From contig NZ_AEEC02000001.1 in assembly GCF_000300975.2 (NCBI RefSeq), positions 186,001 to 250,000 of the forward strand: 64,000 nt of DNA, written 5' to 3'. This document shows positions 1-64,000 of this stretch, piece after piece. This DNA comes from Herbaspirillum frisingense GSF30 (GTDB taxonomy: Bacteria > Pseudomonadota > Gammaproteobacteria > Burkholderiales > Burkholderiaceae_D). The position numbers and the translations under genes were made by a program. The notes under the pieces were generated by a model that did no database searches, was not told the DNA's origin, and worked only from the letters and a program-made list of their open reading frames with translations. The stretch's first letter is position 1, and each line of letters opens with the position of its first letter.

Positions 1-15
1 CATCGCGAGGAAAGA

Positions 16-1344
16 ATGTTCAAGGGAATTGACGCAGCCGGCATGAACGCCACCGATCTGCAGGCCGACACGGATTACTTCCTGAGCATCGCCCGGCCCG
101 ATGGCGGCGCGGTCGTGCTGCCGTTCCGCCTTGGCGACCAGCGCCTCTCGGAGTGCGGCGAGCATGTGGTGCTGGCAGCGCGGGAGAAGTTCGAGCTGCT
201 CAGACAGTTGCATCGCTATCCCGAGATCCTGGCCCTGGCCGATGCCAACCGCCCGGCTGCCAGCGCCACGCTGGAGGCGGCGCTGGCAGGGGCATTCAGT
301 GTGGACCGTGGTTTGTACATCTTCGGTGCCCACAAGCTGGGGGCGAAGGTTGCGCGTTTCTGCGTGGAACGCGGGATCGAGGTGAAGGGCTTCATCGATA
401 ACAGTAGCGATAAGCATGGCAAGCGCATCGATGGCATCCTCATCGGTGGTCCCGGGCAGATCGATGGCGAGAACGAGTCCGTGGTCGTGGCCAGCGGTCG
501 CTACAGCAACGTCATCATGGCGCAGTTGCAGGGGCTGGGCTGGAAGCATGTGAAGAACATGCACGAACTGATGTTCGCACTGCGTACCTCGCATAATGCG
601 GAGAGCGATTTCCGCTCCTTCGTCGACGTACTCGACACCGACGCCATGCGTTTCATCTCGGCCTTCCTGGCACTGGACGACGAGCGTTCGCGCCAGGTCT
701 TCGACGGTCTGATCCGGATGCGCCGTACGTTGGCCACCCAGGTGGCTGATGCCATCAAGTCGCCTTTCGCCGATGAATACCTCGATGCGGATTTTGTCCA
801 GCCAGCCGACATGGCCTACTACGTCGATGCCGGCGCCTTCAACGGCGACAGCCTGGAGCGCATGGAACAGCGCCTGGGCAAAGTGACCCATGCCTACCTG
901 TTCGAACCGGAGTTGCCGGCGTATTACGATGGCCTGAAACGACATGCCGACCGGCCCGAGGTATTTTTCTACAATCTCGGCCTGTCGTCGTCGTACCAGA
1001 AATTCACCTATCGTCCCGCGATGTCGTTCGACCTGCTGCAGGAGATCGACAGTCCCATCCCCAATGACATCGTCTCCTACATCCAGACCATACGCCTGGA
1101 CGACATCATCACCGGCCCGGTGACGCTGTTCAAGCTTGATATCGAAGGTGCCGAGGAAGAAGCGCTCAAGGGCGCGGCCGGCACCATCCGGGCGCAGCGG
1201 CCCAAGCTATGCGTGTGTGCCTATCACCGGGCGTCCGACCTCTGGAAACTGCTTGACGAGGTCAAGCGGATTCGTCCGGACTACAAGGTGGGACTGCGTC
1301 ACTACTCCGATCTGATGGACGACTCGTCGTTCTATTTCTATTGA
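16..1344 (+). CDS. FkbM-family methyltransferase with N-terminal nucleotide-binding-like domain
   Basis: A 442-residue protein. Residues 98-150 read like a small Rossmann unit (LYIFGAHKLG, then GFIDNS), as found in front of some FkbM proteins. Residues 268-279 (YYVDAGAFNGDS) are the SAM-binding motif I, and LFKLDIEGAEEEALKGA at 371-387 is the typical FkbM-domain signature. FkbM enzymes O-methylate sugars or polyketides; the substrate cannot be read from sequence. The start is supported by GAGGAAAG just upstream, although only 15 bases precede it in the window. It lies 65 bp before another methyltransferase and a sugar epimerase on the same strand, so a role in decorating a surface glycan is likely. 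The N-terminal domain could instead supply a regulatory or second catalytic function. Confidence 0.85.
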   Translation: MFKGIDAAGMNATDLQADTDYFLSIARPDGGAVVLPFRLGDQRLSECGEHVVLAAREKFELLRQLHRYPEILALADANRPAASATLEAALAGAFSVDRGLYIFGAHKLGAKVARFCVERGIEVKGFIDNSSDKHGKRIDGILIGGPGQIDGENESVVVASGRYSNVIMAQLQGLGWKHVKNMHELMFALRTSHNAESDFRSFVDVLDTDAMRFISAFLALDDERSRQVFDGLIRMRRTLATQVADAIKSPFADEYLDADFVQPADMAYYVDAGAFNGDSLERMEQRLGKVTHAYLFEPELPAYYDGLKRHADRPEVFFYNLGLSSSYQKFTYRPAMSFDLLQEIDSPIPNDIVSYIQTIRLDDIITGPVTLFKLDIEGAEEEALKGAAGTIRAQRPKLCVCAYHRASDLWKLLDEVKRIRPDYKVGLRHYSDLMDDSSFYFY

Positions 1345-1409
1345 TGATGCGCAGCGCGGTGCCGGGCATTGCGCTCCCGCCTTGTTTTCCGACCTGGACT
1401 TGACGCCTC

Positions 1410-2609
1410 ATGGACCATCCCGATTCCGATACCCGCCATTGGACACGCCCCCCCCTGTGTGCCTGTCCCCTTTGCGGCACCCTGCCCGAGCAACCCTTGC
1501 TGTCGCTCTCATTGTCGCAGCGTGCAGGGCTGCCCTCCGACATTACGGTATCCGTCTGTGCAGCCTGCGATTTCGCCTACGTGGCACCGGTCGATGCGCA
1601 AGCCTATGACCGCTATTACGCCGCCAATACCAATGACCAGATGTCGGTCCACGCGGAGATTTCCGAGCTGGACGCCAGGCGCTATGTCACGCAGGCCGAT
1701 ACCCTGGCCGCCATCCTCGGCGGTCCGGAGGCGCTGGATGTCCTCGACGTGGGATGTGGCGAGGCGGGCCTGTTGCGCACCCTGGTGGCGCGTTTTCCGC
1801 AGCATCGCTATGCCGGCAGCGATCCCAACGTCAAGGAGGATGCGCCGGGTGGGCGTGGCGCGCATCCGCGCATCCGCTTCAATCGTTCGTGGCAGGAAAT
1901 CGATCAACAGTTTGACGTGATCATCCTGTCGCACGTGCTGGAACACATCGTCGATCTCAAGGATTTTTCCGCCATCGTCGGCAAGCTCGCGCCGGGCGGC
2001 AAGATCTACATCGAGGTACCGGATGCGGCGCATTACGCGTCCGCGCCGCGCCGGGAGTTCTGCTATTACTTCGATCGCCTGCACGTGAACCATTTCTCCC
2101 TCGCATCCTTGTCGGATGTAGTACGAAGCTGGGGTCTGGGAATCCGCCAGGCTGGTCGCCAGGATTTCACCTACAAGGATGGCAATCCCTTCCCCGCCTG
2201 CTATGTCATCGGCGCAGCAGGGGGCGACAGCGCGGCTGGTCTGGAGGCGCCGCATGGCCTGCCGCAGGCGCTGGCCTCCTATCTTGCGCAAGAGCGCGAC
2301 CGCGCAGGCAGGATGGCGGCGCAGTTTGTCCCCGGGCAGGAGATCGTGGTCTATGGTTTTGGCGATAATTTCTTCCGCTCGCGCGCGGCCGGCGGGCCGC
2401 TGTCTGCCTGCCGGGTGCGTGCCGTGATCGATGCGCGTTGGGAAGCGCTGTCGCAATCGGCCTATGCCGGGCAATACCGTTTCATGGACCGTGATGCCGC
2501 GCTGCGCGAGCATGCCGGACTGCCCATTGTGGTGACCGTATCGTGGGGAGGCGAGACGATAGGACGAATGCTGGCCGAAGCAGGGGCGCAGAAGGTGCTG
2601 GTGTTCTGA
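1410..2609 (+). CDS. Zinc-binding class I SAM methyltransferase (sugar C-methyltransferase type)
   Basis: A 399-residue protein with three parts. An N-terminal zinc knuckle has CPLC at 19-22 and CAAC at 50-53. A class I SAM domain carries motif I VLDVGCGEAG at 111-120. A C-terminal Rossmann-like half begins near IVVYGFGDNFF. This order (zinc-binding, methyltransferase, C-terminal domain) is that of sugar C-methyltransferases acting on keto-deoxy sugars, such as the NovU/TylC3 type. The C-terminal part is diverged, so O- or N-methylation of another glycan unit is possible. No strong ribosome site precedes the ATG. It sits between the FkbM gene and an epimerase gene and converges on a CDP-glucose dehydratase gene, which could provide a 4-keto-6-deoxy substrate; that link is inference. 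Confidence 0.8.
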   Translation: MDHPDSDTRHWTRPPLCACPLCGTLPEQPLLSLSLSQRAGLPSDITVSVCAACDFAYVAPVDAQAYDRYYAANTNDQMSVHAEISELDARRYVTQADTLAAILGGPEALDVLDVGCGEAGLLRTLVARFPQHRYAGSDPNVKEDAPGGRGAHPRIRFNRSWQEIDQQFDVIILSHVLEHIVDLKDFSAIVGKLAPGGKIYIEVPDAAHYASAPRREFCYYFDRLHVNHFSLASLSDVVRSWGLGIRQAGRQDFTYKDGNPFPACYVIGAAGGDSAAGLEAPHGLPQALASYLAQERDRAGRMAAQFVPGQEIVVYGFGDNFFRSRAAGGPLSACRVRAVIDARWEALSQSAYAGQYRFMDRDAALREHAGLPIVVTVSWGGETIGRMLAEAGAQKVLVF

Positions 2610-2655
2610 TATCCGCGATGATCATGCGGGCGGGCGCAACATGAAAGGAGAAGCA

Positions 2656-3630
2656 ATGAAATTGCTGATATCTGGCGGGACGGGTTTTTTCGGCAAGGCA
2701 CTGCTGCGCCATTTTCTTGGCAGGGCACTGGAGAGCGGCATGCCGGACTTCGCCCAGATCGTCGTGCTCAGTCGCGCGCCGCGGCGCTTTCTCGACCAGC
2801 ATCCGGAATTCGATGGCTTGCCCTGGCTGCGCTTTCACGAGGGCGACATTCTGTCGCCGCAGACCTTGCCGCACACCGACCGTTTTAGTCACATCCTGCA
2901 TGCTGCGGCTGATTCCACCGATGCAGCGAGGCTGACGCCGCTGGAACGGTACGACCAGATCGCAGCGGGCACGCGCCACATGCTGGAGCTGGCGGCAACC
3001 ACCGGCGCCTCGCGCTTCCTGCTGACCAGTTCAGGTGGTGCCTATGGGCCGCAGCCTGCCGACATGGTGGCGATGCCGGAACATCTGCACAGCATGCCCG
3101 ACCCGCTCAATCCCGGTAATGTCTATAGCCTCGCCAAGCGCCAGGCGGAGCACCTGTGCGCGCTGTATGCGGCGCAATACGGGTTCGAGGCGGTAGTGGC
3201 ACGCTGCTTCGCCTTTGTCGGCGAGGACCTGCCGTTGAACGCGCATTTCGCCATCGGCAACTTCATCCGAGATGCCTTGTACGGGCAGGAAATTGTGGTC
3301 GGTGGGGATGGCAGCCCGGTGCGTTCCTACATGCACCAGGCCGACCTTGCGCAGTGGCTGACGTTCTTGCTGCGCGATGGCAAGGCCGGCGAGGCCTACA
3401 ACGTGGGTTCGTCCGAGGCGGTGACGGTGGCCGAGTTGGCCGGATTGGTGCGAGAGCTGGTTGCACCGGACAAGCCGGTACGCATCATGGCCAAGGCCGT
3501 TGCTGACAATCCGGGCCGCAACCGCTACATTCCCGATATCTCCAAGGCCCAGGCACTGGGCGCGCCGCCAGTGCGCGGCTTGCGCCAGGCCATCGCGGAC
3601 ACGGTCCAGTCCCTGCGGCAACGCAGCTGA
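2656..3630 (+). CDS. NAD-dependent epimerase/dehydratase (extended SDR)
   Basis: A 324-residue extended short-chain dehydrogenase. The NAD-binding glycine motif GGTGFFG is at residues 7-13, a Ser/Thr-rich strand LTSSGGAYG is near 123-131, and the catalytic YSLAK pair is Y157/K161. The start at 2656 is chosen because AAAGGAG ends six bases before it; an in-frame ATG at 2641 lies inside that ribosome-site context and would add five residues. It ends 17 bp from the 3' end of galE on the opposite strand. Family members interconvert or dehydrate nucleotide sugars; the particular sugar is not evident. It is probably cotranscribed with the two methyltransferase genes upstream. Confidence 0.85.
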   Translation: MKLLISGGTGFFGKALLRHFLGRALESGMPDFAQIVVLSRAPRRFLDQHPEFDGLPWLRFHEGDILSPQTLPHTDRFSHILHAAADSTDAARLTPLERYDQIAAGTRHMLELAATTGASRFLLTSSGGAYGPQPADMVAMPEHLHSMPDPLNPGNVYSLAKRQAEHLCALYAAQYGFEAVVARCFAFVGEDLPLNAHFAIGNFIRDALYGQEIVVGGDGSPVRSYMHQADLAQWLTFLLRDGKAGEAYNVGSSEAVTVAELAGLVRELVAPDKPVRIMAKAVADNPGRNRYIPDISKAQALGAPPVRGLRQAIADTVQSLRQRS

Positions 3631-3647
3631 ATCGCCTTTGACCGGAG

Positions 3648-4667
3648 TCAGGTGGCGCTGTCCTTGAAGCCGTTGGGATTCTTCTGCTGCCAGCGCCACG
3701 AATCCGCGCACATGGCGTCAAGTCCGAGGCGGGCCTCCCAGCCGAGCTTTTCCCTGGCCTGGGCCGGATCGGCGTAGCAGGAGGCGATGTCGCCAGGACG
3801 GCGATCGGCGATGGTATAGGGCAAGGTCTTGCCGCAGGCTTTTTCGTAGGCCTTGACCACGTCCAGCACGCTGTAGCCGATGCCGGTGCCGAGGTTGACC
3901 GAGAAGCATTGCGGCGTGGTCAGTGCCTGCAGGGCAGCGACGTGGCCATGGGCCAGGTCCACGACGTGGATGAAGTCGCGCACGCCCGTGCCATCGGGTG
4001 TGGCATAGTCGCCACCCCAGATATTGAGTTTTTCGCGGCGGCCGATGGCGACCTGCGCCACGAAGGGCATCAGGTTGTTGGGAATGCCGTTGGGGTCTTC
4101 ACCGATCAGGCCACTCTCGTGTGCGCCAACCGGATTGAAATAGCGCAGCAGCGCGATCTTCCAGTCGGGATGGGCGCGGTAATAGTCACGCAGCATATCC
4201 TCGATGACGATCTTGCTGCGGCCGTAGGGGTTGCTGGCCGACAGCGGATGGGCTTCATCCAGCGGCAGGTATTGCGGATCACCGTAGACCGTGGCCGAGG
4301 AGGAGAACACGATGGTCTTCACGCCGGTCGCTTCCATCGCTTCCAGCAGGCGCACTGTGCCGACCACGTTGTTGTCGTAGTACATCAGCGGCTTTTCCAC
4401 CGATTCGCCCACGGCCTTCAGGCCAGCGAAGTGGATGACCGCATCGCACTTGAATTCGCGCAGCACGCTCTCGAGCTGGTCGCGATTGCGGATGTCGCCC
4501 TTGACCAGGGAGACCTGCCTGCCGCTGATCTGCTGTACCCGCTTGACCGATTCCGGGCTGCTGTTGCAGAAGTTGTCGAAGACGATGACTTCGTGGCCTG
4601 CATTGAGCAGTTCCACGCAGGTGTGCGAGCCGATATAACCGGCGCCGCCGGTGACGAGGATGTTCAT
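3648..4667 (-). CDS. galE: UDP-glucose 4-epimerase
   Basis: A 339-residue protein matching GalE along its whole length. [10 protein letters not shown] (7-16) binds [11 protein letters not shown] (122-129) carries the catalytic Ser/Thr, and Y148/K152 (YGRSK) complete the triad. It interconverts UDP-glucose and UDP-galactose in the cytoplasm, supplying galactose for surface polysaccharide. GGAGAA about ten bases upstream supports the start. It follows the CDP-glucose dehydratase gene by 34 bp on the same strand, and an 8-bp hairpin occupies that gap. The two are probably cotranscribed, although they act on different nucleotide sugars. Confidence 0.95.
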
Positions 4668-4679
4668 GAGCTGACAGTT

Positions 4680-4700
4680 CTCCGGGTGCGTAACCCGGAG
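4680..4700 (-). other. Intercistronic hairpin between rfbG and galE
   Basis: Perfect 8-bp inverted repeat (CTCCGGGT 4680-4687, ACCCGGAG 4693-4700) with a 5-base loop. It lies directly after the rfbG stop and before the galE ribosome site. No U-run follows on the minus strand, so it is unlikely to be a full terminator. An mRNA processing or stability element is more plausible. Confidence 0.5.
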
Positions 4701-4701
4701 A

Positions 4702-5778
4702 TTATGTCAGACTCTGGTAGAAGGCGATCTGATTCTCGCTCAGGCTGCGCAGATCCTCGTTGTTGAGGTAGCCGGCATACCATTGCGCAGTCAGCTCCAG
4801 CGCGGTGTAGAGCTCCATCTTGGGAATCCAGTCCAGGCGCTGCCGGGCCTTGGAAATGTCCAGCCGCAGCGTGCCGGCCTCATGCGGGCCCTGCGGTTGC
4901 GGCTCCAGTCGTACCTCCACCGGCATCACGTCGTTCTTCTGCAAGGAATGATTGAAGGTGGCGCAGAGCTGGCTGACGGTCTGCATATCGGTGTCGGCCG
5001 GGCCGAAGTTCCAGGCCTCGCCATACTTGCCGCCGTGCTCATAGAGCAACTGGGCAATCTGCAGATAGCCCGACAGTGGCTCCAGCACGAACTGCCAGGG
5101 GCGTACCGCATGCGGGTTGCGGATGCTCACGGCCTCGTTTCTTTCCAATGCACGGACGAAATCGGGCACCAGCCGGTCGGCTGCGAAGTCGCCGCCGCCG
5201 ATGACATTGCCGGCGCGCACGCTGGCGATGCCGACCGGGTTCTCCGGGTCCTTGGCGAAGAAGGAACGGCGATAGGCCGAGGTCACCAGTTCGGCCGCGC
5301 CCTTGCTGCTGCTGTAGGGATCGTGGCCACCCATCGGGTCGTCCTCGCGATAGCCCCACAGCCATTCACGGTTTTCATAGCATTTGTCGCTGGTGACCAC
5401 CACCACCGAGCGCACGCACGGAGTGTGGCGCACTGCTTCCAGCAGGTGTGCGGTCCCCATCACGTTGGTGGCGTAGGTATCGAGGGGCGTGCTGTAGGAG
5501 TCGCGTACCAGCGGCTGGGCAGCCAGGTGGAAGACGATGTCCGGCTGCACCGTCGCCAGCGTTTCGGCCAGGTGCTTGGGATCGCGCACGTCACCGGTGG
5601 TGGTCTGCACGCAATTGTGCAGCCGCGCCAGGTGGAACAGGCTGGGATTGGTCGGTGCCGGCAGCGAATAGCCGCTGACCTTGGCGCCCATCAGGTGCAG
5701 CCAAAGAGTCAGCCAGCTTCCCTTGAAGCCGGTGTGACCGGTGATTAAAACGCGCTTGTCGCGCCAAAAATGAGCCAT
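4702..5778 (-). CDS. rfbG: CDP-glucose 4,6-dehydratase
   Basis: A 358-residue extended SDR starting [25 protein letters not shown] is the NAD-binding motif typical of RfbG, and YSSSKGAAE contains the catalytic Tyr and Lys. The enzyme converts CDP-glucose to CDP-4-keto-6-deoxyglucose, the entry point to CDP-linked deoxy and branched sugars. The reading frame is open for 66 more codons upstream, but those residues are arginine-rich and unlike the family, so the ATG at 5778 is preferred; GAGG precedes it. The usual partner, glucose-1-phosphate cytidylyltransferase (RfbF), is not in the window and may lie off the left edge. galE follows on the same strand. Confidence 0.9.
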
Positions 5779-6230
5779 CAGGCAGCCTCTTACACGTAGG
5801 GCGGAGAGTCGTTCGGGTGCAGAGGCGTGGGTGCGATGTTTCACGCGGCGGCCGGCACGTCGGTGGCGGCTCGGCCTCCCGGTATTTTCCGTGTCGGGAT
5901 CACGTTTTCCCTGCGAAACCACGACTGCATGGTTGTCTTTATTCTGACCTGGCAGCGAGCCCTCGCGGCAGCTCACTACGATGGGTCAGATTAGAACATG
6001 CGGTTTTTCGCCTTCAAGCGTGGAAGAGGAGGGTATTTGTCGTCCAATCCCCGACTATAGCCGGATGACAACAAAAATTTACTTTTTTGGGTTTGGCTGG
6101 CGCCCGCGCTGGCCGCAGAAGCCGCTTTGCAGGCGGGCTTCCGGGTAATGAGGTGATACGCGGTGTCTCGTCATCCTAAGTCTTGCAGCGGGTGTGGCAA
6201 GCGTGAGAACGACGCCAGTCGGGCCGGGAA
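5779..6230. other. Gene-free region between rfbG and ttcA
   Basis: About 450 bp upstream of rfbG and downstream of ttcA. It should contain the rfbG promoter. An AT-rich patch near 6065-6095 stands out from the GC-rich surroundings. I see no convincing gene, clear -35/-10 pair, or U-tailed terminator here. Confidence 0.5.
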
Positions 6231-7196
6231 TCAGAGCAGGCTGACCACCGATTGCCCCTGGTCGAGCTGGTCGTCGCGATCGAACAGGGTGTCGCCTGTG
6301 GCCTGCTTGCCTGCAACCGGCTGGAAGCTGCCGAAGTCGAACAGGCTACGGTCCAGCATATGCGATGGCGTGATGTTGGCCATGGCCGTGAACATGCTCT
6401 TGATCCACAAGGGATTGGTCTTTTCCCACTCATTGAGCATCTCGCGCATGGCCTGGCGCTGCAGGTTGGGCTGCGATCCGCACAGGTTGCAGGGGATGAT
6501 GGGGAATTCCATGGCGGCCGCGTACTTCTTGATATCCGGCTCGCGCACATAGGCCAGCGGACGGATCACCACGTTCTCGCCATCGTCGGCGATCAGCTTG
6601 GGCGGCATGGTCTTGATCTTGCCACCGTAGAACATGTTGAGCATGAAGGTATGCAGGATATCGTCGCGGTGATGGCCCAGGGCGATCTTGGTGGCGCCCA
6701 GTTCCTTGGCCACGCGGTACAGGATGCCACGGCGCAGGCGCGAGCACAGGGAACAGGTGGTCTTGCCGGGGGCGATCTTGTCCTTGACGATGCTGTAGGT
6801 GTCTTCCTCGACAATGCGGTAGCGCACGCCGATGCGCTCGAAATACGCGGGCAGGATGTGCTCGGGGAAACCCGGCTGCTTCTGGTCCAGGTTCACGGCG
6901 ATGATCTCGAACTTCACCGGTGCCACCGTCTGCAGGTAACGCAAGGTCTCCAGCATGGTGTAGCTGTCGGCGCCACCGGACATGCAGGCCATGATGACGT
7001 CGCCGTCGCGGATCATGTCGAAGTCGGCGATGGCACGGCCGGTCATGCGGCGGATGCCCTTTTCCAGGATCTCGAAGCGGCGCGAACCGCGTGCCGTCAC
7101 TTCCGCATGCGCGCCGGCAGCCGGCGTGGACGGCTCATCCAGCCCGGGCAGCTGGGTCAGGTCGGACAGTTGCACTGCGGCCGCAATGTCGTTCAT
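6231..7196 (-). CDS. ttcA: tRNA 2-thiocytidine(32) biosynthesis protein TtcA
   Basis: A 321-residue PP-loop ATPase. SGGADS at 73-78 is the PP-loop, C148/C151 (CSLC) and C236/C239 (CNLC) are the two CxxC pairs, and GHHRDD at 174-179 is a further family signature. TtcA thiolates cytidine 32 in certain tRNAs, using an iron-sulfur cluster held by conserved cysteines. The first 40 residues are variable and exceed E. coli TtcA. The ATG is preceded by AAGGA at acceptable spacing. It is transcribed divergently from the aromatic aminotransferase gene across about 340 bp. Confidence 0.95.
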
Positions 7197-7534
7197 GGGG
7201 GAATTCCTTCAATCGGTAGGCTGTTGCTGCCGCGCCAACGCAAAGTCTGCCGGTTGACAAACAGGCAAGATGGCTGGGCACGGGCGGAGGACCGGCATTT
7301 TCTCATGCAGCGCCGGTTCGTGCCATGGGCGGGGCGCGTTCGTGCAGTGCGCCTTGCGCAAAACGTGGCATTCAGGCCGCATCTTCTGCTACCCGTGCCT
7401 GAAGAAAGTCCTGTGAACCGGCGATCACGCCAACGCAAAGCGGGAAATTTTCCCCGCGCCGCGCTACCATGGCGGTTTTGCCGGTAAAGCTCGGCTGCAC
7501 CGGCATCGGCGTTTCTCAATCTGACGAGGTCCTC
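7197..7534. other. Divergent intergenic region between ttcA and the aminotransferase gene
   Basis: About 340 bp that must carry both promoters. A 12-base direct repeat GCCAACGCAAAG occurs at 7234-7245 and 7429-7440, near the two ends. A TTGACA hexamer at 7254-7259 has no good -10 at the right distance. No gene is convincing here. Confidence 0.4.
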
Positions 7535-8725
7535 ATGTTTTCGCATCTCCCGCCGTATGCCGGCGATCCCATCCTGAGCCTGATGGAACAGTTCCAGCGC
7601 GACGAGCGCAGCAACAAGGTCAACCTTTCCATCGGCATCTATACCGATGGCCGTGGCGTGGTGCCGGTGCTGCCCTCGGTGCGCACCGCTGCCGCGGCAG
7701 TGGCCGAAGCCGGCGCGCCCTACGTCTATCTGCCCATGGAAGGCCATGCCGCCTATCGCCAGGCGGTGGCCAAGCTGCTCTTCGGTGCGGATCTGCCCTC
7801 GGCGGAACATCTGGCCATCGTGCAGACCCTGGGCGGCTCGGGTGCACTCAAGGTGGGTGCCGACCTGATCGCGCGCTTCTTCCCGCAGCCCACCATCTGG
7901 CTGCCGGACCCGACCTGGGACAACCACGTCGGCATCTTCGAAGGCGCCGGCTTCAAGACCGAGCGTTACCCCTACTACGATGCGCAGACCAAGGGCCTGA
8001 ACTTCGAGGGCATGCTGGCCAAGCTGGATTCCCTGCCCAAGGGCGCGGTGGTGCTGCTGCACCCCTGCTGTCACAATCCGACCGGCGTCGATCCGACCCG
8101 CGCGCAGTGGGAACAGATCGTCGATGTGCTCGAAAAGCGCGGTCTGCTGCCCTTCTTCGACCTGGCCTACCAAGGCTTCGCCGAGAGCCTGGACGAAGAC
8201 ATCTGGCCGGTGCGCGAGGCGGTGCGTCGGCAGATTCCGTTCTTCCTCTCCAATTCCTTCTCCAAAATCTTCTCGCTCTACAGCGAGCGCATCGGTGCGT
8301 TGTCGGTGTTCTGCCCGCAGGCAGGCCAGGCGGCCAATGTGCTGGGCCAACTGAAACTGACCGTGCGTCGCAACTATTCCAGCCCGGCGCGCAATGGTGC
8401 GCTGCTGGTGGCGCATGTGCTGGGCGACGACAAGCTGGCCACGCAATGGCGTGCCGAAGTCGAGGAGATGCGGGTACGGGTGCGCGACATGCGCGTCAAG
8501 CTGGCCTCGCAACTCAAGAGCGCGGTCCCGGACCAGGACTTTTCCTTCCTGCTGCGCCAGAACGGCATGTTCGGTTACACCGGCCTGACGTCCGCCCAGG
8601 TGGACCGTCTGCGCGAAGAGTTCGGTGTCTACGCTGTCGGCACGGGCCGCATCTGCGTGGCCGGCCTCAACGACAGCAACGTTGCACGCGTGGCCGAGAC
8701 CATGGCCGAGGTGCTGCGTGGCTGA
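7535..8725 (+). CDS. tyrB: Aromatic-amino-acid / aspartate family aminotransferase
   Basis: A 396-residue class I PLP-dependent aminotransferase of the aspartate/tyrosine type. HNPTG is at 180-184, the phosphate-cup and cofactor contacts FDLAYQGF are at 208-215, and SNSFSKIFSLYSERIG carries the PLP lysine K244. It probably transaminates phenylpyruvate, hydroxyphenylpyruvate or oxaloacetate with glutamate. TyrB cannot be separated from AspC by sequence alone, so the symbol is tentative. The ATG at 7535 is preceded by GAGGT; the open frame extends 22 codons further up without family similarity. Its last 8 bases overlap the GTG of the next gene. Confidence 0.85.
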   Translation: MFSHLPPYAGDPILSLMEQFQRDERSNKVNLSIGIYTDGRGVVPVLPSVRTAAAAVAEAGAPYVYLPMEGHAAYRQAVAKLLFGADLPSAEHLAIVQTLGGSGALKVGADLIARFFPQPTIWLPDPTWDNHVGIFEGAGFKTERYPYYDAQTKGLNFEGMLAKLDSLPKGAVVLLHPCCHNPTGVDPTRAQWEQIVDVLEKRGLLPFFDLAYQGFAESLDEDIWPVREAVRRQIPFFLSNSFSKIFSLYSERIGALSVFCPQAGQAANVLGQLKLTVRRNYSSPARNGALLVAHVLGDDKLATQWRAEVEEMRVRVRDMRVKLASQLKSAVPDQDFSFLLRQNGMFGYTGLTSAQVDRLREEFGVYAVGTGRICVAGLNDSNVARVAETMAEVLRG

Positions 8726-9350
8726 AGTGGCAGGCAAGGCCGCATTGGTTGCGGCCGACATCCGCCACAAGAGCTATGAAGACGTGCTGGCGCTGGTGGC
8801 CGGCACGCTCTTTGTCTCGCTGGCGGTAAACATGTACAGCCAGGTGGGCCTGTTGACCGGCAGCACCGCCGGCCTGGCCTTCCTGACGCATTACCTGACG
8901 GGCCTGCCGTTTGGCGTGGTGTTCTTCACCATCAACATCCCGTTCTACTACTTCGCGTTTCGTCGCATGGGCCTGCGCTTCACCGGCAAGACCTTCTGCG
9001 CGGTGGCGCTGGTCTCCGGCTTTTCGTTGATGCATCCGCACTTCATCAGTTACGGCAAGCTGGACCTGTTCTACAGCGCGGTGCTGGGTGGCCTGTTGAT
9101 GGGGGTGGGATTCGTGATGCTGTTCCGCCATGGCGCCAGCCTTGGCGGGATCAACGTGGTCACGCTGTTCCTGCAGGACCGTTACGGCCTGCGTGCCGGC
9201 AAGCTGCAGATGGGCGTGGACGTGGTGATCGTGCTGTGTTCGCTGTTCGTGGTGACGCCCCGGGTCTTGCTGGCATCCATCCTGGGTGCGGTCACTGCCA
9301 ATCTGGTGATTGCCTTGAACCACCGGGCGGGCAGGTATATGGGGATGTAG
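8718..9350 (+). CDS. YitT-family integral membrane protein
   Basis: A 210-residue protein with about five or six hydrophobic helices and no signal peptide. The pattern of hydrophobic segments with SQVGLLTGSTAGLAFLTHYL and a later MLFRHGASLGGINVV matches the YitT (DUF161) family, whose function is unknown. The GTG at 8718 is chosen because GAGGT lies five bases upstream and the reading frame overlaps the end of the aminotransferase gene by eight bases, which suggests translational coupling. A Rho-independent terminator follows 38 bp after the stop. Confidence 0.8.
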   Translation: MAEVAGKAALVAADIRHKSYEDVLALVAGTLFVSLAVNMYSQVGLLTGSTAGLAFLTHYLTGLPFGVVFFTINIPFYYFAFRRMGLRFTGKTFCAVALVSGFSLMHPHFISYGKLDLFYSAVLGGLLMGVGFVMLFRHGASLGGINVVTLFLQDRYGLRAGKLQMGVDVVIVLCSLFVVTPRVLLASILGAVTANLVIALNHRAGRYMGM

Positions 9351-9387
9351 TTGAGCGTATTCCTGCCAAGCCTGTCGCTCAGGATCA

Positions 9388-9419
9388 ATGCCGTCCAACG
9401 CAAGCTGGACGGCATTTTT
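9388..9419 (+). terminator. Rho-independent terminator after the YitT gene
   Basis: Stem ATGCCGTCCA (9388-9397) pairs perfectly with TGGACGGCAT (9406-9415) around an 8-base loop and runs into five T. It ends the aminotransferase-YitT transcript just before the convergent antitoxin gene. Confidence 0.85.
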
Positions 9420-9429
9420 CCTGGTGGGA

Positions 9430-9822
9430 TCAGGCGCTGACCGGTTCACCGGTCGCCGACCTGACGGGATAGGGCTGGATCAGCAGATCGGCCGGGAGGT
9501 TCAAGCCGGCGCTGAGCTTGCGGATCATGTCCAGGGTCATCGGACGCACCCGGTTGAGGATGTCGGAGACGCGACCACGTGGTCCCAGGTAGGGCTCCAG
9601 ATCCTTACGCGTCAGGCCACGCGCCTCCATGACATGCAGCAGGAAGTCGATGGGGTCCGGATCACCAATGGCAAAGTGCGAGCGCTCGTAATGGGCGATC
9701 AGCAGGGTAAGTACATCCAGTTGATCGGCTTGCTGCGAACGTGCCGGAGCATCCCACAGACGCTCCGCTTCGGCCAGTGCAGCGCGGTAGTCCTTGCGGG
9801 TACGTATCAGTTTGAGTTGCAT
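9430..9822 (-). CDS. higA: HigA-type antitoxin with helix-turn-helix domain
   Basis: A 130-residue protein. The middle part (HYERSHFAIGDPDPIDFLLHVMEARGLTRKDL) and the following GPRGRVSDILNRVRPMTLDMIRKL form an Xre-like helix-turn-helix, as in HigA proteins of the toxin-first class. It should neutralise the HigB toxin and repress their shared promoter. The ATG at 9822 is preferred because AAGGA precedes it; an upstream TTG would overlap the toxin stop codon. It lies 11 bp downstream of higB, the gene order typical of hig loci. Confidence 0.8.
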   Translation of the reverse strand: MQLKLIRTRKDYRAALAEAERLWDAPARSQQADQLDVLTLLIAHYERSHFAIGDPDPIDFLLHVMEARGLTRKDLEPYLGPRGRVSDILNRVRPMTLDMIRKLSAGLNLPADLLIQPYPVRSATGEPVSA

Positions 9823-9833
9823 GTGGCATTCCT

Positions 9834-10127
9834 TCAAATCGTTTCCACATCAATGGCGTCATACTGGCGATGCGTGCCGACGAAGCGGATGTAGATCAAT
9901 TCCTTGTCGTAGCGTACAGCGACCACCAACCGGTAGTCGTTGCCCTTGATATTGAACACCACACGGTTGTTTCTGGTGAAACTGGCATTGCGATAGGCTG
10001 CCTTGATGTCGGCCGGGGTCTTCCAGTTCACCCGGCTGGCCAAGGCGTGCCATGCTCGCAGCGAAGTCTCCGCGGCAGGGTGTGCGGTCCAGAAAGTCCG
10101 TAAGGTGGAGAGGGCAATGATGCGCAT
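9834..10127 (-). CDS. higB: HigB-type mRNA interferase toxin
   Basis: A 97-residue basic protein starting MRIIALSTLRTFW. The segment FTRNNRVVFNIKGNDYRLVVAVRYDKELIYIRFVGTHRQYD matches the HigB/RelE-like fold, with the conserved FNIKGNDYRL strand and the terminal RFVGTHxxYD histidine motif. HigB cleaves translated mRNA at the ribosome. The frame stays open for 64 codons upstream, but that part is not family-like and runs through a terminator and a palindrome, so the internal ATG is used. No strong ribosome site is seen. It forms an operon with higA. Confidence 0.85.
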   Translation of the reverse strand: MRIIALSTLRTFWTAHPAAETSLRAWHALASRVNWKTPADIKAAYRNASFTRNNRVVFNIKGNDYRLVVAVRYDKELIYIRFVGTHRQYDAIDVETI

Positions 10128-10143
10128 CGACACACCGTAACAT

Positions 10144-10160
10144 GCTACCACCTTGGTAGC
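10144..10160. promoter_or_regulatory. Inverted repeat upstream of higB (candidate HigA operator)
   Basis: GCTACC (10144-10149) and GGTAGC (10155-10160) form a perfect 6-bp inverted repeat with a 5-base spacer, 17 bp upstream of the chosen higB start. Toxin-antitoxin operons of this class are repressed through such palindromes, so this is the best operator candidate. Binding is inferred, not shown. Confidence 0.45.
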
Positions 10161-10193
10161 GGGACGGAAGTGTAAAACCGTATGTAATTCTCG

Positions 10194-10225
10194 AAAAACA
10201 CGGAACCCCGCATCAGGCGGGGTTC
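10194..10225 (-). terminator. Rho-independent terminator after folB
   Basis: On the minus strand a 9-bp stem (10217-10225 with 10203-10211, loop of five) is followed, after three bases, by a T-run at 10198-10194. It lies 45 bp beyond the folB stop and separates the fol genes from the hig promoter. Confidence 0.75.
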
Positions 10226-10270
10226 TGGTCGTGCTGCCAGCGGAGGAAGGCTGGAATGCGGCGGATCGGA

Positions 10271-10666
10271 TCAGCCCGCGGTCTTGATGCGGAATGTCTC
10301 CACGCCCACCGAATCGCAATCCGGATAGACGTCAGGCTTTTCGGTGGAGACACGGACCGCCCGCACCTTGGGGTGGGCCAGCATGGCCGTCATCACGTCG
10401 TCGCACAGGGTTTCCTGCAGGTGGATGTGGCCGCGTGCCATGCGCTGGGCGATGGTGGAGCGGATGAAGTCATAGTCGACCACTTCGTCGAGATGGTCGG
10501 CGGTGGGCGTGGTATCGGCCAGCGGGACGTAGAGATCGACGTTGATCAGGATGCGCTGCTCACCCTTCTTTTCGAACTCGTGCACGCCGATGTTGATGAA
10601 CACCTCGTAGTTGCGCAGGAACACGCGGCGGCAGTCTTGCAGGGAAGGATGGGACAGGAAGAGCAT
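10271..10666 (-). CDS. folB: Dihydroneopterin aldolase
   Basis: A 131-residue single-domain FolB. GVHEFEKKGEQRILINVDL carries the substrate-binding glutamate E30, DYDFIRSTI follows near 64, and VSTEKPDVYPDCDSVGVE includes the catalytic lysine K110. It converts dihydroneopterin to 6-hydroxymethyl-dihydropterin and glycolaldehyde in folate synthesis. The first ten residues exceed E. coli FolB slightly. It follows the FolM-like reductase gene by 17 bp on the same strand, consistent with a pterin operon, and ends before a clear terminator. Confidence 0.93.
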   Translation of the reverse strand: MLFLSHPSLQDCRRVFLRNYEVFINIGVHEFEKKGEQRILINVDLYVPLADTTPTADHLDEVVDYDFIRSTIAQRMARGHIHLQETLCDDVMTAMLAHPKVRAVRVSTEKPDVYPDCDSVGVETFRIKTAG

Positions 10667-10683
10667 GATCAGAAATGTAAAGG

Positions 10684-11451
10684 TTATTTCGCCACGAACA
10701 TGACGTCGCGCGAAAGGGGAAGCAAATGCTGGCCGCCATCGACCAGCAGGGTGGTACCCGTCACGGCCCGCGCCGAGGCCACGTAGCAGACGGCAGCGGC
10801 GATGTCCTCGGGGGTGCTGCCACGGCCCAGGGGCGTGACGGTGTGCGCCCGGTCGAACTGCTGCTCGGTCTGGTCGCCCGAGACCATGGTCAGGCCGGGT
10901 GCCACGCCCACCACCCGGACCTTGGGCGCCAGTGCCTGCGCCAGCAGGGTGGTGGCGCTGTGCAGGGCAGCCTTGGACAGGGTGTAGGACAGGAAGTCGG
11001 GATTGGGATTGTACAGTTTCTGATCCAGCAGGTTGACCACGACGGCTTGTTCGCCCTCCGCCGTGGCCTCGTACAAGGCCTGCGCCAGCAACACCGGGGC
11101 GCCGACATTGGCACTCATGTGGCGCAGCAGGCGTTCGTTGCCGAAGCTGGCGGCGTCATCGAAATCGAACAGCGAGGCGTTGTTGACCACACAACGGATG
11201 CGTCCCAGCGGTGCAGCCTGGGCCAGCAGGCTGCTCACCTGGGCCTGGTCGCCCAGCTCGGCATGCACGGCCAGTGACCGGCGCCCCAGGGCTTCGATCT
11301 CGCGCACCAGGGTATCGGCCTCTTCGCGCGAACGGTTGTAGTGGACGGCCACGTCCCAGCCGGCCCGCGCCAGTGCCAGGGCGATATGCCTGCCGATGCG
11401 CCGCGCCGCGCCAGTGACCAGCGCGACGCCGGCTGAAGTGGATGAGCTCAT
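10684..11451 (-). CDS. SDR oxidoreductase, FolM/pteridine-reductase type
   Basis: A 255-residue short-chain reductase. TGAARRIG at 13-20 is the TGxxxRxG NADPH motif characteristic of pteridine reductases, NNAS is at 90-93, and the active site contains D143 where most SDRs have serine, with Y156/K160. PTR1 and FolM share this Asp substitution. Together with the adjacent folB this suggests reduction of dihydromonapterin or dihydrofolate. The ATG at 11451 is preceded by GGAG; upstream codons in frame lie in the neighbouring gene's promoter. It is divergent from the MidA-like gene with only 44 bp between starts. Confidence 0.8.
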   Translation of the reverse strand: MSSSTSAGVALVTGAARRIGRHIALALARAGWDVAVHYNRSREEADTLVREIEALGRRSLAVHAELGDQAQVSSLLAQAAPLGRIRCVVNNASLFDFDDAASFGNERLLRHMSANVGAPVLLAQALYEATAEGEQAVVVNLLDQKLYNPNPDFLSYTLSKAALHSATTLLAQALAPKVRVVGVAPGLTMVSGDQTEQQFDRAHTVTPLGRGSTPEDIAAAVCYVASARAVTGTTLLVDGGQHLLPLSRDVMFVAK

Positions 11452-11482
11452 GCTCCAGGTCTCCAATAGTCCGATACTCCAA

Positions 11483-11488
11483 TACAAT
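11483..11488 (+). promoter_or_regulatory. -10 hexamer TACAAT of a possibly leaderless promoter
   Basis: TACAAT ends seven bases before the ATG of the MidA-like gene. A start about seven bases beyond a -10 box falls on the ATG itself, so the mRNA may be leaderless. No ribosome site is seen before this ATG and no good -35 is visible. Direct repeats CTCCAATA lie at 11461-11468 and 11478-11485. Confidence 0.4.
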
Positions 11489-11495
11489 ACGGCCC

Positions 11496-12656
11496 ATGCA
11501 ACTGCAACTACCCGAACCAGGCGCCGACGCACAGTCGGCCTCGCACACCCTCCAGCAACTGATCGCCGGCGAGATCGCCGCCGCCGGTGGCTGGATTTCC
11601 TTCGAACGTTACATGGATCTGGCCCTGTATGCGCCCCAGGTGGGCTATTACAGCGGTGGTTCGGCCAAGCTGGGCAAAGAGGGGGATTTTACAACCGCGC
11701 CGGAAATCTCGCCCCTGTATGGCGCCACGCTGGCCCACCTGGCCGCCGAGGTGGTCGCCGCCAGTCCCGAGGTGGACAACGCGCTGCTGGAATTCGGCGC
11801 CGGTACCGGCAAGCTGGCGCGGGACATCCTCAGCGAATTGCAGTTGCGGGAGGCCTTGCCGCGAAAATATTTCATCGTGGAAATCTCGGCGCAGTTGCGC
11901 GCACAGCAACAGGCAACGCTGGCCGCTTTCGCGCCGGTGGTGGAGTGGCTCGATGCCTTGCCGGAAAGCTTTTCCGGTGTGGTGGTGGGCAATGAGGTGC
12001 TGGACGCCATGCCGGTGCGGCTGGCCGTGAGGGCGGCCGAGGGCTGGCAGGAGCGCGGAGTGGCATGTGATGCCCAGGGCCGCCTGCATTTCGCAGACCG
12101 TACAGTGGCCGACCTGCCGGTGGCCCAGATTCCCGACGCGGATGAACTGCCGCAGGGTTATCTCACCGAACTGGCGCCAGTGGCCATCGGTTTCATGCAT
12201 ACGCTGGGTCGCATGCTGGCCCGGGGCGCAGGTGGCCTGGCGATCCTGCCGGATTACGGATTCCCGGCTGCGGAATACTATCTGCAGGATCGTGACCAGG
12301 GGACGCTGATGTGCCACTACCGCCATCATGCCCACCCTGATCCGTTCTACTGGCCAGGCCTCCAGGACATCACGGCCCACGTCGATTTCACCGCGATGGC
12401 GGTGGCCGCGGTGGAAGAGGGGGCCGAAGTGCTGGCCTATACCAGCCAGGGCGCATTCCTGCTCAATGCCGGCATCGGCGAGCTGCTGCTGCGCACTTCG
12501 CCCGAGGACAGCCTGCTTTATCTGCCGCTGGCCAATGGCATGCAGAAACTGATTTCCCCGGCCGAGATGGGCGAGCTGTTCAAGGTACTGGCCATCGGCA
12601 AGAATGTCGAATGGCCGGCCCGCATGCTGCGTCACGACCGCACCCACCGACTCTGA
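11496..12656 (+). CDS. MidA-like class I SAM-dependent methyltransferase
   Basis: A 386-residue protein of the MidA/NDUFAF7 family. GDFTTAPEISPLYG at 63-76 is the hallmark motif and EFGAGTGKLARDIL at 99-112 is the SAM-binding loop. The eukaryotic homologue dimethylates an arginine of a complex I subunit; the bacterial target is uncertain. The start at 11496 is chosen by family alignment; the frame is open 18 codons further but overlaps the divergent SDR gene. It is followed after 10 bp by the small DUF2905 gene, probably in the same transcript. Confidence 0.85.
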   Translation: MQLQLPEPGADAQSASHTLQQLIAGEIAAAGGWISFERYMDLALYAPQVGYYSGGSAKLGKEGDFTTAPEISPLYGATLAHLAAEVVAASPEVDNALLEFGAGTGKLARDILSELQLREALPRKYFIVEISAQLRAQQQATLAAFAPVVEWLDALPESFSGVVVGNEVLDAMPVRLAVRAAEGWQERGVACDAQGRLHFADRTVADLPVAQIPDADELPQGYLTELAPVAIGFMHTLGRMLARGAGGLAILPDYGFPAAEYYLQDRDQGTLMCHYRHHAHPDPFYWPGLQDITAHVDFTAMAVAAVEEGAEVLAYTSQGAFLLNAGIGELLLRTSPEDSLLYLPLANGMQKLISPAEMGELFKVLAIGKNVEWPARMLRHDRTHRL

Positions 12657-12666
12657 GGAGAAGCGC

Positions 12667-12861
12667 TTGATACGCTGGATCGTCGTCATCTTTCTCTCGG
12701 TCATCGTGTTTTCGACCTTGCTTCCCTGGCTGGAGAAGCTGGGCATCGGCCGCTTGCCGGGGGACTTGCGCTTCCGTCTGTTCGGCCGCATCTTTTCGCT
12801 GCCCTTTGCCTCGACCATCCTGATCTCGGTGGTGGTGTTCCTGCTGGCGAAGCTACTCTGA
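12667..12861 (+). CDS. DUF2905-family small membrane protein
   Basis: A 64-residue protein with hydrophobic helices at about 3-21 and 45-63, separated by the conserved GIGRLPGDLRFRLFGRIFSLPFAST. This matches the DUF2905 family, whose function is unknown. The TTG start at 12667 is well supported by GAGGAG six bases upstream, overlapping the stop of the MidA-like gene. An ATG further up would lie inside that gene. The response regulator gene begins 21 bp downstream. Confidence 0.85.
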   Translation: MIRWIVVIFLSVIVFSTLLPWLEKLGIGRLPGDLRFRLFGRIFSLPFASTILISVVVFLLAKLL

Positions 12862-12882
12862 ATCCGACAAGGAGCCTGCGAC

Positions 12883-13539
12883 ATGCGCGTATTGCTGGTG
12901 GAAGACGATCCCATGGTGGGCGAAGCCGTGCGCAAGGGTTTGCGCCAGGACGGTTTTGCCATCGACTGGGTGCAGGACGGCAAGTCGGCCGACGTTGCCC
13001 TGCGGACCGAGGATTACGCCATGTTGCTGCTGGACCTGGGCCTGCCGCAAAAGGATGGCCTGGCGGTGTTGCGCACGCTGCGCGAGCGCGGCAACGGCAT
13101 CCCGGTGCTCATCACCACGGCGCGTGACGCGGTGGCCGACCGCGTGGCCGGGCTTGATGCCGGGGCCGACGATTACCTGATCAAGCCGTTCGACCTGGAA
13201 GAACTGTCGGCCCGTATGCGCGCCCTTTCGCGTCGCCAGGCGGGGCGGGCAGAGAGTCTGGTGCAGGTGCGCGAGGTGGTGTTGAATCCAGCCACCCACG
13301 AGGTCACCGTGGGCGGCAAGCCGGTCAACCTGTCGGCGCGTGAATTCACGCTGCTGCAGGCCTTCATGGATCGTCCCGGCGTGGTGCTGTCGCGGGCGCA
13401 GCTGGAAGAGAAACTCTACGGCTGGGACGACAGCATCGAGAGCAACGCCGTCGAAGTGCATATCCACGCGCTGCGCAAGAAGGTCGGCAGCGACTTCATC
13501 AAGAACGTGCGCGGCGTGGGTTACCTGGTGCCGGCATGA
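12883..13539 (+). CDS. OmpR-family response regulator (QseB/PmrA-like)
   Basis: A 218-residue two-domain regulator. The receiver has acidic pocket E7/D8/D9, phosphoacceptor D51, T79 and K101. The winged-helix DNA-binding domain covers about 127-218, with SAREFTLLQAFMDRPG and SNAVEVHIHALRKKVG. AAGGAG precedes the ATG. Its stop overlaps the kinase start by four bases, so the pair is translationally coupled. The closest groups are QseB, PmrA and TctD, which bind tandem CTTAA-type half-sites; one such pair lies at 14928-14943, before the Do protease gene. Confidence 0.9.
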   Translation: MRVLLVEDDPMVGEAVRKGLRQDGFAIDWVQDGKSADVALRTEDYAMLLLDLGLPQKDGLAVLRTLRERGNGIPVLITTARDAVADRVAGLDAGADDYLIKPFDLEELSARMRALSRRQAGRAESLVQVREVVLNPATHEVTVGGKPVNLSAREFTLLQAFMDRPGVVLSRAQLEEKLYGWDDSIESNAVEVHIHALRKKVGSDFIKNVRGVGYLVPA

Positions 13540-14879
13540 AATCGATCCGCAACAAGCTGTTGCTGTGGCTGGGACTGGGCCTGTTCTCCATCATCGTGCT
13601 GGCCGGGGTGGCGCTGTACTTCCAGGCGCGTGGCGAGGCCAACCAGATCTTTGATTACCAGATGCGCCAGATCGCGGCCTCGCTGCCGCGCCAGGCCTTC
13701 TCGCCGATCTCGCCGGGGCAGCAGTTCCCCGAGCTGGAGGACGAGATCATGATGCAGATCTGGGACAGTCGTGGCTCCGTCATCTACCACTCGCATGCCC
13801 GTGGCGCCATGCCGCGCCAGGCCGAACTGGGCTTTGCCAATGTGCGCGGGCCCAATGGCATGTGGCGCGTCTACAGCGCGCAGATCGGCAGTACCGTGGT
13901 GCAGGTGGCGCAGCCGCAGAGCGCACGCGACGAGATCGCCGCGCAGATGGCGGTCAAGACGGTGGTGCCCTTGCTGTTGCTGTTCCCCCTCATCGGGGTG
14001 TTGTCGTGGGTGGCAGTCAGTCGTGGTTTGGCGCCGGTGCGCAAGGCCGCCGCCGAAGTGGCCGCGCGCGACATGAATTCGCTGCAGCCCTTGTCGGACG
14101 TGGGCATGCCGCAGGAAATCCAGCCGCTCACGCATGCCTTGAATGACTTGCTGGCGCGCCTGAAGCATTCCACCGAAACCCAGCGCGCCTTCGTCGCCGA
14201 CGCCGCCCATGAATTGCGCACGCCGCTGACCGCCCTGCGGCTGCAGGCGCAACTGGCCGAGCGTGCCAGCGATGAAGAGGAGCGCCGGACTGCTTTTGCG
14301 GACCTCAAGAGCGGCCTGGAGCGGACCTCCCACCTGCTGCACCAGTTGCTTACCCTGGCGCGCCAGGAACCCGATGCCATGGGCTTTGCGATGGTCGATC
14401 TGCGCGCGCTGCTGGCCACCGTGGTAGGTGACCTGTCGTCGGTGGCCGAGCATGGCGGCATCGATCTGGGGCTATCGGATACAGGTGATGATGGCCGGCC
14501 GCTGCAGGTGCAAGGCAATGCCGATGCCCTGCGCATTCTCTTCAACAATCTGGTGGACAACGCCTTGCGCTACACGCCCGCGGGCGGTGTGGTCGATGTC
14601 GGCGTCGATCTGTCCGTTGCCGGTCGTTGCACGGTCGTCATCCAGGACAGCGGACCGGGTATCGCCGAGAGCGAATTGCCGCGTGTCTTCGATCGGTTCT
14701 ATCGCGCCCAGCGGCCACACGGTGCGCAGGAAGCCAGCAGCAATCGTGCCGCCTTCGGTAGCGGCCTGGGACTGGCCATCGTGCGCCAGATCGCCGACCT
14801 GCACCGCGTACCGGTGACCCTGGTCAATACCGGCAAGGGCTTGCAGGCCAGGGTCGACTTCGTCCTGCTGCCTGCCTAG
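13536..14879 (+). CDS. Membrane sensor histidine kinase (QseC/TctE-like)
   Basis: A 447-residue kinase with transmembrane helices at about 8-28 and 143-163 flanking a periplasmic sensor of some 115 residues. Then come a HAMP-like linker, the H-box FVADAAHELRTPLTALR with phospho-acceptor H225, the N-box NNLVDNALRYTP (N342), DSGPGIAESE and GSGLGLAIV. It should phosphorylate the regulator encoded immediately upstream, with which it overlaps by four bases. The signal is unknown. The periplasmic topology and the downstream Do protease gene suggest envelope or cation stress, as inference. Confidence 0.92.
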   Translation: MKSIRNKLLLWLGLGLFSIIVLAGVALYFQARGEANQIFDYQMRQIAASLPRQAFSPISPGQQFPELEDEIMMQIWDSRGSVIYHSHARGAMPRQAELGFANVRGPNGMWRVYSAQIGSTVVQVAQPQSARDEIAAQMAVKTVVPLLLLFPLIGVLSWVAVSRGLAPVRKAAAEVAARDMNSLQPLSDVGMPQEIQPLTHALNDLLARLKHSTETQRAFVADAAHELRTPLTALRLQAQLAERASDEEERRTAFADLKSGLERTSHLLHQLLTLARQEPDAMGFAMVDLRALLATVVGDLSSVAEHGGIDLGLSDTGDDGRPLQVQGNADALRILFNNLVDNALRYTPAGGVVDVGVDLSVAGRCTVVIQDSGPGIAESELPRVFDRFYRAQRPHGAQEASSNRAAFGSGLGLAIVRQIADLHRVPVTLVNTGKGLQARVDFVLLPA

Positions 14880-14925
14880 GCGACGCCAGGCAGGCCACCT
14901 GCGAGGCAGGATGCTTCTTTTTTCT

Positions 14926-14957
14926 GCCTTAAGTCTGCCTTAATTTTCACTGCTTAA
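14926..14957 (+). promoter_or_regulatory. Tandem CTTAA box, candidate response-regulator binding site
   Basis: TGCCTTAA occurs twice with an 11-base period (CTTAA at 14928-14932 and 14939-14943), one helical turn apart, and a third CTTAA is at 14953-14957. PmrA and QseB regulators recognise paired CTTAA half-sites with six-base spacing, exactly as seen here. The site is about 90 bp upstream of the Do protease start and downstream of the kinase gene. Confidence 0.55.
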
Positions 14958-15046
14958 TCTTCACTCCAACGGTTGAGGCAAGTGGGTCCCACAAGTGTGG
15001 TGAACCGGCCCGACCAACGATATCGCGTTCGATCAAGGAGAAGAAG

Positions 15047-16531
15047 ATGAGCCGTCGCATTGTTTTTGTTCGTAACACTTTGGCCGTCATGATTGCCGCA
15101 GTGGTCGGCGGCAGCTATGTCTATTTTCGTGGCGCCGACCTGCCATCGGCGCAGGCGGCCGCGGTCAGTGCCCCGCTGGTGGCGGCCAGCCCCGCGTCCG
15201 CTGCCCCGGCCGGACCGGTGGTCGCGGCGGCCACCGATTTCTCGGGCATCGTGCAGCGCTACGGCCCGGCCGTGGTCAACATCAGCGTGACCGGCAAGGC
15301 ACGCAAGGTGTCCGACGATGACGACAACGGTGTGGACCCCAATGACCCATTCTCCGAATTCTTCAAGCGTTTCGGGCCGCAGCTGCAGATGCCGCAGCAA
15401 CCGCGAGTGATGCATGGTCTTGGTTCGGGTTTCATCATTTCGCCTGATGGTCTGATCCTGACTAATGCCCACGTGGTCGATGGTGCCCAGGAGGTGGTGG
15501 TCAAGCTGACCGACCGCCGCGAGTTCAAGGCCAAGGTGCTGGGCATCGACAAGCAGAGCGATATCGCCGTCATCCGCATCGATGCGAAGAACCTGCCGAC
15601 GGTGCAGATCGGCGACCCGTCGCGGGTCAAGGTTGGACAACCGGTGCTGGCCATCGGCTCGCCCTACGGCTTCGACAATACCGCCACCGCCGGCATCATC
15701 AGCGCCAAGTCGCGCAGCCTGCCGGACGACAATTATGTTCCCTTCATCCAGACCGACGTCGCGGTCAACCCGGGTAACTCGGGTGGCCCGCTGTTCGATC
15801 TGAATGGCCAGGTGATCGGCATCAATTCGCAGATCTACAGCCAGACCGGTGGCTTCCAGGGCCTGTCGTTCTCGATCCCGATCGATGTGGCGATGAAGGT
15901 GGAGCAGCAGCTGGTCACGCATGGCAAGGTGACACGCGGCCGCCTCGGGGTGTCCGTGCAGGACCTGAACCAGGCGCTGTCGGATTCCTTCGGTCTGAAG
16001 AAGTCCGAGGGTGCCCTGATCAGCTCGGTGGAGAAGGGTAGCCCGGCCGACAAGGCGGGTCTGCAACCGGGCGACGTGATCCTGAGTTTCGATGGTCATG
16101 CCATTGATCACTCGGTGGATCTGCCCACGCTGGTGGCCGACGCCGCCCCGGGCAGCAGCAAGCCGATGGAAGTGATGCGGGCCGGCAAGGTGCGCACCCT
16201 CAATGTGACGGTGGGCGAGATGAAGCAGGCCAAGAACGATGCCAAGCCGGGCAAGAGCGATGACCAGGGACGCCTGGGGCTGGCGGTGCGTCCGCTGGAC
16301 AAGGATGAGCAAGCTCAGCTCGGCGGTCAGAAGGGCTTGCTGGTAGAAGACGCCAGTGGACCTGCGGCGGTGGCCGGCATCCAGAGCGGAGACGTGATCC
16401 TGGCGCTCAATGGCACCCCGGTCACGAGCGTGCCCCAGTTGCGCAAGCTGGCTACCGAAGCCGGCAAGAATGTGGCGCTGCTGGTGGAGCGCGGCGACGA
16501 GAAGATCTTCGTGCCGCTGGCGCTGAATTGA
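15047..16531 (+). CDS. Do-family periplasmic serine endoprotease (DegP/MucD-like)
   Basis: A 494-residue protein with an N-terminal hydrophobic segment (about 9-27) for export or anchoring. The trypsin-like domain has H142 (TNAHVVDG), D172 (SDIAVIRID) and S245 (GNSGGPL), and two PDZ domains follow from about 290 and 400. It degrades or refolds damaged envelope proteins. AAGGAG precedes the ATG. It lies 167 bp after the sensor kinase gene, with a tandem CTTAA box between, so control by that two-component system is plausible. MucD rather than DegP is favoured by the short N-terminal loop, with modest certainty. Confidence 0.93.
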   Translation: MSRRIVFVRNTLAVMIAAVVGGSYVYFRGADLPSAQAAAVSAPLVAASPASAAPAGPVVAAATDFSGIVQRYGPAVVNISVTGKARKVSDDDDNGVDPNDPFSEFFKRFGPQLQMPQQPRVMHGLGSGFIISPDGLILTNAHVVDGAQEVVVKLTDRREFKAKVLGIDKQSDIAVIRIDAKNLPTVQIGDPSRVKVGQPVLAIGSPYGFDNTATAGIISAKSRSLPDDNYVPFIQTDVAVNPGNSGGPLFDLNGQVIGINSQIYSQTGGFQGLSFSIPIDVAMKVEQQLVTHGKVTRGRLGVSVQDLNQALSDSFGLKKSEGALISSVEKGSPADKAGLQPGDVILSFDGHAIDHSVDLPTLVADAAPGSSKPMEVMRAGKVRTLNVTVGEMKQAKNDAKPGKSDDQGRLGLAVRPLDKDEQAQLGGQKGLLVEDASGPAAVAGIQSGDVILALNGTPVTSVPQLRKLATEAGKNVALLVERGDEKIFVPLALN

Positions 16532-16555
16532 TATAAATGATTTGACGTTTTTGCA

Positions 16556-16656
16556 GTGGGTAGTACCGGTGAGCAGTCAGTAGTACGCAGTGAGTAGTTG
16601 TGAGTAGTGAGCAGTAGGTAGTCTTGTAGTAAGTGGTAAGCAGTAAGCAGTGAGGG
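16556..16656. repeat. Degenerate heptamer tandem array
   Basis: About 14 near-consecutive heptamers of consensus GTRAGYA (for example GTGAGCA, GTCAGTA, GTGAGTA, GTAAGCA twice in a row), with two units lengthened by one to three bases. It fills the space between the Do protease stop and its terminator. It resembles the short tandemly repeated repetitive (STRR) heptamers known from cyanobacteria and some proteobacteria. Function is unknown. Confidence 0.7.
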
Positions 16657-16660
16657 ATTT

Positions 16661-16696
16661 GGCCGGATGTGCGCAAGCGTGTCCGGCCCTTTTTTT
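16661..16696 (+). terminator. Rho-independent terminator after the Do protease gene
   Basis: GGCCGGA (16661-16667) pairs with TCCGGCC (16682-16688) and is followed by a run of seven T. The T-run overlaps the stop codon of the convergent kefC-like gene. Confidence 0.8.
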
Positions 16697-18524
16697 ATGG
16701 CGTGGGCGGTGCGGGGGGCTCCTGGCGCCACTGGTCGTGCGAGTGATCGCGCTCAAGCGCCTCGCGGTCGCCAGCGAACATGGCCTCCAGTTCCTCACGA
16801 GCCTGCACGGCCATCGATACCATCTGTGCCTGGTTCTTGTAGTGTGGGTAGAGCGCGTCCAGGGTCTTGAGATTATGGGCGCGGAATTTCATGGCGGCCT
16901 CGCGGGCGCGATAGGCGCCGAAGTCCAGCTGCTGCAGCACCTGCCGGCCCATGTGCAGGGCGCTCTCGAAGGTTTCGCGCTCCAGGACGGTCACGCCGCG
17001 ATCCATCAGGTCGTAGAGATGGGTGACGTTGCGGGCACGGGCCGCGATCTGCAGGTGCGGGAATTCTTCGCGGACCTTGTCCACCATTTCCAGTGCGGCT
17101 TGCGCATCGTCGATGGCGATCACCAGTACCCGCGCCTTGTCGGCACCGGCGGTACGCAGCAGGTCGATGCGGGTGGCATCGCCGTAGAACACCTTGAAGC
17201 CGAACTTGCGCAGGAAATCGATCTGGTCCGGGTCATGGTCCAGCACGGTGGCGCCGATGCCATTGGCGGCCAGCAGGCGGCCGACGATCTGGCCGAAGCG
17301 ACCGAAGCCGGCGATGATGACCTGATGGTCCTGCGGATCGATCTTGTCTTCCGGACGGCGCTTGCCGCCTTCCAGCCAGCGTACCAGCAGGCGGTCGTGC
17401 ACCAGGAGCATGAGCGGCGTGATCAGCATCGACAAGGCCACTACCACCACCAGCATGGAAGAGATCTCGGGCGTGAGCACCTTGGCGGTGACCGCCGCGC
17501 CGAAGACGATGAAGGCGAATTCCCCACCCTGGGACAGCAGGAAGGCGAAGAACAATTGCTGTCCGCGTGGAATGCCGAAGCAGCGGCCGAGGACCCACAT
17601 CACACTGGTCTTGATGGCCAGAAAGCCGAGCACCATGCCGATGATGCGCCAGGGCTGCGCGAGGAACACGCCGAAGTCCACCGACATGCCCACGGCGATG
17701 AAGAACAGGCCCAGCAGCAGGCCCTTGAAGGGTTCCAGGTCGCTTTCGAGCGCGTGACGGTATTCGGAATCGGCCAGCAGCACGCCGGCCAGGAAGGTCC
17801 CCAGTGCCATCGACATGCCTACCGACTGCATCAGCAGGCAGGTGGCGATCACCAGCAGCAGGGCGAAGGCGGTGAAGATTTCGCGCATGTCGGTCTTGGC
17901 GATGATGCGCAGGATGGGGCGGATCAGCACGCGCCCACCGAAGATCAGCAGGGCGATCACCAGGGCCACCTGGCCAGCATGCAACCAGCCCTGGCCGCTG
18001 CCCTGGCTGGCCGCCACGCCCAGGAGGGGAACGGCGGCCATCATCGGGATGGCGGCGATGTCCTGGAACAGCAGGATGGAAAAGCCGGCGGCGCCGGCCG
18101 GGGTGGCGGTGAGCTTGCGTTCGCCCAGCGTGGCCAGTGCGATGGCGGTGGAAGAGAGCGACATCCCCAGCGCGGCGATCAGGCCGATGCGCCAGGGTAC
18201 GCCGGCTGCCAGGGCCGCCGCGAAGAGGGCCAGCGAGACACTGGCGACCTGCACGCTGCCCCAGCCGAAGATGGAGCGGCGCAAGGCCCACAGGCGCTTG
18301 GGATCGAGTTCCAGGCCGATCAGGAACAGCAGCAGCACCACGCCGAACTCGGAAAATTCGAGGATGTGCTTGACCTCGGTGATCAGCCCCAGTCCCCAGG
18401 GGCCGATGACGATGCCGGCCAGCAGGTAGCCCAGCACGGCGCCCAGACCCAGGCGCTTGGCGATGGGTACGGCGGCCACCGCGGCGAGCAGATAAACCAG
18501 GGCGATGAGCAGTTGTTCATCCAT
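16695..18524 (-). CDS. KefB/KefC-type potassium:proton antiporter (CPA2) with RCK domain
   Basis: A 609-residue protein. Residues 5-380 form about 12 membrane helices, including the CPA2 motif LLFQDIAAIP (151-160) and the KefC-like loop HALESDLEPFKGLLLG (258-273). From residue 400 an RCK/TrkA-N domain with GFGRFG binds NAD(H) or glutathione adducts. KefC-type systems release potassium and acidify the cytoplasm during electrophile stress. The upstream gene encodes a KefF-like ancillary quinone reductase, which supports this assignment over a generic Na+/H+ antiporter. Confidence 0.88.
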   Translation of the reverse strand: MDEQLLIALVYLLAAVAAVPIAKRLGLGAVLGYLLAGIVIGPWGLGLITEVKHILEFSEFGVVLLLFLIGLELDPKRLWALRRSIFGWGSVQVASVSLALFAAALAAGVPWRIGLIAALGMSLSSTAIALATLGERKLTATPAGAAGFSILLFQDIAAIPMMAAVPLLGVAASQGSGQGWLHAGQVALVIALLIFGGRVLIRPILRIIAKTDMREIFTAFALLLVIATCLLMQSVGMSMALGTFLAGVLLADSEYRHALESDLEPFKGLLLGLFFIAVGMSVDFGVFLAQPWRIIGMVLGFLAIKTSVMWVLGRCFGIPRGQQLFFAFLLSQGGEFAFIVFGAAVTAKVLTPEISSMLVVVVALSMLITPLMLLVHDRLLVRWLEGGKRRPEDKIDPQDHQVIIAGFGRFGQIVGRLLAANGIGATVLDHDPDQIDFLRKFGFKVFYGDATRIDLLRTAGADKARVLVIAIDDAQAALEMVDKVREEFPHLQIAARARNVTHLYDLMDRGVTVLERETFESALHMGRQVLQQLDFGAYRAREAAMKFRAHNLKTLDALYPHYKNQAQMVSMAVQAREELEAMFAGDREALERDHSHDQWRQEPPAPPTP

Positions 18525-18578
18525 GGGAGCGTCCAGTTTTCAGAAAGGGGGTCGGGTGCGGAGGGCGGGTGCGGCGCA

Positions 18579-19100
18579 TCATGCCTGCAAGCCCTCCAGA
18601 TAGCGTTCTACGTGGTGCTGGAATTGCACCGGTGGGATATGGTGGGCGCTGTGCAGGATCAGCGGTTCCACCCATTGCATGCCGCACAGGCGGGCGGTCT
18701 GCTGGTAAGGCGGGAGGAAGTCCTCGAAGCGGTGGCCGTGGCGGCCGTCACTGCTGTAGGAGGCGGTCTCGCCGCCGGTGGAGGCCACCAGCCAGAATCG
18801 CTTGCCCTGCAGCGCGTGACCATCGTGGCCGAAGGCCCAGCCACGTGCGAGCACGCGGTCCAGCCATTCCTTCTGCAGCGCCGGCATGCTGTACCAGTGG
18901 ATGGGATGCTGCATCACGATCAGTTCGGCCTCGCTCAACAGTTGCTGTTCGTGCGCGATGTCGATGTGGAAGTCGGGGTAATGCTCATAGAGATCGTGGA
19001 CCCGTACCTCGGGTAACCGGGCAGCGGCTTCCAGCATGAGGCGGTTGGTGCGCGAAAGCTCGGCAGCGGGATGGGCGTAGAGGATCAGGACCTTGGACAT
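18579..19100 (-). CDS. KefF/KefG-like NAD(P)H oxidoreductase, ancillary to the Kef antiporter
   Basis: A 173-residue flavodoxin-like quinone reductase. ILYAHP (5-10), the LYEHYPDFHIDI segment, QHPIHWYSMPALQKEWLDRV and ASTGG are the conserved FMN/NAD(P)H-site motifs of KefF, KefG and MdaB. KefF-type proteins bind their partner antiporter and activate efflux. The ATG at 19100 begins the family-conserved MSKVLILYAHP; upstream in-frame codons show no similarity. Its stop is 54 bp before the antiporter start, so the two form an operon. Confidence 0.87.
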   Translation of the reverse strand: MSKVLILYAHPAAELSRTNRLMLEAAARLPEVRVHDLYEHYPDFHIDIAHEQQLLSEAELIVMQHPIHWYSMPALQKEWLDRVLARGWAFGHDGHALQGKRFWLVASTGGETASYSSDGRHGHRFEDFLPPYQQTARLCGMQWVEPLILHSAHHIPPVQFQHHVERYLEGLQA

Positions 19101-19416
19101 GGTGGCGGAGCTGGACGGTTGATCTGGCCGGGCCTGGCAGATCCGGTGAAATTGGCCGGAACATGCATGGCCTTTGTGTTGTCTGCCAGTACGAGGGAAA
19201 GGAGTGTGCCATGAAAGCGGGAGCGGCGGCTTGTATGAAACTGCTTGCCAGCACCCGCTGCTGCAGGCACAGCCGCCTTGCCGGGCGACAGGTGTCCAAA
19301 GCCGGGCAATGCGCTTATACTCAGCCACTCCCCGGGTCCTCTGTCGTAGATTGTCGCCATGCGCGTGGCCCATGAAGCGCGCGGCAGTTCATCCATCCAG
19401 ATCACTTATTGCAGCC
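19101..19416. other. Divergent intergenic region before the amidotransferase-like gene
   Basis: About 316 bp. A TATACT hexamer at 19316-19321 is a reasonable -10 for the rightward gene and would give a leader of about 90 bases. No good -35 and no gene are seen. Confidence 0.4.
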
Positions 19417-20610
19417 ATGTCCGACATCCAAGATTCCGAAGCCAACCTGCCGCCCGACCGCACCCCGGGTACGGCCGCGGCCAAGCCTGTCTCCGCCGAC
19501 GCCTCCGGGGCGCCGGCCGCCTCCCAGAATCCTGCCGGGACGCCGCCGGTAGCGGGCCCCACCGTGAGCGTTGCCGCCAGCCCCGTGGTCCAGCCCGTAG
19601 TGCCTACGCCGGTCGATCCTGCTGCTGCCGCCGCCGCTTCCGTGCAGCCTGGACCTGGTGCCCAGCCTGCAGCGGAAGCGACCCAGGCACAGGCGCAGCA
19701 AACTCCGCAGCAAAGTCCCTATTCCTCCTTGCCCCCGCCGCCCCATCATGCCGGCGACGCGCCTTGGGCGCAGACCTGGCGTTTCCTCACGGCGCGCCTG
19801 CGCCAGCTGTCAGACAAGGCCGGTCGCCGGGTCATGCAGAGGACGTTGAAGATCGGCGTGTCAGCCCGTATCTTCCATCCGGAAAGCGGTGCCAAGGGCC
19901 TGCGCAGCAAGACCCTGCAATATCTGGAGGAATCGATCGCGCAGTGGGTCATGTCGCGCGATGTGCTGGTCTTCATGATCCCGACCGTCAATACCAATGG
20001 CCTGGTCCACCCCAGCAATATCCGCCTGCGGGACTATGCCAAGCACCTCGATGGGCTGGTCTTGCAGGGTGGCGCCGACGTCTCGCCGCAGAGCTATGCC
20101 CAGGCTGCCACGCGCCCGGAGTGGAGCGGTGACCGGGTGCGCGACATGTACGAACTGGAGCTGCTGCACGAGTTCATCGAGGCGGGCAAGCCGGTGCTGG
20201 GGATCTGCCGCGGCTGCCAGCTGATCAACGTGGCCTTTGGCGGCACGCTGTATCAGGACATCGCTACCGATGTGCCGACCGCCATCCTGCACGTCAATGA
20301 CCAGTACGACAGCAATTATCACGCGCTGCATTTCCCCCAGGGCTCGTCGTTGGCAGGGATGGTCAAGACCGAGAATGCCATCGTCAACTCGATTCACCAC
20401 CAGGCGGTACGTGACCTCGGGCGCGACCTGTCGGTGGAAGCGGTATCGGGCCCGGACCAGATCGTGGAGGCTATCCGCTATCGCAAGGCGCCGTTCGTGA
20501 TGGGCCTGCAGTGGCACCCGGAATTCCACCGCGCCGGTGGAGCCGAGCTGCTGGATTGCACCCCCATCCTTGACAGTTTCCTGCGTGCCGCGCGGGAAAC
20601 CCGCTTCTGA
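19417..20610 (+). CDS. Gamma-glutamyl-gamma-aminobutyrate hydrolase family protein with long disordered N-terminus
   Basis: A 397-residue protein. Residues 1-115 are rich in Ala, Pro, Gln and Thr and look disordered. From about 145 a class I glutamine-amidotransferase-like domain (peptidase C26, PuuD type) follows, with nucleophile C264 in GICRGCQLIN and H367/E369 in QWHPEFH. PuuD cleaves gamma-glutamyl-GABA in putrescine breakdown. No other puu genes are near, so the substrate is uncertain. The ATG at 19417 lacks a clear ribosome site; an ATG at 19372 would add 15 residues. Confidence 0.82.
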   Translation: MSDIQDSEANLPPDRTPGTAAAKPVSADASGAPAASQNPAGTPPVAGPTVSVAASPVVQPVVPTPVDPAAAAAASVQPGPGAQPAAEATQAQAQQTPQQSPYSSLPPPPHHAGDAPWAQTWRFLTARLRQLSDKAGRRVMQRTLKIGVSARIFHPESGAKGLRSKTLQYLEESIAQWVMSRDVLVFMIPTVNTNGLVHPSNIRLRDYAKHLDGLVLQGGADVSPQSYAQAATRPEWSGDRVRDMYELELLHEFIEAGKPVLGICRGCQLINVAFGGTLYQDIATDVPTAILHVNDQYDSNYHALHFPQGSSLAGMVKTENAIVNSIHHQAVRDLGRDLSVEAVSGPDQIVEAIRYRKAPFVMGLQWHPEFHRAGGAELLDCTPILDSFLRAARETRF

Positions 20611-20902
20611 TGGTCGGCCGGTTCTGGTTCTGATGGCCTCTCGACACGCCCTGTGGCGGGAGAAACCGCCGGAACCTAACGTCCACCGCATCATCGAACC
20701 AGTTTGCGCTGGCGCAAGCCTGCTCCAATGCATGTGCAGCAGGCTGGCAAGGCGCTATCCGCCAGGGAGCGGACTCTGTAGAATCAAAAGCTCGTCGCAA
20801 CGCAGCAAACCTGCTCGCCTCAGCCTGGACATGGGGCGAGTGGCGAAAGGGATGCGACGACTTGCTAGTCTTTTCCATAACCGGCAAAAAAGGAGAATTT
20901 AA

Positions 20903-21211
20903 ATGCCTCAATCCCCCGCACTGAAGACCGTCCGCAACGACATGAAGACCCTGGTCAAGGACGCCCAGGCATTGTTCGCCGAGGCCGCTGCTGCCACCGG
21001 TGAAAAGGCAGACGAATTGCGCGCCAAGGGCCTGACCCTGCTGGAAGCTGCTGCCGAAGCGGCCCAGGGCGCACAGGCTGCCGCCATCGAGAAGGGCAAG
21101 GAAGTGGTTGCCAAGACCGACGACTATGTCCACGAAAATCCGTGGCGCGCCGTGGCCATTTCGGCCGGGCTGGGCCTGCTGGTGGGCCTGGTCATCGGTC
21201 GTAGCAAGTAA
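20903..21211 (+). CDS. DUF883 family protein (ElaB/YqjD-like, ribosome-associated inner membrane)
   Basis: A 102-residue protein: an Ala/Lys/Glu-rich amphipathic helix (about 5-70) followed by a short glycine-rich C-terminal membrane helix (AISAGLGLLVGLVIGRSK). This is the ElaB/YqjD/YgaM pattern. Homologues are tail-anchored and bind ribosomes in stationary phase. A strong AAAAGGAG lies just upstream. Two further small genes follow within 12 and 30 bp, giving a yqjDE-like operon. Confidence 0.88.
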   Translation: MPQSPALKTVRNDMKTLVKDAQALFAEAAAATGEKADELRAKGLTLLEAAAEAAQGAQAAAIEKGKEVVAKTDDYVHENPWRAVAISAGLGLLVGLVIGRSK

Positions 21212-21222
21212 GCGCCGCGCCG

Positions 21223-21633
21223 ATGGCGACGCCCCACAAGGAAAGTCCGGCGGCTTCCACCGCCCAGGCCGCCCACCCCGGATTGACGGCGGGGCTCCTG
21301 GGCCTGGCCAAGAACCTGCTCGGCCTGATCATCAGCCGTATCGAGCTGGCATCGCTGGAGATGTCCGAAATCGGTGCCAACCTGCTGCGCTTTGCTGTCA
21401 TCTTCGTGCTGGCGGCGGTGGGCTTGTGGTTTGCCATCGCCTTCTGGTCGGTGCTGATCGTGATGCTGGCCTGGGACGCCTGGGGCTGGAAGATCCTGGC
21501 CCTGCTGGGCGCCTTTTTCACTGCGGCGACGGTCGGGCTGGTGTGGTACGCCCGCTCGGTGCTGCAGCAGGGCAAGCTTTCGCTGCCGCAGACCATGACC
21601 GAGCTGCGCAAGGATCGTGATGCACTGTTGTAG
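21223..21633 (+). CDS. YqjE / phage-holin family membrane protein
   Basis: A 136-residue protein with two central hydrophobic stretches (about 60-80 and 86-107), as in the YqjE-like holin superfamily III. It follows the DUF883 gene by 11 bp, as yqjE follows yqjD in enterobacteria. Function is unknown; association with envelope stress and stationary phase is known only from relatives. No hint of lysis genes nearby, so a phage origin is not suggested. Confidence 0.8.
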   Translation: MATPHKESPAASTAQAAHPGLTAGLLGLAKNLLGLIISRIELASLEMSEIGANLLRFAVIFVLAAVGLWFAIAFWSVLIVMLAWDAWGWKILALLGAFFTAATVGLVWYARSVLQQGKLSLPQTMTELRKDRDALL

Positions 21634-21663
21634 GTGCAACTTTTCCATCAGAACGAGGACAGC

Positions 21664-22092
21664 ATGACAGACCTGGATCACGGCATGACCCATGAGGAGC
21701 GCAAGCGCAAGGTACTGGCGCAGGGTGCGCTGTATCGGCTGGGTGTGATGGAGTCGCGTGAGGTGGTGCGCGAAAATCTCAGCGCCGAGTCGCTGGCCAA
21801 GGGGGCCTTGAGCCGCGTTGGCCATTTTGCCGCTTCGCTGTTTGGCGGCGGCAAGACGGTGCAGTCGATCAAGTCGATCAGCAGCGGCGGGCTGGGCAGC
21901 CTGAATCTGCAGACGGTGACGCCATTGCTGATGACAGGTGCTTCGCTGCTGTCGCGTCGCTGGCTGCGCAAGCCGCTGATGATGGGAGGCGTCATCGCCG
22001 CCGTGGGTGGGCTGGCCTATTATTTCAGCCAGCGCGGCGGGTCGGGCGGCAACGGGACGGTGGAACTGGAAGGACCGTCCCAGCCTGACTAG
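21664..22092 (+). CDS. Uncharacterised small protein in the yqjDE-like operon
   Basis: A 142-residue protein I do not recognise. It begins with a charged helix (MTHEERKRKVLAQGALYRLGVMESREVVRENL), has a Gly/Ser-rich middle and one hydrophobic stretch near 103-122, and ends in a glycine-rich tail. It takes the position YqjK holds in E. coli but shows no obvious resemblance. GAGGACAGC before the ATG at 21664 supports this start; a GTG ten codons upstream lies right after the previous stop. The topology suggests a tail-anchored inner-membrane protein. Confidence 0.7.
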   Translation: MTDLDHGMTHEERKRKVLAQGALYRLGVMESREVVRENLSAESLAKGALSRVGHFAASLFGGGKTVQSIKSISSGGLGSLNLQTVTPLLMTGASLLSRRWLRKPLMMGGVIAAVGGLAYYFSQRGGSGGNGTVELEGPSQPD

Positions 22093-22128
22093 TTCTGCTT
22101 GGTTCTGTTTGCACCGGCCGTTTCACCC

Positions 22129-22156
22129 AAAGGCATCCGTTCATCCGGATGCCTTT
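22129..22156 (+). terminator. Hairpin terminator after the yqjDE-like operon
   Basis: AAAGGCATCCG (22129-22139) pairs with CGGATGCCTTT (22146-22156) around a 6-base loop. A weak T-rich stretch (TTTGTAATTT) follows. It probably ends the operon. Confidence 0.65.
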
Positions 22157-22247
22157 GTAATTTGGCGGGTGCATCTCCCGAGCAGGAACATATCGGGCCG
22201 GCGAATGCTCTGAGGAAGACCGGCCGATGGCCCGGACAACAAGACTA

Positions 22248-22513
22248 GGGCCTGTTCACATTTAATCTGCGAGATGCGTTGGCGCCAGAAGGCGTGGTGG
22301 CAAGGCGCGCGTCAGGGCTGGTGGTGGTGCCACCAGTCCTGACGTGCAACGCCGCCAGCGCGCCTTCTGGCGCCAACCCTCCGGGAGAGGCCGCCAAGCG
22401 TCGCCTGCCGTTGTTGCAGCTCCTTGCCGTAGGACCACTACGGCGCGTCGCTGCGCCTAGGCAGTCAACGCTTGGCGACCTCTCGCACTCGTAGATTAAA
22501 TGTGAACAGGCCC
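22248..22513. mobile_element. MITE-like foldback element (266 bp) with TA target duplication
   Basis: The ends carry 21-base perfect terminal inverted repeats beginning GGGCCTGTTCACATTT, extended by four more matches after one mismatch. TA flanks both sides (22246-22247 and 22514-22515). Inside are two further long inverted repeats: a perfect 17-mer (22278-22294 with 22361-22377) enclosing a nested 13/14 pair (22311-22324 with 22330-22343), and a 16/17 pair (22385-22401 with 22468-22484). No transposase gene is present, so it is non-autonomous. A TA duplication suits IS630 or some IS5 relatives. It ends 23 bp before the OmpA lipoprotein gene. Confidence 0.8.
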
Positions 22514-22536
22514 TAAAAGACAAGAAAGGACATGAC

Positions 22537-23262
22537 ATGAAGAAACTCTCCATTGCGGCGATCGCCGGTGTGCTGGCGCTCTCCGGCTGCGCCGACATGA
22601 GCCCGACGCAACGTGGCACGGCTACCGGTGCAGGTATCGGCGCCGGCCTGGGTGGCATCATCGGCGCAGCCACCGGTGGTGGTGGCGGCGGACGCGCCCT
22701 GGGTGGTGCGGCCATTGGTGGCGCCATCGGCGCGGTAGCGGGCAACATCTGGTCCAACCGTATGGAAAACCAGAAGCGCGCCATGGAACAGGCAACCCAG
22801 GGCACTGGCGTGCAGGTCACCCAGACTGCGGACAACCGCCTGAAGCTGGAAATCCCGAGTGACATCTCCTTTGATACGGGTCGTGCCGACATCAAGCCCG
22901 AGATGCGTCCGGTGCTGGATCGCTTCGCCGCCACGCTGGTGGAAAATCCGGCGACCACGGTCACCATCGTTGGCCACACCGACAACACCGGCAGTGATGC
23001 CATCAACGACCCGCTGTCGCAACAGCGTGCAGCCCGTACCCGCGACTACCTGAGCTCGCGCGGCGTAGCGGCCAATCGTTTCGTGATCATGGGTCGTGGT
23101 TCACATGAGCCGCTGGTGCCCAACAATTCGGATGCCAACCGCGCCAAGAACCGCCGCGTGGAAATCTTCGTGGCCGAGCAACAGGCTGCAGCACCCGCCC
23201 AGCAAGCTCCGGCAGGCTATGCGCCGGGTGGCTATCCCCCGCCGCCTCCGCCGCGTTATTGA
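22537..23262 (+). CDS. OmpA-family outer-membrane lipoprotein with glycine zipper
   Basis: A 241-residue protein. The signal peptide ends in lipobox LSGC with lipidated C18. Residues 30-72 are a glycine-zipper segment, 105-210 form an OmpA-like peptidoglycan-binding domain (GHTDNTGSDAIN, LSQQRAARTRDYL, GRGSHEPLVPNNSDANRAKNRRVEI), and the tail is proline-rich. It probably tethers the outer membrane to peptidoglycan. GAAAGGA supports the ATG. A MITE sits immediately upstream, so the native promoter may be displaced or replaced by the element. A bidirectional terminator follows. Confidence 0.9.
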   Translation: MKKLSIAAIAGVLALSGCADMSPTQRGTATGAGIGAGLGGIIGAATGGGGGGRALGGAAIGGAIGAVAGNIWSNRMENQKRAMEQATQGTGVQVTQTADNRLKLEIPSDISFDTGRADIKPEMRPVLDRFAATLVENPATTVTIVGHTDNTGSDAINDPLSQQRAARTRDYLSSRGVAANRFVIMGRGSHEPLVPNNSDANRAKNRRVEIFVAEQQAAAPAQQAPAGYAPGGYPPPPPPRY

Positions 23263-23343
23263 GCTTGAGATGACCAGCCGGAAGGTGCCATGCGCACCAC
23301 CGGCAACTGGCGCCTTGGCAGCATGACAGGGCGGCCGCAAATG

Positions 23344-23377
23344 AAAAATCCCCGAATTCGATTCGGGGATTTTTTTT
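23344..23377. terminator. Bidirectional Rho-independent terminator
   Basis: AAATCCCCGAAT (23346-23357) pairs with ATTCGGGGATTT (23361-23372), with T-runs on both strands. It serves the OmpA lipoprotein gene from the left and the convergent cytochrome gene from the right. Confidence 0.9.
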
Positions 23378-23409
23378 GCGGACGCATGATTTCCGGCGGG
23401 ATGCAGGTC

Positions 23410-23970
23410 TTACTTGGCAGGTGCGTCTGCAGCGGGTGCGGCACCTTCAGCGGCGGCGGGCGCCTTTGCTTCCGGTTCCTTGAACTTGCCACCGGACTGG
23501 TTGGCCATGTAGGCCACGGTACGCTGGATTTCCACATCGTCCAGGTCCGGATTGCCACCCTTGGCGGGCATGGCGCGCAGACCGTTGATGGCGTGCGTGA
23601 CCAGGGTGTCATAGCCTTGTGCGATCCGGGCTTGCCAGGAAGCGGCATCGCCCACCTTGGGGGCACCTGCCACGCCGGCGCCATGGCAGGCGGCACAGGT
23701 GGTCTTGTAGACTTCTTCGCCCGAAAGCAGTTGCTTGGGGCCGTTGGCATCGCGGAAAGTGAAGCCGTCATCGGAGACGGGCTTGATGCGCGCCGCGATC
23801 ATCTCGGGCGTCTGACTGTCGGAGCCGGCACCGGTCTTCTGGCCGTTGGTCACGTACTGCACCAGTAGCACGATGCACACGATGGGGACCATAAAACCCG
23901 CGACTACCGCTGCGATCAATTGCTTGGGAGTCTTGATTGCCGACTCGTGTTCATGCTGAGCTGAGCTCAT
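23410..23970 (-). CDS. Cytochrome c5-type class I c-type cytochrome
   Basis: A 186-residue protein with an uncleaved N-terminal membrane helix (about 17-38), then a single heme domain with CAACH (C92, C95, H96) and a distal Met near M134 in GLRAMPAKGGN. The tail is Ala/Pro-rich. It resembles the membrane-anchored cytochrome c5 of betaproteobacteria that delivers electrons to terminal oxidases. GGAGGG lies nine bases before the ATG at 23970; longer in-frame starts have no family support. TATAAT on the minus strand at 24096-24101 could be the -10. Confidence 0.9.
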   Translation of the reverse strand: MSSAQHEHESAIKTPKQLIAAVVAGFMVPIVCIVLLVQYVTNGQKTGAGSDSQTPEMIAARIKPVSDDGFTFRDANGPKQLLSGEEVYKTTCAACHGAGVAGAPKVGDAASWQARIAQGYDTLVTHAINGLRAMPAKGGNPDLDDVEIQRTVAYMANQSGGKFKEPEAKAPAAAEGAAPAADAPAK

Positions 23971-24203
23971 TGGCGTCCCTCCGTAATGTTTCCTCGAAAT
24001 TGGGGCGGAAAACGTCGGTTCCCTTTGTATCGCCTGGCATTGCGTGGAACTAGGATCAGGCAGGGCTTTCATTGCGCTCTCTCGCCGAACTCTTGATTAT
24101 AGTCACAATGCTTTCCGTTTGACACGGAAAAACCGCCAGTGCCATGGACGTCCAGAGGGAAAGGGGGTATCCTTCAGGCCTTTCCGGGGTTCGCCCCGTC
24201 AGC

Positions 24204-24279
24204 GCGGCTGTAGCTCAGTGGATAGAGTATTGGCCTCCGAAGCCAAGGGTCGTGGGTTCGATCCCCGCCAGCCGCGCCA
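24204..24279 (+). tRNA. tRNA-Arg (anticodon CCG)
   Basis: 76 bases with a complete cloverleaf. The acceptor stem pairs GCGGCTG with CAGCCGC, followed by G and an encoded CCA. The D-arm contains AGCTCAGTGGATAGAGT, the anticodon stem is TTGGC/GCCAA with loop CTCCGAA (anticodon at 24237-24239), and the T-arm is GTGGGTTCGATCCCCGC. It reads CGG codons. Confidence 0.95.
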
Positions 24280-24575
24280 CTTTCCCCCCCTTCGCCGTCA
24301 CCTGCCCGCCGCCCTGTGCCCTGCAATGTAGGGCCGTCCTGTCCGGAAGCGCCTTCAGCCAGTCTGGAAAAGGATTGGTCATTCCGGCAAAGCAGACACC
24401 CACGCGATACAAAATTATCAAAACTGCAACGTATTCTGCTGGGAAATATTATCCTTTGCTTATACGGCAAATACTTTGCGCGATATCAATGTCCAGCCGG
24501 CGCAGGTCGACATTGTGAGATGTTTGATATGTCTCTCAGCCTGCAGGCTGCGGATGCGCCGCACGGCATTGACGC
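24280..24575. other. Gene-free spacer between tRNA-Arg and rfbD
   Basis: About 296 bp with an AT-rich stretch near 24410-24490. The 3' side of the tRNA gene is a usual integration site, but I see no integrase gene or repeat of the tRNA end nearby. No gene is supported. Confidence 0.4.
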
Positions 24576-25496
24576 TTAGTCTTGTCCCATTTCTTGTTTC
24601 ATTTCGCGCAGACACTCATCCAGCGCCTGGTCCCAGTCGGGAAGGGTGATGCCGAAAACGCGCGTGAGCTTGTCCGTGCACAAGCGAGAATTGCTCGGAC
24701 GTTGCGCCGGCGTCGGATACGCCGCACTGGAAATGGGTGCCACCTCGGCGGGCGATAGCTGTGCTTGCAGGCCCATGGCAGGCATGGCTTCCACAATGCG
24801 GCAGGCGTACTGCTGCCAGTTGGTGGCGCCGCGCGAGCTGAGGTGATACACGCCGCGGGTGTGTTGCATGCGAGCGTGCAGCGCCATCCTGCCGTCGTCC
24901 CCCAGCATGCGCGCTACGACGTCCGCTATTGTGCGAGCCCAGGTCGGCGCTCCCCACTGGTCGGCAACGATGTTCAACTGCCTGCGCTGCTGCGCAAGTT
25001 GCAGGATGGTGTTCAGGAAATTGCGGCCGTGGGCAGAATAGACCCAGCTCGTTCGCAGTATCCAGGCGGCATCGCACTCTTCCAGTACGGCGATCTCACC
25101 ATCCCGCTTGCTGCGACCGTAGATGTTCAGTGGTGCCGTCAGGTCATCTTCCCGGTAGGGTTCAGACTGCATGCCATCAAACACATAATCGGTCGAGAAG
25201 TGAATCAGCCCTATACCGTGGTGCCGGGCCGCGCGCGCCAGTACCCGGGGGGCGACGGCGTTGATGGCAATGGCCACCGCAGGTTCGCTTTCGGCCTTGT
25301 CGACAGCAGTGTAGGCCGCCGGATTGATGATCAGGTCGGGCCGGGTCCGGTCCACGTAGCGGAGGACGGCCGCACTGTCTTCAAGATTCAGCTCAGAGCG
25401 TGTGGGAGTGAATAATTCTTCGCCATGCAGTCGTTGCGCCAACGCTTGGCCCACCTGCCCCGATGCGCCAGTGAGCAGGATGCGCAAGCGCTTCAT
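24576..25496 (-). CDS. rfbD: dTDP-4-dehydrorhamnose reductase
   Basis: A 306-residue RfbD/RmlD. GASGQVG at 10-16 is the NADPH motif, HFSTDYVFDG at 99-108 follows, and Y126/K130 (YGRSK) are catalytic. It performs the last step to dTDP-L-rhamnose. Its start overlaps the stop of rfbC by four bases, indicating coupling. It is the last gene of the minus-strand rfbBACD operon. Confidence 0.94.
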   Translation of the reverse strand: MKRLRILLTGASGQVGQALAQRLHGEELFTPTRSELNLEDSAAVLRYVDRTRPDLIINPAAYTAVDKAESEPAVAIAINAVAPRVLARAARHHGIGLIHFSTDYVFDGMQSEPYREDDLTAPLNIYGRSKRDGEIAVLEECDAAWILRTSWVYSAHGRNFLNTILQLAQQRRQLNIVADQWGAPTWARTIADVVARMLGDDGRMALHARMQHTRGVYHLSSRGATNWQQYACRIVEAMPAMGLQAQLSPAEVAPISSAAYPTPAQRPSNSRLCTDKLTRVFGITLPDWDQALDECLREMKQEMGQD

Positions 25497-26038
25497 TCGA
25501 ACACCGCGGCCTGCGCCAGCGGAATCCCGTTTCTATCCTTGTCGGACAGGATGGGTTCCCCTTGCAGTTGCCAATCGATAGCCAACGCCGGGTCATTCCA
25601 GAGAATGGTGTGTTCCTGTTCCGGCACCCAGTAATCGGTGGTCTTGTAAAGGCATTCGGTCTCATCTTCCAGGACCGAGAATCCATGCGCGAATCCCGCC
25701 GGCAGCCAGAGTTGCAGCTTGTTGCTTGCGCTCAGCACCTGGCTGAACCACTGACCGAAAGTAGGCGAACTGCGACGGATATCAAGCACTACATCCAGCA
25801 CTGCACCCCGGGTGACCCGCACCAGCTTGCCCTGTGCCTGCGGGAGCTGGTAGTGCAGACCGCGCACGACGCCGCGCGCGGAGAGGGAGTGGTTATCCTG
25901 TACGAAACGGACATCGGCCCCGGTCCGTGCGCGGAAGTCGTGCTCGTTGAAGCTTTCGTAGAAGAAGCCGCGACTGTCGCTGAAGACCTGGGGTCGGATC
26001 AGCATCAGGCCCGCTAGGGGAGTGGGGGTGACCAGCAT
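25493..26038 (-). CDS. rfbC: dTDP-4-dehydrorhamnose 3,5-epimerase
   Basis: A 181-residue cupin enzyme. FSDSRGFFYESFNEHDF, the catalytic H62 in RGLHYQLPQAQGKLVRV, and VLDVVLDIRRSSPTFGQW are all canonical. It epimerises C3 and C5 of dTDP-4-keto-6-deoxyglucose. It begins 22 bp after rfbA and overlaps rfbD by four bases. Confidence 0.95.
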   Translation of the reverse strand: MLVTPTPLAGLMLIRPQVFSDSRGFFYESFNEHDFRARTGADVRFVQDNHSLSARGVVRGLHYQLPQAQGKLVRVTRGAVLDVVLDIRRSSPTFGQWFSQVLSASNKLQLWLPAGFAHGFSVLEDETECLYKTTDYWVPEQEHTILWNDPALAIDWQLQGEPILSDKDRNGIPLAQAAVFE

Positions 26039-26060
26039 GGAATGGTAGCCGCGATGGCAG

Positions 26061-26963
26061 TTAATAACTCATTTCGGTCAGCAGCTGAAGCAGATACTTG
26101 CCATAGGCATTGTTCTTCAACGGCTCGGCAAGCCTCTCCAGCTGGAGGGCATCGATATAGCCTCGACGATAGGCGATCTCTTCCGGGCAGGCGACTTTCA
26201 GGCCCTGACGCTTCTCGATGGTGGCGATGAACTGGCCTGCATCCAGCAGCGATTCATGGGTGCCGGTATCGAGCCAGGCGATGCCGCGTCCCATCAGTTC
26301 CACATGCAATTGCCCACTTGCCAGGTAGCTGCGGTTGATATCGGTGATTTCCAGCTCCCCACGTGCCGAGGGGCGGATGGTGCGGGCAATGTCGACCACC
26401 TGGTTGTCGTAGAAGTAGAGGCCGGTCACTGCGAAATTGGATTTCGGCTGCGCCGGTTTTTCTTCGATGCCGATTACCCGGCGTGACGGGTCGAATTCGA
26501 CCACACCGTAGCGTTCCGGATCCTGTACATGGTAGGCAAAGATGGTCGCGCCATCGGTGCGGGCATTGGCCTGGCGCATCGGCGGTTCCAGGTCGCGTCC
26601 GTAGAATATGTTGTCTCCCAGAATGAGCGCACAAGGATCATTGCCGATGAAATCCTGGCCGATCAGGAAAGCCTGCGCCAGTCCGTCGGGCGAGGCCTGT
26701 ACCGCATAGCGGATCTGCAGGCCCCATTGCTGGCCGTCTCCCAGCAGTTCGGCAAAGCGCGGCGTATCGCGCGGAGTGGAAATGAGCAGGATATCTCGGA
26801 TGCCGGCCAGCATCAGGCTCGATAGCGGGTAGTACACCATCGGCTTGTCGTAGATCGGCATGAGCTGTTTGGAGGCAACCTGGGTGGCCGGGTAAAGCCG
26901 CGTGCCAGAGCCTCCGGCGAGGATGATGCCCTTGCGGCGCACCGGCGGGGTCGTATCGCTCAT
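26061..26963 (-). CDS. rfbA: Glucose-1-phosphate thymidylyltransferase
   Basis: A 300-residue nucleotidyltransferase. [16 protein letters not shown] is the nucleotide-binding signature and [19 protein letters not shown] is typical of RmlA. It makes dTDP-glucose from dTTP and glucose-1-phosphate. The ATG at 26963 overlaps the rfbB stop by four bases, which decides the start over longer in-frame options. The product enters the RfbB reaction. Confidence 0.95.
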
Positions 26964-28039
26964 ATCAGTGCTCCCGGTGGATGATCGCCGTATTGCTGCC
27001 GCAGCCAGTTCAGGTAATCGCCCGAGCGCACCTGGCGTACCCATTCACCATGCGCCAGATACCACTGCACCGTTTTGCGGATGCCGGTCTCGAAGGATTC
27101 CGCAGGTTGCCAGCCCAGTTCGCATTTGATCTTTCCGGCGTCGATGGCATAGCGACGATCATGTCCGGGCCGGTCCTTGACGAAGGTGATCAGGTCGCGA
27201 TAGCTGCCCTGCGGTCGCGCCGCCAGTTCATCCAGGATATCGCAGAGGGTGTGCACCACGTGCAGATTGGTATGTTCGTTGCCCCCACCGATGTTGTAAG
27301 TCCCGCCTACCGTACCGTTGGCCAGAACTGTTCGCAATGCGGCACAGTGATCGGTCACGAACAGCCAGTCCCGGATCTGCATGCCGTCGCCGTAGACAGG
27401 AAGGGGATTTCCCGCGAGAGCGTTGGAAATGACCAGCGGGATCAGCTTTTCCGGGAAGTGAAAGGGACCGTAGTTGTTGGAGCAGTTGGTGGTCAGTGTC
27501 GGCAAGCCATAGGTTTGATGATAGGCCCGCACCAGATGGTCGGATGCCGCCTTGGAAGCCGAGTAGAGACTATTGGGCGCATACGGTGAAGCTTCCGTAA
27601 ATGGCGCATCTTCCGGCGCCAGGCTGCCATAGACTTCATCGGTGGAGATGTGCAGGAAGCGGAAGTCCGTTTTTTCCGGACCCGGCAGCGTCAGCCAATA
27701 CTGCAACGCCCTGTTGAGCAGATTGAAGGTGCCATTGACGTTGGTACGGATGAACTCGTCGGGACTGCGGATGGAACGATCGACGTGGCTTTCGGCGGCG
27801 AAGTGAATGATCGCGCGTGGGCGGTAACGCGAGAGCAAGGTAGCTATCGCTGTCTCATCGCAGATGTCGGCTTGCACGAAGGCATAGCGCGTATCTTTCT
27901 CGACCGCATCCAGGTTATAGGGATTGCCGGCGTAGGTCAGCTTGTCGATGTTGAGCACGGGTTCGGCCGTGCTCTGCGTCAACCAGTCGAGGATGAAGTT
28001 GCTGCCGATGAAGCCGGCACCGCCAGTGATGAAAATCAT
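26960..28039 (-). CDS. rfbB: dTDP-glucose 4,6-dehydratase
   Basis: A 359-residue extended [13 protein letters not shown] (6-15) binds [11 protein letters not shown] carries the catalytic D134/E135, and Y159/K163 (YSASK) complete the site. It converts dTDP-glucose to the 4-keto-6-deoxy sugar used for L-rhamnose. It is the first gene of rfbBACD. No strong ribosome site precedes the ATG, and the promoter should lie within 28040-28266. Confidence 0.95.
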
Positions 28040-28235
28040 GGGGCGGCCCGGTTCAGCAGGGTTGACGGCGGCAGACCACCTGCAGGTTGACGAGGGTAAT
28101 CATGCTGGTCCTGTTGATTGGTGCGGGATAGCGCGATTATGTCAGAGTCGCAGGCCGGTTCGCAGCATTTGGACGCAATCGCCCGCCGGCTCGGTCTGCA
28201 TGCGCTGAAATCCGGCAAGGCAGCCGGTGTGCCCC

Positions 28236-28260
28236 TGCCCCGGCCGAAGCAGCCGGGGCA
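28236..28260 (-). terminator. GC-rich hairpin after the alpha/beta hydrolase gene
   Basis: TGCCCCGGC (28236-28244) pairs with GCCGGGGCA (28252-28260) around a 7-base loop, six bases past the hydrolase stop on the minus strand. No T-run follows, so termination strength is uncertain. Confidence 0.45.
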
Positions 28261-28266
28261 GCCTGC

Positions 28267-29052
28267 TTACTTGGTGGCCGCCACGGCATCCAGGATCACC
28301 TTGGCCACGTCGGCCGGACGCGATTGCTGCGGCACATGGCTGGTCGGCAGTTCGGTGGTCTTGGCGTTGATCTGCTTGGCGAAGGCGCGTTCCAGGTCGG
28401 GCTGGATCATGCGGTCGTTCTTGCTGACGATGTACCAGCTGGGACGGGTCTTCCAGGCGGCGGTCTCGACCTTGTCGCCGAAGGCTTTCAGGGTGATCGG
28501 ACCTTGGGTCGCGGCCATCACGGCAGCCTGCTTGGCCGGCACATCCTGGGCAAAGTCAGCGGCCAGAGCGGCCGGCGGCAAGCTGGCGAAGCCGGCCTTG
28601 TCCACGGACAGCTTGGCAATGCCCGGGGGAACCGGCAGGTCCTTGCCCAGATCGCCCGTGGCCTGGCCGGCGTCCGGTGCGAAGGCGGCCACATACACCA
28701 GGCTGGCGACCTTGTCATTGTTGCCGGCCTCGGTGATTACGGTGCCGCCCCAGGAGTGGCCGACCAGCACCACCTTGCCCGGTTGGTTGTCGATGGCGCG
28801 CTTGGCTGCAGCCACGTCGTCGGCCAGCGAGGTCAGCGGATTCTGCACGGCAGTGACCTTGATACCCTTGGCTTGCAGCAGCGGGATCACCTTGGCCCAG
28901 TCGGAGCCGTCGGCGAAGGCGCCGTGGACGATCACCACCGATGGCTTTTCGGCAGGTTCGGCAGCCATGGCGCTGCTGCCGGTGAAGGCGGCGGCGACGG
29001 CGAGCATGCCGAGGCCGGTCTTGAGGCTGAAGAGGCGGGAAGTTGCTTTCAT
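28267..29052 (-). CDS. Secreted alpha/beta hydrolase
   Basis: A 261-residue protein with a signal peptide cleaved near AMA-A (about residue 31). The fold is marked by VHGAFADGSDW (oxyanion region) and the nucleophile elbow GHSWGG with S100; a late H in SHVPQQS probably completes the triad. It is similar to periplasmic esterase-like hydrolases of unknown substrate. AAGGAG precedes the ATG. A TATACT at 29099-29104 on the minus strand is a likely -10, and a 16-bp palindrome lies upstream. It is divergent from the HD-GYP/LuxR-type gene. Confidence 0.85.
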   Translation of the reverse strand: MKATSRLFSLKTGLGMLAVAAAFTGSSAMAAEPAEKPSVVIVHGAFADGSDWAKVIPLLQAKGIKVTAVQNPLTSLADDVAAAKRAIDNQPGKVVLVGHSWGGTVITEAGNNDKVASLVYVAAFAPDAGQATGDLGKDLPVPPGIAKLSVDKAGFASLPPAALAADFAQDVPAKQAAVMAATQGPITLKAFGDKVETAAWKTRPSWYIVSKNDRMIQPDLERAFAKQINAKTTELPTSHVPQQSRPADVAKVILDAVAATK

Positions 29053-29098
29053 GGTGTTCTCCTTGGGAAGGTGGTTGGGGTGTTCGTTTAGTGAGGCC

Positions 29099-29104
29099 AG
29101 TATA
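29099..29104 (-). promoter_or_regulatory. -10 box of the alpha/beta hydrolase gene
   Basis: TATACT on the minus strand, placing transcription start near 29092 and giving a leader of about 40 bases. The -35 position is not consensus, which fits an activated or regulated promoter. Confidence 0.45.
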
Positions 29105-29127
29105 GGAATGCGCTCCGGCCACCGGTA

Positions 29128-29143
29128 TCGGTCAATTGACCGA
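29128..29143. promoter_or_regulatory. 16-bp perfect palindrome in the divergent promoter region
   Basis: TCGGTCAATTGACCGA reads identically on both strands. It lies just upstream of the -35 area of the hydrolase gene and about 110 bp before the divergent regulator gene. Such a perfect dyad is a good operator candidate for a dimeric regulator. Confidence 0.5.
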
Positions 29144-29216
29144 CCCGGGGTGGCAGCGGGTGTGCGCGGCGATAGTGGCCCCTCATGCCGGCCCTGCCCA
29201 TTAACCGAAGAGTTGA

Positions 29217-29246
29217 TTGCCTCACGCTCGGAGTTGCCGCTACAGT
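29217..29246 (+). promoter_or_regulatory. Candidate promoter of the HD-GYP/LuxR-like gene (leaderless)
   Basis: TTGCCT (29217-29222) and TACAGT (29241-29246) are separated by 18 bp. The expected start falls on the ATG at 29253, so the transcript may lack a leader; no ribosome site precedes this ATG. Confidence 0.35.
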
Positions 29247-29252
29247 GTCGGG

Positions 29253-30761
29253 ATGCTTCCCGACGTCATTTCATCCGGCAGTGCCGCGCCTGCCCCAGCC
29301 AGCGATCTGGCTGCCTCCGATCCGCTTGCCTGCGGTGTTCCGATGATTTCCGCCGAGGTGGCAGTGCATGTCCTGGCGCTGGTGGGTGATCTCAGCATGG
29401 GGCAGCCCCCCGCCCAGTCGCAGCGGGCCGCACGGTTGGCGGCCCAGGTGGCACAGCTGGACGGCGCCGGTGCGCAAGACATCCTGCATGCGCGCCTGGT
29501 GGCCTTGCTGCGCTGGTCGGGCTGCACCGCCAATGCCGCAGGTTTCGCCAACCTGCTGGGCGACGACGTTGGTGGTCGGGAGGCCATGCTGCGTCATGGC
29601 TTGCCGCCAGACCATCCGCTGACCTTTTCCAATATCGAACCGCTGGCGCGCATCCATTGCGAGGTCGCCGGCGATGTGGCCGGCATGCTGGGCCTGCCGC
29701 CCGCGGTGGAGGCCGGACTGCGCCATGTCTGGGAGCACTTCGACGGCAGCGGGGCGCCACAACAACTGAGCGGCGACCAGGTGCCGGCGCTGGTGTATTA
29801 CACCAGCCTGGCGGGCGACCTCGACATCCTGGGCCGCACGCACGGTACCGACAGTGCCATCCGCATGGTGCTTGCCTCCGGCGGCATCAAATACCCGGCA
29901 CCGTTGGCAGAACGCGTGGCAGCGCAGGCCGGCGCATGGCTGGCTGCTCTGGACGGGCAGGACACGCTGGCATCCTCTGGTGAGCTGCCCGCCCATGAGG
30001 TGCCGCTGAGCATCGTGGCGGACTTGATCGAACTGAAGCTGCCCTGGTTGACAGGTTATTCGCGTCGCGTCAGCGAACTGGCGGCGCGGGCTGCCGCGCT
30101 GGCGGGTCTGCCACCCTTGCAACAGCGAGGGCTGGTGCGTGCCGCCTTGCTCCACGGCATCGGTCGGGTTTCCGTTTCCAACACCATCTGGGAGCGCGCG
30201 GGGCGTCCTGGCGTGGACGACTGGGAGCGCATCCGCCTGGCACCCTACTGGACGGCGCGCGCCGGCGCATTGATTCCGGCCCTGCGCGAGCACACGGCCC
30301 TGGCCTCCCAACTCTATGAGCGCCTGGATGGCACGGGCTATTTCCGCGGGTTGGACCGCGATACCCTCGGCCAACCCGCGCGCCTGCTGGCGGTGGCTGC
30401 CGCCCACGCCGCGCTCTGCGCCCGCCGCCCATGGCGGGCCGCGTTGACCATGGGCGAGGCTGCCGACCTGCTCACTCAGCAGGCGGCGGACGGCCTGTTC
30501 GACGCCGATGCCGTGCGCTGGGTACTCGCTGCCGCCGCCGGCAATTCCTTGCCTGCGCCAGTCCGCAAAGGGTTGCTGTCGGAACGCGAGGTCGAGGTGT
30601 TGCGGCGCATCAGCCTTGGTGAAAGCAACAAGGAAGCCGCCCGGGTGATGCAGATCAGCCCGTCCACGGTGCGTACCCACGTGGAGAGCATTTTCCGCAA
30701 GCTGCATTGTTCTACGCGGGCTGCAGCCACACTCAAGGGCCTGAACCTGGGCCTGATCTGA
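29253..30761 (+). CDS. Degenerate HD-GYP-like regulator with C-terminal LuxR DNA-binding domain
   Basis: A 502-residue protein. Residues 255-430 resemble an HD-GYP domain: LLHGIGRVSVSNTIWERAG stands where HDIGK is expected, and YERLDGTGYFRGL stands where the HHE-DGTGYP motif is expected. The metal-binding HD and HH residues are lost, so c-di-GMP hydrolysis is unlikely. The N-terminal half contains a similar fragment, RHVWEHFDGSGAP (157-169), suggesting a duplicated or two-part sensor. Residues 441-500 form a LuxR/GerE helix-turn-helix (LSEREVEVLRRISLGESNKEAA, STVRTHVESIFRKL). The ATG at 29253 is chosen over a TTG at 29217. It probably senses a ligand and regulates nearby genes. Confidence 0.75.
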   Translation: MLPDVISSGSAAPAPASDLAASDPLACGVPMISAEVAVHVLALVGDLSMGQPPAQSQRAARLAAQVAQLDGAGAQDILHARLVALLRWSGCTANAAGFANLLGDDVGGREAMLRHGLPPDHPLTFSNIEPLARIHCEVAGDVAGMLGLPPAVEAGLRHVWEHFDGSGAPQQLSGDQVPALVYYTSLAGDLDILGRTHGTDSAIRMVLASGGIKYPAPLAERVAAQAGAWLAALDGQDTLASSGELPAHEVPLSIVADLIELKLPWLTGYSRRVSELAARAAALAGLPPLQQRGLVRAALLHGIGRVSVSNTIWERAGRPGVDDWERIRLAPYWTARAGALIPALREHTALASQLYERLDGTGYFRGLDRDTLGQPARLLAVAAAHAALCARRPWRAALTMGEAADLLTQQAADGLFDADAVRWVLAAAAGNSLPAPVRKGLLSEREVEVLRRISLGESNKEAARVMQISPSTVRTHVESIFRKLHCSTRAAATLKGLNLGLI

Positions 30762-30912
30762 AGACCGTATTTCTACTGCATGCCAGGCGGGCCGATCCTG
30801 CCCGTCGCGGTCCGGGCTCACGTTTCTTGAGTTGCTTCGCTGTGCTGCAACATATGACCTCGAACGCGAGCTTGGTCGTCTGACAACTTCCAACTTCCTG
30901 ACAAAATGTCAG

Positions 30913-31041
30913 TACAATCGCCGCTCGATTGCGAGCGCCCGGCTAATTTCCGTAAATCATTGAATTTGCGGGATATTTTTCTGGCCCTGCAGGACATTTT
31001 TGATTAAATTGGGCGCTGTTCGCAAAACCGGCGCCGTTTTT
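30913..31041 (+). ncRNA. Possible small RNA upstream of atpI
   Basis: TACAAT at 30913-30918 would start transcription near 30925. A 6-bp hairpin follows at once (30922-30937). Arms GGCGC (31012-31016) and GCGCC (31031-31035), followed by GTTTTT, could terminate a transcript of about 115 bases. The -35 is weak and the terminator loop is long. This is only a candidate. Confidence 0.25.
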
Positions 31042-31259
31042 GGCCTTTTGTGCATTCTTGCCAGCAATTTCAGTGCAGCTTGTGCAAACCTGAACAAACA
31101 GTCAGCAGGGGAGAACCCGCTCCGCGCGAAAAGAGGATGGCTGCCATGCATGGATCAGCAATCGTTCTTGTTGCAGTGCAAAAAATCGAAGTGGCTGCCT
31201 TTTTGCCACAACTCGCCGCGAAGTGCCCCAGATAAGGCCCCGATCTGGCCGCAAAAGGT

Positions 31260-31289
31260 TTGACTTACCGGAAAACGAACCTTTATAAT
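31260..31289 (+). promoter_or_regulatory. Sigma-70 promoter of the atp operon
   Basis: TTGACT (31260-31265) and TATAAT (31284-31289), spaced by 18 bp, are near-consensus. Transcription should begin near 31296, about 58 bases before atpI. The leader contains a six-codon reading frame (31334-31351) ending two bases before the atpI ATG. Confidence 0.8.
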
Positions 31290-31353
31290 CGCCGGGCTTT
31301 TAGGCTGCCGTCTGCCCTTAAGGGGTGCGGCGCATGCACGATATTGGATAGAT

Positions 31354-32516
<1,163 letters not shown>

Positions 32517-32529
32517 CACAAGGCTTGCA

Positions 32530-32838
<309 letters not shown>

Positions 32839-32912
32839 TTCGCGCTTCATAGCCGATTCTCATCTGCCGGACGATTGGTTCCGGCACTCGTTATTCTGAG
32901 AAGGAAATTACC

Positions 32913-33383
32913 GTGAACTTAAATGCAACATTGATTGCGCAGTTCGTGGTCTTCTTCATCCTCGCCGGCTTCACGATGAAATTCGTGTGGCCGCCGTTGA
33001 TCAAGGCGCTCGACGAACGCGCCAAGAAGATTGCGGACGGGCTGGCAGCCGCTGACCGCGGTAAGGCCGATCTGGCCGCCGCCGAAAAGCGCATCCAGGG
33101 CGAACTGGCATCGGCACGTGATGAAGGCCAGAAGCGTATCGGCGAAGCCGAAAAGCGCGCTCAGCTGATCATCGAAGAAGCGAAGAAGACGGCCGCTGAA
33201 GAAGCAGCCCGCATCGTCGCCGCTGCGCGTGCCGACGCCCAACAGCAAGTGAACCAGGCGCGTGAAGAACTGCGCGGCCAGGTCGCAACGCTCGCCGTCA
33301 AGGGCGCGGAACACATCCTCAAGCGCGAAGTGAATGCTGCGGCCCACGCCGACTTGCTGAATCAACTGAAGACAGAGCTGTAA
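32913..33383 (+). CDS. atpF: ATP synthase Fo subunit b
   Basis: A 156-residue protein: an N-terminal membrane helix (about 6-25), then a long charged, alanine-rich coiled-coil. Subunit b is the peripheral stalk that links subunit a to delta and alpha. Start [20 protein letters not shown] is canonical; AGAAGGAAATTACC lies before it. The next gene begins after one base. Confidence 0.95.
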
Positions 33384-33384
33384 T

Positions 33385-33918
33385 ATGGCCGAACTCGCAA
33401 CGATCGCTCGTCCTTACGCTGAAGCCTTGTTCCGTGTGGCCAAGGCAGGCAGCCTGGCGGCCTGGTCCGATCTCGTCGACGAGATGGCCCAGGTGGCAGC
33501 GCATCCTGAGGTGCAGGCCCTGGCGCAGAACCCTTCCGTATCCCATGACAAGCTGGCTGACGTCTTTGCTGCCGCCTTGAAGACCCCGCTGTCCATCGAG
33601 GCGCAGAACTTCGTCAAGACGCTGGCTGACAATGGTCGTCTGGTGCTGCTGCCGGAAATCGCCCAACAATTCCATGCGCTCAAGAACGCATCGGAAGGTT
33701 CGGCCGATGCCAACATCGTCAGCGCCTTCGAGCTCAGCGATGCCCAGGTCAAGGATGTGGTCTCGGCACTGGAGAAGAAGTTCGGCCGCAAGCTGAACCC
33801 TTCGGTGACGGTGGACAGCAGCCTGATCGGTGGTGTGCGCGTTGTGGTCGGCGATGAAGTGTTCGATACCTCCGTGCGCGCGAAGCTGCAGCAGCTGCAA
33901 GCTGCTCTGGCCGCGTAA
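33385..33918 (+). CDS. atpH: ATP synthase F1 subunit delta
   Basis: A 177-residue subunit. [15 protein letters not shown] at the N-terminus and [23 protein letters not shown] at the C-terminus are standard for AtpH (OSCP). It joins the F1 head to the b stalk. It begins one base after the atpF stop. Confidence 0.95.
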
Positions 33919-33963
33919 GTGCCTCTGGCTGGCTAAGCGAAAGAACAATTTTTAGGAGTTAGT

Positions 33964-35505
33964 ATGCAACTCAACGCATCTGAAATCAGCGAGCTGATCA
34001 AGAGCCGGATCCAAGGCCTTGGCGATACCGCTGAGATTCGCAATCAGGGCACGGTCATTTCCGTGTCCGACGGTATCTGCCGTATCCATGGTCTGTCCGA
34101 CGTGATGCAAGGTGAGATGCTGGAATTCCCGGGCAACACCTTCGGCCTGGCGCTGAACCTGGAGCGTGACTCGGTGGGCGCCGTTATCCTGGGCGAATAC
34201 GAACACATTTCCGAAGGCGACGTTGTCAAGTGCACCGGCCGCATCCTGGAAGTGCCCATCGGTCCTGAACTGAAGGGCCGCGTGGTCAACGCACTGGGCC
34301 AGCCGATCGACGGCAAGGGTCCGATCAACGCCAAGCTGACCGCCCCGATCGAAAAGATCGCTCCGGGCGTGATCGCGCGTCAGTCCGTGTCGCAACCGAT
34401 GCAGACCGGCCTGAAGTCGATCGACTCCATGGTGCCCGTCGGCCGTGGCCAGCGCGAGCTGATCATCGGTGACCGCCAGACCGGCAAGACCGCTGTCGCG
34501 ATCGACGCCATCATCAATCAAAAGGGTCAGAACATGACCTGCATCTACGTCGCGATCGGCCAGAAGGCTTCGTCGGTCAAGAACGTGGTGCGCGCACTGG
34601 AAGCGCACGGCGCGATGGAATACACCATCGTCGTGGCCGCTACCGCCTCCGAATCGGCTGCGATGCAATACGTGTCGGCCTACTCGGGTTGCGCCATGGG
34701 CGAATACTTCCGCGACCGCGGTCAAGATGCCCTGATCGTCTATGACGACCTGTCCAAGCAAGCCGTGGCCTACCGTCAGGTGTCGCTGCTGCTGCGCCGT
34801 CCGCCGGGCCGTGAAGCCTATCCTGGCGACGTGTTCTACCTGCACAGCCGCCTGCTGGAACGTGCTGCCCGCGTGAACGCCGACTACGTCGAGAAGTTCA
34901 CCAACGGTGAAGTCAAGGGCCAGACCGGTTCCCTGACCGCACTGCCGATCATCGAAACCCAGGCGGGTGACGTGTCGGCCTTCGTTCCGACCAACGTGAT
35001 CTCGATCACCGACGGCCAGATCTTCCTGGAAACCTCGCTGTTCAACGCCGGTATCCGTCCTGCGATCAACGCCGGTATCTCGGTGTCGCGCGTCGGTGGT
35101 GCTGCCCAGACCAAGGTCATCAAGAATCTGTCCGGCGGTATCCGTACCGACCTGGCACAGTACCGTGAACTGGCTGCCTTCGCGCAGTTCGCTTCTGACC
35201 TGGACGAAGCCACCCGCAAGCAGCTGGACCGCGGTGCACGTGTGACCGAACTGCTGAAGCAGGCTCAGTACACCCCGCAATCGATCTCGATCATGGCCGT
35301 GACCCTGTTCGCCGTCAACAAGGGCTACATGGACGACGTCGAAGTGAAGAAGATACTGGCCTTCGAAGCCGGTCTGCACAACTTCATGAAGACCAGCCAC
35401 GCTGACCTGTTGAAGAAGATCGAAGACACCAAGCAACTGGATAAGGATGCTGAAGCAGCCCTGGCGGCCGCCATCGCTGACTTCAAGAAATCCGGCGCGT
35501 ACTAA
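33964..35505 (+). CDS. atpA: ATP synthase F1 subunit alpha
   Basis: A 513-residue protein with P-loop GDRQTGKT at 169-176 and the conserved [28 protein letters not shown]. It forms the non-catalytic nucleotide sites of the alpha3-beta3 head. AGGAG stands before the ATG. Length and sequence are normal. Confidence 0.98.
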
Positions 35506-35535
35506 TTTTTACTGAAGCTATAAGGAGTCTTACTC

Positions 35536-36408
35536 ATGGCTACAGGTAAAGAGATACGTGGCAAGATCAAGAGCGTAGAAAATACGAAGAAGATCACCAA
35601 GGCGATGGAAATGGTCGCTGCATCCAAAATGCGCAAGGCGCAGGACCGGATGCACGCAGCCCGCCCGTACAGCGACAAGATCCGCAACATTGCGGCCAAC
35701 CTGTCGCAGGCCAATCCGGAGTACGTGCACCCGTTCATGGTCCAGCAGGAGTCGGCCAAGCGCGTTGGTTTCATCGTCGTCACGACCGACAAGGGTCTGT
35801 GCGGCGGCATGAACACCAACTCGCTGCGTCTGTTGACCACCAAGTTCCGTGAACTGGAAGGCCAAGGCAAGTCCATCGAGACCGTCGCCATCGGCAACAA
35901 GGGTCTGGGTTTTCTGAATCGTATCGGCGCCCGCGTGGCCGCCAACGTGACGCAACTGGGCGATACGCCTCACCTGGAAAAGCTGATCGGCCCCGTCAAG
36001 GTGCTGCTCGACGCTTACCAGGAAGGCAAGCTGGACGCGGTGTACCTGGTGTACACCAAGTTCATCAACACGATGAAGCAGGAAGCCACCCTGCAGCAGC
36101 TGCTGCCGCTGACCAGCGACAAGCTCAAGGCTGACGAGGGTGCGCACTCCTGGGACTACATCTATGAGCCCGATGTGCAATCCGTGGTGGACGAGCTGCT
36201 GGTGCGTTACGTCGAAGCACTGATCTATCAGGCCGTCGCCGAGAACATGGCGTCCGAGCAATCGGCGCGCATGGTGGCGATGAAGGCAGCGAGCGACAAC
36301 GCCGGTAGCGTGATCGGCGAGTTGAAGTTGGTCTACAACAAGACTCGTCAGGCCGCGATTACCAAGGAACTGTCGGAAATCGTCGCCGGTGCGGCCGCAG
36401 TTGGCTGA
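35536..36408 (+). CDS. atpG: ATP synthase F1 subunit gamma
   Basis: A 290-residue central rotor subunit. The N-terminal helix [33 protein letters not shown] and the C-terminal [32 protein letters not shown] form the coiled-coil shaft. AAGGAG precedes the ATG. Confidence 0.97.
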
Positions 36409-36441
36409 TCAGCTAACGTAGCGCAGCGAAACAGAATTTAA

Positions 36442-37866
<1,425 letters not shown>

Positions 37867-37940
37867 GACTGACCGGCTCCGGCCGGTTCCGCTGTTTGGC
37901 GGGGCAGGCAGGGCAGGGAAGCATTCTTTGATTTTCGGCG

Positions 37941-37962
37941 CCGCCACCCTTCACGGTGGCGG
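37941..37962 (+). other. Hairpin between atpD and atpC
   Basis: CCGCCACC (37941-37948) and GGTGGCGG (37955-37962) form a perfect 8-bp stem with a 6-base loop, 20 bases before atpC. No T-run follows. It may limit translation of epsilon or mark an mRNA processing site. Confidence 0.5.
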
Positions 37963-37982
37963 TCCATCGACTAGGAAACGAC

Positions 37983-38405
37983 ATGGCACATACTATTCAC
38001 GTGGACGTGGTCTCGGCGGAAGAGGAAATCTTCTCCGGCGAGGCGGAATTCGTCGCGTTGCCGGGCGAAGCGGGTGAGCTGGGTATCTACCCACGTCACA
38101 CCCCGCTGATCACGCGCATCAAGCCAGGTGCTGTCCGTATCAAGGTGTCGGGTCAGGCGCACGAGGAATTCGTGTTCGTGGCCGGTGGCCTGCTGGAAGT
38201 GCAGCCGGACGCCGTGACCGTGCTGGCCGACACCGCGATCCGTGGTGCCGACCTGGACGAAGCCAAGGCCGCCGAAGCCAAGCGTCTGGCCGAGGAAGCG
38301 CTGGTCAATCGCGACTCCAAGATCGACCACGCCGCAGCCCAGGCCGAACTGGCCGCCGCAGTGGCACAGCTGGCTGCGATCCAGAAGTTGCGTCAGAAGC
38401 GCTGA
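37983..38405 (+). CDS. atpC: ATP synthase F1 subunit epsilon
   Basis: A 140-residue subunit with an N-terminal beta-sandwich ([44 protein letters not shown]) and a C-terminal helical hairpin rich in Ala and Glu. It inhibits ATP hydrolysis and links to gamma. The ATG at 37983 follows AGGAAACGAC; an earlier in-frame ATG would add nine non-conserved residues. Last gene of the operon. Confidence 0.95.
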
Positions 38406-38416
38406 TCACTCGGCGT

Positions 38417-38475
38417 GTCCCCGCACAGCGGGGACGAATGCAGTAAATCGAAAGGCAGCCTCGGCTGCCTTTTTT
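38417..38475 (+). terminator. Double hairpin terminator of the atp operon
   Basis: A first hairpin (GTCCCCG 38417-38423 with CGGGGAC 38429-38435) is followed by a second, AAAGGCAG/CTGCCTTT (38451-38472), running into T6. The second is a classical intrinsic terminator. Confidence 0.88.
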
Positions 38476-38739
38476 CATGCTCATCCATGCTCGTCGCGAA
38501 TCGGTCGCCGTACGCTGTACTGCATCTTGCGGCGCAAGCCGACCTTTCCCGTCCCAGACGTACCTCCTTCTGGCTGCCTTACTTAACCTGTATCAAGCTG
38601 CCTGGCGGCACGCCTGCCGTCATGCTCATGTTCGGGTAAAGTGAGCCCTTCGATGCGCCGTGGCGAACCAAATCGGCGTGCGTAAATCATTTAGATGATA
38701 TGGGCCCCGAGCGCCCATTCATCCTCAGCAGGAGCACAC

Positions 38740-39201
38740 ATGTCTTCAGCCGTCTCGCCTTCTTCCTCCGCCGCCCTGTCCTCACGCGTCAATGGCAAGC
38801 CCATCATCGCCGTGGTCGGACTGTCCAACCGCCCCGAGCGGGCCAGCTTCGACGTTGCCGCCTACCTGCAGTCGGCGGGCTATCGCATCGTTGCAGTCAA
38901 TCCCATGTACGCCGGGCAGACCATACTGGGCGAACAGTGTCACGCCAGTTTGCAGGAGGCCAGCACGGCCTTGGCGGGGCAGGGCCTGAGGGTGAGCATC
39001 GTGGATTGCTTCCGCAAGTCGGCCGACATCCCACCGGTGGTGGAAGAAGCCATCGCCATCGGTGCCGACTGCGTCTGGATGCAGCTGGACATCGTCAATG
39101 AAGCAGCGGCGGCCCGCGCCCGCGCCGCAGGCCTGAAGGTCGTCATGGACAAGTGCATCAAGATCGAGCACGCCATGGGGGAATTGCACGGCGTGCTGTA
39201 A
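38740..39201 (+). CDS. CoA-binding domain protein (YccU-like)
   Basis: A 153-residue single Rossmann domain. PIIAVVGLSNRPERASFDVAAYLQSAGYRIVAVNP is the CoA-binding signature, as in YccU and the N-terminal part of succinyl-CoA synthetase alpha. A CxWMQLDIVNEAAAARARAAGLKVVMDKCIKIEH segment ends the domain. Its role is unknown. AGGAGCACAC before the ATG at 38740 decides the start. The PPK2 gene follows by 52 bp on the same strand. Confidence 0.88.
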   Translation: MSSAVSPSSSAALSSRVNGKPIIAVVGLSNRPERASFDVAAYLQSAGYRIVAVNPMYAGQTILGEQCHASLQEASTALAGQGLRVSIVDCFRKSADIPPVVEEAIAIGADCVWMQLDIVNEAAAARARAAGLKVVMDKCIKIEHAMGELHGVL

Positions 39202-39253
39202 AGGGCTCCACCTGCAATACGGACATTCACTGATAACGACAAAGCGAGACAGC

Positions 39254-40066
39254 ATGGCAAAGAAGATCGGCCCACCATTCACCGTCCATCCCAAGTTCGT
39301 CCTGAAAGAGAGCGATGCCTCCAGCAAGCCCCTCTCCAGCGGCGACAAGGAAAAGGACAAGGCCACTGTCCAGGCCCTGGCCGCCAAGATCGGCCTGCAG
39401 CAGCAGATGCTCTACGCCGGTCACAAGCACAAGGTGCTGGTGATCCTGCAAGGCATGGATACCAGCGGCAAGGATGGCACCGTCAATGACGTGTTCGCCG
39501 CCGTCAATCCCCAGGGTATCCGCATCGCCAACTTCAAGGGGCCGACGGCCATCGAGCTGGCACACGATTACCTGTGGCGCGTACATGCGCAGGTACCGGT
39601 AGCAGGGGAGATTGCGGTGTTCAACCGCAGCCATTACGAGGACGTGCTCATCACCCGCGTCCATGACTGGATCGATGACAAGGAATGCCAGCGCCGCTAT
39701 CGTCAGATCAACGATTTCGAGCGCATGCTGTGGGAAACCGGGACGGTGGTGTTGAAGTTCTTCCTGCACATCTCCAAGGCCGAGCAGAAGTCACGCCTGC
39801 AATCCCGCATCGACGACCCCAACAAGCACTGGAAATTCGATCCCCAGGATCTGGCCGAGCGCAAGTTCTGGGATGCCTACCAGCAGCGCTATCAGGAGGT
39901 GCTGCGTGCCACCAGTACCCTGCATGCGCCCTGGTATGTGGTGCCAGCGGATTCCAAGACCCATCGCAACCTGCTGGTGGCCAATGTGGTCCTGGAAACA
40001 CTGCAGAAACTGAAGCTGAAATTCCCCGATGCCAAGCCGGAACTGAAGAACCTCAAGTTCGACTGA
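39254..40066 (+). CDS. ppk2: PPK2-family polyphosphate kinase
   Basis: A 270-residue P-loop kinase. Walker A is GMDTSGKDG at 67-75, the Walker-B-like NRSHYEDV is at 124-131, and the lid carries several arginines. PPK2 enzymes transfer phosphate between polyphosphate and nucleotides. This is a single-domain form of the size of those that phosphorylate nucleoside mono- or diphosphates. It could also act in the direction of polyphosphate synthesis. It converges with the PheC-like gene after 27 bp. Confidence 0.9.
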   Translation: MAKKIGPPFTVHPKFVLKESDASSKPLSSGDKEKDKATVQALAAKIGLQQQMLYAGHKHKVLVILQGMDTSGKDGTVNDVFAAVNPQGIRIANFKGPTAIELAHDYLWRVHAQVPVAGEIAVFNRSHYEDVLITRVHDWIDDKECQRRYRQINDFERMLWETGTVVLKFFLHISKAEQKSRLQSRIDDPNKHWKFDPQDLAERKFWDAYQQRYQEVLRATSTLHAPWYVVPADSKTHRNLLVANVVLETLQKLKLKFPDAKPELKNLKFD

Positions 40067-40093
40067 GCGCCCGGCCATCGGGATGCCGGCGGA

Positions 40094-40885
40094 CTACTTC
40101 AACCACTTGTCGAAGATCTGCTGGTATTCGCCAGTGGCCTTGGCCAGGTGCAGCCAGGTGTCCACATACGCCTTGAAGGCCACATCGCCACGCGGCAGCA
40201 GGTAGGCTTTTTCGGCGAACTGCAGCGGCTGGTCCGGAGTCACCGGGCAAAGCTCAGGATGCAGCTTGGATTGCCACAGGGTTTCGCTGGCATCGGTCAC
40301 CATCACGTCGGCCTTGCCATCCACGATCTGCTGGAAGATCGTCACGTTGTCCGGGTGCAGCAAGAGCGTGGCGCGCTTGTAGCGGGCACGGGCGAAGCGC
40401 TCGTTGGTGCCGCCCGGATTGACGATGGCGCGGGTACCCGGCTGGTCGATCATGTCGAAGTTACGGAACTTGTCCTTGTCGGCACAGCGGATGATGGGGG
40501 CCTTGCCATCCACCATGGTGGGTTCCGAGAAGGCGGCCTTGCGGGCGCGGTCCAGGGTGATGGAGACGCCACCCATGGCGATGTCGCACTGGGCGATGAA
40601 GTCGTTCATCAGCGTGCTCCAGGTGGTCTTGACGAACTGCGCCTCTACGCCCAGCGACTTGGCCAGCGCCTGCCCCAGTTCCACATCCATGCCTTCGAAG
40701 GTCTGGTCGGGCCGGTAATAGGTGAAGGGCCTGTAGTCGCCGGTCATGCAGATGCGCAGCTTGCCGGCCTTGAGTACCTGGTCCAGGCGCGACGCCGGGA
40801 CGCTGTCCTCGGCGCGGGCCGATGACAAGGTCAGTGACAGCACAGCCAGACCTGCCAGCAGGACGGCGCGGATAGTGTTCTTCAT
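40094..40885 (-). CDS. PheC-like periplasmic cyclohexadienyl dehydratase (solute-binding-protein fold)
   Basis: A 263-residue protein with a signal peptide ending near SARA (about 25). The fold is that of amino-acid solute-binding proteins (LRICMTGDYRPFTYYRPDQTFEGMDVELGQALA). However IVNPGGTNERFARA (155-168), LHPDNVTIFQQIVDGKADVMVTDASE and KAYLLPRGDVAFKAYVDTWL match periplasmic cyclohexadienyl dehydratase (PheC), in which a glutamate in this region is catalytic (E162 here, from memory). No permease or ATPase gene is near. It would turn prephenate or arogenate into phenylpyruvate or phenylalanine. A true binding protein remains possible. Confidence 0.75.
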   Translation of the reverse strand: MKNTIRAVLLAGLAVLSLTLSSARAEDSVPASRLDQVLKAGKLRICMTGDYRPFTYYRPDQTFEGMDVELGQALAKSLGVEAQFVKTTWSTLMNDFIAQCDIAMGGVSITLDRARKAAFSEPTMVDGKAPIIRCADKDKFRNFDMIDQPGTRAIVNPGGTNERFARARYKRATLLLHPDNVTIFQQIVDGKADVMVTDASETLWQSKLHPELCPVTPDQPLQFAEKAYLLPRGDVAFKAYVDTWLHLAKATGEYQQIFDKWLK

Positions 40886-41125
40886 GGATTCTCCTTGTGG
40901 ATGATTGCGCGGGATCGGCCCGATCTCTGTTCGGTTCTTGTGCGGTTCTTGTTGATTTGAAAGGCCGGCTGGGCGAGTACTTCGCCAGCCGGGCCATCAT
41001 AGCAAAACCCGCTGCCACGACCTGCATCAATATCAGCGCACGCCGATAGCGACAATTAGCCCGGAAGCCCCGCCCGTAGGATGCGATAATGCCGGATTGT
41101 CCTCAGAGCGCATTGCAGGCCGACC

Positions 41126-42235
41126 ATGTCTTCTTCCACGTCTCCGTCCACCTCTCAGTCCACCTTCGCTCCGCTGAAGAACGATACCTTCCTGCGAGCC
41201 TTGTTGCGCCAGCCCACCGACTACACGCCGCTGTGGCTGATGCGCCAGGCCGGCCGCTACCTGCCCGAATACCGCGCCACCCGCAGTCGCGCAGGTTCCT
41301 TCATGGGCCTGGCGACCAACCCGGACTACGCGACCGAAGTCACGCTGCAGCCGCTGGAACGCTATCCCCTGGACGCCGCCATCCTGTTCTCGGACATCCT
41401 CACCGTTCCCGACGCCATGGGCCTGGGTCTCTATTTCGCAGAGGGCGAGGGTCCCAAGTTCGAGCGTCCCCTGCGCGATGAAGCCGCGATCCGTGCGCTG
41501 CAGGCCCCGGACCTGGAGCGCCTGGATTACGTCTTCAAGGCGGTCACCCAGATCCGTCGCGAGCTCGATGGCCGGGTTCCGCTGATCGGCTTCTCCGGCA
41601 GCCCCTGGACGCTGGCCTGCTACATGGTCGAAGGTGGTGGCTCGGACGATTTCCGCCTGGTCAAGAGCATGCTCTACAGCCGCCCTGACCTGATGCATCA
41701 CATCCTCAAGACCAACGCCGCTGCGGTAGCCGCCTACCTGAATGCGCAGATTGCCGCCGGTGCGCAGGCCGTGATGATCTTCGATACCTGGGGCGGTGCG
41801 TTGGCCGATGGCATCTACCAGCAATTCTCCCTGGCCTACATGCAGCAGGTGGTCAGCCAGCTCCAGCGCAAGCAGGATGGCCAGCAGATTCCGGTGATTG
41901 TCTTCACCAAGGGCGGTGGCCTGTGGCTGGAGCAGATCGCCGCCATCGGCGCCGACGCCGTAGGCCTGGACTGGACCGTCAACCTGGGCGACGCACGGCG
42001 CCGTGTGGGCGACAAGGTCGCCCTGCAAGGCAACCTGGACCCCAACGTCCTCTTCGCCGGCGACGACGCCATCCGCGCCGAAGTCCGCAAGCTGCTGGAG
42101 TCATTCGGACGTCCTGGCCCCGGCAGTGGCCACGTCTTCAATCTGGGCCATGGCATCTCCCAGCACACCCCGCCGCAAGCCGTGGCGACCCTGGCGCAGG
42201 CGGTGCACGAGATGAGTCGTGCCATGCGCGGCTGA
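41126..42235 (+). CDS. hemE: Uroporphyrinogen decarboxylase
   Basis: A 369-residue HemE. The signature [16 protein letters not shown] is at 35-50 (R40 and R44 bind substrate carboxylates), [15 protein letters not shown] carries the catalytic Asp, and [16 protein letters not shown] is conserved. It removes four acetate carboxyls in heme synthesis. The first 16 residues are Ser/Thr-rich and variable. A GATAAT near 41085 may be its -10. It is directly upstream of a DnaA-box-rich gap. Confidence 0.96.
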
Positions 42236-42395
42236 TCGTGCGCGTATCTGTCGTTATCTGTTCATATCTGTGCGGCGGGATAAGTTAATATGCACATCTT
42301 TGCCGGTCGGAGCTGACTTATACACATTCGCCGCCGTTTTCTGATTGAGAATCAAACTTATCGGAATATGAACGGAAAGCGCAAGACGGTGTTTG

Positions 42396-42530
42396 TAAGT
42401 CCTTGATTTTCATGGATTTATTTTTTTCGAATAAATGCCTGGTCTGTCCGTAAGCCGCTGTGGTATTAGCTCTCGGACTTGTCAAGAGGCACTTGTCAAC
42501 AAAGTTATCCACAGGCGCTGTGCATAATGG
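42396..42530. repeat. Degenerate direct repeat, copy A (with DnaA boxes)
   Basis: About 135 bp that align collinearly with 42763-42897 at a constant offset of 366-367. Shared blocks in order are TAAGTCNTTGATTTT, TGGA, ATTTTTT, CCGTAAGCC, TGTCAAGAGGCAYTTGTC and CAAAGTTATCCACAG. Each copy ends in a pair of DnaA-box-like 9-mers in opposite orientation. Confidence 0.75.
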
Positions 42531-42762
42531 GCAAAAGCGTTTACAAAACCGCCGCTTATCGAAGTATTTGAAGAATTACTTTAAGTTTGTAGGACAGTAC
42601 GCGCAGGTCGGTGCAGGAAAAAGCCAGGGTTTTTTTGTCAGCCAGCACTTGACAAATGCCCTTCGCCTGATCCGCAAACCGGGACTTATGCACATAAAAG
42701 GCATGCCGCATTTGCACAAACCGTCTAAGCAAATTTTTTTCCCGTGCTAAGGCGAAAAATTT

Positions 42763-42897
42763 TAAGTCATTGATTTTATTGGACTAATTTTTTGCCCTGC
42801 ATTTGGGCAGCGCGCCGTAAGCCTCGCCCAGTCTACTCGTGGCGATGTCAAGAGGCATTTGTCCCCAAAGTTATCCACAGGGTTTGTGGATAGGTTG
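42763..42897. repeat. Degenerate direct repeat, copy B (with DnaA boxes)
   Basis: Second copy of the module described for 42396-42530, ending 56 bp before priA. Its inverted DnaA box pair is TTATCCACA (42871-42879) and TGTGGATAG (42885-42893). Confidence 0.75.
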
Positions 42898-42953
42898 AAA
42901 AATGACGATTAAACCGGGGCTTAGGCCGGTTTTTCAGGATTTACATTAAGTTC

Positions 42954-45125
42954 GTGGAACAACGTCTGCTTCAGGTCGCGCTCGATACGCCCCTGCATAC
43001 CGTCTTTGATTACCGCTGGAAGGCCAGTTCGCCGGATGAGCCGTTGCCGGCGATCGGCCAACTGGTGGTGGTCCCCTTCGGCCGCCGCGAAGCCGTCGGC
43101 GTGGTCGTCGGCCAGGATGCGCAGACCGACCTGCAGGCCGACAAGATCAAGGACGTCATTGCCGTGCGGCACCAGTTGCCGCCGATGTCAGCGCATTGGC
43201 TGGCACTGTGCGGCTTTGCCGCCGACTACTACCAGCGTCCGCTGGGTGAGGTGATGCTGCCGGGGCTGCCCAAGAATCTGCGGGCCCTCACCACGGTGGC
43301 GCTGGACAAGGCACTCAAGGCCCTGGGCCGGCTTGCGCCCGCCACCAAGGCCAAGCCCAGGTCCAGGAAAAAGGCGGCGGTGGCCGCCACGGTGGAGGAA
43401 GCTATCGTCGATCCTGTGATGGCCGACCCATCGCCGGACCCGCTGCAACTGGGTGCCGCGCCGCCGCTGAATCCGTCCCAGCAGCAGGCGGTCGATGCGA
43501 TCGTCGGCGCCGAGGGTTTCGCCCCGTTGCTGCTGTATGGCGTCACCGGCAGCGGCAAGACCGAGGTCTACCTGCAGGCTGCCGCCACCATCCTGCGTCG
43601 CGCGGCAGAGCAGGCCAGTTCATCCGGTTCGCCTGAGCCTGGCCAGCCGACGCCGGCCCCCGCCCAGATCCTGGTGCTGGTGCCGGAAATCAACCTGACT
43701 CCGCAGCTGGAAGGCAACATCCGCGCACGTTTCCCGCATCTTAAGGTGGTCGCCCTGCACAGCGGCCTGGCCGAGGGCGAGCGTGCCCGCAACTGGCTGG
43801 CGGCCCACCTGGGGCAGGCGCACATCGTGCTGGGGACGCGGCTGGCGATCCTGTCGTCGCTGCCCTCCCTGAAGCTCATCGTCATCGACGAGGAACACGA
43901 CCCCTCCTACAAGCAGCAGGAAGGTCTGCGCTACTCCGCGCGCGACCTGGCCGTCTGGCGTGCGCACCAGCTGGGCATCCCGGTGGTGCTGGGTTCGGCC
44001 ACACCCTCGCTGGAAACCTGGCAGCACGCCCAGGCCGGCCGCTACCGCCGCCTGGAACTGCGCCAGCGCGCGGCCCTGCAGGCAGTGCTGCCCAGCGTCA
44101 AGGTGATCGACATGGAGCGCGACAAGCCCGTCGACGGCCTGACCTCGACCCTGATCGCGGCCGTGCGCAAGCGCCTGGAGCAGGGCGAGCAGTCGCTGCT
44201 GTTCCTCAACCGGCGTGGCTATGCGCCGGTGCTGGCCTGCGACGCCTGCGGCTGGATCAGCAACTGCATGCGCTGCGATGCCTTCATGGTGGTGCATCGC
44301 CCCGAGCGCCGCCTGCGCTGCCACCATTGCAGCCTGGAACTGCACATCCCACGCGCCTGCCCGACCTGCGGCAACGTCGACCTGCAACCGTTGGGACGCG
44401 GCACCCAGCGGGTCGAAGAGGGCCTGCATGGCATCTTCCCCGAGGCCCGCATCCTGCGCATCGATGCCGACTCCACCCGCCTCAAGGGCTCGGCCCAGAG
44501 CGCTTTCGACAGCGTGCACCGGGGCGAGGTCGATATCCTGATCGGCACCCAGATGGTGGCCAAGGGGCATGACTTCAAAAAGCTCACCCTGGTGGGCGTG
44601 CTCAATCCCGACACCGCCCTGTTCTCGCACGACTACCGCGCCAGCGAGCGCCTGTTCGCGCAACTGATGCAGGTGGCCGGCCGCGCCGGCCGTGCCGGGC
44701 TGTCGGCCGATGGCAGTTCGGGCGAAGTGCTGATCCAGACCCGCTATCCACATCACCCGCTGTACCAGGCCGTGATCCGCCACGACTACGATGGCTTTGC
44801 CGGTGAATTGCTGGACGAGCGGCGCCAGGCGCATTTCCCGCCCTTCATGTACCAGGCACTGTTGCGCGCCGAAGGTCGCGAACTGGAGATCGCCATGGGT
44901 TTCCTGAAGGAAGCGGCCAGCTTGCTGGACGCCCCGGCCATCACCATCAACGAACCGATCCCGATGACCATGATGCGGGTGGCCAATGTCGAGCGTGCCC
45001 AATTGCTGATCGAATGTCCCTCGCGTCCGACACTGCAGGCTTTCCTCAAGGAATGGCTGGCCTTGTTGCGGCAGATGAAGACCCGCGCGCGCTGGTCGCT
45101 GGAAGTCGATCCGGTCGATATCTGA
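42954..45125 (+). CDS. priA: Primosomal replication protein N' (replication-restart helicase)
   Basis: A 723-residue helicase. The N-terminal DNA-binding domain is followed by a Lys/Ala-rich linker (about 128-168), Walker A GVTGSGKT (196-203), DEEH (312-315), and eight zinc-binding cysteines in CDACG...CMRC...CHHC...CPTCG. PriA restarts stalled forks with PriB/DnaT/DnaB. A GTG start at 42954 fits the family N-terminus; the upstream ribosome site is weak. An insertion rich in Ser/Pro/Gln lies near 219-237. Confidence 0.95.
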   Translation: MEQRLLQVALDTPLHTVFDYRWKASSPDEPLPAIGQLVVVPFGRREAVGVVVGQDAQTDLQADKIKDVIAVRHQLPPMSAHWLALCGFAADYYQRPLGEVMLPGLPKNLRALTTVALDKALKALGRLAPATKAKPRSRKKAAVAATVEEAIVDPVMADPSPDPLQLGAAPPLNPSQQQAVDAIVGAEGFAPLLLYGVTGSGKTEVYLQAAATILRRAAEQASSSGSPEPGQPTPAPAQILVLVPEINLTPQLEGNIRARFPHLKVVALHSGLAEGERARNWLAAHLGQAHIVLGTRLAILSSLPSLKLIVIDEEHDPSYKQQEGLRYSARDLAVWRAHQLGIPVVLGSATPSLETWQHAQAGRYRRLELRQRAALQAVLPSVKVIDMERDKPVDGLTSTLIAAVRKRLEQGEQSLLFLNRRGYAPVLACDACGWISNCMRCDAFMVVHRPERRLRCHHCSLELHIPRACPTCGNVDLQPLGRGTQRVEEGLHGIFPEARILRIDADSTRLKGSAQSAFDSVHRGEVDILIGTQMVAKGHDFKKLTLVGVLNPDTALFSHDYRASERLFAQLMQVAGRAGRAGLSADGSSGEVLIQTRYPHHPLYQAVIRHDYDGFAGELLDERRQAHFPPFMYQALLRAEGRELEIAMGFLKEAASLLDAPAITINEPIPMTMMRVANVERAQLLIECPSRPTLQAFLKEWLALLRQMKTRARWSLEVDPVDI

Positions 45126-45233
45126 GACGGCCCGGGCCGGTTTTTGTTGTGATTACGGCATCTTTGCCTCGGCAGGGCGCCGGACTGCACGCAAGCCGCT
45201 TGTTCATGCAGCCAACACGGTACGCCTAGCCGG

Positions 45234-45239
45234 TATAAT
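45234..45239 (+). promoter_or_regulatory. -10 box (TATAAT) of the argS promoter
   Basis: A perfect TATAAT about 94 bp before argS, with no good -35. Transcription should start near 45246. Confidence 0.5.
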
Positions 45240-45332
45240 CTCGGCTGCTCAACCAATTGCAAGCGATCCCTCCGCGCGGCGCCTCACAGCCGGTCCAGCG
45301 CCACGGCCGCTTCCGCTTTACCCCTCATTCCC

Positions 45333-47066
45333 ATGCTCGCACAACAGAAACAACGCATCTCCGACCTGTTCTCGTCCGCCCTGCAGCCGCTGCTGGCCGA
45401 CAGCGGCCTGACGCCGACCATCACCCTGGAGCGCCCGCGTGACGCCTCGCACGGCGACATCGCCTGCAACATCGCCATGCAACTGGCCAAGCCGCTCAAG
45501 AAGAACCCGCGTGAGCTGGCGCAAGCCATCGTGGCCGCCGTGATGGCCGACCCGGCCCGCGAAGGCCTGGTGGAATCGGTCGAGATCGCCGGTCCGGGCT
45601 TCATTAACCTGCGCGTGGCCGCAGCCGCCAGGCAGGCGGTGGTGAAGGCGATCCACCAACAGGGCGAGGCCTTTGGTCGCGGCACTGCAGGCGCGGGCCA
45701 GAAGGTGCTGGTCGAGTTCGTCTCCGCCAACCCCACCGGTCCGCTGCACGTGGGTCACGGTCGCCAGGGTGCGCTGGGCGATGCGTTGTCGTCGCTGCTG
45801 GACGTGCAGGGCTACGATGTCCTGCGCGAGTTCTACTACAACGACGCCGGTGTCCAGATCGCTACGCTGGCAAGCTCGGTGCAGGCCCGCGCCCGTGGCT
45901 TCAAACCGGGCGATGCGCAATGGCCGGAATCGGCCTACAACGGCGACTACATCGCCGACATCGCCCGCGACTTCCTGGACAAGAAGACCGTCGCCGCCAG
46001 CGACGGCGAACCCGTCACCGGCAGCGGTGATGTCGAAGATATCGAGTCGATCCGTCGCTTCGCCGTCGCCTACCTGCGTCATGAGCAGGACCTGGACCTG
46101 CAGGCCTTCGGCGTGAAGTTCGACAATTACTACCTGGAGTCCTCGCTCTATGCCGACGGCAAGGTGGCCGCTGCCGTGGACGCGCTGGTCAAGGCCGGCA
46201 AGACCTACGAGCAGGATGGCGCGCTGTGGCTGCGCACCACCGACTATGGCGACGACAAGGATCGCGTCATGAAGAAGACCGACGGCACCTATACCTACTT
46301 CGTGCCCGATGTCGCCTATCACATCAACAAGTGGCAACGTGGCTACGGCAAGGTCATCAATATCCAGGGCAGCGATCACCACGGCACCATCGCCCGCGTG
46401 CGTGCCGGCCTGCAGGCAGCCGGCGTGGGCATCCCGCAAGGCTATCCCGACTACGTGCTGCACAAGATGGTCACCGTCATGCGCAATGGCGAAGAGGTCA
46501 AGATCTCCAAGCGTGCCGGTTCCTACGTCACCCTGCGTGACCTGATCGAATGGTCGGCCGGCGAGGCCGTCGAAGGCCAGGAACGCGACCTCACCCGCGG
46601 CCGCGATGCGGTGCGCTTCTTCCTCATCTCGCGCAAGGCCGATACCGAGTTCGTCTTCGACGTCGACCTGGCCCTGGCCCAGTCCGACGAAAACCCGGTC
46701 TACTACGTGCAATACGCCCATGCGCGCATCTGTACCGTGCTGGGCAAGTGGGGTGGCAACGAGGATGAGCTCAAGGACGTGACCGACCTGTCGCCGCTGA
46801 CCGCCCCGCGTGAAGCGACCCTGCTGGCCAAGCTGGCCGAATACCCGGACATGCTGGCGCATGCCCTGCAGGAGCTGGGACCGCACCAGGTTGCCTTCTA
46901 CCTGCGCGATCTGGCAGGCGAACTGCATAGCTACTACAATGCGGAACGCGTGCTGGTCGACGATGTCCCAACCAGGTCCGCACGCCTGGCGCTGTTGTCC
47001 GCCACCCGTCAGGTACTGCGCAACGGCCTGGCCCTGCTGGGCGTATCGGCTCCGGCCAGAATGTAA
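45333..47066 (+). CDS. argS: Arginyl-tRNA synthetase
   Basis: A 577-residue class I synthetase. [10 protein letters not shown] is in the N-terminal tRNA-binding domain, HVGH at 139-142 is the HIGH motif, and [12 protein letters not shown] is the KMSKS-like loop. The C-terminal helical domain binds the anticodon. Typical length. It begins an apparent operon with the SPOR-domain and dsbA genes, each a short distance downstream. Confidence 0.97.
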
Positions 47067-47086
47067 ACAAGCAGCTAAAGAGAAAC

Positions 47087-47743
47087 GTGAAACCGTTGAA
47101 CGCGAAACATCACAAGCAGGCCGGCGGCACGCTGCTCGGCCTGATCCTGGGTTTGATTGTCGGCCTGGGCATCGCCGTGGGCGTGGCCCTGATGATCACC
47201 AAGTCGCCCATCCCCTTCGTCAACAAGGTGGTGCGTCCCGAACGGGCCGATCCGACCCCGGCCCAGGCGGCCGACCCCAACCGTCCGCTCTACGGCAACC
47301 GCGACATCGCCCGCGAGGCCGCGCGCGACCAGCAGCAGTCGCAGACCCCGGTGCCGCCCAATACCGCCGCTGCCCAGCCGGTGCCGCCAGTAGCGCCAGC
47401 GCCGCAGGCCGCGACCCCGCCGGCCAAGCAGCCTGACACCAGGACGGCGGACGCCAAGCCCTCTGCCGCCGCGCCGTCGGCCTCCAAGAACGACAGCAAT
47501 GACGACAAGTGGAGCTACTTCCTGCAGACCGGCGCCTTCCGCGACCAGGCCGATGCCGAGAGCGCCCGCGCCAAGCTGGCCCTGCTCGGTTTCGAAGCCC
47601 GCGTCACTGAACGTACCGCCGACAGCGGCGTGCTCTATCGCGTGCGCATCGGTCCCTTCGACCATGCCGAAGCGATGAACCGCACGCGCAGCAAGCTGTC
47701 CGATAACGGGGTCGATGCCGCCATCGTGCGCATTCCCAAGTAA
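47087..47743 (+). CDS. SPOR-domain inner-membrane protein
   Basis: A 218-residue protein. A single membrane helix (about 15-37) is followed by a long Ala/Pro-rich periplasmic linker, then a SPOR domain at about 140-218 (YFLQTGAFRDQADAESARAKLALLGFEARV... YRVRIGPFDHAEAMNRTRSKL). SPOR domains bind denuded glycan at the division septum; it resembles FtsN in layout. The GTG start at 47087 places the membrane helix correctly. It lies 20 bp after argS, the same neighbourhood as FtsN-like proteins in related bacteria. Confidence 0.88.
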   Translation: MKPLNAKHHKQAGGTLLGLILGLIVGLGIAVGVALMITKSPIPFVNKVVRPERADPTPAQAADPNRPLYGNRDIAREAARDQQQSQTPVPPNTAAAQPVPPVAPAPQAATPPAKQPDTRTADAKPSAAAPSASKNDSNDDKWSYFLQTGAFRDQADAESARAKLALLGFEARVTERTADSGVLYRVRIGPFDHAEAMNRTRSKLSDNGVDAAIVRIPK

Positions 47744-47851
47744 TCCACAGCACACCCACGGTGCCGGCGGCAAGGGATGGCCGGCCGGCACGGGGTGCAG
47801 ACCGGCGCACAGGCCGGTTCCAAACGACTATCCATCAGAGAGGGTAATACC

Positions 47852-48559
47852 ATGCGTTTCCATCAAAAGCTGCTGGCAGCCGTCAGCTTTGGCGTACTGG
47901 CCTTCACCGCCAGCGTCGGCGCCTCGGCTTCGCCGGCCAATCCGCAAGTGGGCAGCGACTACCGCGTGCTGGAACAGGCCCAGCCGACTGACTCCGGCAA
48001 CAAGGTCGAAGTCACCGAATTCTTCTGGTTTGACTGCCCGCACTGCGCCGCATGGGACCCCTCGCTGACCGCCTGGGTCAAGAAGCAAGGCGACAAGATC
48101 AACTTCAAGAAGGTGCCGGTGGCCTTCCGCGATACCTTCGTGCCGCAGCAGAAGCTGTACTACACGCTGGAAGCCATGGGCAAGGCGGATGAGCTGACCC
48201 CCAAGATCTTCCACGCCATCCACGTCGAGAACCAGCGCATCAATACCGACAAGACCATCCTGGCCTACATCGAGAAGATCGGTCTGGACAAGCAGAAATT
48301 CCTCGACCTGTACAACTCCTTCGGCGTGCAGACCAAGGCCCGCCGTGCCGCCCAGCTGCAGGAAGCCTACAAGGTCGACGGCGTGCCCATGATCGCCATC
48401 GACGGCCGTTATGTGACCTCGCCGGCCGTGGTCGGTGTGGCCCTGGCCAACCAGCCCGAGTCGATGCAGCAGGCCGCTGCCCTGCAGGTGATGGATCACC
48501 TGGTAGCCAAGGTCGCTGCCGAGAAGGCCGCCGGCGGCGCTGCAGCCAAAAAGAAGTAA
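47852..48559 (+). CDS. dsbA: Thiol:disulfide interchange protein DsbA
   Basis: A 235-residue periplasmic oxidase. A signal peptide (cleavage near ASA-S, about 25) precedes the thioredoxin-like fold with CPHC (C62/C65) and the cis-Pro loop VDGVPMIAIDGRY. It introduces disulfides into exported proteins. The ATG at 47852 is preceded by AGAGGG and fits a signal peptide; an earlier frame extension would not. It follows the SPOR gene by 108 bp. Confidence 0.95.
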   Translation: MRFHQKLLAAVSFGVLAFTASVGASASPANPQVGSDYRVLEQAQPTDSGNKVEVTEFFWFDCPHCAAWDPSLTAWVKKQGDKINFKKVPVAFRDTFVPQQKLYYTLEAMGKADELTPKIFHAIHVENQRINTDKTILAYIEKIGLDKQKFLDLYNSFGVQTKARRAAQLQEAYKVDGVPMIAIDGRYVTSPAVVGVALANQPESMQQAAALQVMDHLVAKVAAEKAAGGAAAKKK

Positions 48560-48667
48560 GCTTCACCTGTCCTGCACGGTCCGCGTCCGCAAGGCCGCGG
48601 ACCGTTGTCATTTGAGCCCGGACATGTTCGACCGGTCGCAACCCTTCACATACCCTCAGGAGCCGGC

Positions 48668-49474
48668 ATGGCCACCCTTCCCGTCGTCGCAGCCCAGGAA
48701 CGCGTCTTCCTGACCGGAGCTTCCAGCGGCATCGGCATGGCCCTGGCGCGCGCCTATGCACAGCGTGGCGCGGTCCTGGGGTTGGTGGCACGGCGTGGCG
48801 CCGAGCTGGAGGCCTTGCGCGCCAGCCTGCCGCATCCTGAACGGCATCGCGTGTATGCGCTCGACGTCACCGATCACGCCGCCCTGGCCGCTGCTGCAGA
48901 GTCTTTCATGACCGAGTTCGGTGGCGCCGACGTGGTCATCGCCAATGCCGGCATCTCCCAAGGCACGCTCACCGAATACCAGGAAGACCTGCGCGCCTTC
49001 GAGCGCATCCTGGCCGTCAATGTCACCGCCACCTTTGCCACCTTCACGCCCTTCGTGGCGCGCATGAAGGCCCAACCCGAAGCACAGCGTCGCCGCTGCC
49101 GCCTGGTCGGCATCGGCAGCGTGGCCGGCATCCGTGGCCTGCCCGGTGCCGAGGCCTATAGCGCCTCCAAGGCTGCCGTGATCAGCTACTGCGAATCACT
49201 ACGGGTGGAATTGCGCACCTCCGGCATCAAGGTCGTGACCATCGCGCCCGGCTACATCGACACCCCCATGACCCGCGTGAACACCTATCGCATGCCCTTC
49301 CTGATGCCGGTGGAGCGCTTCGCCGAACGCGCCGTACAGAGCATCGCCGAAGGCGTCAGCTACCGCGTCATTCCCTGGCAGATGGGGGTGGTGGCCAAGC
49401 TACTCAGACTGCTGCCGAACTGGCTGTACGATATGGCCTTCGCCCGCGCCCCGCACAAGCCCCGCAATCTCTAG
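48668..49474 (+). CDS. Short-chain dehydrogenase/reductase (SDR)
   Basis: A 268-residue classical [11 protein letters not shown] at 16-23 binds NAD(P), NAG is at 93-95, and S151, Y164 and K168 form the active site (YSASK). Substrate unknown; homologues resemble YbbO/HetN-type lipid or ketone reductases. AGGAG before the ATG at 48668 decides the start. It precedes fmt by 43 bp on the same strand, though no functional link is apparent. Confidence 0.88.
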
Positions 49475-49517
49475 CCACCCGACATCGCGGCGCCCGGCGC
49501 CGCCTCTGGAGTTTTTC

Positions 49518-50471
49518 ATGAAGATCATTTTCGCCGGCACGCCGGAATTTGCCGCCGTTGCCCTCGAAGCCCTGTACGCCGCCGGTCACGAGATCACCCT
49601 GGTCCTGACCCAGCCTGACCGTCCGGCCGGACGTGGCATGCAGCTGCAGGCCTCGCCGGTCAAGCAATGCGCGTTGAAGCACGGCACGCCTGTGGCGCAG
49701 CCGGTCTCGCTGCGCCTGAACGGCAAGTACCCCGAGGTTGCGCAGGAAGCGCATGCGCTGCTGCAATCGACCCCGCATGATGTGATGGTGGTCGCCGCAT
49801 ATGGCCTGATCCTGCCGCGTAGCGTGCTCGACATCCCGCGTTACGGCTGCATCAACATCCACGGCTCGCTCTTGCCGCGCTGGCGCGGCGCCGCCCCCAT
49901 CCACCGCGCCATCGAGGCCGGCGACACCGAGACCGGCATCACCATCATGCAGATGGAAGAAGGACTCGATACCGGCCCGATGATGTTGATCGAAAGCCTG
50001 CCCATCACTGACGAGGACACCACCGGCAGCCTGCATGACAAGCTCGCCGCGCTGGGCGGCCGGATGATCGTGGAAGCCATTGAAAAGCTGGAGCAGGGCG
50101 CATTGCCGGCCACGCCGCAACCGGAAGAGGGCGCCAACTACGCCGCCAAGATCGCCAAGGAAGAGGCTGCGCTGGACTTCAGCCAGAGCGCGCAACAACT
50201 GGCGCGCCGCATCCGCGCCTTCAATCCCTTCCCCGGTGCCACCGGCCGCTTCGGCGACACCGTGGTCAAGCTGTGGCAGGCGCGTCCGGTGACCGTGGCG
50301 CAGCAGGGTGAACCCGGCCAGGTGTTGTCGGCCGATGCCCAGGGCGGGATCGTGGTGACCTGCGGCGAAGGCGCACTGCTGCTGACCGAATTGCAGAAGC
50401 CCGGCGGCAAGCGCCTGCCGGCGGCGGAATTCCTGAAGGGCTTCCCGCTGGAAGGCGGCCGCTTCGCCTGA
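49518..50471 (+). CDS. fmt: Methionyl-tRNA formyltransferase
   Basis: A 317-residue Fmt. The catalytic N113, H115 and D151 lie in [18 protein letters not shown] and EEGLDTGPM. It formylates initiator Met-tRNA using 10-formyl-tetrahydrofolate. The C-terminal domain from about 208 binds tRNA. Fmt is often paired with def (peptide deformylase), which is absent here. It converges with the nucleosidase gene after 10 bp. Confidence 0.96.
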
Positions 50472-50481
50472 GCGGGTGGGC

Positions 50482-51066
50482 TCAGGCGTATTGCTTGAGC
50501 ACGTGCGGCAGATGCCGCCAGAACAGCTCCGCACCCAGGTGGACGCGGGCCTGCCAGTCATCGGCGGCATCGTCGTCGGCGCCGTCGGTGACGAACTTGA
50601 AGGCCCGCCAGGGCAGCCCGAAATGGTGGCAGACGCGGGCGATGGCAAACAACTCCATGTCCACCAGATCGACGCCCTGCGCCACCAGCCAGTCGTCGGC
50701 TGCGGTGACGAAGCTGTCGCCGGTGCCGCACAGCACGCCGGGATGGCCGGATTCCAGGCGCGGCGGTTGCTGCTCCTGGTTCATCAGCGGCGTCACGCCA
50801 CGTGGCGCCAGCGGCATGGCCGCCATGTCGCGCTGGACCACCGCCGCCACCTCCAGCAGGCCGTCATGGTGCGGATCGATCTTGCCCGCGGTACCGAAGT
50901 TGATCACCAGGCGCGGCTGCCGCTCCAGGATGGCCCGGGTGGCATGCAGCGCGGCATTGACCTTGCCGACGCCGCAATAGAGCAGCTCTACGCCATCGGG
51001 CGCGTCAGTGGCCTGGAGTTCGCTTTCCAGGGCGGTCAGGATGAGGATGGGGCGAGGCGCTGTCAT
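50482..51066 (-). CDS. Purine nucleoside phosphorylase / MTA-SAH nucleosidase family protein
   Basis: A 194-residue protein of the MtnN/Pfs type. ILTALESEL (E14/E16), CGVGKVNAAL, VINFGTAGKI, the catalytic VDMELFAIA (E138) and FVTDGADDDAADDW (D161) follow the family order. It could cleave S-adenosylhomocysteine or methylthioadenosine, which suits its position divergent from metH, but other nucleoside substrates are possible. The ATG at 51066 starts the conserved fold; its ribosome site is weak. Confidence 0.8.
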   Translation of the reverse strand: MTAPRPILILTALESELQATDAPDGVELLYCGVGKVNAALHATRAILERQPRLVINFGTAGKIDPHHDGLLEVAAVVQRDMAAMPLAPRGVTPLMNQEQQPPRLESGHPGVLCGTGDSFVTAADDWLVAQGVDLVDMELFAIARVCHHFGLPWRAFKFVTDGADDDAADDWQARVHLGAELFWRHLPHVLKQYA

Positions 51067-51143
51067 CTTTGTCAACAGTTGATGGATTGCAAGCAAATCC
51101 AGCCGCAAAGGCCGGCTGGCTCGGGGGGTAGGGCGCTTTCGCG

Positions 51144-51149
51144 TATAAT
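51144..51149 (+). promoter_or_regulatory. -10 box (TATAAT) of the metH promoter
   Basis: A perfect TATAAT 120 bp before the metH ATG, with a start predicted near 51156. The -35 is weak. An intrinsic terminator lies at once downstream. Confidence 0.55.
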
Positions 51150-51171
51150 CTGGCTCTCATTTTTGCCTGTA

Positions 51172-51199
51172 AAACCGGTCGGTCCAGACCGGTTTTTTT
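51172..51199 (+). terminator. Intrinsic terminator inside the metH leader (candidate attenuator)
   Basis: AAACCGGTC (51172-51180) pairs perfectly with GACCGGTTT (51187-51195) around a 6-base loop and is followed by more T, seven in all. It lies about 40 bases after the predicted metH start and 70 bases before the ATG, so many transcripts should stop early unless the hairpin is prevented. Confidence 0.65.
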
Positions 51200-51268
51200 G
51201 TCCCGCCAAAGCGTGGACAGTCCCGCAGACAGGCCCGCATTGTTGCCGCAACCAGAGAAAAACGCCAG

Positions 51269-55012
<3,744 letters not shown>

Positions 55013-55022
55013 GTCCTTCCAT

Positions 55023-55049
55023 GCCCGGCCTGCGCGCCGGGCAGTTTTT
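55023..55049 (+). terminator. Rho-independent terminator after metH
   Basis: GCCCGGC (55023-55029) pairs with GCCGGGC (55036-55042) and is followed by AG and T5. It ends the metH transcript. Confidence 0.85.
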
Positions 55050-55119
55050 CCTGTGGCTTGTATTCGGCAGCCGTCCTGCTATCATCCACGCCCGCCGTTC
55101 CGTAGCCCTTGCTTTAGCC

Positions 55120-55404
55120 ATGATCGATTCCGCTGACCACGTCACCCATGCACTGCCCGTGACCGTGGCCACGCGCCTGCACTTCTCGGACGGCAAGTCG
55201 CGCGCCATCTTCACCGTGGACCTGGTCCAGGATCTCCTGGGAGACTGGGTGCTCACGCAGGCCTGGGACGGCGCCGAAGGCCGCAGTGCGGTGCGCCGCG
55301 TGGTGGTCGAGGACCATGAGCAGGGCCTGCAGATGCTGCAGAAGATCGCTCGCCACAAGGAGCGCCTGGGCTTTCGCCAGGTGCGCCTGTATCACGTTGG
55401 CTGA
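55120..55404 (+). CDS. Small WGR-like domain protein
   Basis: A 94-residue protein. The middle and end (VQDLLGDWVLTQAWDGAEGRSAVRRVVVEDHEQGLQMLQKIARHKERLGF) resemble a WGR domain, the nucleic-acid-binding module of PARP-like and other proteins, though the Trp-Gly-Arg itself is altered to WDGAEGR. It stands alone with no fused domain. The ATG at 55120 begins this domain; an in-frame start at 55021 would read through the metH terminator. Function unknown. Confidence 0.65.
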   Translation: MIDSADHVTHALPVTVATRLHFSDGKSRAIFTVDLVQDLLGDWVLTQAWDGAEGRSAVRRVVVEDHEQGLQMLQKIARHKERLGFRQVRLYHVG

Positions 55405-55582
55405 TCACGTCGGCTGATCACGTGGATTGATCCCCCCACATCGCCGGCGCCAAGTACTCACCAGCAAGCCGGCGCGACCCATGTTAGGCTAGTCGGCCCG
55501 CACCAGTCGGGTGCAATTCTTGCGCGGCAGATAAAAACCAGAAACGCCGCAGCGATATCAATAATTAGTCCGGAGACCGACC

Positions 55583-56833
55583 GTGCCACCCTCATTGTCC
55601 CCAGAGCCTGCTGCCGTTGACCGTCATCAGGTCGATTCCTCCTATGCCGTGCTGCGCCTGTGCATCACCATGGTCTTGATGGTCGTCGGGGCCAGCGGCA
55701 TGTACGTGATGGCGGTGGTGCTGCCGGCGGTGCAGGCGCATTTCCAGGTGGATCGCGGCCTGGCGTCCATGCCCTACACGCTGACCATGCTCGGCGTGGG
55801 CGTGGGTGGCCTGCTGATGGGCCGCATGGCCGACCGCTCCGGCATCATGCGCCCCCTGCTGCTGGGCGGCGTCTGCCTGGGCGGAGGATTCATCGCTGCA
55901 GCGCTGGCGCCCAATATCTGGTTCTTCATGGCGGCGCACTGTGTGCTGATCGGCCTGCTGGGGACGGCCTGTACCTTTTCTCCGCTGGTGGCCGACACCT
56001 CGCTGTGGTTCCGCAAGCGACGCGGCATCGCCGTGGCGGTATGCGCCAGCGGCAACTACCTGGGTGGCGCGATCTGGCCGCCCATCGTCCAGCATTTCGT
56101 CGACAGTGTCGGCTGGCAGCAGACCTATATCGGCCTGGGCATCACCTGTACGCTGATCATGTGCTCATTGGCCCTGCTGATGCGCGCCCGTCCTCCGGTG
56201 CAGGAAAGTGGCACGACCAGCGCCCGCATCGGTGGCGGACCGCGTCCCTTCGGCCTCTCGCCCGGTGCGGCGCAGTTGCTGCTATGCGTGGCCGGTGTGG
56301 CCTGTTGCGTGGCCATGGCCATGCCCCAGGTACACATCGTGGCCTACTGCGGCGATCTCGGTTACGGTCCGGCGCGGGGTGCCCAGATGCTGTCACTGAT
56401 GCTGGCCTGCGGCGTGGTCAGCCGCCTGGTCTCGGGAGCCATCTGCGACCGCATCGGCGGCCTGCGCACGCTGTTGCTGGGTTCCATGCTGCAGGGCCTG
56501 TCGCTGCTGCTGTTCATCCCCTTCGACAGCCTGGCTTCGCTGTACATCATCTCGGCACTGTTCGGCCTGTTCCAGGGCGGCATCGTGCCGTCCTACGCCA
56601 TCATCGTGCGCGAATACTTCCCGGCCGCCGAAGCCGGCCAGCGGGTGGGCGCGGTCATCATGGCGACCATGTTCGGCATGGCCCTGGGCGGCTGGATGTC
56701 GGGCAAGATCTTCGACCTGACCGGCTCCTATCACGCCGCCTTCGCCAACGGCATCGCCTGGAACCTGCTCAACCTCGGGATCGCGGTCCTGCTGCTGACC
56801 CGTGTGCGCGGCATGCGCTTGCGGGCGGCCTGA
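55583..56833 (+). CDS. Major facilitator superfamily transporter
   Basis: A 416-residue protein with about 12 membrane helices. The loop after helix 2 has MGRMADRSGIMRPLL, the MFS motif A, and a similar GAICDRIGGLRTLL occurs after helix 8. It resembles the monocarboxylate-transporter-like MFS group (OFA/MCT), so a carboxylate substrate is possible. The GTG at 55583 follows GGAG at seven bases. It is separated from metH by a terminator and the WGR-like gene. Confidence 0.87.
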   Translation: MPPSLSPEPAAVDRHQVDSSYAVLRLCITMVLMVVGASGMYVMAVVLPAVQAHFQVDRGLASMPYTLTMLGVGVGGLLMGRMADRSGIMRPLLLGGVCLGGGFIAAALAPNIWFFMAAHCVLIGLLGTACTFSPLVADTSLWFRKRRGIAVAVCASGNYLGGAIWPPIVQHFVDSVGWQQTYIGLGITCTLIMCSLALLMRARPPVQESGTTSARIGGGPRPFGLSPGAAQLLLCVAGVACCVAMAMPQVHIVAYCGDLGYGPARGAQMLSLMLACGVVSRLVSGAICDRIGGLRTLLLGSMLQGLSLLLFIPFDSLASLYIISALFGLFQGGIVPSYAIIVREYFPAAEAGQRVGAVIMATMFGMALGGWMSGKIFDLTGSYHAAFANGIAWNLLNLGIAVLLLTRVRGMRLRAA

Positions 56834-56880
56834 TCAGGCCAGCAGCGGGCGAACATCGGGCGCACAGCACGGTCGTAGTT

Positions 56881-56910
56881 GGCAGCGTAGCGGCTTTCAG
56901 CTACGCTGCC
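56881..56910. other. 10-bp perfect hairpin between the MFS and MarC genes
   Basis: GGCAGCGTAG (56881-56890) and CTACGCTGCC (56901-56910) around a 10-base loop. No T-run follows on either strand. It may be an mRNA stability or processing element. Confidence 0.5.
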
Positions 56911-56950
56911 GGGTCAACCGATCAATGCATTTCCGAGCGCCCATTCCGCC

Positions 56951-57640
56951 ATGTTCATCCTCTTCCTCAAGGCCGTGGTCCTGATCCCGATCACGCTGCT
57001 GCCCATCCTCAATCCGCTGGGCATCGCACCGGTGTTCGCCAACCTGCTGGGCAACGTCAGCCGCAGCACCGAGAAGCGCATTGCGCGCCAGGTGGCCATC
57101 AATTGCTGGTTCATGCTGGTGGCGGCGATCTTCATCGGTTCGCACGTGCTGACCTTCTTCGGAATCTCGCTGCCCATCGTGCGCGTGGGTGGTGGCCTGC
57201 TGGTAGCGGTATCGGGCTGGAAGCTGCTCAACGACAACAGCCAGGACAGTTCCATCCCCACCCAGGTTGCCAAGACCTATGACGAAGACCTGCCCGATGA
57301 AGAGATCAAGGCGCGCAGCTTCTATCCCATGAGCTTTCCCCTCACCGTGGGACCGGGCACGATTGCCGCCTCCATCACGCTGGGTGCCAATACGCCCACG
57401 CGCCTGCTGGACTGGGTGATTTCGGTGGGCAGCGCCGCGCTGGGTGCCGCGCTGACGGCGCTGGTGATCTTCCTCTGCTACAACTACGCCCACAAGCTGG
57501 TCAACCTGATGGGGCGCCTGGGCACCATGGTGGTGCTGCGCCTGTCAGCCTTCATCCTGTTGTGCATCGGCATCCAGATCTTCTGGTCGGGATTGTCGGC
57601 CTTGCTGGCCGAGGCGGGGATCAGCGGGGTCGCGCCGTAA
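56951..57640 (+). CDS. MarC-family integral membrane protein
   Basis: A 229-residue protein with six hydrophobic helices. LLPILNPLGIAPVFANL, VGGGLLVAVSGWKLL and YPMSFPLTVGPGTIAASITLGA are the MarC/YhgN/SnaA motifs. The name comes from the marRAB locus, but MarC is not itself a resistance determinant and its function is unknown. Converges with the LON-domain gene. Confidence 0.9.
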   Translation: MFILFLKAVVLIPITLLPILNPLGIAPVFANLLGNVSRSTEKRIARQVAINCWFMLVAAIFIGSHVLTFFGISLPIVRVGGGLLVAVSGWKLLNDNSQDSSIPTQVAKTYDEDLPDEEIKARSFYPMSFPLTVGPGTIAASITLGANTPTRLLDWVISVGSAALGAALTALVIFLCYNYAHKLVNLMGRLGTMVVLRLSAFILLCIGIQIFWSGLSALLAEAGISGVAP

Positions 57641-57664
57641 GGCAAGGGATAAGGGATAAGGCGG

Positions 57665-58318
57665 CTACTTCAGCCAGCCCAGTTCATCCAGCGCGTCCTG
57701 CACCAGCTCCAGGCGGAGCACGGGGTTGTCCAGCGCCAGCAGGCTCTGCTTGAGTTCGACGGTGATGGGCATCATCTCGGCCCAGCGGTTGGCGACCCAG
57801 CCGCAATGGTCCAGCCGGTAAGGCGCCGCGATCGGCACCTCGCTCTCCGGCAGGCCCTGGCGCAATACCGACTGCAGCAGGTTGTCCAGCGCCTGCGCGG
57901 TGTTGCCCAGTTCCTCGGGAATCGTCACGGCGCGATCGGCCTCCATCATTTCCACCTGGGCCGTCCACAGGCCATGCTTCTGCTGTTCGGCCTGCAGGAT
58001 GCGGAAGCGCTCGTCACCCAGGCAGGCCACCCGCATCAGACCGGGGGATGGCGTACTCCACTCCTTGATGCGGGCCATCGTGCCTACGCCGACGAAACGT
58101 TCGCTCTGTCCCGGACGACGGACCTCGGAGCCTGCCGTCAGGGCCACCACGCCAAAGCCACTGCCTTCGGCGATGCACTTGCCGATCATGTCCAGATAGC
58201 GCACCTCGAAGATCTGCAGTGGCAGCCGCCCTTCGGGAAAGAGCGTGCTGGCCAGCGGAAACAGCGGGATGGTTCGGGCCGAGATCGGCGGGCGCGGGGT
58301 GGCGGGGGCAGCGGGCAT
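57665..58318 (-). CDS. LON-domain protein (LonN, without protease)
   Basis: A 217-residue protein made of one LON substrate-binding domain (IPLFPLASTLFPEGRLPLQIFEVRYLDMIGKCIAEGSGFGVV). There is no AAA+ or protease part. Stand-alone LonN proteins are common in proteobacteria; their role is uncertain. AGGAG five bases upstream favours the ATG at 58318 over one at 58321. It is transcribed in the same direction as the spoVR cluster, 22 bp after it. Confidence 0.85.
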   Translation of the reverse strand: MPAAPATPRPPISARTIPLFPLASTLFPEGRLPLQIFEVRYLDMIGKCIAEGSGFGVVALTAGSEVRRPGQSERFVGVGTMARIKEWSTPSPGLMRVACLGDERFRILQAEQQKHGLWTAQVEMMEADRAVTIPEELGNTAQALDNLLQSVLRQGLPESEVPIAAPYRLDHCGWVANRWAEMMPITVELKQSLLALDNPVLRLELVQDALDELGWLK

Positions 58319-58340
58319 CATCACTCCTGATGGCGATCAG

Positions 58341-59870
58341 TCATGAGCGCAGAGCATACCTGTTCTCGGCCACGCATTCATAGCGTTGCACGATGTAGCC
58401 GTTGTCATCCACGCTTTCCAGATAGACGTCGAACTGCCACAGCCGCGCCATGTGCCGCAGCACCTCGTTGGTGCTGTCGCCCAGCGAGCGGCCGTCACTG
58501 CGGAAGTGGCGCAACGTCAGGCTGCGGTTGCCGCGCGTGTTGACCGACCAGACCTGGATGTTGGGCTCGCGGTGGTTGATGTCGTACTGCCGCGAGAGGG
58601 CCTGGCGCACATACTGGAAGCCGCGCTCGTTGTGGATGGCCGAGACCTCGATCTCGCTGCGCGCTTCATCGTCCAGCACGGCGAACATGCGCATGTCGCG
58701 CATGAGCTTGGGCGAAAGATACTGGGCGATGAAGCTCTCGTCCTTGTAGTTGCGCATCACGTATTGCAGGGTATCGAGCCAGTTGCTGCCGGCGATCTCG
58801 GGGAACCATTCGCGGTCTTCATCGCTGGGCTGTTCGCAGATGCGGCGGATGTCGCTCATCATCGAGAAGCCCAGGGCATAGGGATTGATGCCGTTGTAAT
58901 AGGGCTTAATGATGGGCGGCTGGAACACCACATTGCTGTGCGAATGCAGGAACTCCATCATGAAGCCATCGGTCAGGCGACCCTGGTCGTAGAGCGTATT
59001 CAACAGCGTGTAATGCCAGAAGGTGGCCCAGCCCTCGTTCATGACCTGGGTCTGGCGCTGCGGATAGAAATACTGGCCGACCTTGCGCACGATGCGGATC
59101 ACTTCACGTTCCCAGGGCTCCAGCAAGGGCGCGTTCTTCTCGGCGAAGTAGAGCAGGTTTTCCTGAGGCTCGGAAGGGAAGCGGCCCTCGACTGCCGCGG
59201 CGGCCGTTTCCTTCTTCGCCGGCAGGGTGCGCCAGAGTTCGTTGACCTGCGACTGCATGTAGGCTTCGCGCTCGCGCTGGCGCGCCTTTTCCTGCGCCAG
59301 CGACAGCCGTTGCGGGCGCTTGTAGCGATCCACGCCGTAATTCATCAGCGCATGGCAGGAGTCCAGCAGTTCCTCGACCCGCTCGAAGCCATGACGCTCT
59401 TCGCACTCGGCAATGTAATTGCGTGCATACACCAGGTAATCGATGATGGCACTGGCATCGGTCCACAACTGGAACAGGTAGTTACCCTTGAAGAAGGAGT
59501 TGTGTCCGTAGGCCGCGTGAGCGATGACCAGGGCCTGCATGGTCATCGTGTTCTCTTCCATCAGGTAGGCAATGCAAGGGTCGGAGTTGATCACGATCTC
59601 ATAGGCCAGGCCCATCTGGCCGCGCTTGTAGTCGCGCTCGGTCAGCATGAAGTGCTTGCCGTAGGACCAGTGCCGATAGTTGACCGGCATGCCGTGCGAT
59701 GCATAGGCATCCATCATCTGTTCGGCCGAGATGATTTCCAGCTGGATGGGATAGATGTCCAGCTCGTAACCCTTGGCCACCCGGGCGATTTCATCGTTGT
59801 AGCGTTCGATCAGATCGAAGCTCCAGTCCGAGGGGCAGGGCAGGGGGTCATGCTTGAAGCGGCTGTTCAT
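58341..59870 (-). CDS. SpoVR-family protein (YcgB-like)
   Basis: A 509-residue protein of the SpoVR/YcgB family. Start LPCPSDWSFDLIERYNDEIARVAKGYELDIYP and HAAYGHNSFFKGNYLFQLWTDASAIIDYL are conserved signatures. The name comes from Bacillus spore cortex genes, but the family is widespread in non-sporulating bacteria and is linked to stationary-phase stress. It overlaps yeaH by four bases and is the last gene of the prkA-yeaH-spoVR group. Confidence 0.92.
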   Translation of the reverse strand: MNSRFKHDPLPCPSDWSFDLIERYNDEIARVAKGYELDIYPIQLEIISAEQMMDAYASHGMPVNYRHWSYGKHFMLTERDYKRGQMGLAYEIVINSDPCIAYLMEENTMTMQALVIAHAAYGHNSFFKGNYLFQLWTDASAIIDYLVYARNYIAECEERHGFERVEELLDSCHALMNYGVDRYKRPQRLSLAQEKARQREREAYMQSQVNELWRTLPAKKETAAAAVEGRFPSEPQENLLYFAEKNAPLLEPWEREVIRIVRKVGQYFYPQRQTQVMNEGWATFWHYTLLNTLYDQGRLTDGFMMEFLHSHSNVVFQPPIIKPYYNGINPYALGFSMMSDIRRICEQPSDEDREWFPEIAGSNWLDTLQYVMRNYKDESFIAQYLSPKLMRDMRMFAVLDDEARSEIEVSAIHNERGFQYVRQALSRQYDINHREPNIQVWSVNTRGNRSLTLRHFRSDGRSLGDSTNEVLRHMARLWQFDVYLESVDDNGYIVQRYECVAENRYALRS

Positions 59871-61135
59871 GCGTGCACCTGCTTTTCAAAGAGTTCGCGG
59901 AAGACCGGGTAGATCTCGGCGGCAGACTGCACCTTCTTCATGGCGAAGTGCGGGTGCGACTCGATCAATTGCATGTACTCGGTCCACAGGTTCTGTTCCG
60001 GATCGGCCACCTGGATGTAGGCGAAGTAGCGCGTCAGCGGCAGGATGGCCGACTCCAGCAGCTCGCGGCATTTCGGGGAATCGTCGTTCCAGTTGTCGCC
60101 GTCGGAGGCCTGCGCACCGTAGATGTTCCATTCGCTGGGAGAGTAGCGCTTGGTGATGATGTCGTGCATCAGTTCCAGGGCGCTGGAGACGACGGTGCCT
60201 CCACTTTCCTGCGAGTGGAAGAAGGTGTTCTCATCGACTTCGTCAGCGCGGGTGTGATGGCGGATGAAGACCACTTCGATGTGCTCGTAATTGCGCGTAA
60301 GGAAGAGATACAGCAGGATGAAGAAGCGCTTCGACAGATCCTTGCGCTGCTCATCCATCGAGCCCGACACGTCCATCACGCAGAACATCACCGCACGACT
60401 GGAGGGTTGCGGTTGACGCACCCGGTTCACATAGCGCAGGTCGAAGGGGTCGATGAAGGGGATGCGCAGGATGCGGGCGCGCAAATGCTTCACTTCCTCT
60501 TCGAGCAACTGGATGTCGGCGCTGTGCTCCTCGGGTTTGCGCTTCATCTCGGCCAGCGTTTCCTCGGCCACGTCGAGCTGGCGCTGCAAGGGACCACCCA
60601 GGGCGATGCGGCGGCCCAGCGAGGAGCGCAGCGAGCGCACCACGTCGATGTTGTTGGGCGAGCCATCCACCGAATAGCCGGCGCGCTGGTTCTTCCAGCT
60701 TGGTACCTGCAGCAGGTTGGTTTCCACCAGGCGCGGCAGTTCGAGGTCCTCGAAGAAGTAATGCATGAATTCTTCGCGGGTCAGTTCGAAGGTGAAATCG
60801 TCCTGGCCTTCGCCGTCGTTGCTGGCACTGCTGCCGCCTCCGCCGCCGCTGCCACCGTTCTGGCGCGGGATGCGGTCACCCTGCAGGTAATCCTGGTTGC
60901 CCGGATGCACAGCCTCGCGCTTGCCGCCCTTGCCGTGATGGAAGAAGGGCTCCGAGACATCCTTGCGCGGGATGCTGATGCTCTTCGACTTTTCGAGATC
61001 GGTGATGCTGCGGTCGCGCACTGCGTCCGCCACCGAACGTTGGATATGCCCCTTGAAGCGCCGCAGGAAGCGCTCCCGGTTGGCGATGCTCTTGTTCTTG
61101 CCAGCCAGCCTGCGGTCGATGATCTGATGCAGCAC
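59867..61135 (-). CDS. yeaH: DUF444/VWA-like protein YeaH
   Basis: A 422-residue protein. A charged N-terminal half with a glycine-rich linker (about 94-102) is followed by a von Willebrand A-like domain with the metal-site motif DVSGS at 255-259. In E. coli yeaG-yeaH are cotranscribed under nitrogen starvation. It lies 102 bp downstream of prkA and overlaps spoVR by four bases. Confidence 0.92.
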   Translation of the reverse strand: MLHQIIDRRLAGKNKSIANRERFLRRFKGHIQRSVADAVRDRSITDLEKSKSISIPRKDVSEPFFHHGKGGKREAVHPGNQDYLQGDRIPRQNGGSGGGGGSSASNDGEGQDDFTFELTREEFMHYFFEDLELPRLVETNLLQVPSWKNQRAGYSVDGSPNNIDVVRSLRSSLGRRIALGGPLQRQLDVAEETLAEMKRKPEEHSADIQLLEEEVKHLRARILRIPFIDPFDLRYVNRVRQPQPSSRAVMFCVMDVSGSMDEQRKDLSKRFFILLYLFLTRNYEHIEVVFIRHHTRADEVDENTFFHSQESGGTVVSSALELMHDIITKRYSPSEWNIYGAQASDGDNWNDDSPKCRELLESAILPLTRYFAYIQVADPEQNLWTEYMQLIESHPHFAMKKVQSAAEIYPVFRELFEKQVHA

Positions 61136-61237
61136 TCGGTTCTCCTGCTAGTGGTCGGCGGTGCGCCAGGCGCACGGCGCCGAAGGGTCGCCACTCGCAT
61201 CGCCACGCATGCCGCGGACGATGCGCAACAGCGGCGC

Positions 61238-63160
61238 TTACGAGGACTTGCGCACGCGCAGGTACCATTCGCACAGCAGGCGCACCTGCTTGGGCGTGTA
61301 CCCCTTGCTGACCATGCGATTGACGAAGTCTTCGTGTTTCTGCATTTCCTCGGTGGAGCCCTTGGCATTGAAGGAGATCACCGGCAACAGGTCTTCGGTG
61401 TTGGAGAACATCTTCTTCTCGATCACCACGCGCAGTTTTTCGTAGCTGGTCCACAGCGGGTTCTTGCCACCGTTGTTGACCCGGGCGCGCAGTACGAAGT
61501 TGACGATCTCGTTGCGGAAGTCCTTGGGATTGCTGATGCCGGCCGGCTTCTCGATCTTTTCCAGTTCCGCATTCAGGGCGGCGCGGTCGAAGCTCTCGCC
61601 GGTATCGTGATCGCGGTATTCCTGGTCCTGGATCCAGAAGTCGGCATAGGTCACGTAACGATCGAAGACGTTCTGACCATATTCCGAGTACGACTCCAGG
61701 TAGGCGGTCTGGATTTCCTTGCCGATGAATTCGGCATAGCGCGAGGCCAGCGTGTCCTTCACGAAGGAGAGGTATTTCTGCTCGGCTTCCTGCGGGAACT
61801 GCTCACGCTCGATCTGCTGTTCCAGCACATACATCAGGTGCACCGGATTGGCCGCGACCTCGGTGGTATCGAAGTTGAACACCCGCGACAGAATCTTGAA
61901 GGCGAAGCGGGTGGAGATACCGTTCATGCCCTCATCGACACCGGCATAGTCGCGGTACTCCTGATAGGACTTGGCCTTGGGGTCGGTGTCCTTCAGGTTC
62001 TCGCCGTCGTAGACCTGCATCTTGGAGAAGAGGCTGGAGTTTTCCGGCTCCTTCAGGCGGGTGAGCACCGAGAACTGCGCCATCATCTTCAGCGTGCCCG
62101 GCGCGCAAGTGGCCTTGGCCAGCGAAGAGCTGCGAATCAGTTTTTCATAGATCTTGATTTCTTCGGACACGCGCAGGCAATACGGCACCTTGACGATGAA
62201 GATACGGTCCAGCAGCGCTTCGTTGTTCTTGTTGTTGCGGAAGGCCTTCCACTCCGATTCGTTGGAGTGGGCCAGGATGACGCCATCGAAGGGAATCGCG
62301 CCAAAGCCTTCGGTGCCCTTGAAGTTGCCTTCCTGGGTTGCCGTCAGCAGCGGGTGCAGGACCTTGATGGGCGCCTTGAACATTTCCACGAATTCCAGCA
62401 GGCCCTGGTTGGACAGGCACAGTCCGCCCGAATAGCTGTAGGCGTCGGCATCGTCCTGTGAATACTGTTCCAGCTTGCGGATATCGACCTTGCCCACCAG
62501 GGTCGAGATGTCCTGGTTATTCTCGTCGCCCGGCTCGGTCTTGGAAATACCGATCTGGCGCAGGATCGACGGGTAGCGCTTGACCACGCGGAACTGGCGG
62601 ATGTCGCCGTTGTACTCGTGCAGGCGCTTGACGGCCCAGGGGCTCAGGATGGGCTTGAGGTAGCGGCGCGGGATGCCGTACTGTTCCTCCAGGATGGCGC
62701 CATCCTCGTCATAATCGAACAGGCCCAGCGGCGATTCATTGACCGGCGAACCCTTGATGGAATAGAAGGGCACCTGCTCCATGAGCTGCTTCAGGCGCTC
62801 GGCGATGGAGGACTTGCCGCCGCCCACCGGACCCAGCAGGTAGAGAATCTGCTTCTTCTCTTCCAGGCCCTGGGCGGCATGGCGGAAATAGGAAACCACT
62901 TGCTCGATCACTTCTTCCGCGCCGTAGAACTCCTTGAAGGCGGGATAGACCTTGATGACCTTGTTGGCGAAGATGCGCGAGAGGCGCGGATCTTCGCGGG
63001 TGTCGACCTTCTCCGGCTCGCCGATGGCCATCAGCATCCGTTCGGCAGCCGATGCATAGACTGCCGGGTCGTTCTTGCAAAGATTCAGATACTCTTCAAG
63101 CGATAATTCTTCTTCTCTGGTCTTGTCGAACCGGCTTGCAAAGCTGCTGTAGATATCCAT
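61238..63160 (-). CDS. prkA: PrkA/YeaG serine protein kinase
   Basis: A 640-residue protein. The N-terminal AAA+ part has Walker A GPVGGGKS at 110-117; the C-terminal part is the PrkA kinase-like domain. YeaG is a stress-induced Ser/Thr kinase in E. coli, and PrkA in Bacillus acts in sporulation and may be an AAA+ protease. The ATG at 63160 is preceded by the strong site GGAGGTGGT; the frame is open 34 codons upstream without family similarity. It heads the prkA-yeaH-spoVR operon. Confidence 0.93.
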   Translation of the reverse strand: MDIYSSFASRFDKTREEELSLEEYLNLCKNDPAVYASAAERMLMAIGEPEKVDTREDPRLSRIFANKVIKVYPAFKEFYGAEEVIEQVVSYFRHAAQGLEEKKQILYLLGPVGGGKSSIAERLKQLMEQVPFYSIKGSPVNESPLGLFDYDEDGAILEEQYGIPRRYLKPILSPWAVKRLHEYNGDIRQFRVVKRYPSILRQIGISKTEPGDENNQDISTLVGKVDIRKLEQYSQDDADAYSYSGGLCLSNQGLLEFVEMFKAPIKVLHPLLTATQEGNFKGTEGFGAIPFDGVILAHSNESEWKAFRNNKNNEALLDRIFIVKVPYCLRVSEEIKIYEKLIRSSSLAKATCAPGTLKMMAQFSVLTRLKEPENSSLFSKMQVYDGENLKDTDPKAKSYQEYRDYAGVDEGMNGISTRFAFKILSRVFNFDTTEVAANPVHLMYVLEQQIEREQFPQEAEQKYLSFVKDTLASRYAEFIGKEIQTAYLESYSEYGQNVFDRYVTYADFWIQDQEYRDHDTGESFDRAALNAELEKIEKPAGISNPKDFRNEIVNFVLRARVNNGGKNPLWTSYEKLRVVIEKKMFSNTEDLLPVISFNAKGSTEEMQKHEDFVNRMVSKGYTPKQVRLLCEWYLRVRKSS

Positions 63161-64000
63161 ACCACCTCCGTCGCTCTCAAAAAAGTACGAAACAGATTCA
63201 TATGTCTGGACTTGCCATCTGCGGTTATCGAAGAACGCGTCGGTGACTCGGAAAAGCGTCATTGCCGGTGTGTTCTTTGAAAGCCGTAGCGTCTACAGCG
63301 TGATGCGAAGAACTTTTCAGTTCTGTTTTTTATTCTAGTCCTTTTTTACTTCGTCTTTTGCTTCCAGGTAGTGATCCATTGTGACCGGCATGGTTCATCT
63401 GATGCGAAGATTTTCTGAACTGCCGGAAGTCATGGTGAAAACGATCCATCTGATGAGAACGATCCCTTCGCGCCATTCTTACGCGCTATTTGCGAAGCAA
63501 GCTTCTGTCCATGCTCTTTCAATGTGCGGATTGCTGCAGCGGTTGACCTCACGGTGCGCTATTTTCGCGCAGCGTGCCATCGTAAAAACCCTGATGGCCG
63601 TCGGGAGAAAACCGGCAGACAATATCCGCCTGGTCAGATTGGCAGGCGTTCCCGCCTGTGTTTGTCGTCTCCTGGTTGCGGTGCGATTTGCACACTGATG
63701 ACTACCCCTAGCTCCTTATAGCTGGAATCGTGCCAGCCCGGTATGACTTATTTCTACCAGCGGCGTGGAGCCACCATCTTTTTTGTAACGAGGCCGGTCG
63801 CAAGCCTGGGGTGTTGCTGTTCTGCCTCATCCCTTGGGCCAGTACGGCGCTGTGAAATGCTTTAGATGATTTTCGCAGTTGAACATGAGGCGCACGCATG
63901 GGCTCCATGCGTTGGCAGAATTGCAGGGCCAGCGCGGCAGCATGGCAGCAGCAGATAAAATCATGTCGCTATGGCAACTTCCTTCCTGTCTTGCAGTCGA
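63161..64000. other. Gene-free region upstream of prkA
   Basis: About 840 bp with no convincing gene. A TAGAAT on the minus strand near 63331-63336 could be a -10 of prkA. TGATGCGAAGA is repeated at 63301-63311 and near 63400. An 8-bp inverted repeat ACGCATGG/CCATGCGT lies at 63894-63912. I looked for a sigma-54 GG-N10-GC motif before prkA and did not find a good one. Confidence 0.5.

Follow-up and report, generated by a model that had tools for sequence, protein, structure and literature searches.

The sites DARS1, DARS2, and datA of Escherichia coli act on the nucleotide bound to DnaA. A DARS preferentially binds ADP-DnaA and releases ADP, and DARS2-type activity requires the Fis site FBS2-3. 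The datA locus promotes hydrolysis of DnaA-bound ATP. As a review describes their architecture, box spacing is equal in DARS1 and DARS2, with box I opposed to boxes II and III, and the head-to-head pair of a DARS depends on box I (PMC5742627). In datA, boxes 2, 3, and 7 are described as pointing in one direction, with one IHF site (PMC5742627, PMC10950094). The IHF sites IBS1-2 of DARS2 are reported to lie 3 bp apart, and IHF sites moved 10 bp away from the core were reported as moderately effective (PMC4245941). In E. coli, transcription running through a DARS is reported to be detrimental (PMC5010248).

The literature consulted describes DARS and datA for E. coli and E. coli-like species. 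One report restricts Fis and the DARS2 core to relatives of E. coli among the gamma-proteobacteria (PMC4245941), a second places DARS-like sequences at similar positions in E. coli-like species (PMC5010248), and the review mentions conservation in beta- or gamma-proteobacteria proximal to E. coli (PMC5742627), a statement that counts against full novelty of the element described here. Among the matches listed, no open-access PMC title concerned a DARS at priA or in the hemE-priA region. Here we analyze the gap between hemE and priA of Herbaspirillum frisingense GSF30 within one 64-kb stretch of DNA (the window).

RESULTS

The hemE-priA gap contains clustered DnaA boxes and a duplicated module

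All five exact DnaA boxes (TTATNCACA) of the window fall inside the 718-bp hemE-priA gap (42236-42953), together with two one-mismatch boxes (CTATCCACA at 42885, minus strand, and ATATGCACA at 42288, plus strand). At the genome rate of 62 per 5.41 Mb (28 for a reversed control pattern), five boxes in 718 bp have a Poisson probability of 3e-13, and 100 shuffles gave a mean of 0.41 and a maximum of 3. The box cluster reported in the original prediction is therefore real. The GC content of the gap is 45%, compared with 62.5% for the window. A 96-codon open reading frame was called mechanically at 42460-42750, and an Rfam search of 42000-43200 returned no match at E ≤ 1. Near the starts of two other contigs of this genome (C34:700-748 and C90:315-363), TTATGCACA and TTATCCACA form an identical pair 40 bp apart, perhaps one repeated sequence.

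The gap holds two copies of a module that runs towards priA in the order distal DnaA box (Box1, plus strand), IHF site, and three-box core. Scores for the whole modules are from profile R1, and anchors are the box II positions of related gaps, both described below.

41126-42235, plus strand: hemE, upstream neighbor (TIGR01464, 417.3 bits; NCBIfam cut-off 302.95)
42312-42540, plus strand: whole module, copy 1 (R1 99.5 bits; also an R1 training row)
42318-42326, plus strand: copy 1 distal DnaA box (Box1), TTATACACA, exact; equivalent present, as a single Box1 together with a good IHF site, in 80/90 anchors
42396-42408, minus strand: copy 1 predicted IHF site, perfect consensus, TAAGTCCTTGATT on the plus strand, 109 bp before box II
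42493-42501, plus strand: copy 1 core box III, TTGTCAACA, two mismatches
42505-42513, plus strand: copy 1 core box II, TTATCCACA, exact
42519-42527, minus strand: copy 1 core box I, TTATGCACA, inverted
42677-42903, plus strand: whole module, copy 2 (R1 116.2 bits; also an R1 training row)
42686-42694, plus strand: copy 2 distal DnaA box (Box1), TTATGCACA, exact
42763-42775, minus strand: copy 2 predicted IHF site, perfect consensus, TAAGTCATTGATT on the plus strand, 108 bp before box II
42859-42867, plus strand: copy 2 core box III, TTGTCCCCA, two mismatches
42871-42879, plus strand: copy 2 core box II, TTATCCACA, exact
42885-42893, minus strand: copy 2 core box I, CTATCCACA, inverted, one mismatch
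42954-45125, plus strand: priA, downstream neighbor, GTG start (NF004067, 947.5 bits; NCBIfam cut-off 763)

The best 40-bp windows of the two copies are identical at 34/40 positions at an offset of 366, 29/40 at 367, and 28/40 at 365. This agrees with the original prediction of a module duplicated at about 366 bp, each copy ending in an inverted box pair. The predicted copy length of 135 bp did not hold, as the unit extends from the distal box through the IHF site to the inverted pair. The AT-rich tracts noted in the prediction are present, and each carries a perfect IHF consensus. By eye, the sequence after copy 1 (ATTACTTTAAGTTTGTAGGACA, 42540-42600) resembles the stretch that follows copy 2 and holds the leader and start of priA (TTTACATTAAGTTCGTGGAACA, 42930-42960), and the duplicated segment may have included the start of priA.

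Box and IHF positions are conserved upstream of priA

We compared the gap across 80 genome contigs picked by PriA similarity. HemE lies upstream of priA, within 4 kb, in 78 of the 80 loci; the two without a HemE match (L051 and L098) have little upstream sequence. These 78 gaps (43.8 kb) contain 206 copies of TTATNCACA, compared with 25 in 1.50 Mb of flanking DNA. Every perfect plus-strand TTATCCACA in the 79 gaps (the 78 and that of the window) was taken as an anchor, which yielded 90 anchors from 72 gaps, with none in the remaining 7.

A same-direction box with at most two mismatches occurs at -12 in 87/90 anchors (7 at the next best offset), and an inverted box occurs at +14 in 47/90 (4 at the next best offset). 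Between -400 and +200 of box II, the strict IHF consensus in the '<' orientation gave 56 matches, all at -107 to -111, and the opposite orientation gave four, at other positions. With up to one mismatch, an IHF site is present at -113 to -106 in 80/90 anchors and in 0/450 control windows. A linker scan of the 79 gaps, in which other linker settings can share two boxes of the same core, found 66 cores with 3 bp between boxes III and II and 5 bp between boxes II and I; the next best setting found 15. The fixed offsets and linkers uphold the predicted selection on spacing and orientation, and comparing this gap among relatives, as had been proposed, revealed conserved box spacing.

Box1 is mostly located 164-197 bp before box II. 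It was not found in range, at one mismatch or fewer, for four anchors (L079, L092, L102, and L105), and two candidates occur in L075. Across the 80 modules that have a single Box1 and an IHF site of at most one mismatch, Box1-IHF distances form four groups (56-57, 65-69, 75-79, and 88 bp), and their vector strength at 10.5 bp is 0.81 for all modules and 0.73 for the 12 distinct distances. As the rows are related, these values do no more than suggest helical phasing of Box1 relative to the IHF site.

Box I varies among taxa, which we grouped by our own assignment. It is present in 36/43 Oxalobacteraceae-like anchors, 5/5 Rhodocyclaceae, 3/3 Ralstonia-like anchors, and both window copies, and was found in 0/6 Cupriavidus, 0/13 Alcaligenaceae-like, 0/4 Pandoraea, 0/1 Paraburkholderia, and 1/13 other anchors.

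A profile of the module detects it beyond the order

An exact tandem motif was detected in 66/300 genomes of the order and 31/274 of the class sample (H. frisingense counted in both), with a reversed control at 0. Among 59 tandem-motif loci, a PriA match lies 48-450 bp downstream in 34, or 35 when L235 (at +913) is included. For the 29 class-sample loci outside our genome, PriA matches downstream in 15 and HemE within the 1.5-kb flank in 1, so that the link between hemE and the Caulobacter origin, cited in the original prediction, fails to explain the site. The exact-motif survey also picks up tandem boxes in other contexts (e.g., L237 and L241). Because it undercounts, we built R1, a sequence-only profile from 28 modules: the two window copies, 15 from 14 PriA loci, and 11 from loci of the survey, without E. 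coli rows.

R1 matched 77/80 PriA loci at E ≤ 1e-5, 14 of which gave training rows and are not independent; all 110 matches are on the priA strand. No match at this threshold was obtained in L092, L096, or L098. A second complete match lies within the gap at 29 loci. In Roseateles toxinivorans (L094, 8905-9844), three modules follow one another in tandem, apparently amplified independently of those in Oxalobacteraceae. Two Undibacterium loci (L059:2212-2392 and L069:8031-8210) have a second module upstream of hemE, outside the hemE-priA gap.

In 75 genomes of the class sample, including our own, PriA scored over the cut-off in 71, and the best 30 of these 71 PriA loci were examined with R1. 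R1 matched upstream of priA in 12 of the 30, from other orders (E ≤ 2.8e-15), and the other 18 had no full match within 1.5 kb before the domain match. All 12 matched loci have an inverted box at +14 with at most one mismatch, and in each of them Box1 precedes box II by 183-192 bp. Eight carry an IHF site of no more than one mismatch at 110-111 bp, and L300 has one elsewhere; none at this stringency was found in L290, L309, or L311.

Against 217 kb of E. coli K-12, R1 gave eight matches at E ≤ 10. The best was DARS1 (30.1 bits), followed by two in the DARS2 stretch (23.2 bits, about 300 bp from the core, and 22.7 bits at the core, aligned with IBS2), datA (22.3 bits, model positions 128-215, which exclude the IHF part), oriC (11.4 bits), and three weaker matches (under 8 bits) in the DARS2 and datA stretches. 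Four 50-kb E. coli control stretches, one containing E. coli priA, had no match.

Modules also occur away from priA

Further R1 matches were found in four relatives. A module lies beside xseA at L267, L268, and L275 (genomes G027, G032, and G004), with xseA over the cut-off in all three and an ExbD/TolR-type gene following in L267. The DARS-type core thus recurs in relatives at a second place, next to xseA. L275 has several box pairs in a row at 14-bp steps. At L255 the module adjoins a PgpA-type gene, and pairs of R1 matches occur at G009:C2:850.3/850.7 kb and G004:C6:416.0/417.0 kb. An HD-type gene was read by eye only beside L217, L218, and L261, and neither L217 nor L261 was assigned a family by NCBIfam or Pfam.

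In H. frisingense itself, the window pair alone matches R1 strongly; the next match scores 21.3 bits. Three-box cores with at most 3/26 mismatches number four in the genome and none in the control. Two of these, C88:35302-35336 and C30:5107-5141, have DARS spacing with 2 and 3/26 mismatches, respectively. No strict IHF site was seen at either, and they are possible DARS1 counterparts.

Candidate origins lie elsewhere

H. frisingense dnaA is located at C81:81255-82634, with parS-like sites at C81:62990 and C81:63091 and an oriC-like locus at C81:74153-75184. The two modules of this locus (74153 and 75018) each combine an AT-rich stretch, a TAG-type run (compare the DnaA-trio, PMC5742627), TGTGGATAA, a perfect IHF site at +27, and a box at +158. 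They flank a short 2Fe-2S ferredoxin-type gene (C81:74100-75200, L006:14100-15200), and a duplicated origin would itself be worth study. Modules of this type also occur in N. aerium (368.2 and 371.1 kb, in opposite orientations), where the element lies at 342 kb, and in C. pauculus (151.9 kb), where it lies at 95 kb; across the three genomes the box is at +157 to +182. The type is not general, as it was not found in the G009, G027, and G032 stretches. An unwinding region with a DnaA-trio run beside a box was not found for the hemE-priA element; the sole formal match on C93 (228519; IHF at +38, two mismatches) has no such run in its left flank. As background, the 31 dnaA loci of our genome and 30 relatives have one to six boxes each.

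GC skew places the element off the minimum in two relatives. The Paenalcaligenes analysis covers 1.78-1.98 Mb and 2.17 Mb onward. Skew there is -0.05 to -0.07 over 1.78-1.98 Mb, negative throughout the 200 kb around the element (1.874 Mb), and -0.03 to -0.08 over 2.17-2.25 Mb; it turns positive at 2.25-2.27 Mb, at a different box cluster near dnaA, and the element is about 377 kb away from the minimum. In C. pauculus, the cumulative minimum falls at about 150-160 kb, on a box cluster at 151.7-153.1 kb and about 57 kb from the element. A GC-skew minimum at the element, suggested originally as an origin mark, was therefore found in neither. The C. pauculus minimum lies away from dnaA, in agreement with C. 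metallidurans, for which a skew transition about 90 kb from dnaA, next to three perfect boxes, is reported (PMC2864759). C. pauculus octamers switch polarity near 260 kb, close to dnaA at 252 kb and at neither the skew minimum nor the element.

An origin in the gap, chromosomal or secondary, would fit the box cluster, the IHF sites, and the low GC content. It would also fit a complete Rhodocyclaceae genome, where the cumulative skew minimum (2.14-2.18 Mb) is only about 18-58 kb from the element; it is also close to dnaA and hardly separates the two. On C81 and C93 of our own genome, a draft of 93 contigs, skew and the octamer GGGCAGGG place no origin; around the candidate oriC on C81, octamers are mostly of one polarity on both sides, and a simple flip does not fit there. 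One-way octamer polarity across priA in Noviherbaspirillum massiliense (50/50 '+' among the matches listed) was dropped as evidence against an origin, because N. aerium skew and octamers show no clean flip at its oriC-like modules, 26-29 kb from the element. In G009, G027, and G032, GGGCAGGG occurs 4-6 times as often as its reversed control and keeps largely to one polarity along extended stretches, and it may be a KOPS-like marker in these Betaproteobacteria. Collectively, the skew of two relatives and the oriC-like loci elsewhere disfavor the origin reading, and the hemE-priA element is probably not the origin. The datA- or DARS-like reading, also offered originally, is supported.

DISCUSSION

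On balance, our comparisons favor reading the gap as two tandem copies of a DARS-type DnaA-reactivating element. The boxes, core geometry, fixed IHF spacing, conservation, likeness to DARS1 and DARS2, and lack of oriC features were observed directly. The core has the steps and orientations of both E. coli sites, and boxes at -12 and +14 and an IHF site recur across the anchors, where only the 3-bp and 5-bp linkers stand out. DARS1, DARS2, and datA are the best E. coli matches of R1, which detects the module at most PriA loci, at priA in other orders, and away from priA; these likenesses suggest a DARS. Several observations count against it: entire groups (e.g., Cupriavidus) lack box I but retain the rest of the module, each window copy has two mismatches in box III, and 18/30 class priA loci lack a full R1 match in the 1.5-kb flank. 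The box-IHF-box part also resembles datA, which R1 scores nearly as the DARS2 core.

By analogy with the biochemistry known from E. coli, we propose the following course for protein binding, nucleotide exchange, and timing. IHF would bend the DNA between the three-box core and the distal DnaA box. DnaA molecules placed head-to-head at boxes I and II, beside box III, would form a complex that releases ADP, and the freed apo-DnaA would take up ATP. Active ATP-DnaA would thereby be raised before the next initiation at oriC elsewhere. The tandem copy might raise dosage, which is a guess. The genome encodes DnaA, four PF00216 (IHF/HU family) proteins, and a Fis homologue (40% identity); a second, weak DnaA-like match on C91 is perhaps Hda.

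A datA-like site is a serious but rather unlikely alternative. IHF-bent DNA would let same-direction boxes assemble ATP-DnaA and promote ATP hydrolysis, or titrate DnaA, restraining re-initiation. In datA, an IHF site oriented as here lies between two boxes of one direction, at -97 from the second of them, compared with about -95 to -99 from box III here. The R1 match to datA, the retention of the box-IHF-box part in groups without box I, and the origin-proximal position of the element in several relatives point the same way. However, the inverted box at +14 is kept in most Oxalobacteraceae-like anchors, in all Rhodocyclaceae and Ralstonia-like anchors, in both window copies, and in 12/12 class matches, the datA match of R1 leaves the IHF part outside, and the best E. 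coli match is DARS1. For H. frisingense, we would rank DARS-type reactivation first and datA-like action second.

It is less probable still that the gap is a priA regulatory region, in which bound DnaA and IHF tie priA transcription to replication state. The module does precede priA in 77/80 loci, there always on its strand, and in 12/30 of other orders. Yet box II lies anywhere between 48 and 487 bp from the priA start (72 loci), whereas the spacings within the module are nearly constant. This variation, together with the modules found next to xseA, next to a PgpA-type gene, and, in Undibacterium, upstream of hemE, argues against plain priA promoter control. The second complete copy, kept farther from priA in 29 loci, also speaks against it. 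Regulation of priA and a DnaA-switch function could coexist. An origin in the gap is very improbable given the oriC-like modules and skew minima elsewhere and the low R1 score of E. coli oriC.

The DARS-type reading and the datA likeness might share a history, an idea we offer tentatively. An ancestral gamma/beta-proteobacterial DnaA-state switch beside the replication-restart gene priA could have given rise to DARS1, DARS2, and perhaps datA as relocated descendants or cousins. Loss of box I in Cupriavidus, Alcaligenaceae, and Pandoraea would have turned it into a datA-like restraining site, and tandem amplification would tune its dose.

A DARS-type element before priA in Betaproteobacteria and other orders is a candidate for ATP-DnaA regeneration outside enterics, and it may help related bacteria time DNA replication. 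The element is open to deletion and assay in such lineages. A natural experiment on reactivation versus inactivation is offered by the groups that retained box I and those that lost it, and Box1 phasing predicts a testable nucleoprotein loop.

Comparison with oriC, datA, DARS1, and DARS2

The oriC of E. coli and our C81 candidate share DnaA boxes and IHF sites with the present element, but their layout differs: TGTGGATAA, IHF at +27, and an opposite box at +158 (C81) or +180 (E. coli, where the IHF site has two mismatches), with an AT-rich flank carrying a TAG-type run in our candidate.

In the datA stretch (glyVXY-queG), boxes at 2745 and 2907, both plus strand, flank an IHF site at 2810; from the second box, the first lies at -162. 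We take these to be boxes 2 and 3. The arrangement of same-direction boxes around IHF is that of the present element, whereas datA is without a three-box core at 12 and 14 bp and has a nearby inverted box at +12 with one mismatch.

Read as its reverse complement, the core of both window copies is box I (plus), 14 bp, box II (minus), 12 bp, box III (minus). DARS1 (bioD-uvrB, L137; boxes 2108 plus, 2122 minus, 2134 minus) and DARS2 (rppH/mutH, K-12, L136; boxes 1636 plus, 1650 minus, 1662 minus) have equal steps and orientations, if, as we read them, these are boxes I-III of the published cores. Both window copies thus have box I opposed at the DARS1/DARS2 spacing, with two mismatches in each box III. 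DARS1 has no strict IHF match in its 4-kb stretch, and R1 aligns no good one there.

DARS2 has two IHF-like 13-mers 3 bp apart (1729 and 1745), and the IHF site corresponding to IBS2 lies on the same side and in the same orientation as ours, at -99 from box II. Here, IHF also has a fixed place beside the core, at 107-111 bp, about one helical turn farther away than in DARS2. The genomic place of DARS2 beside mutH is not shared, and we therefore do not call this a DARS2 locus. Compared with DARS2, the present element has an extra distal same-direction DnaA box beyond IHF, stands before priA rather than near mutH, and occurs in tandem.
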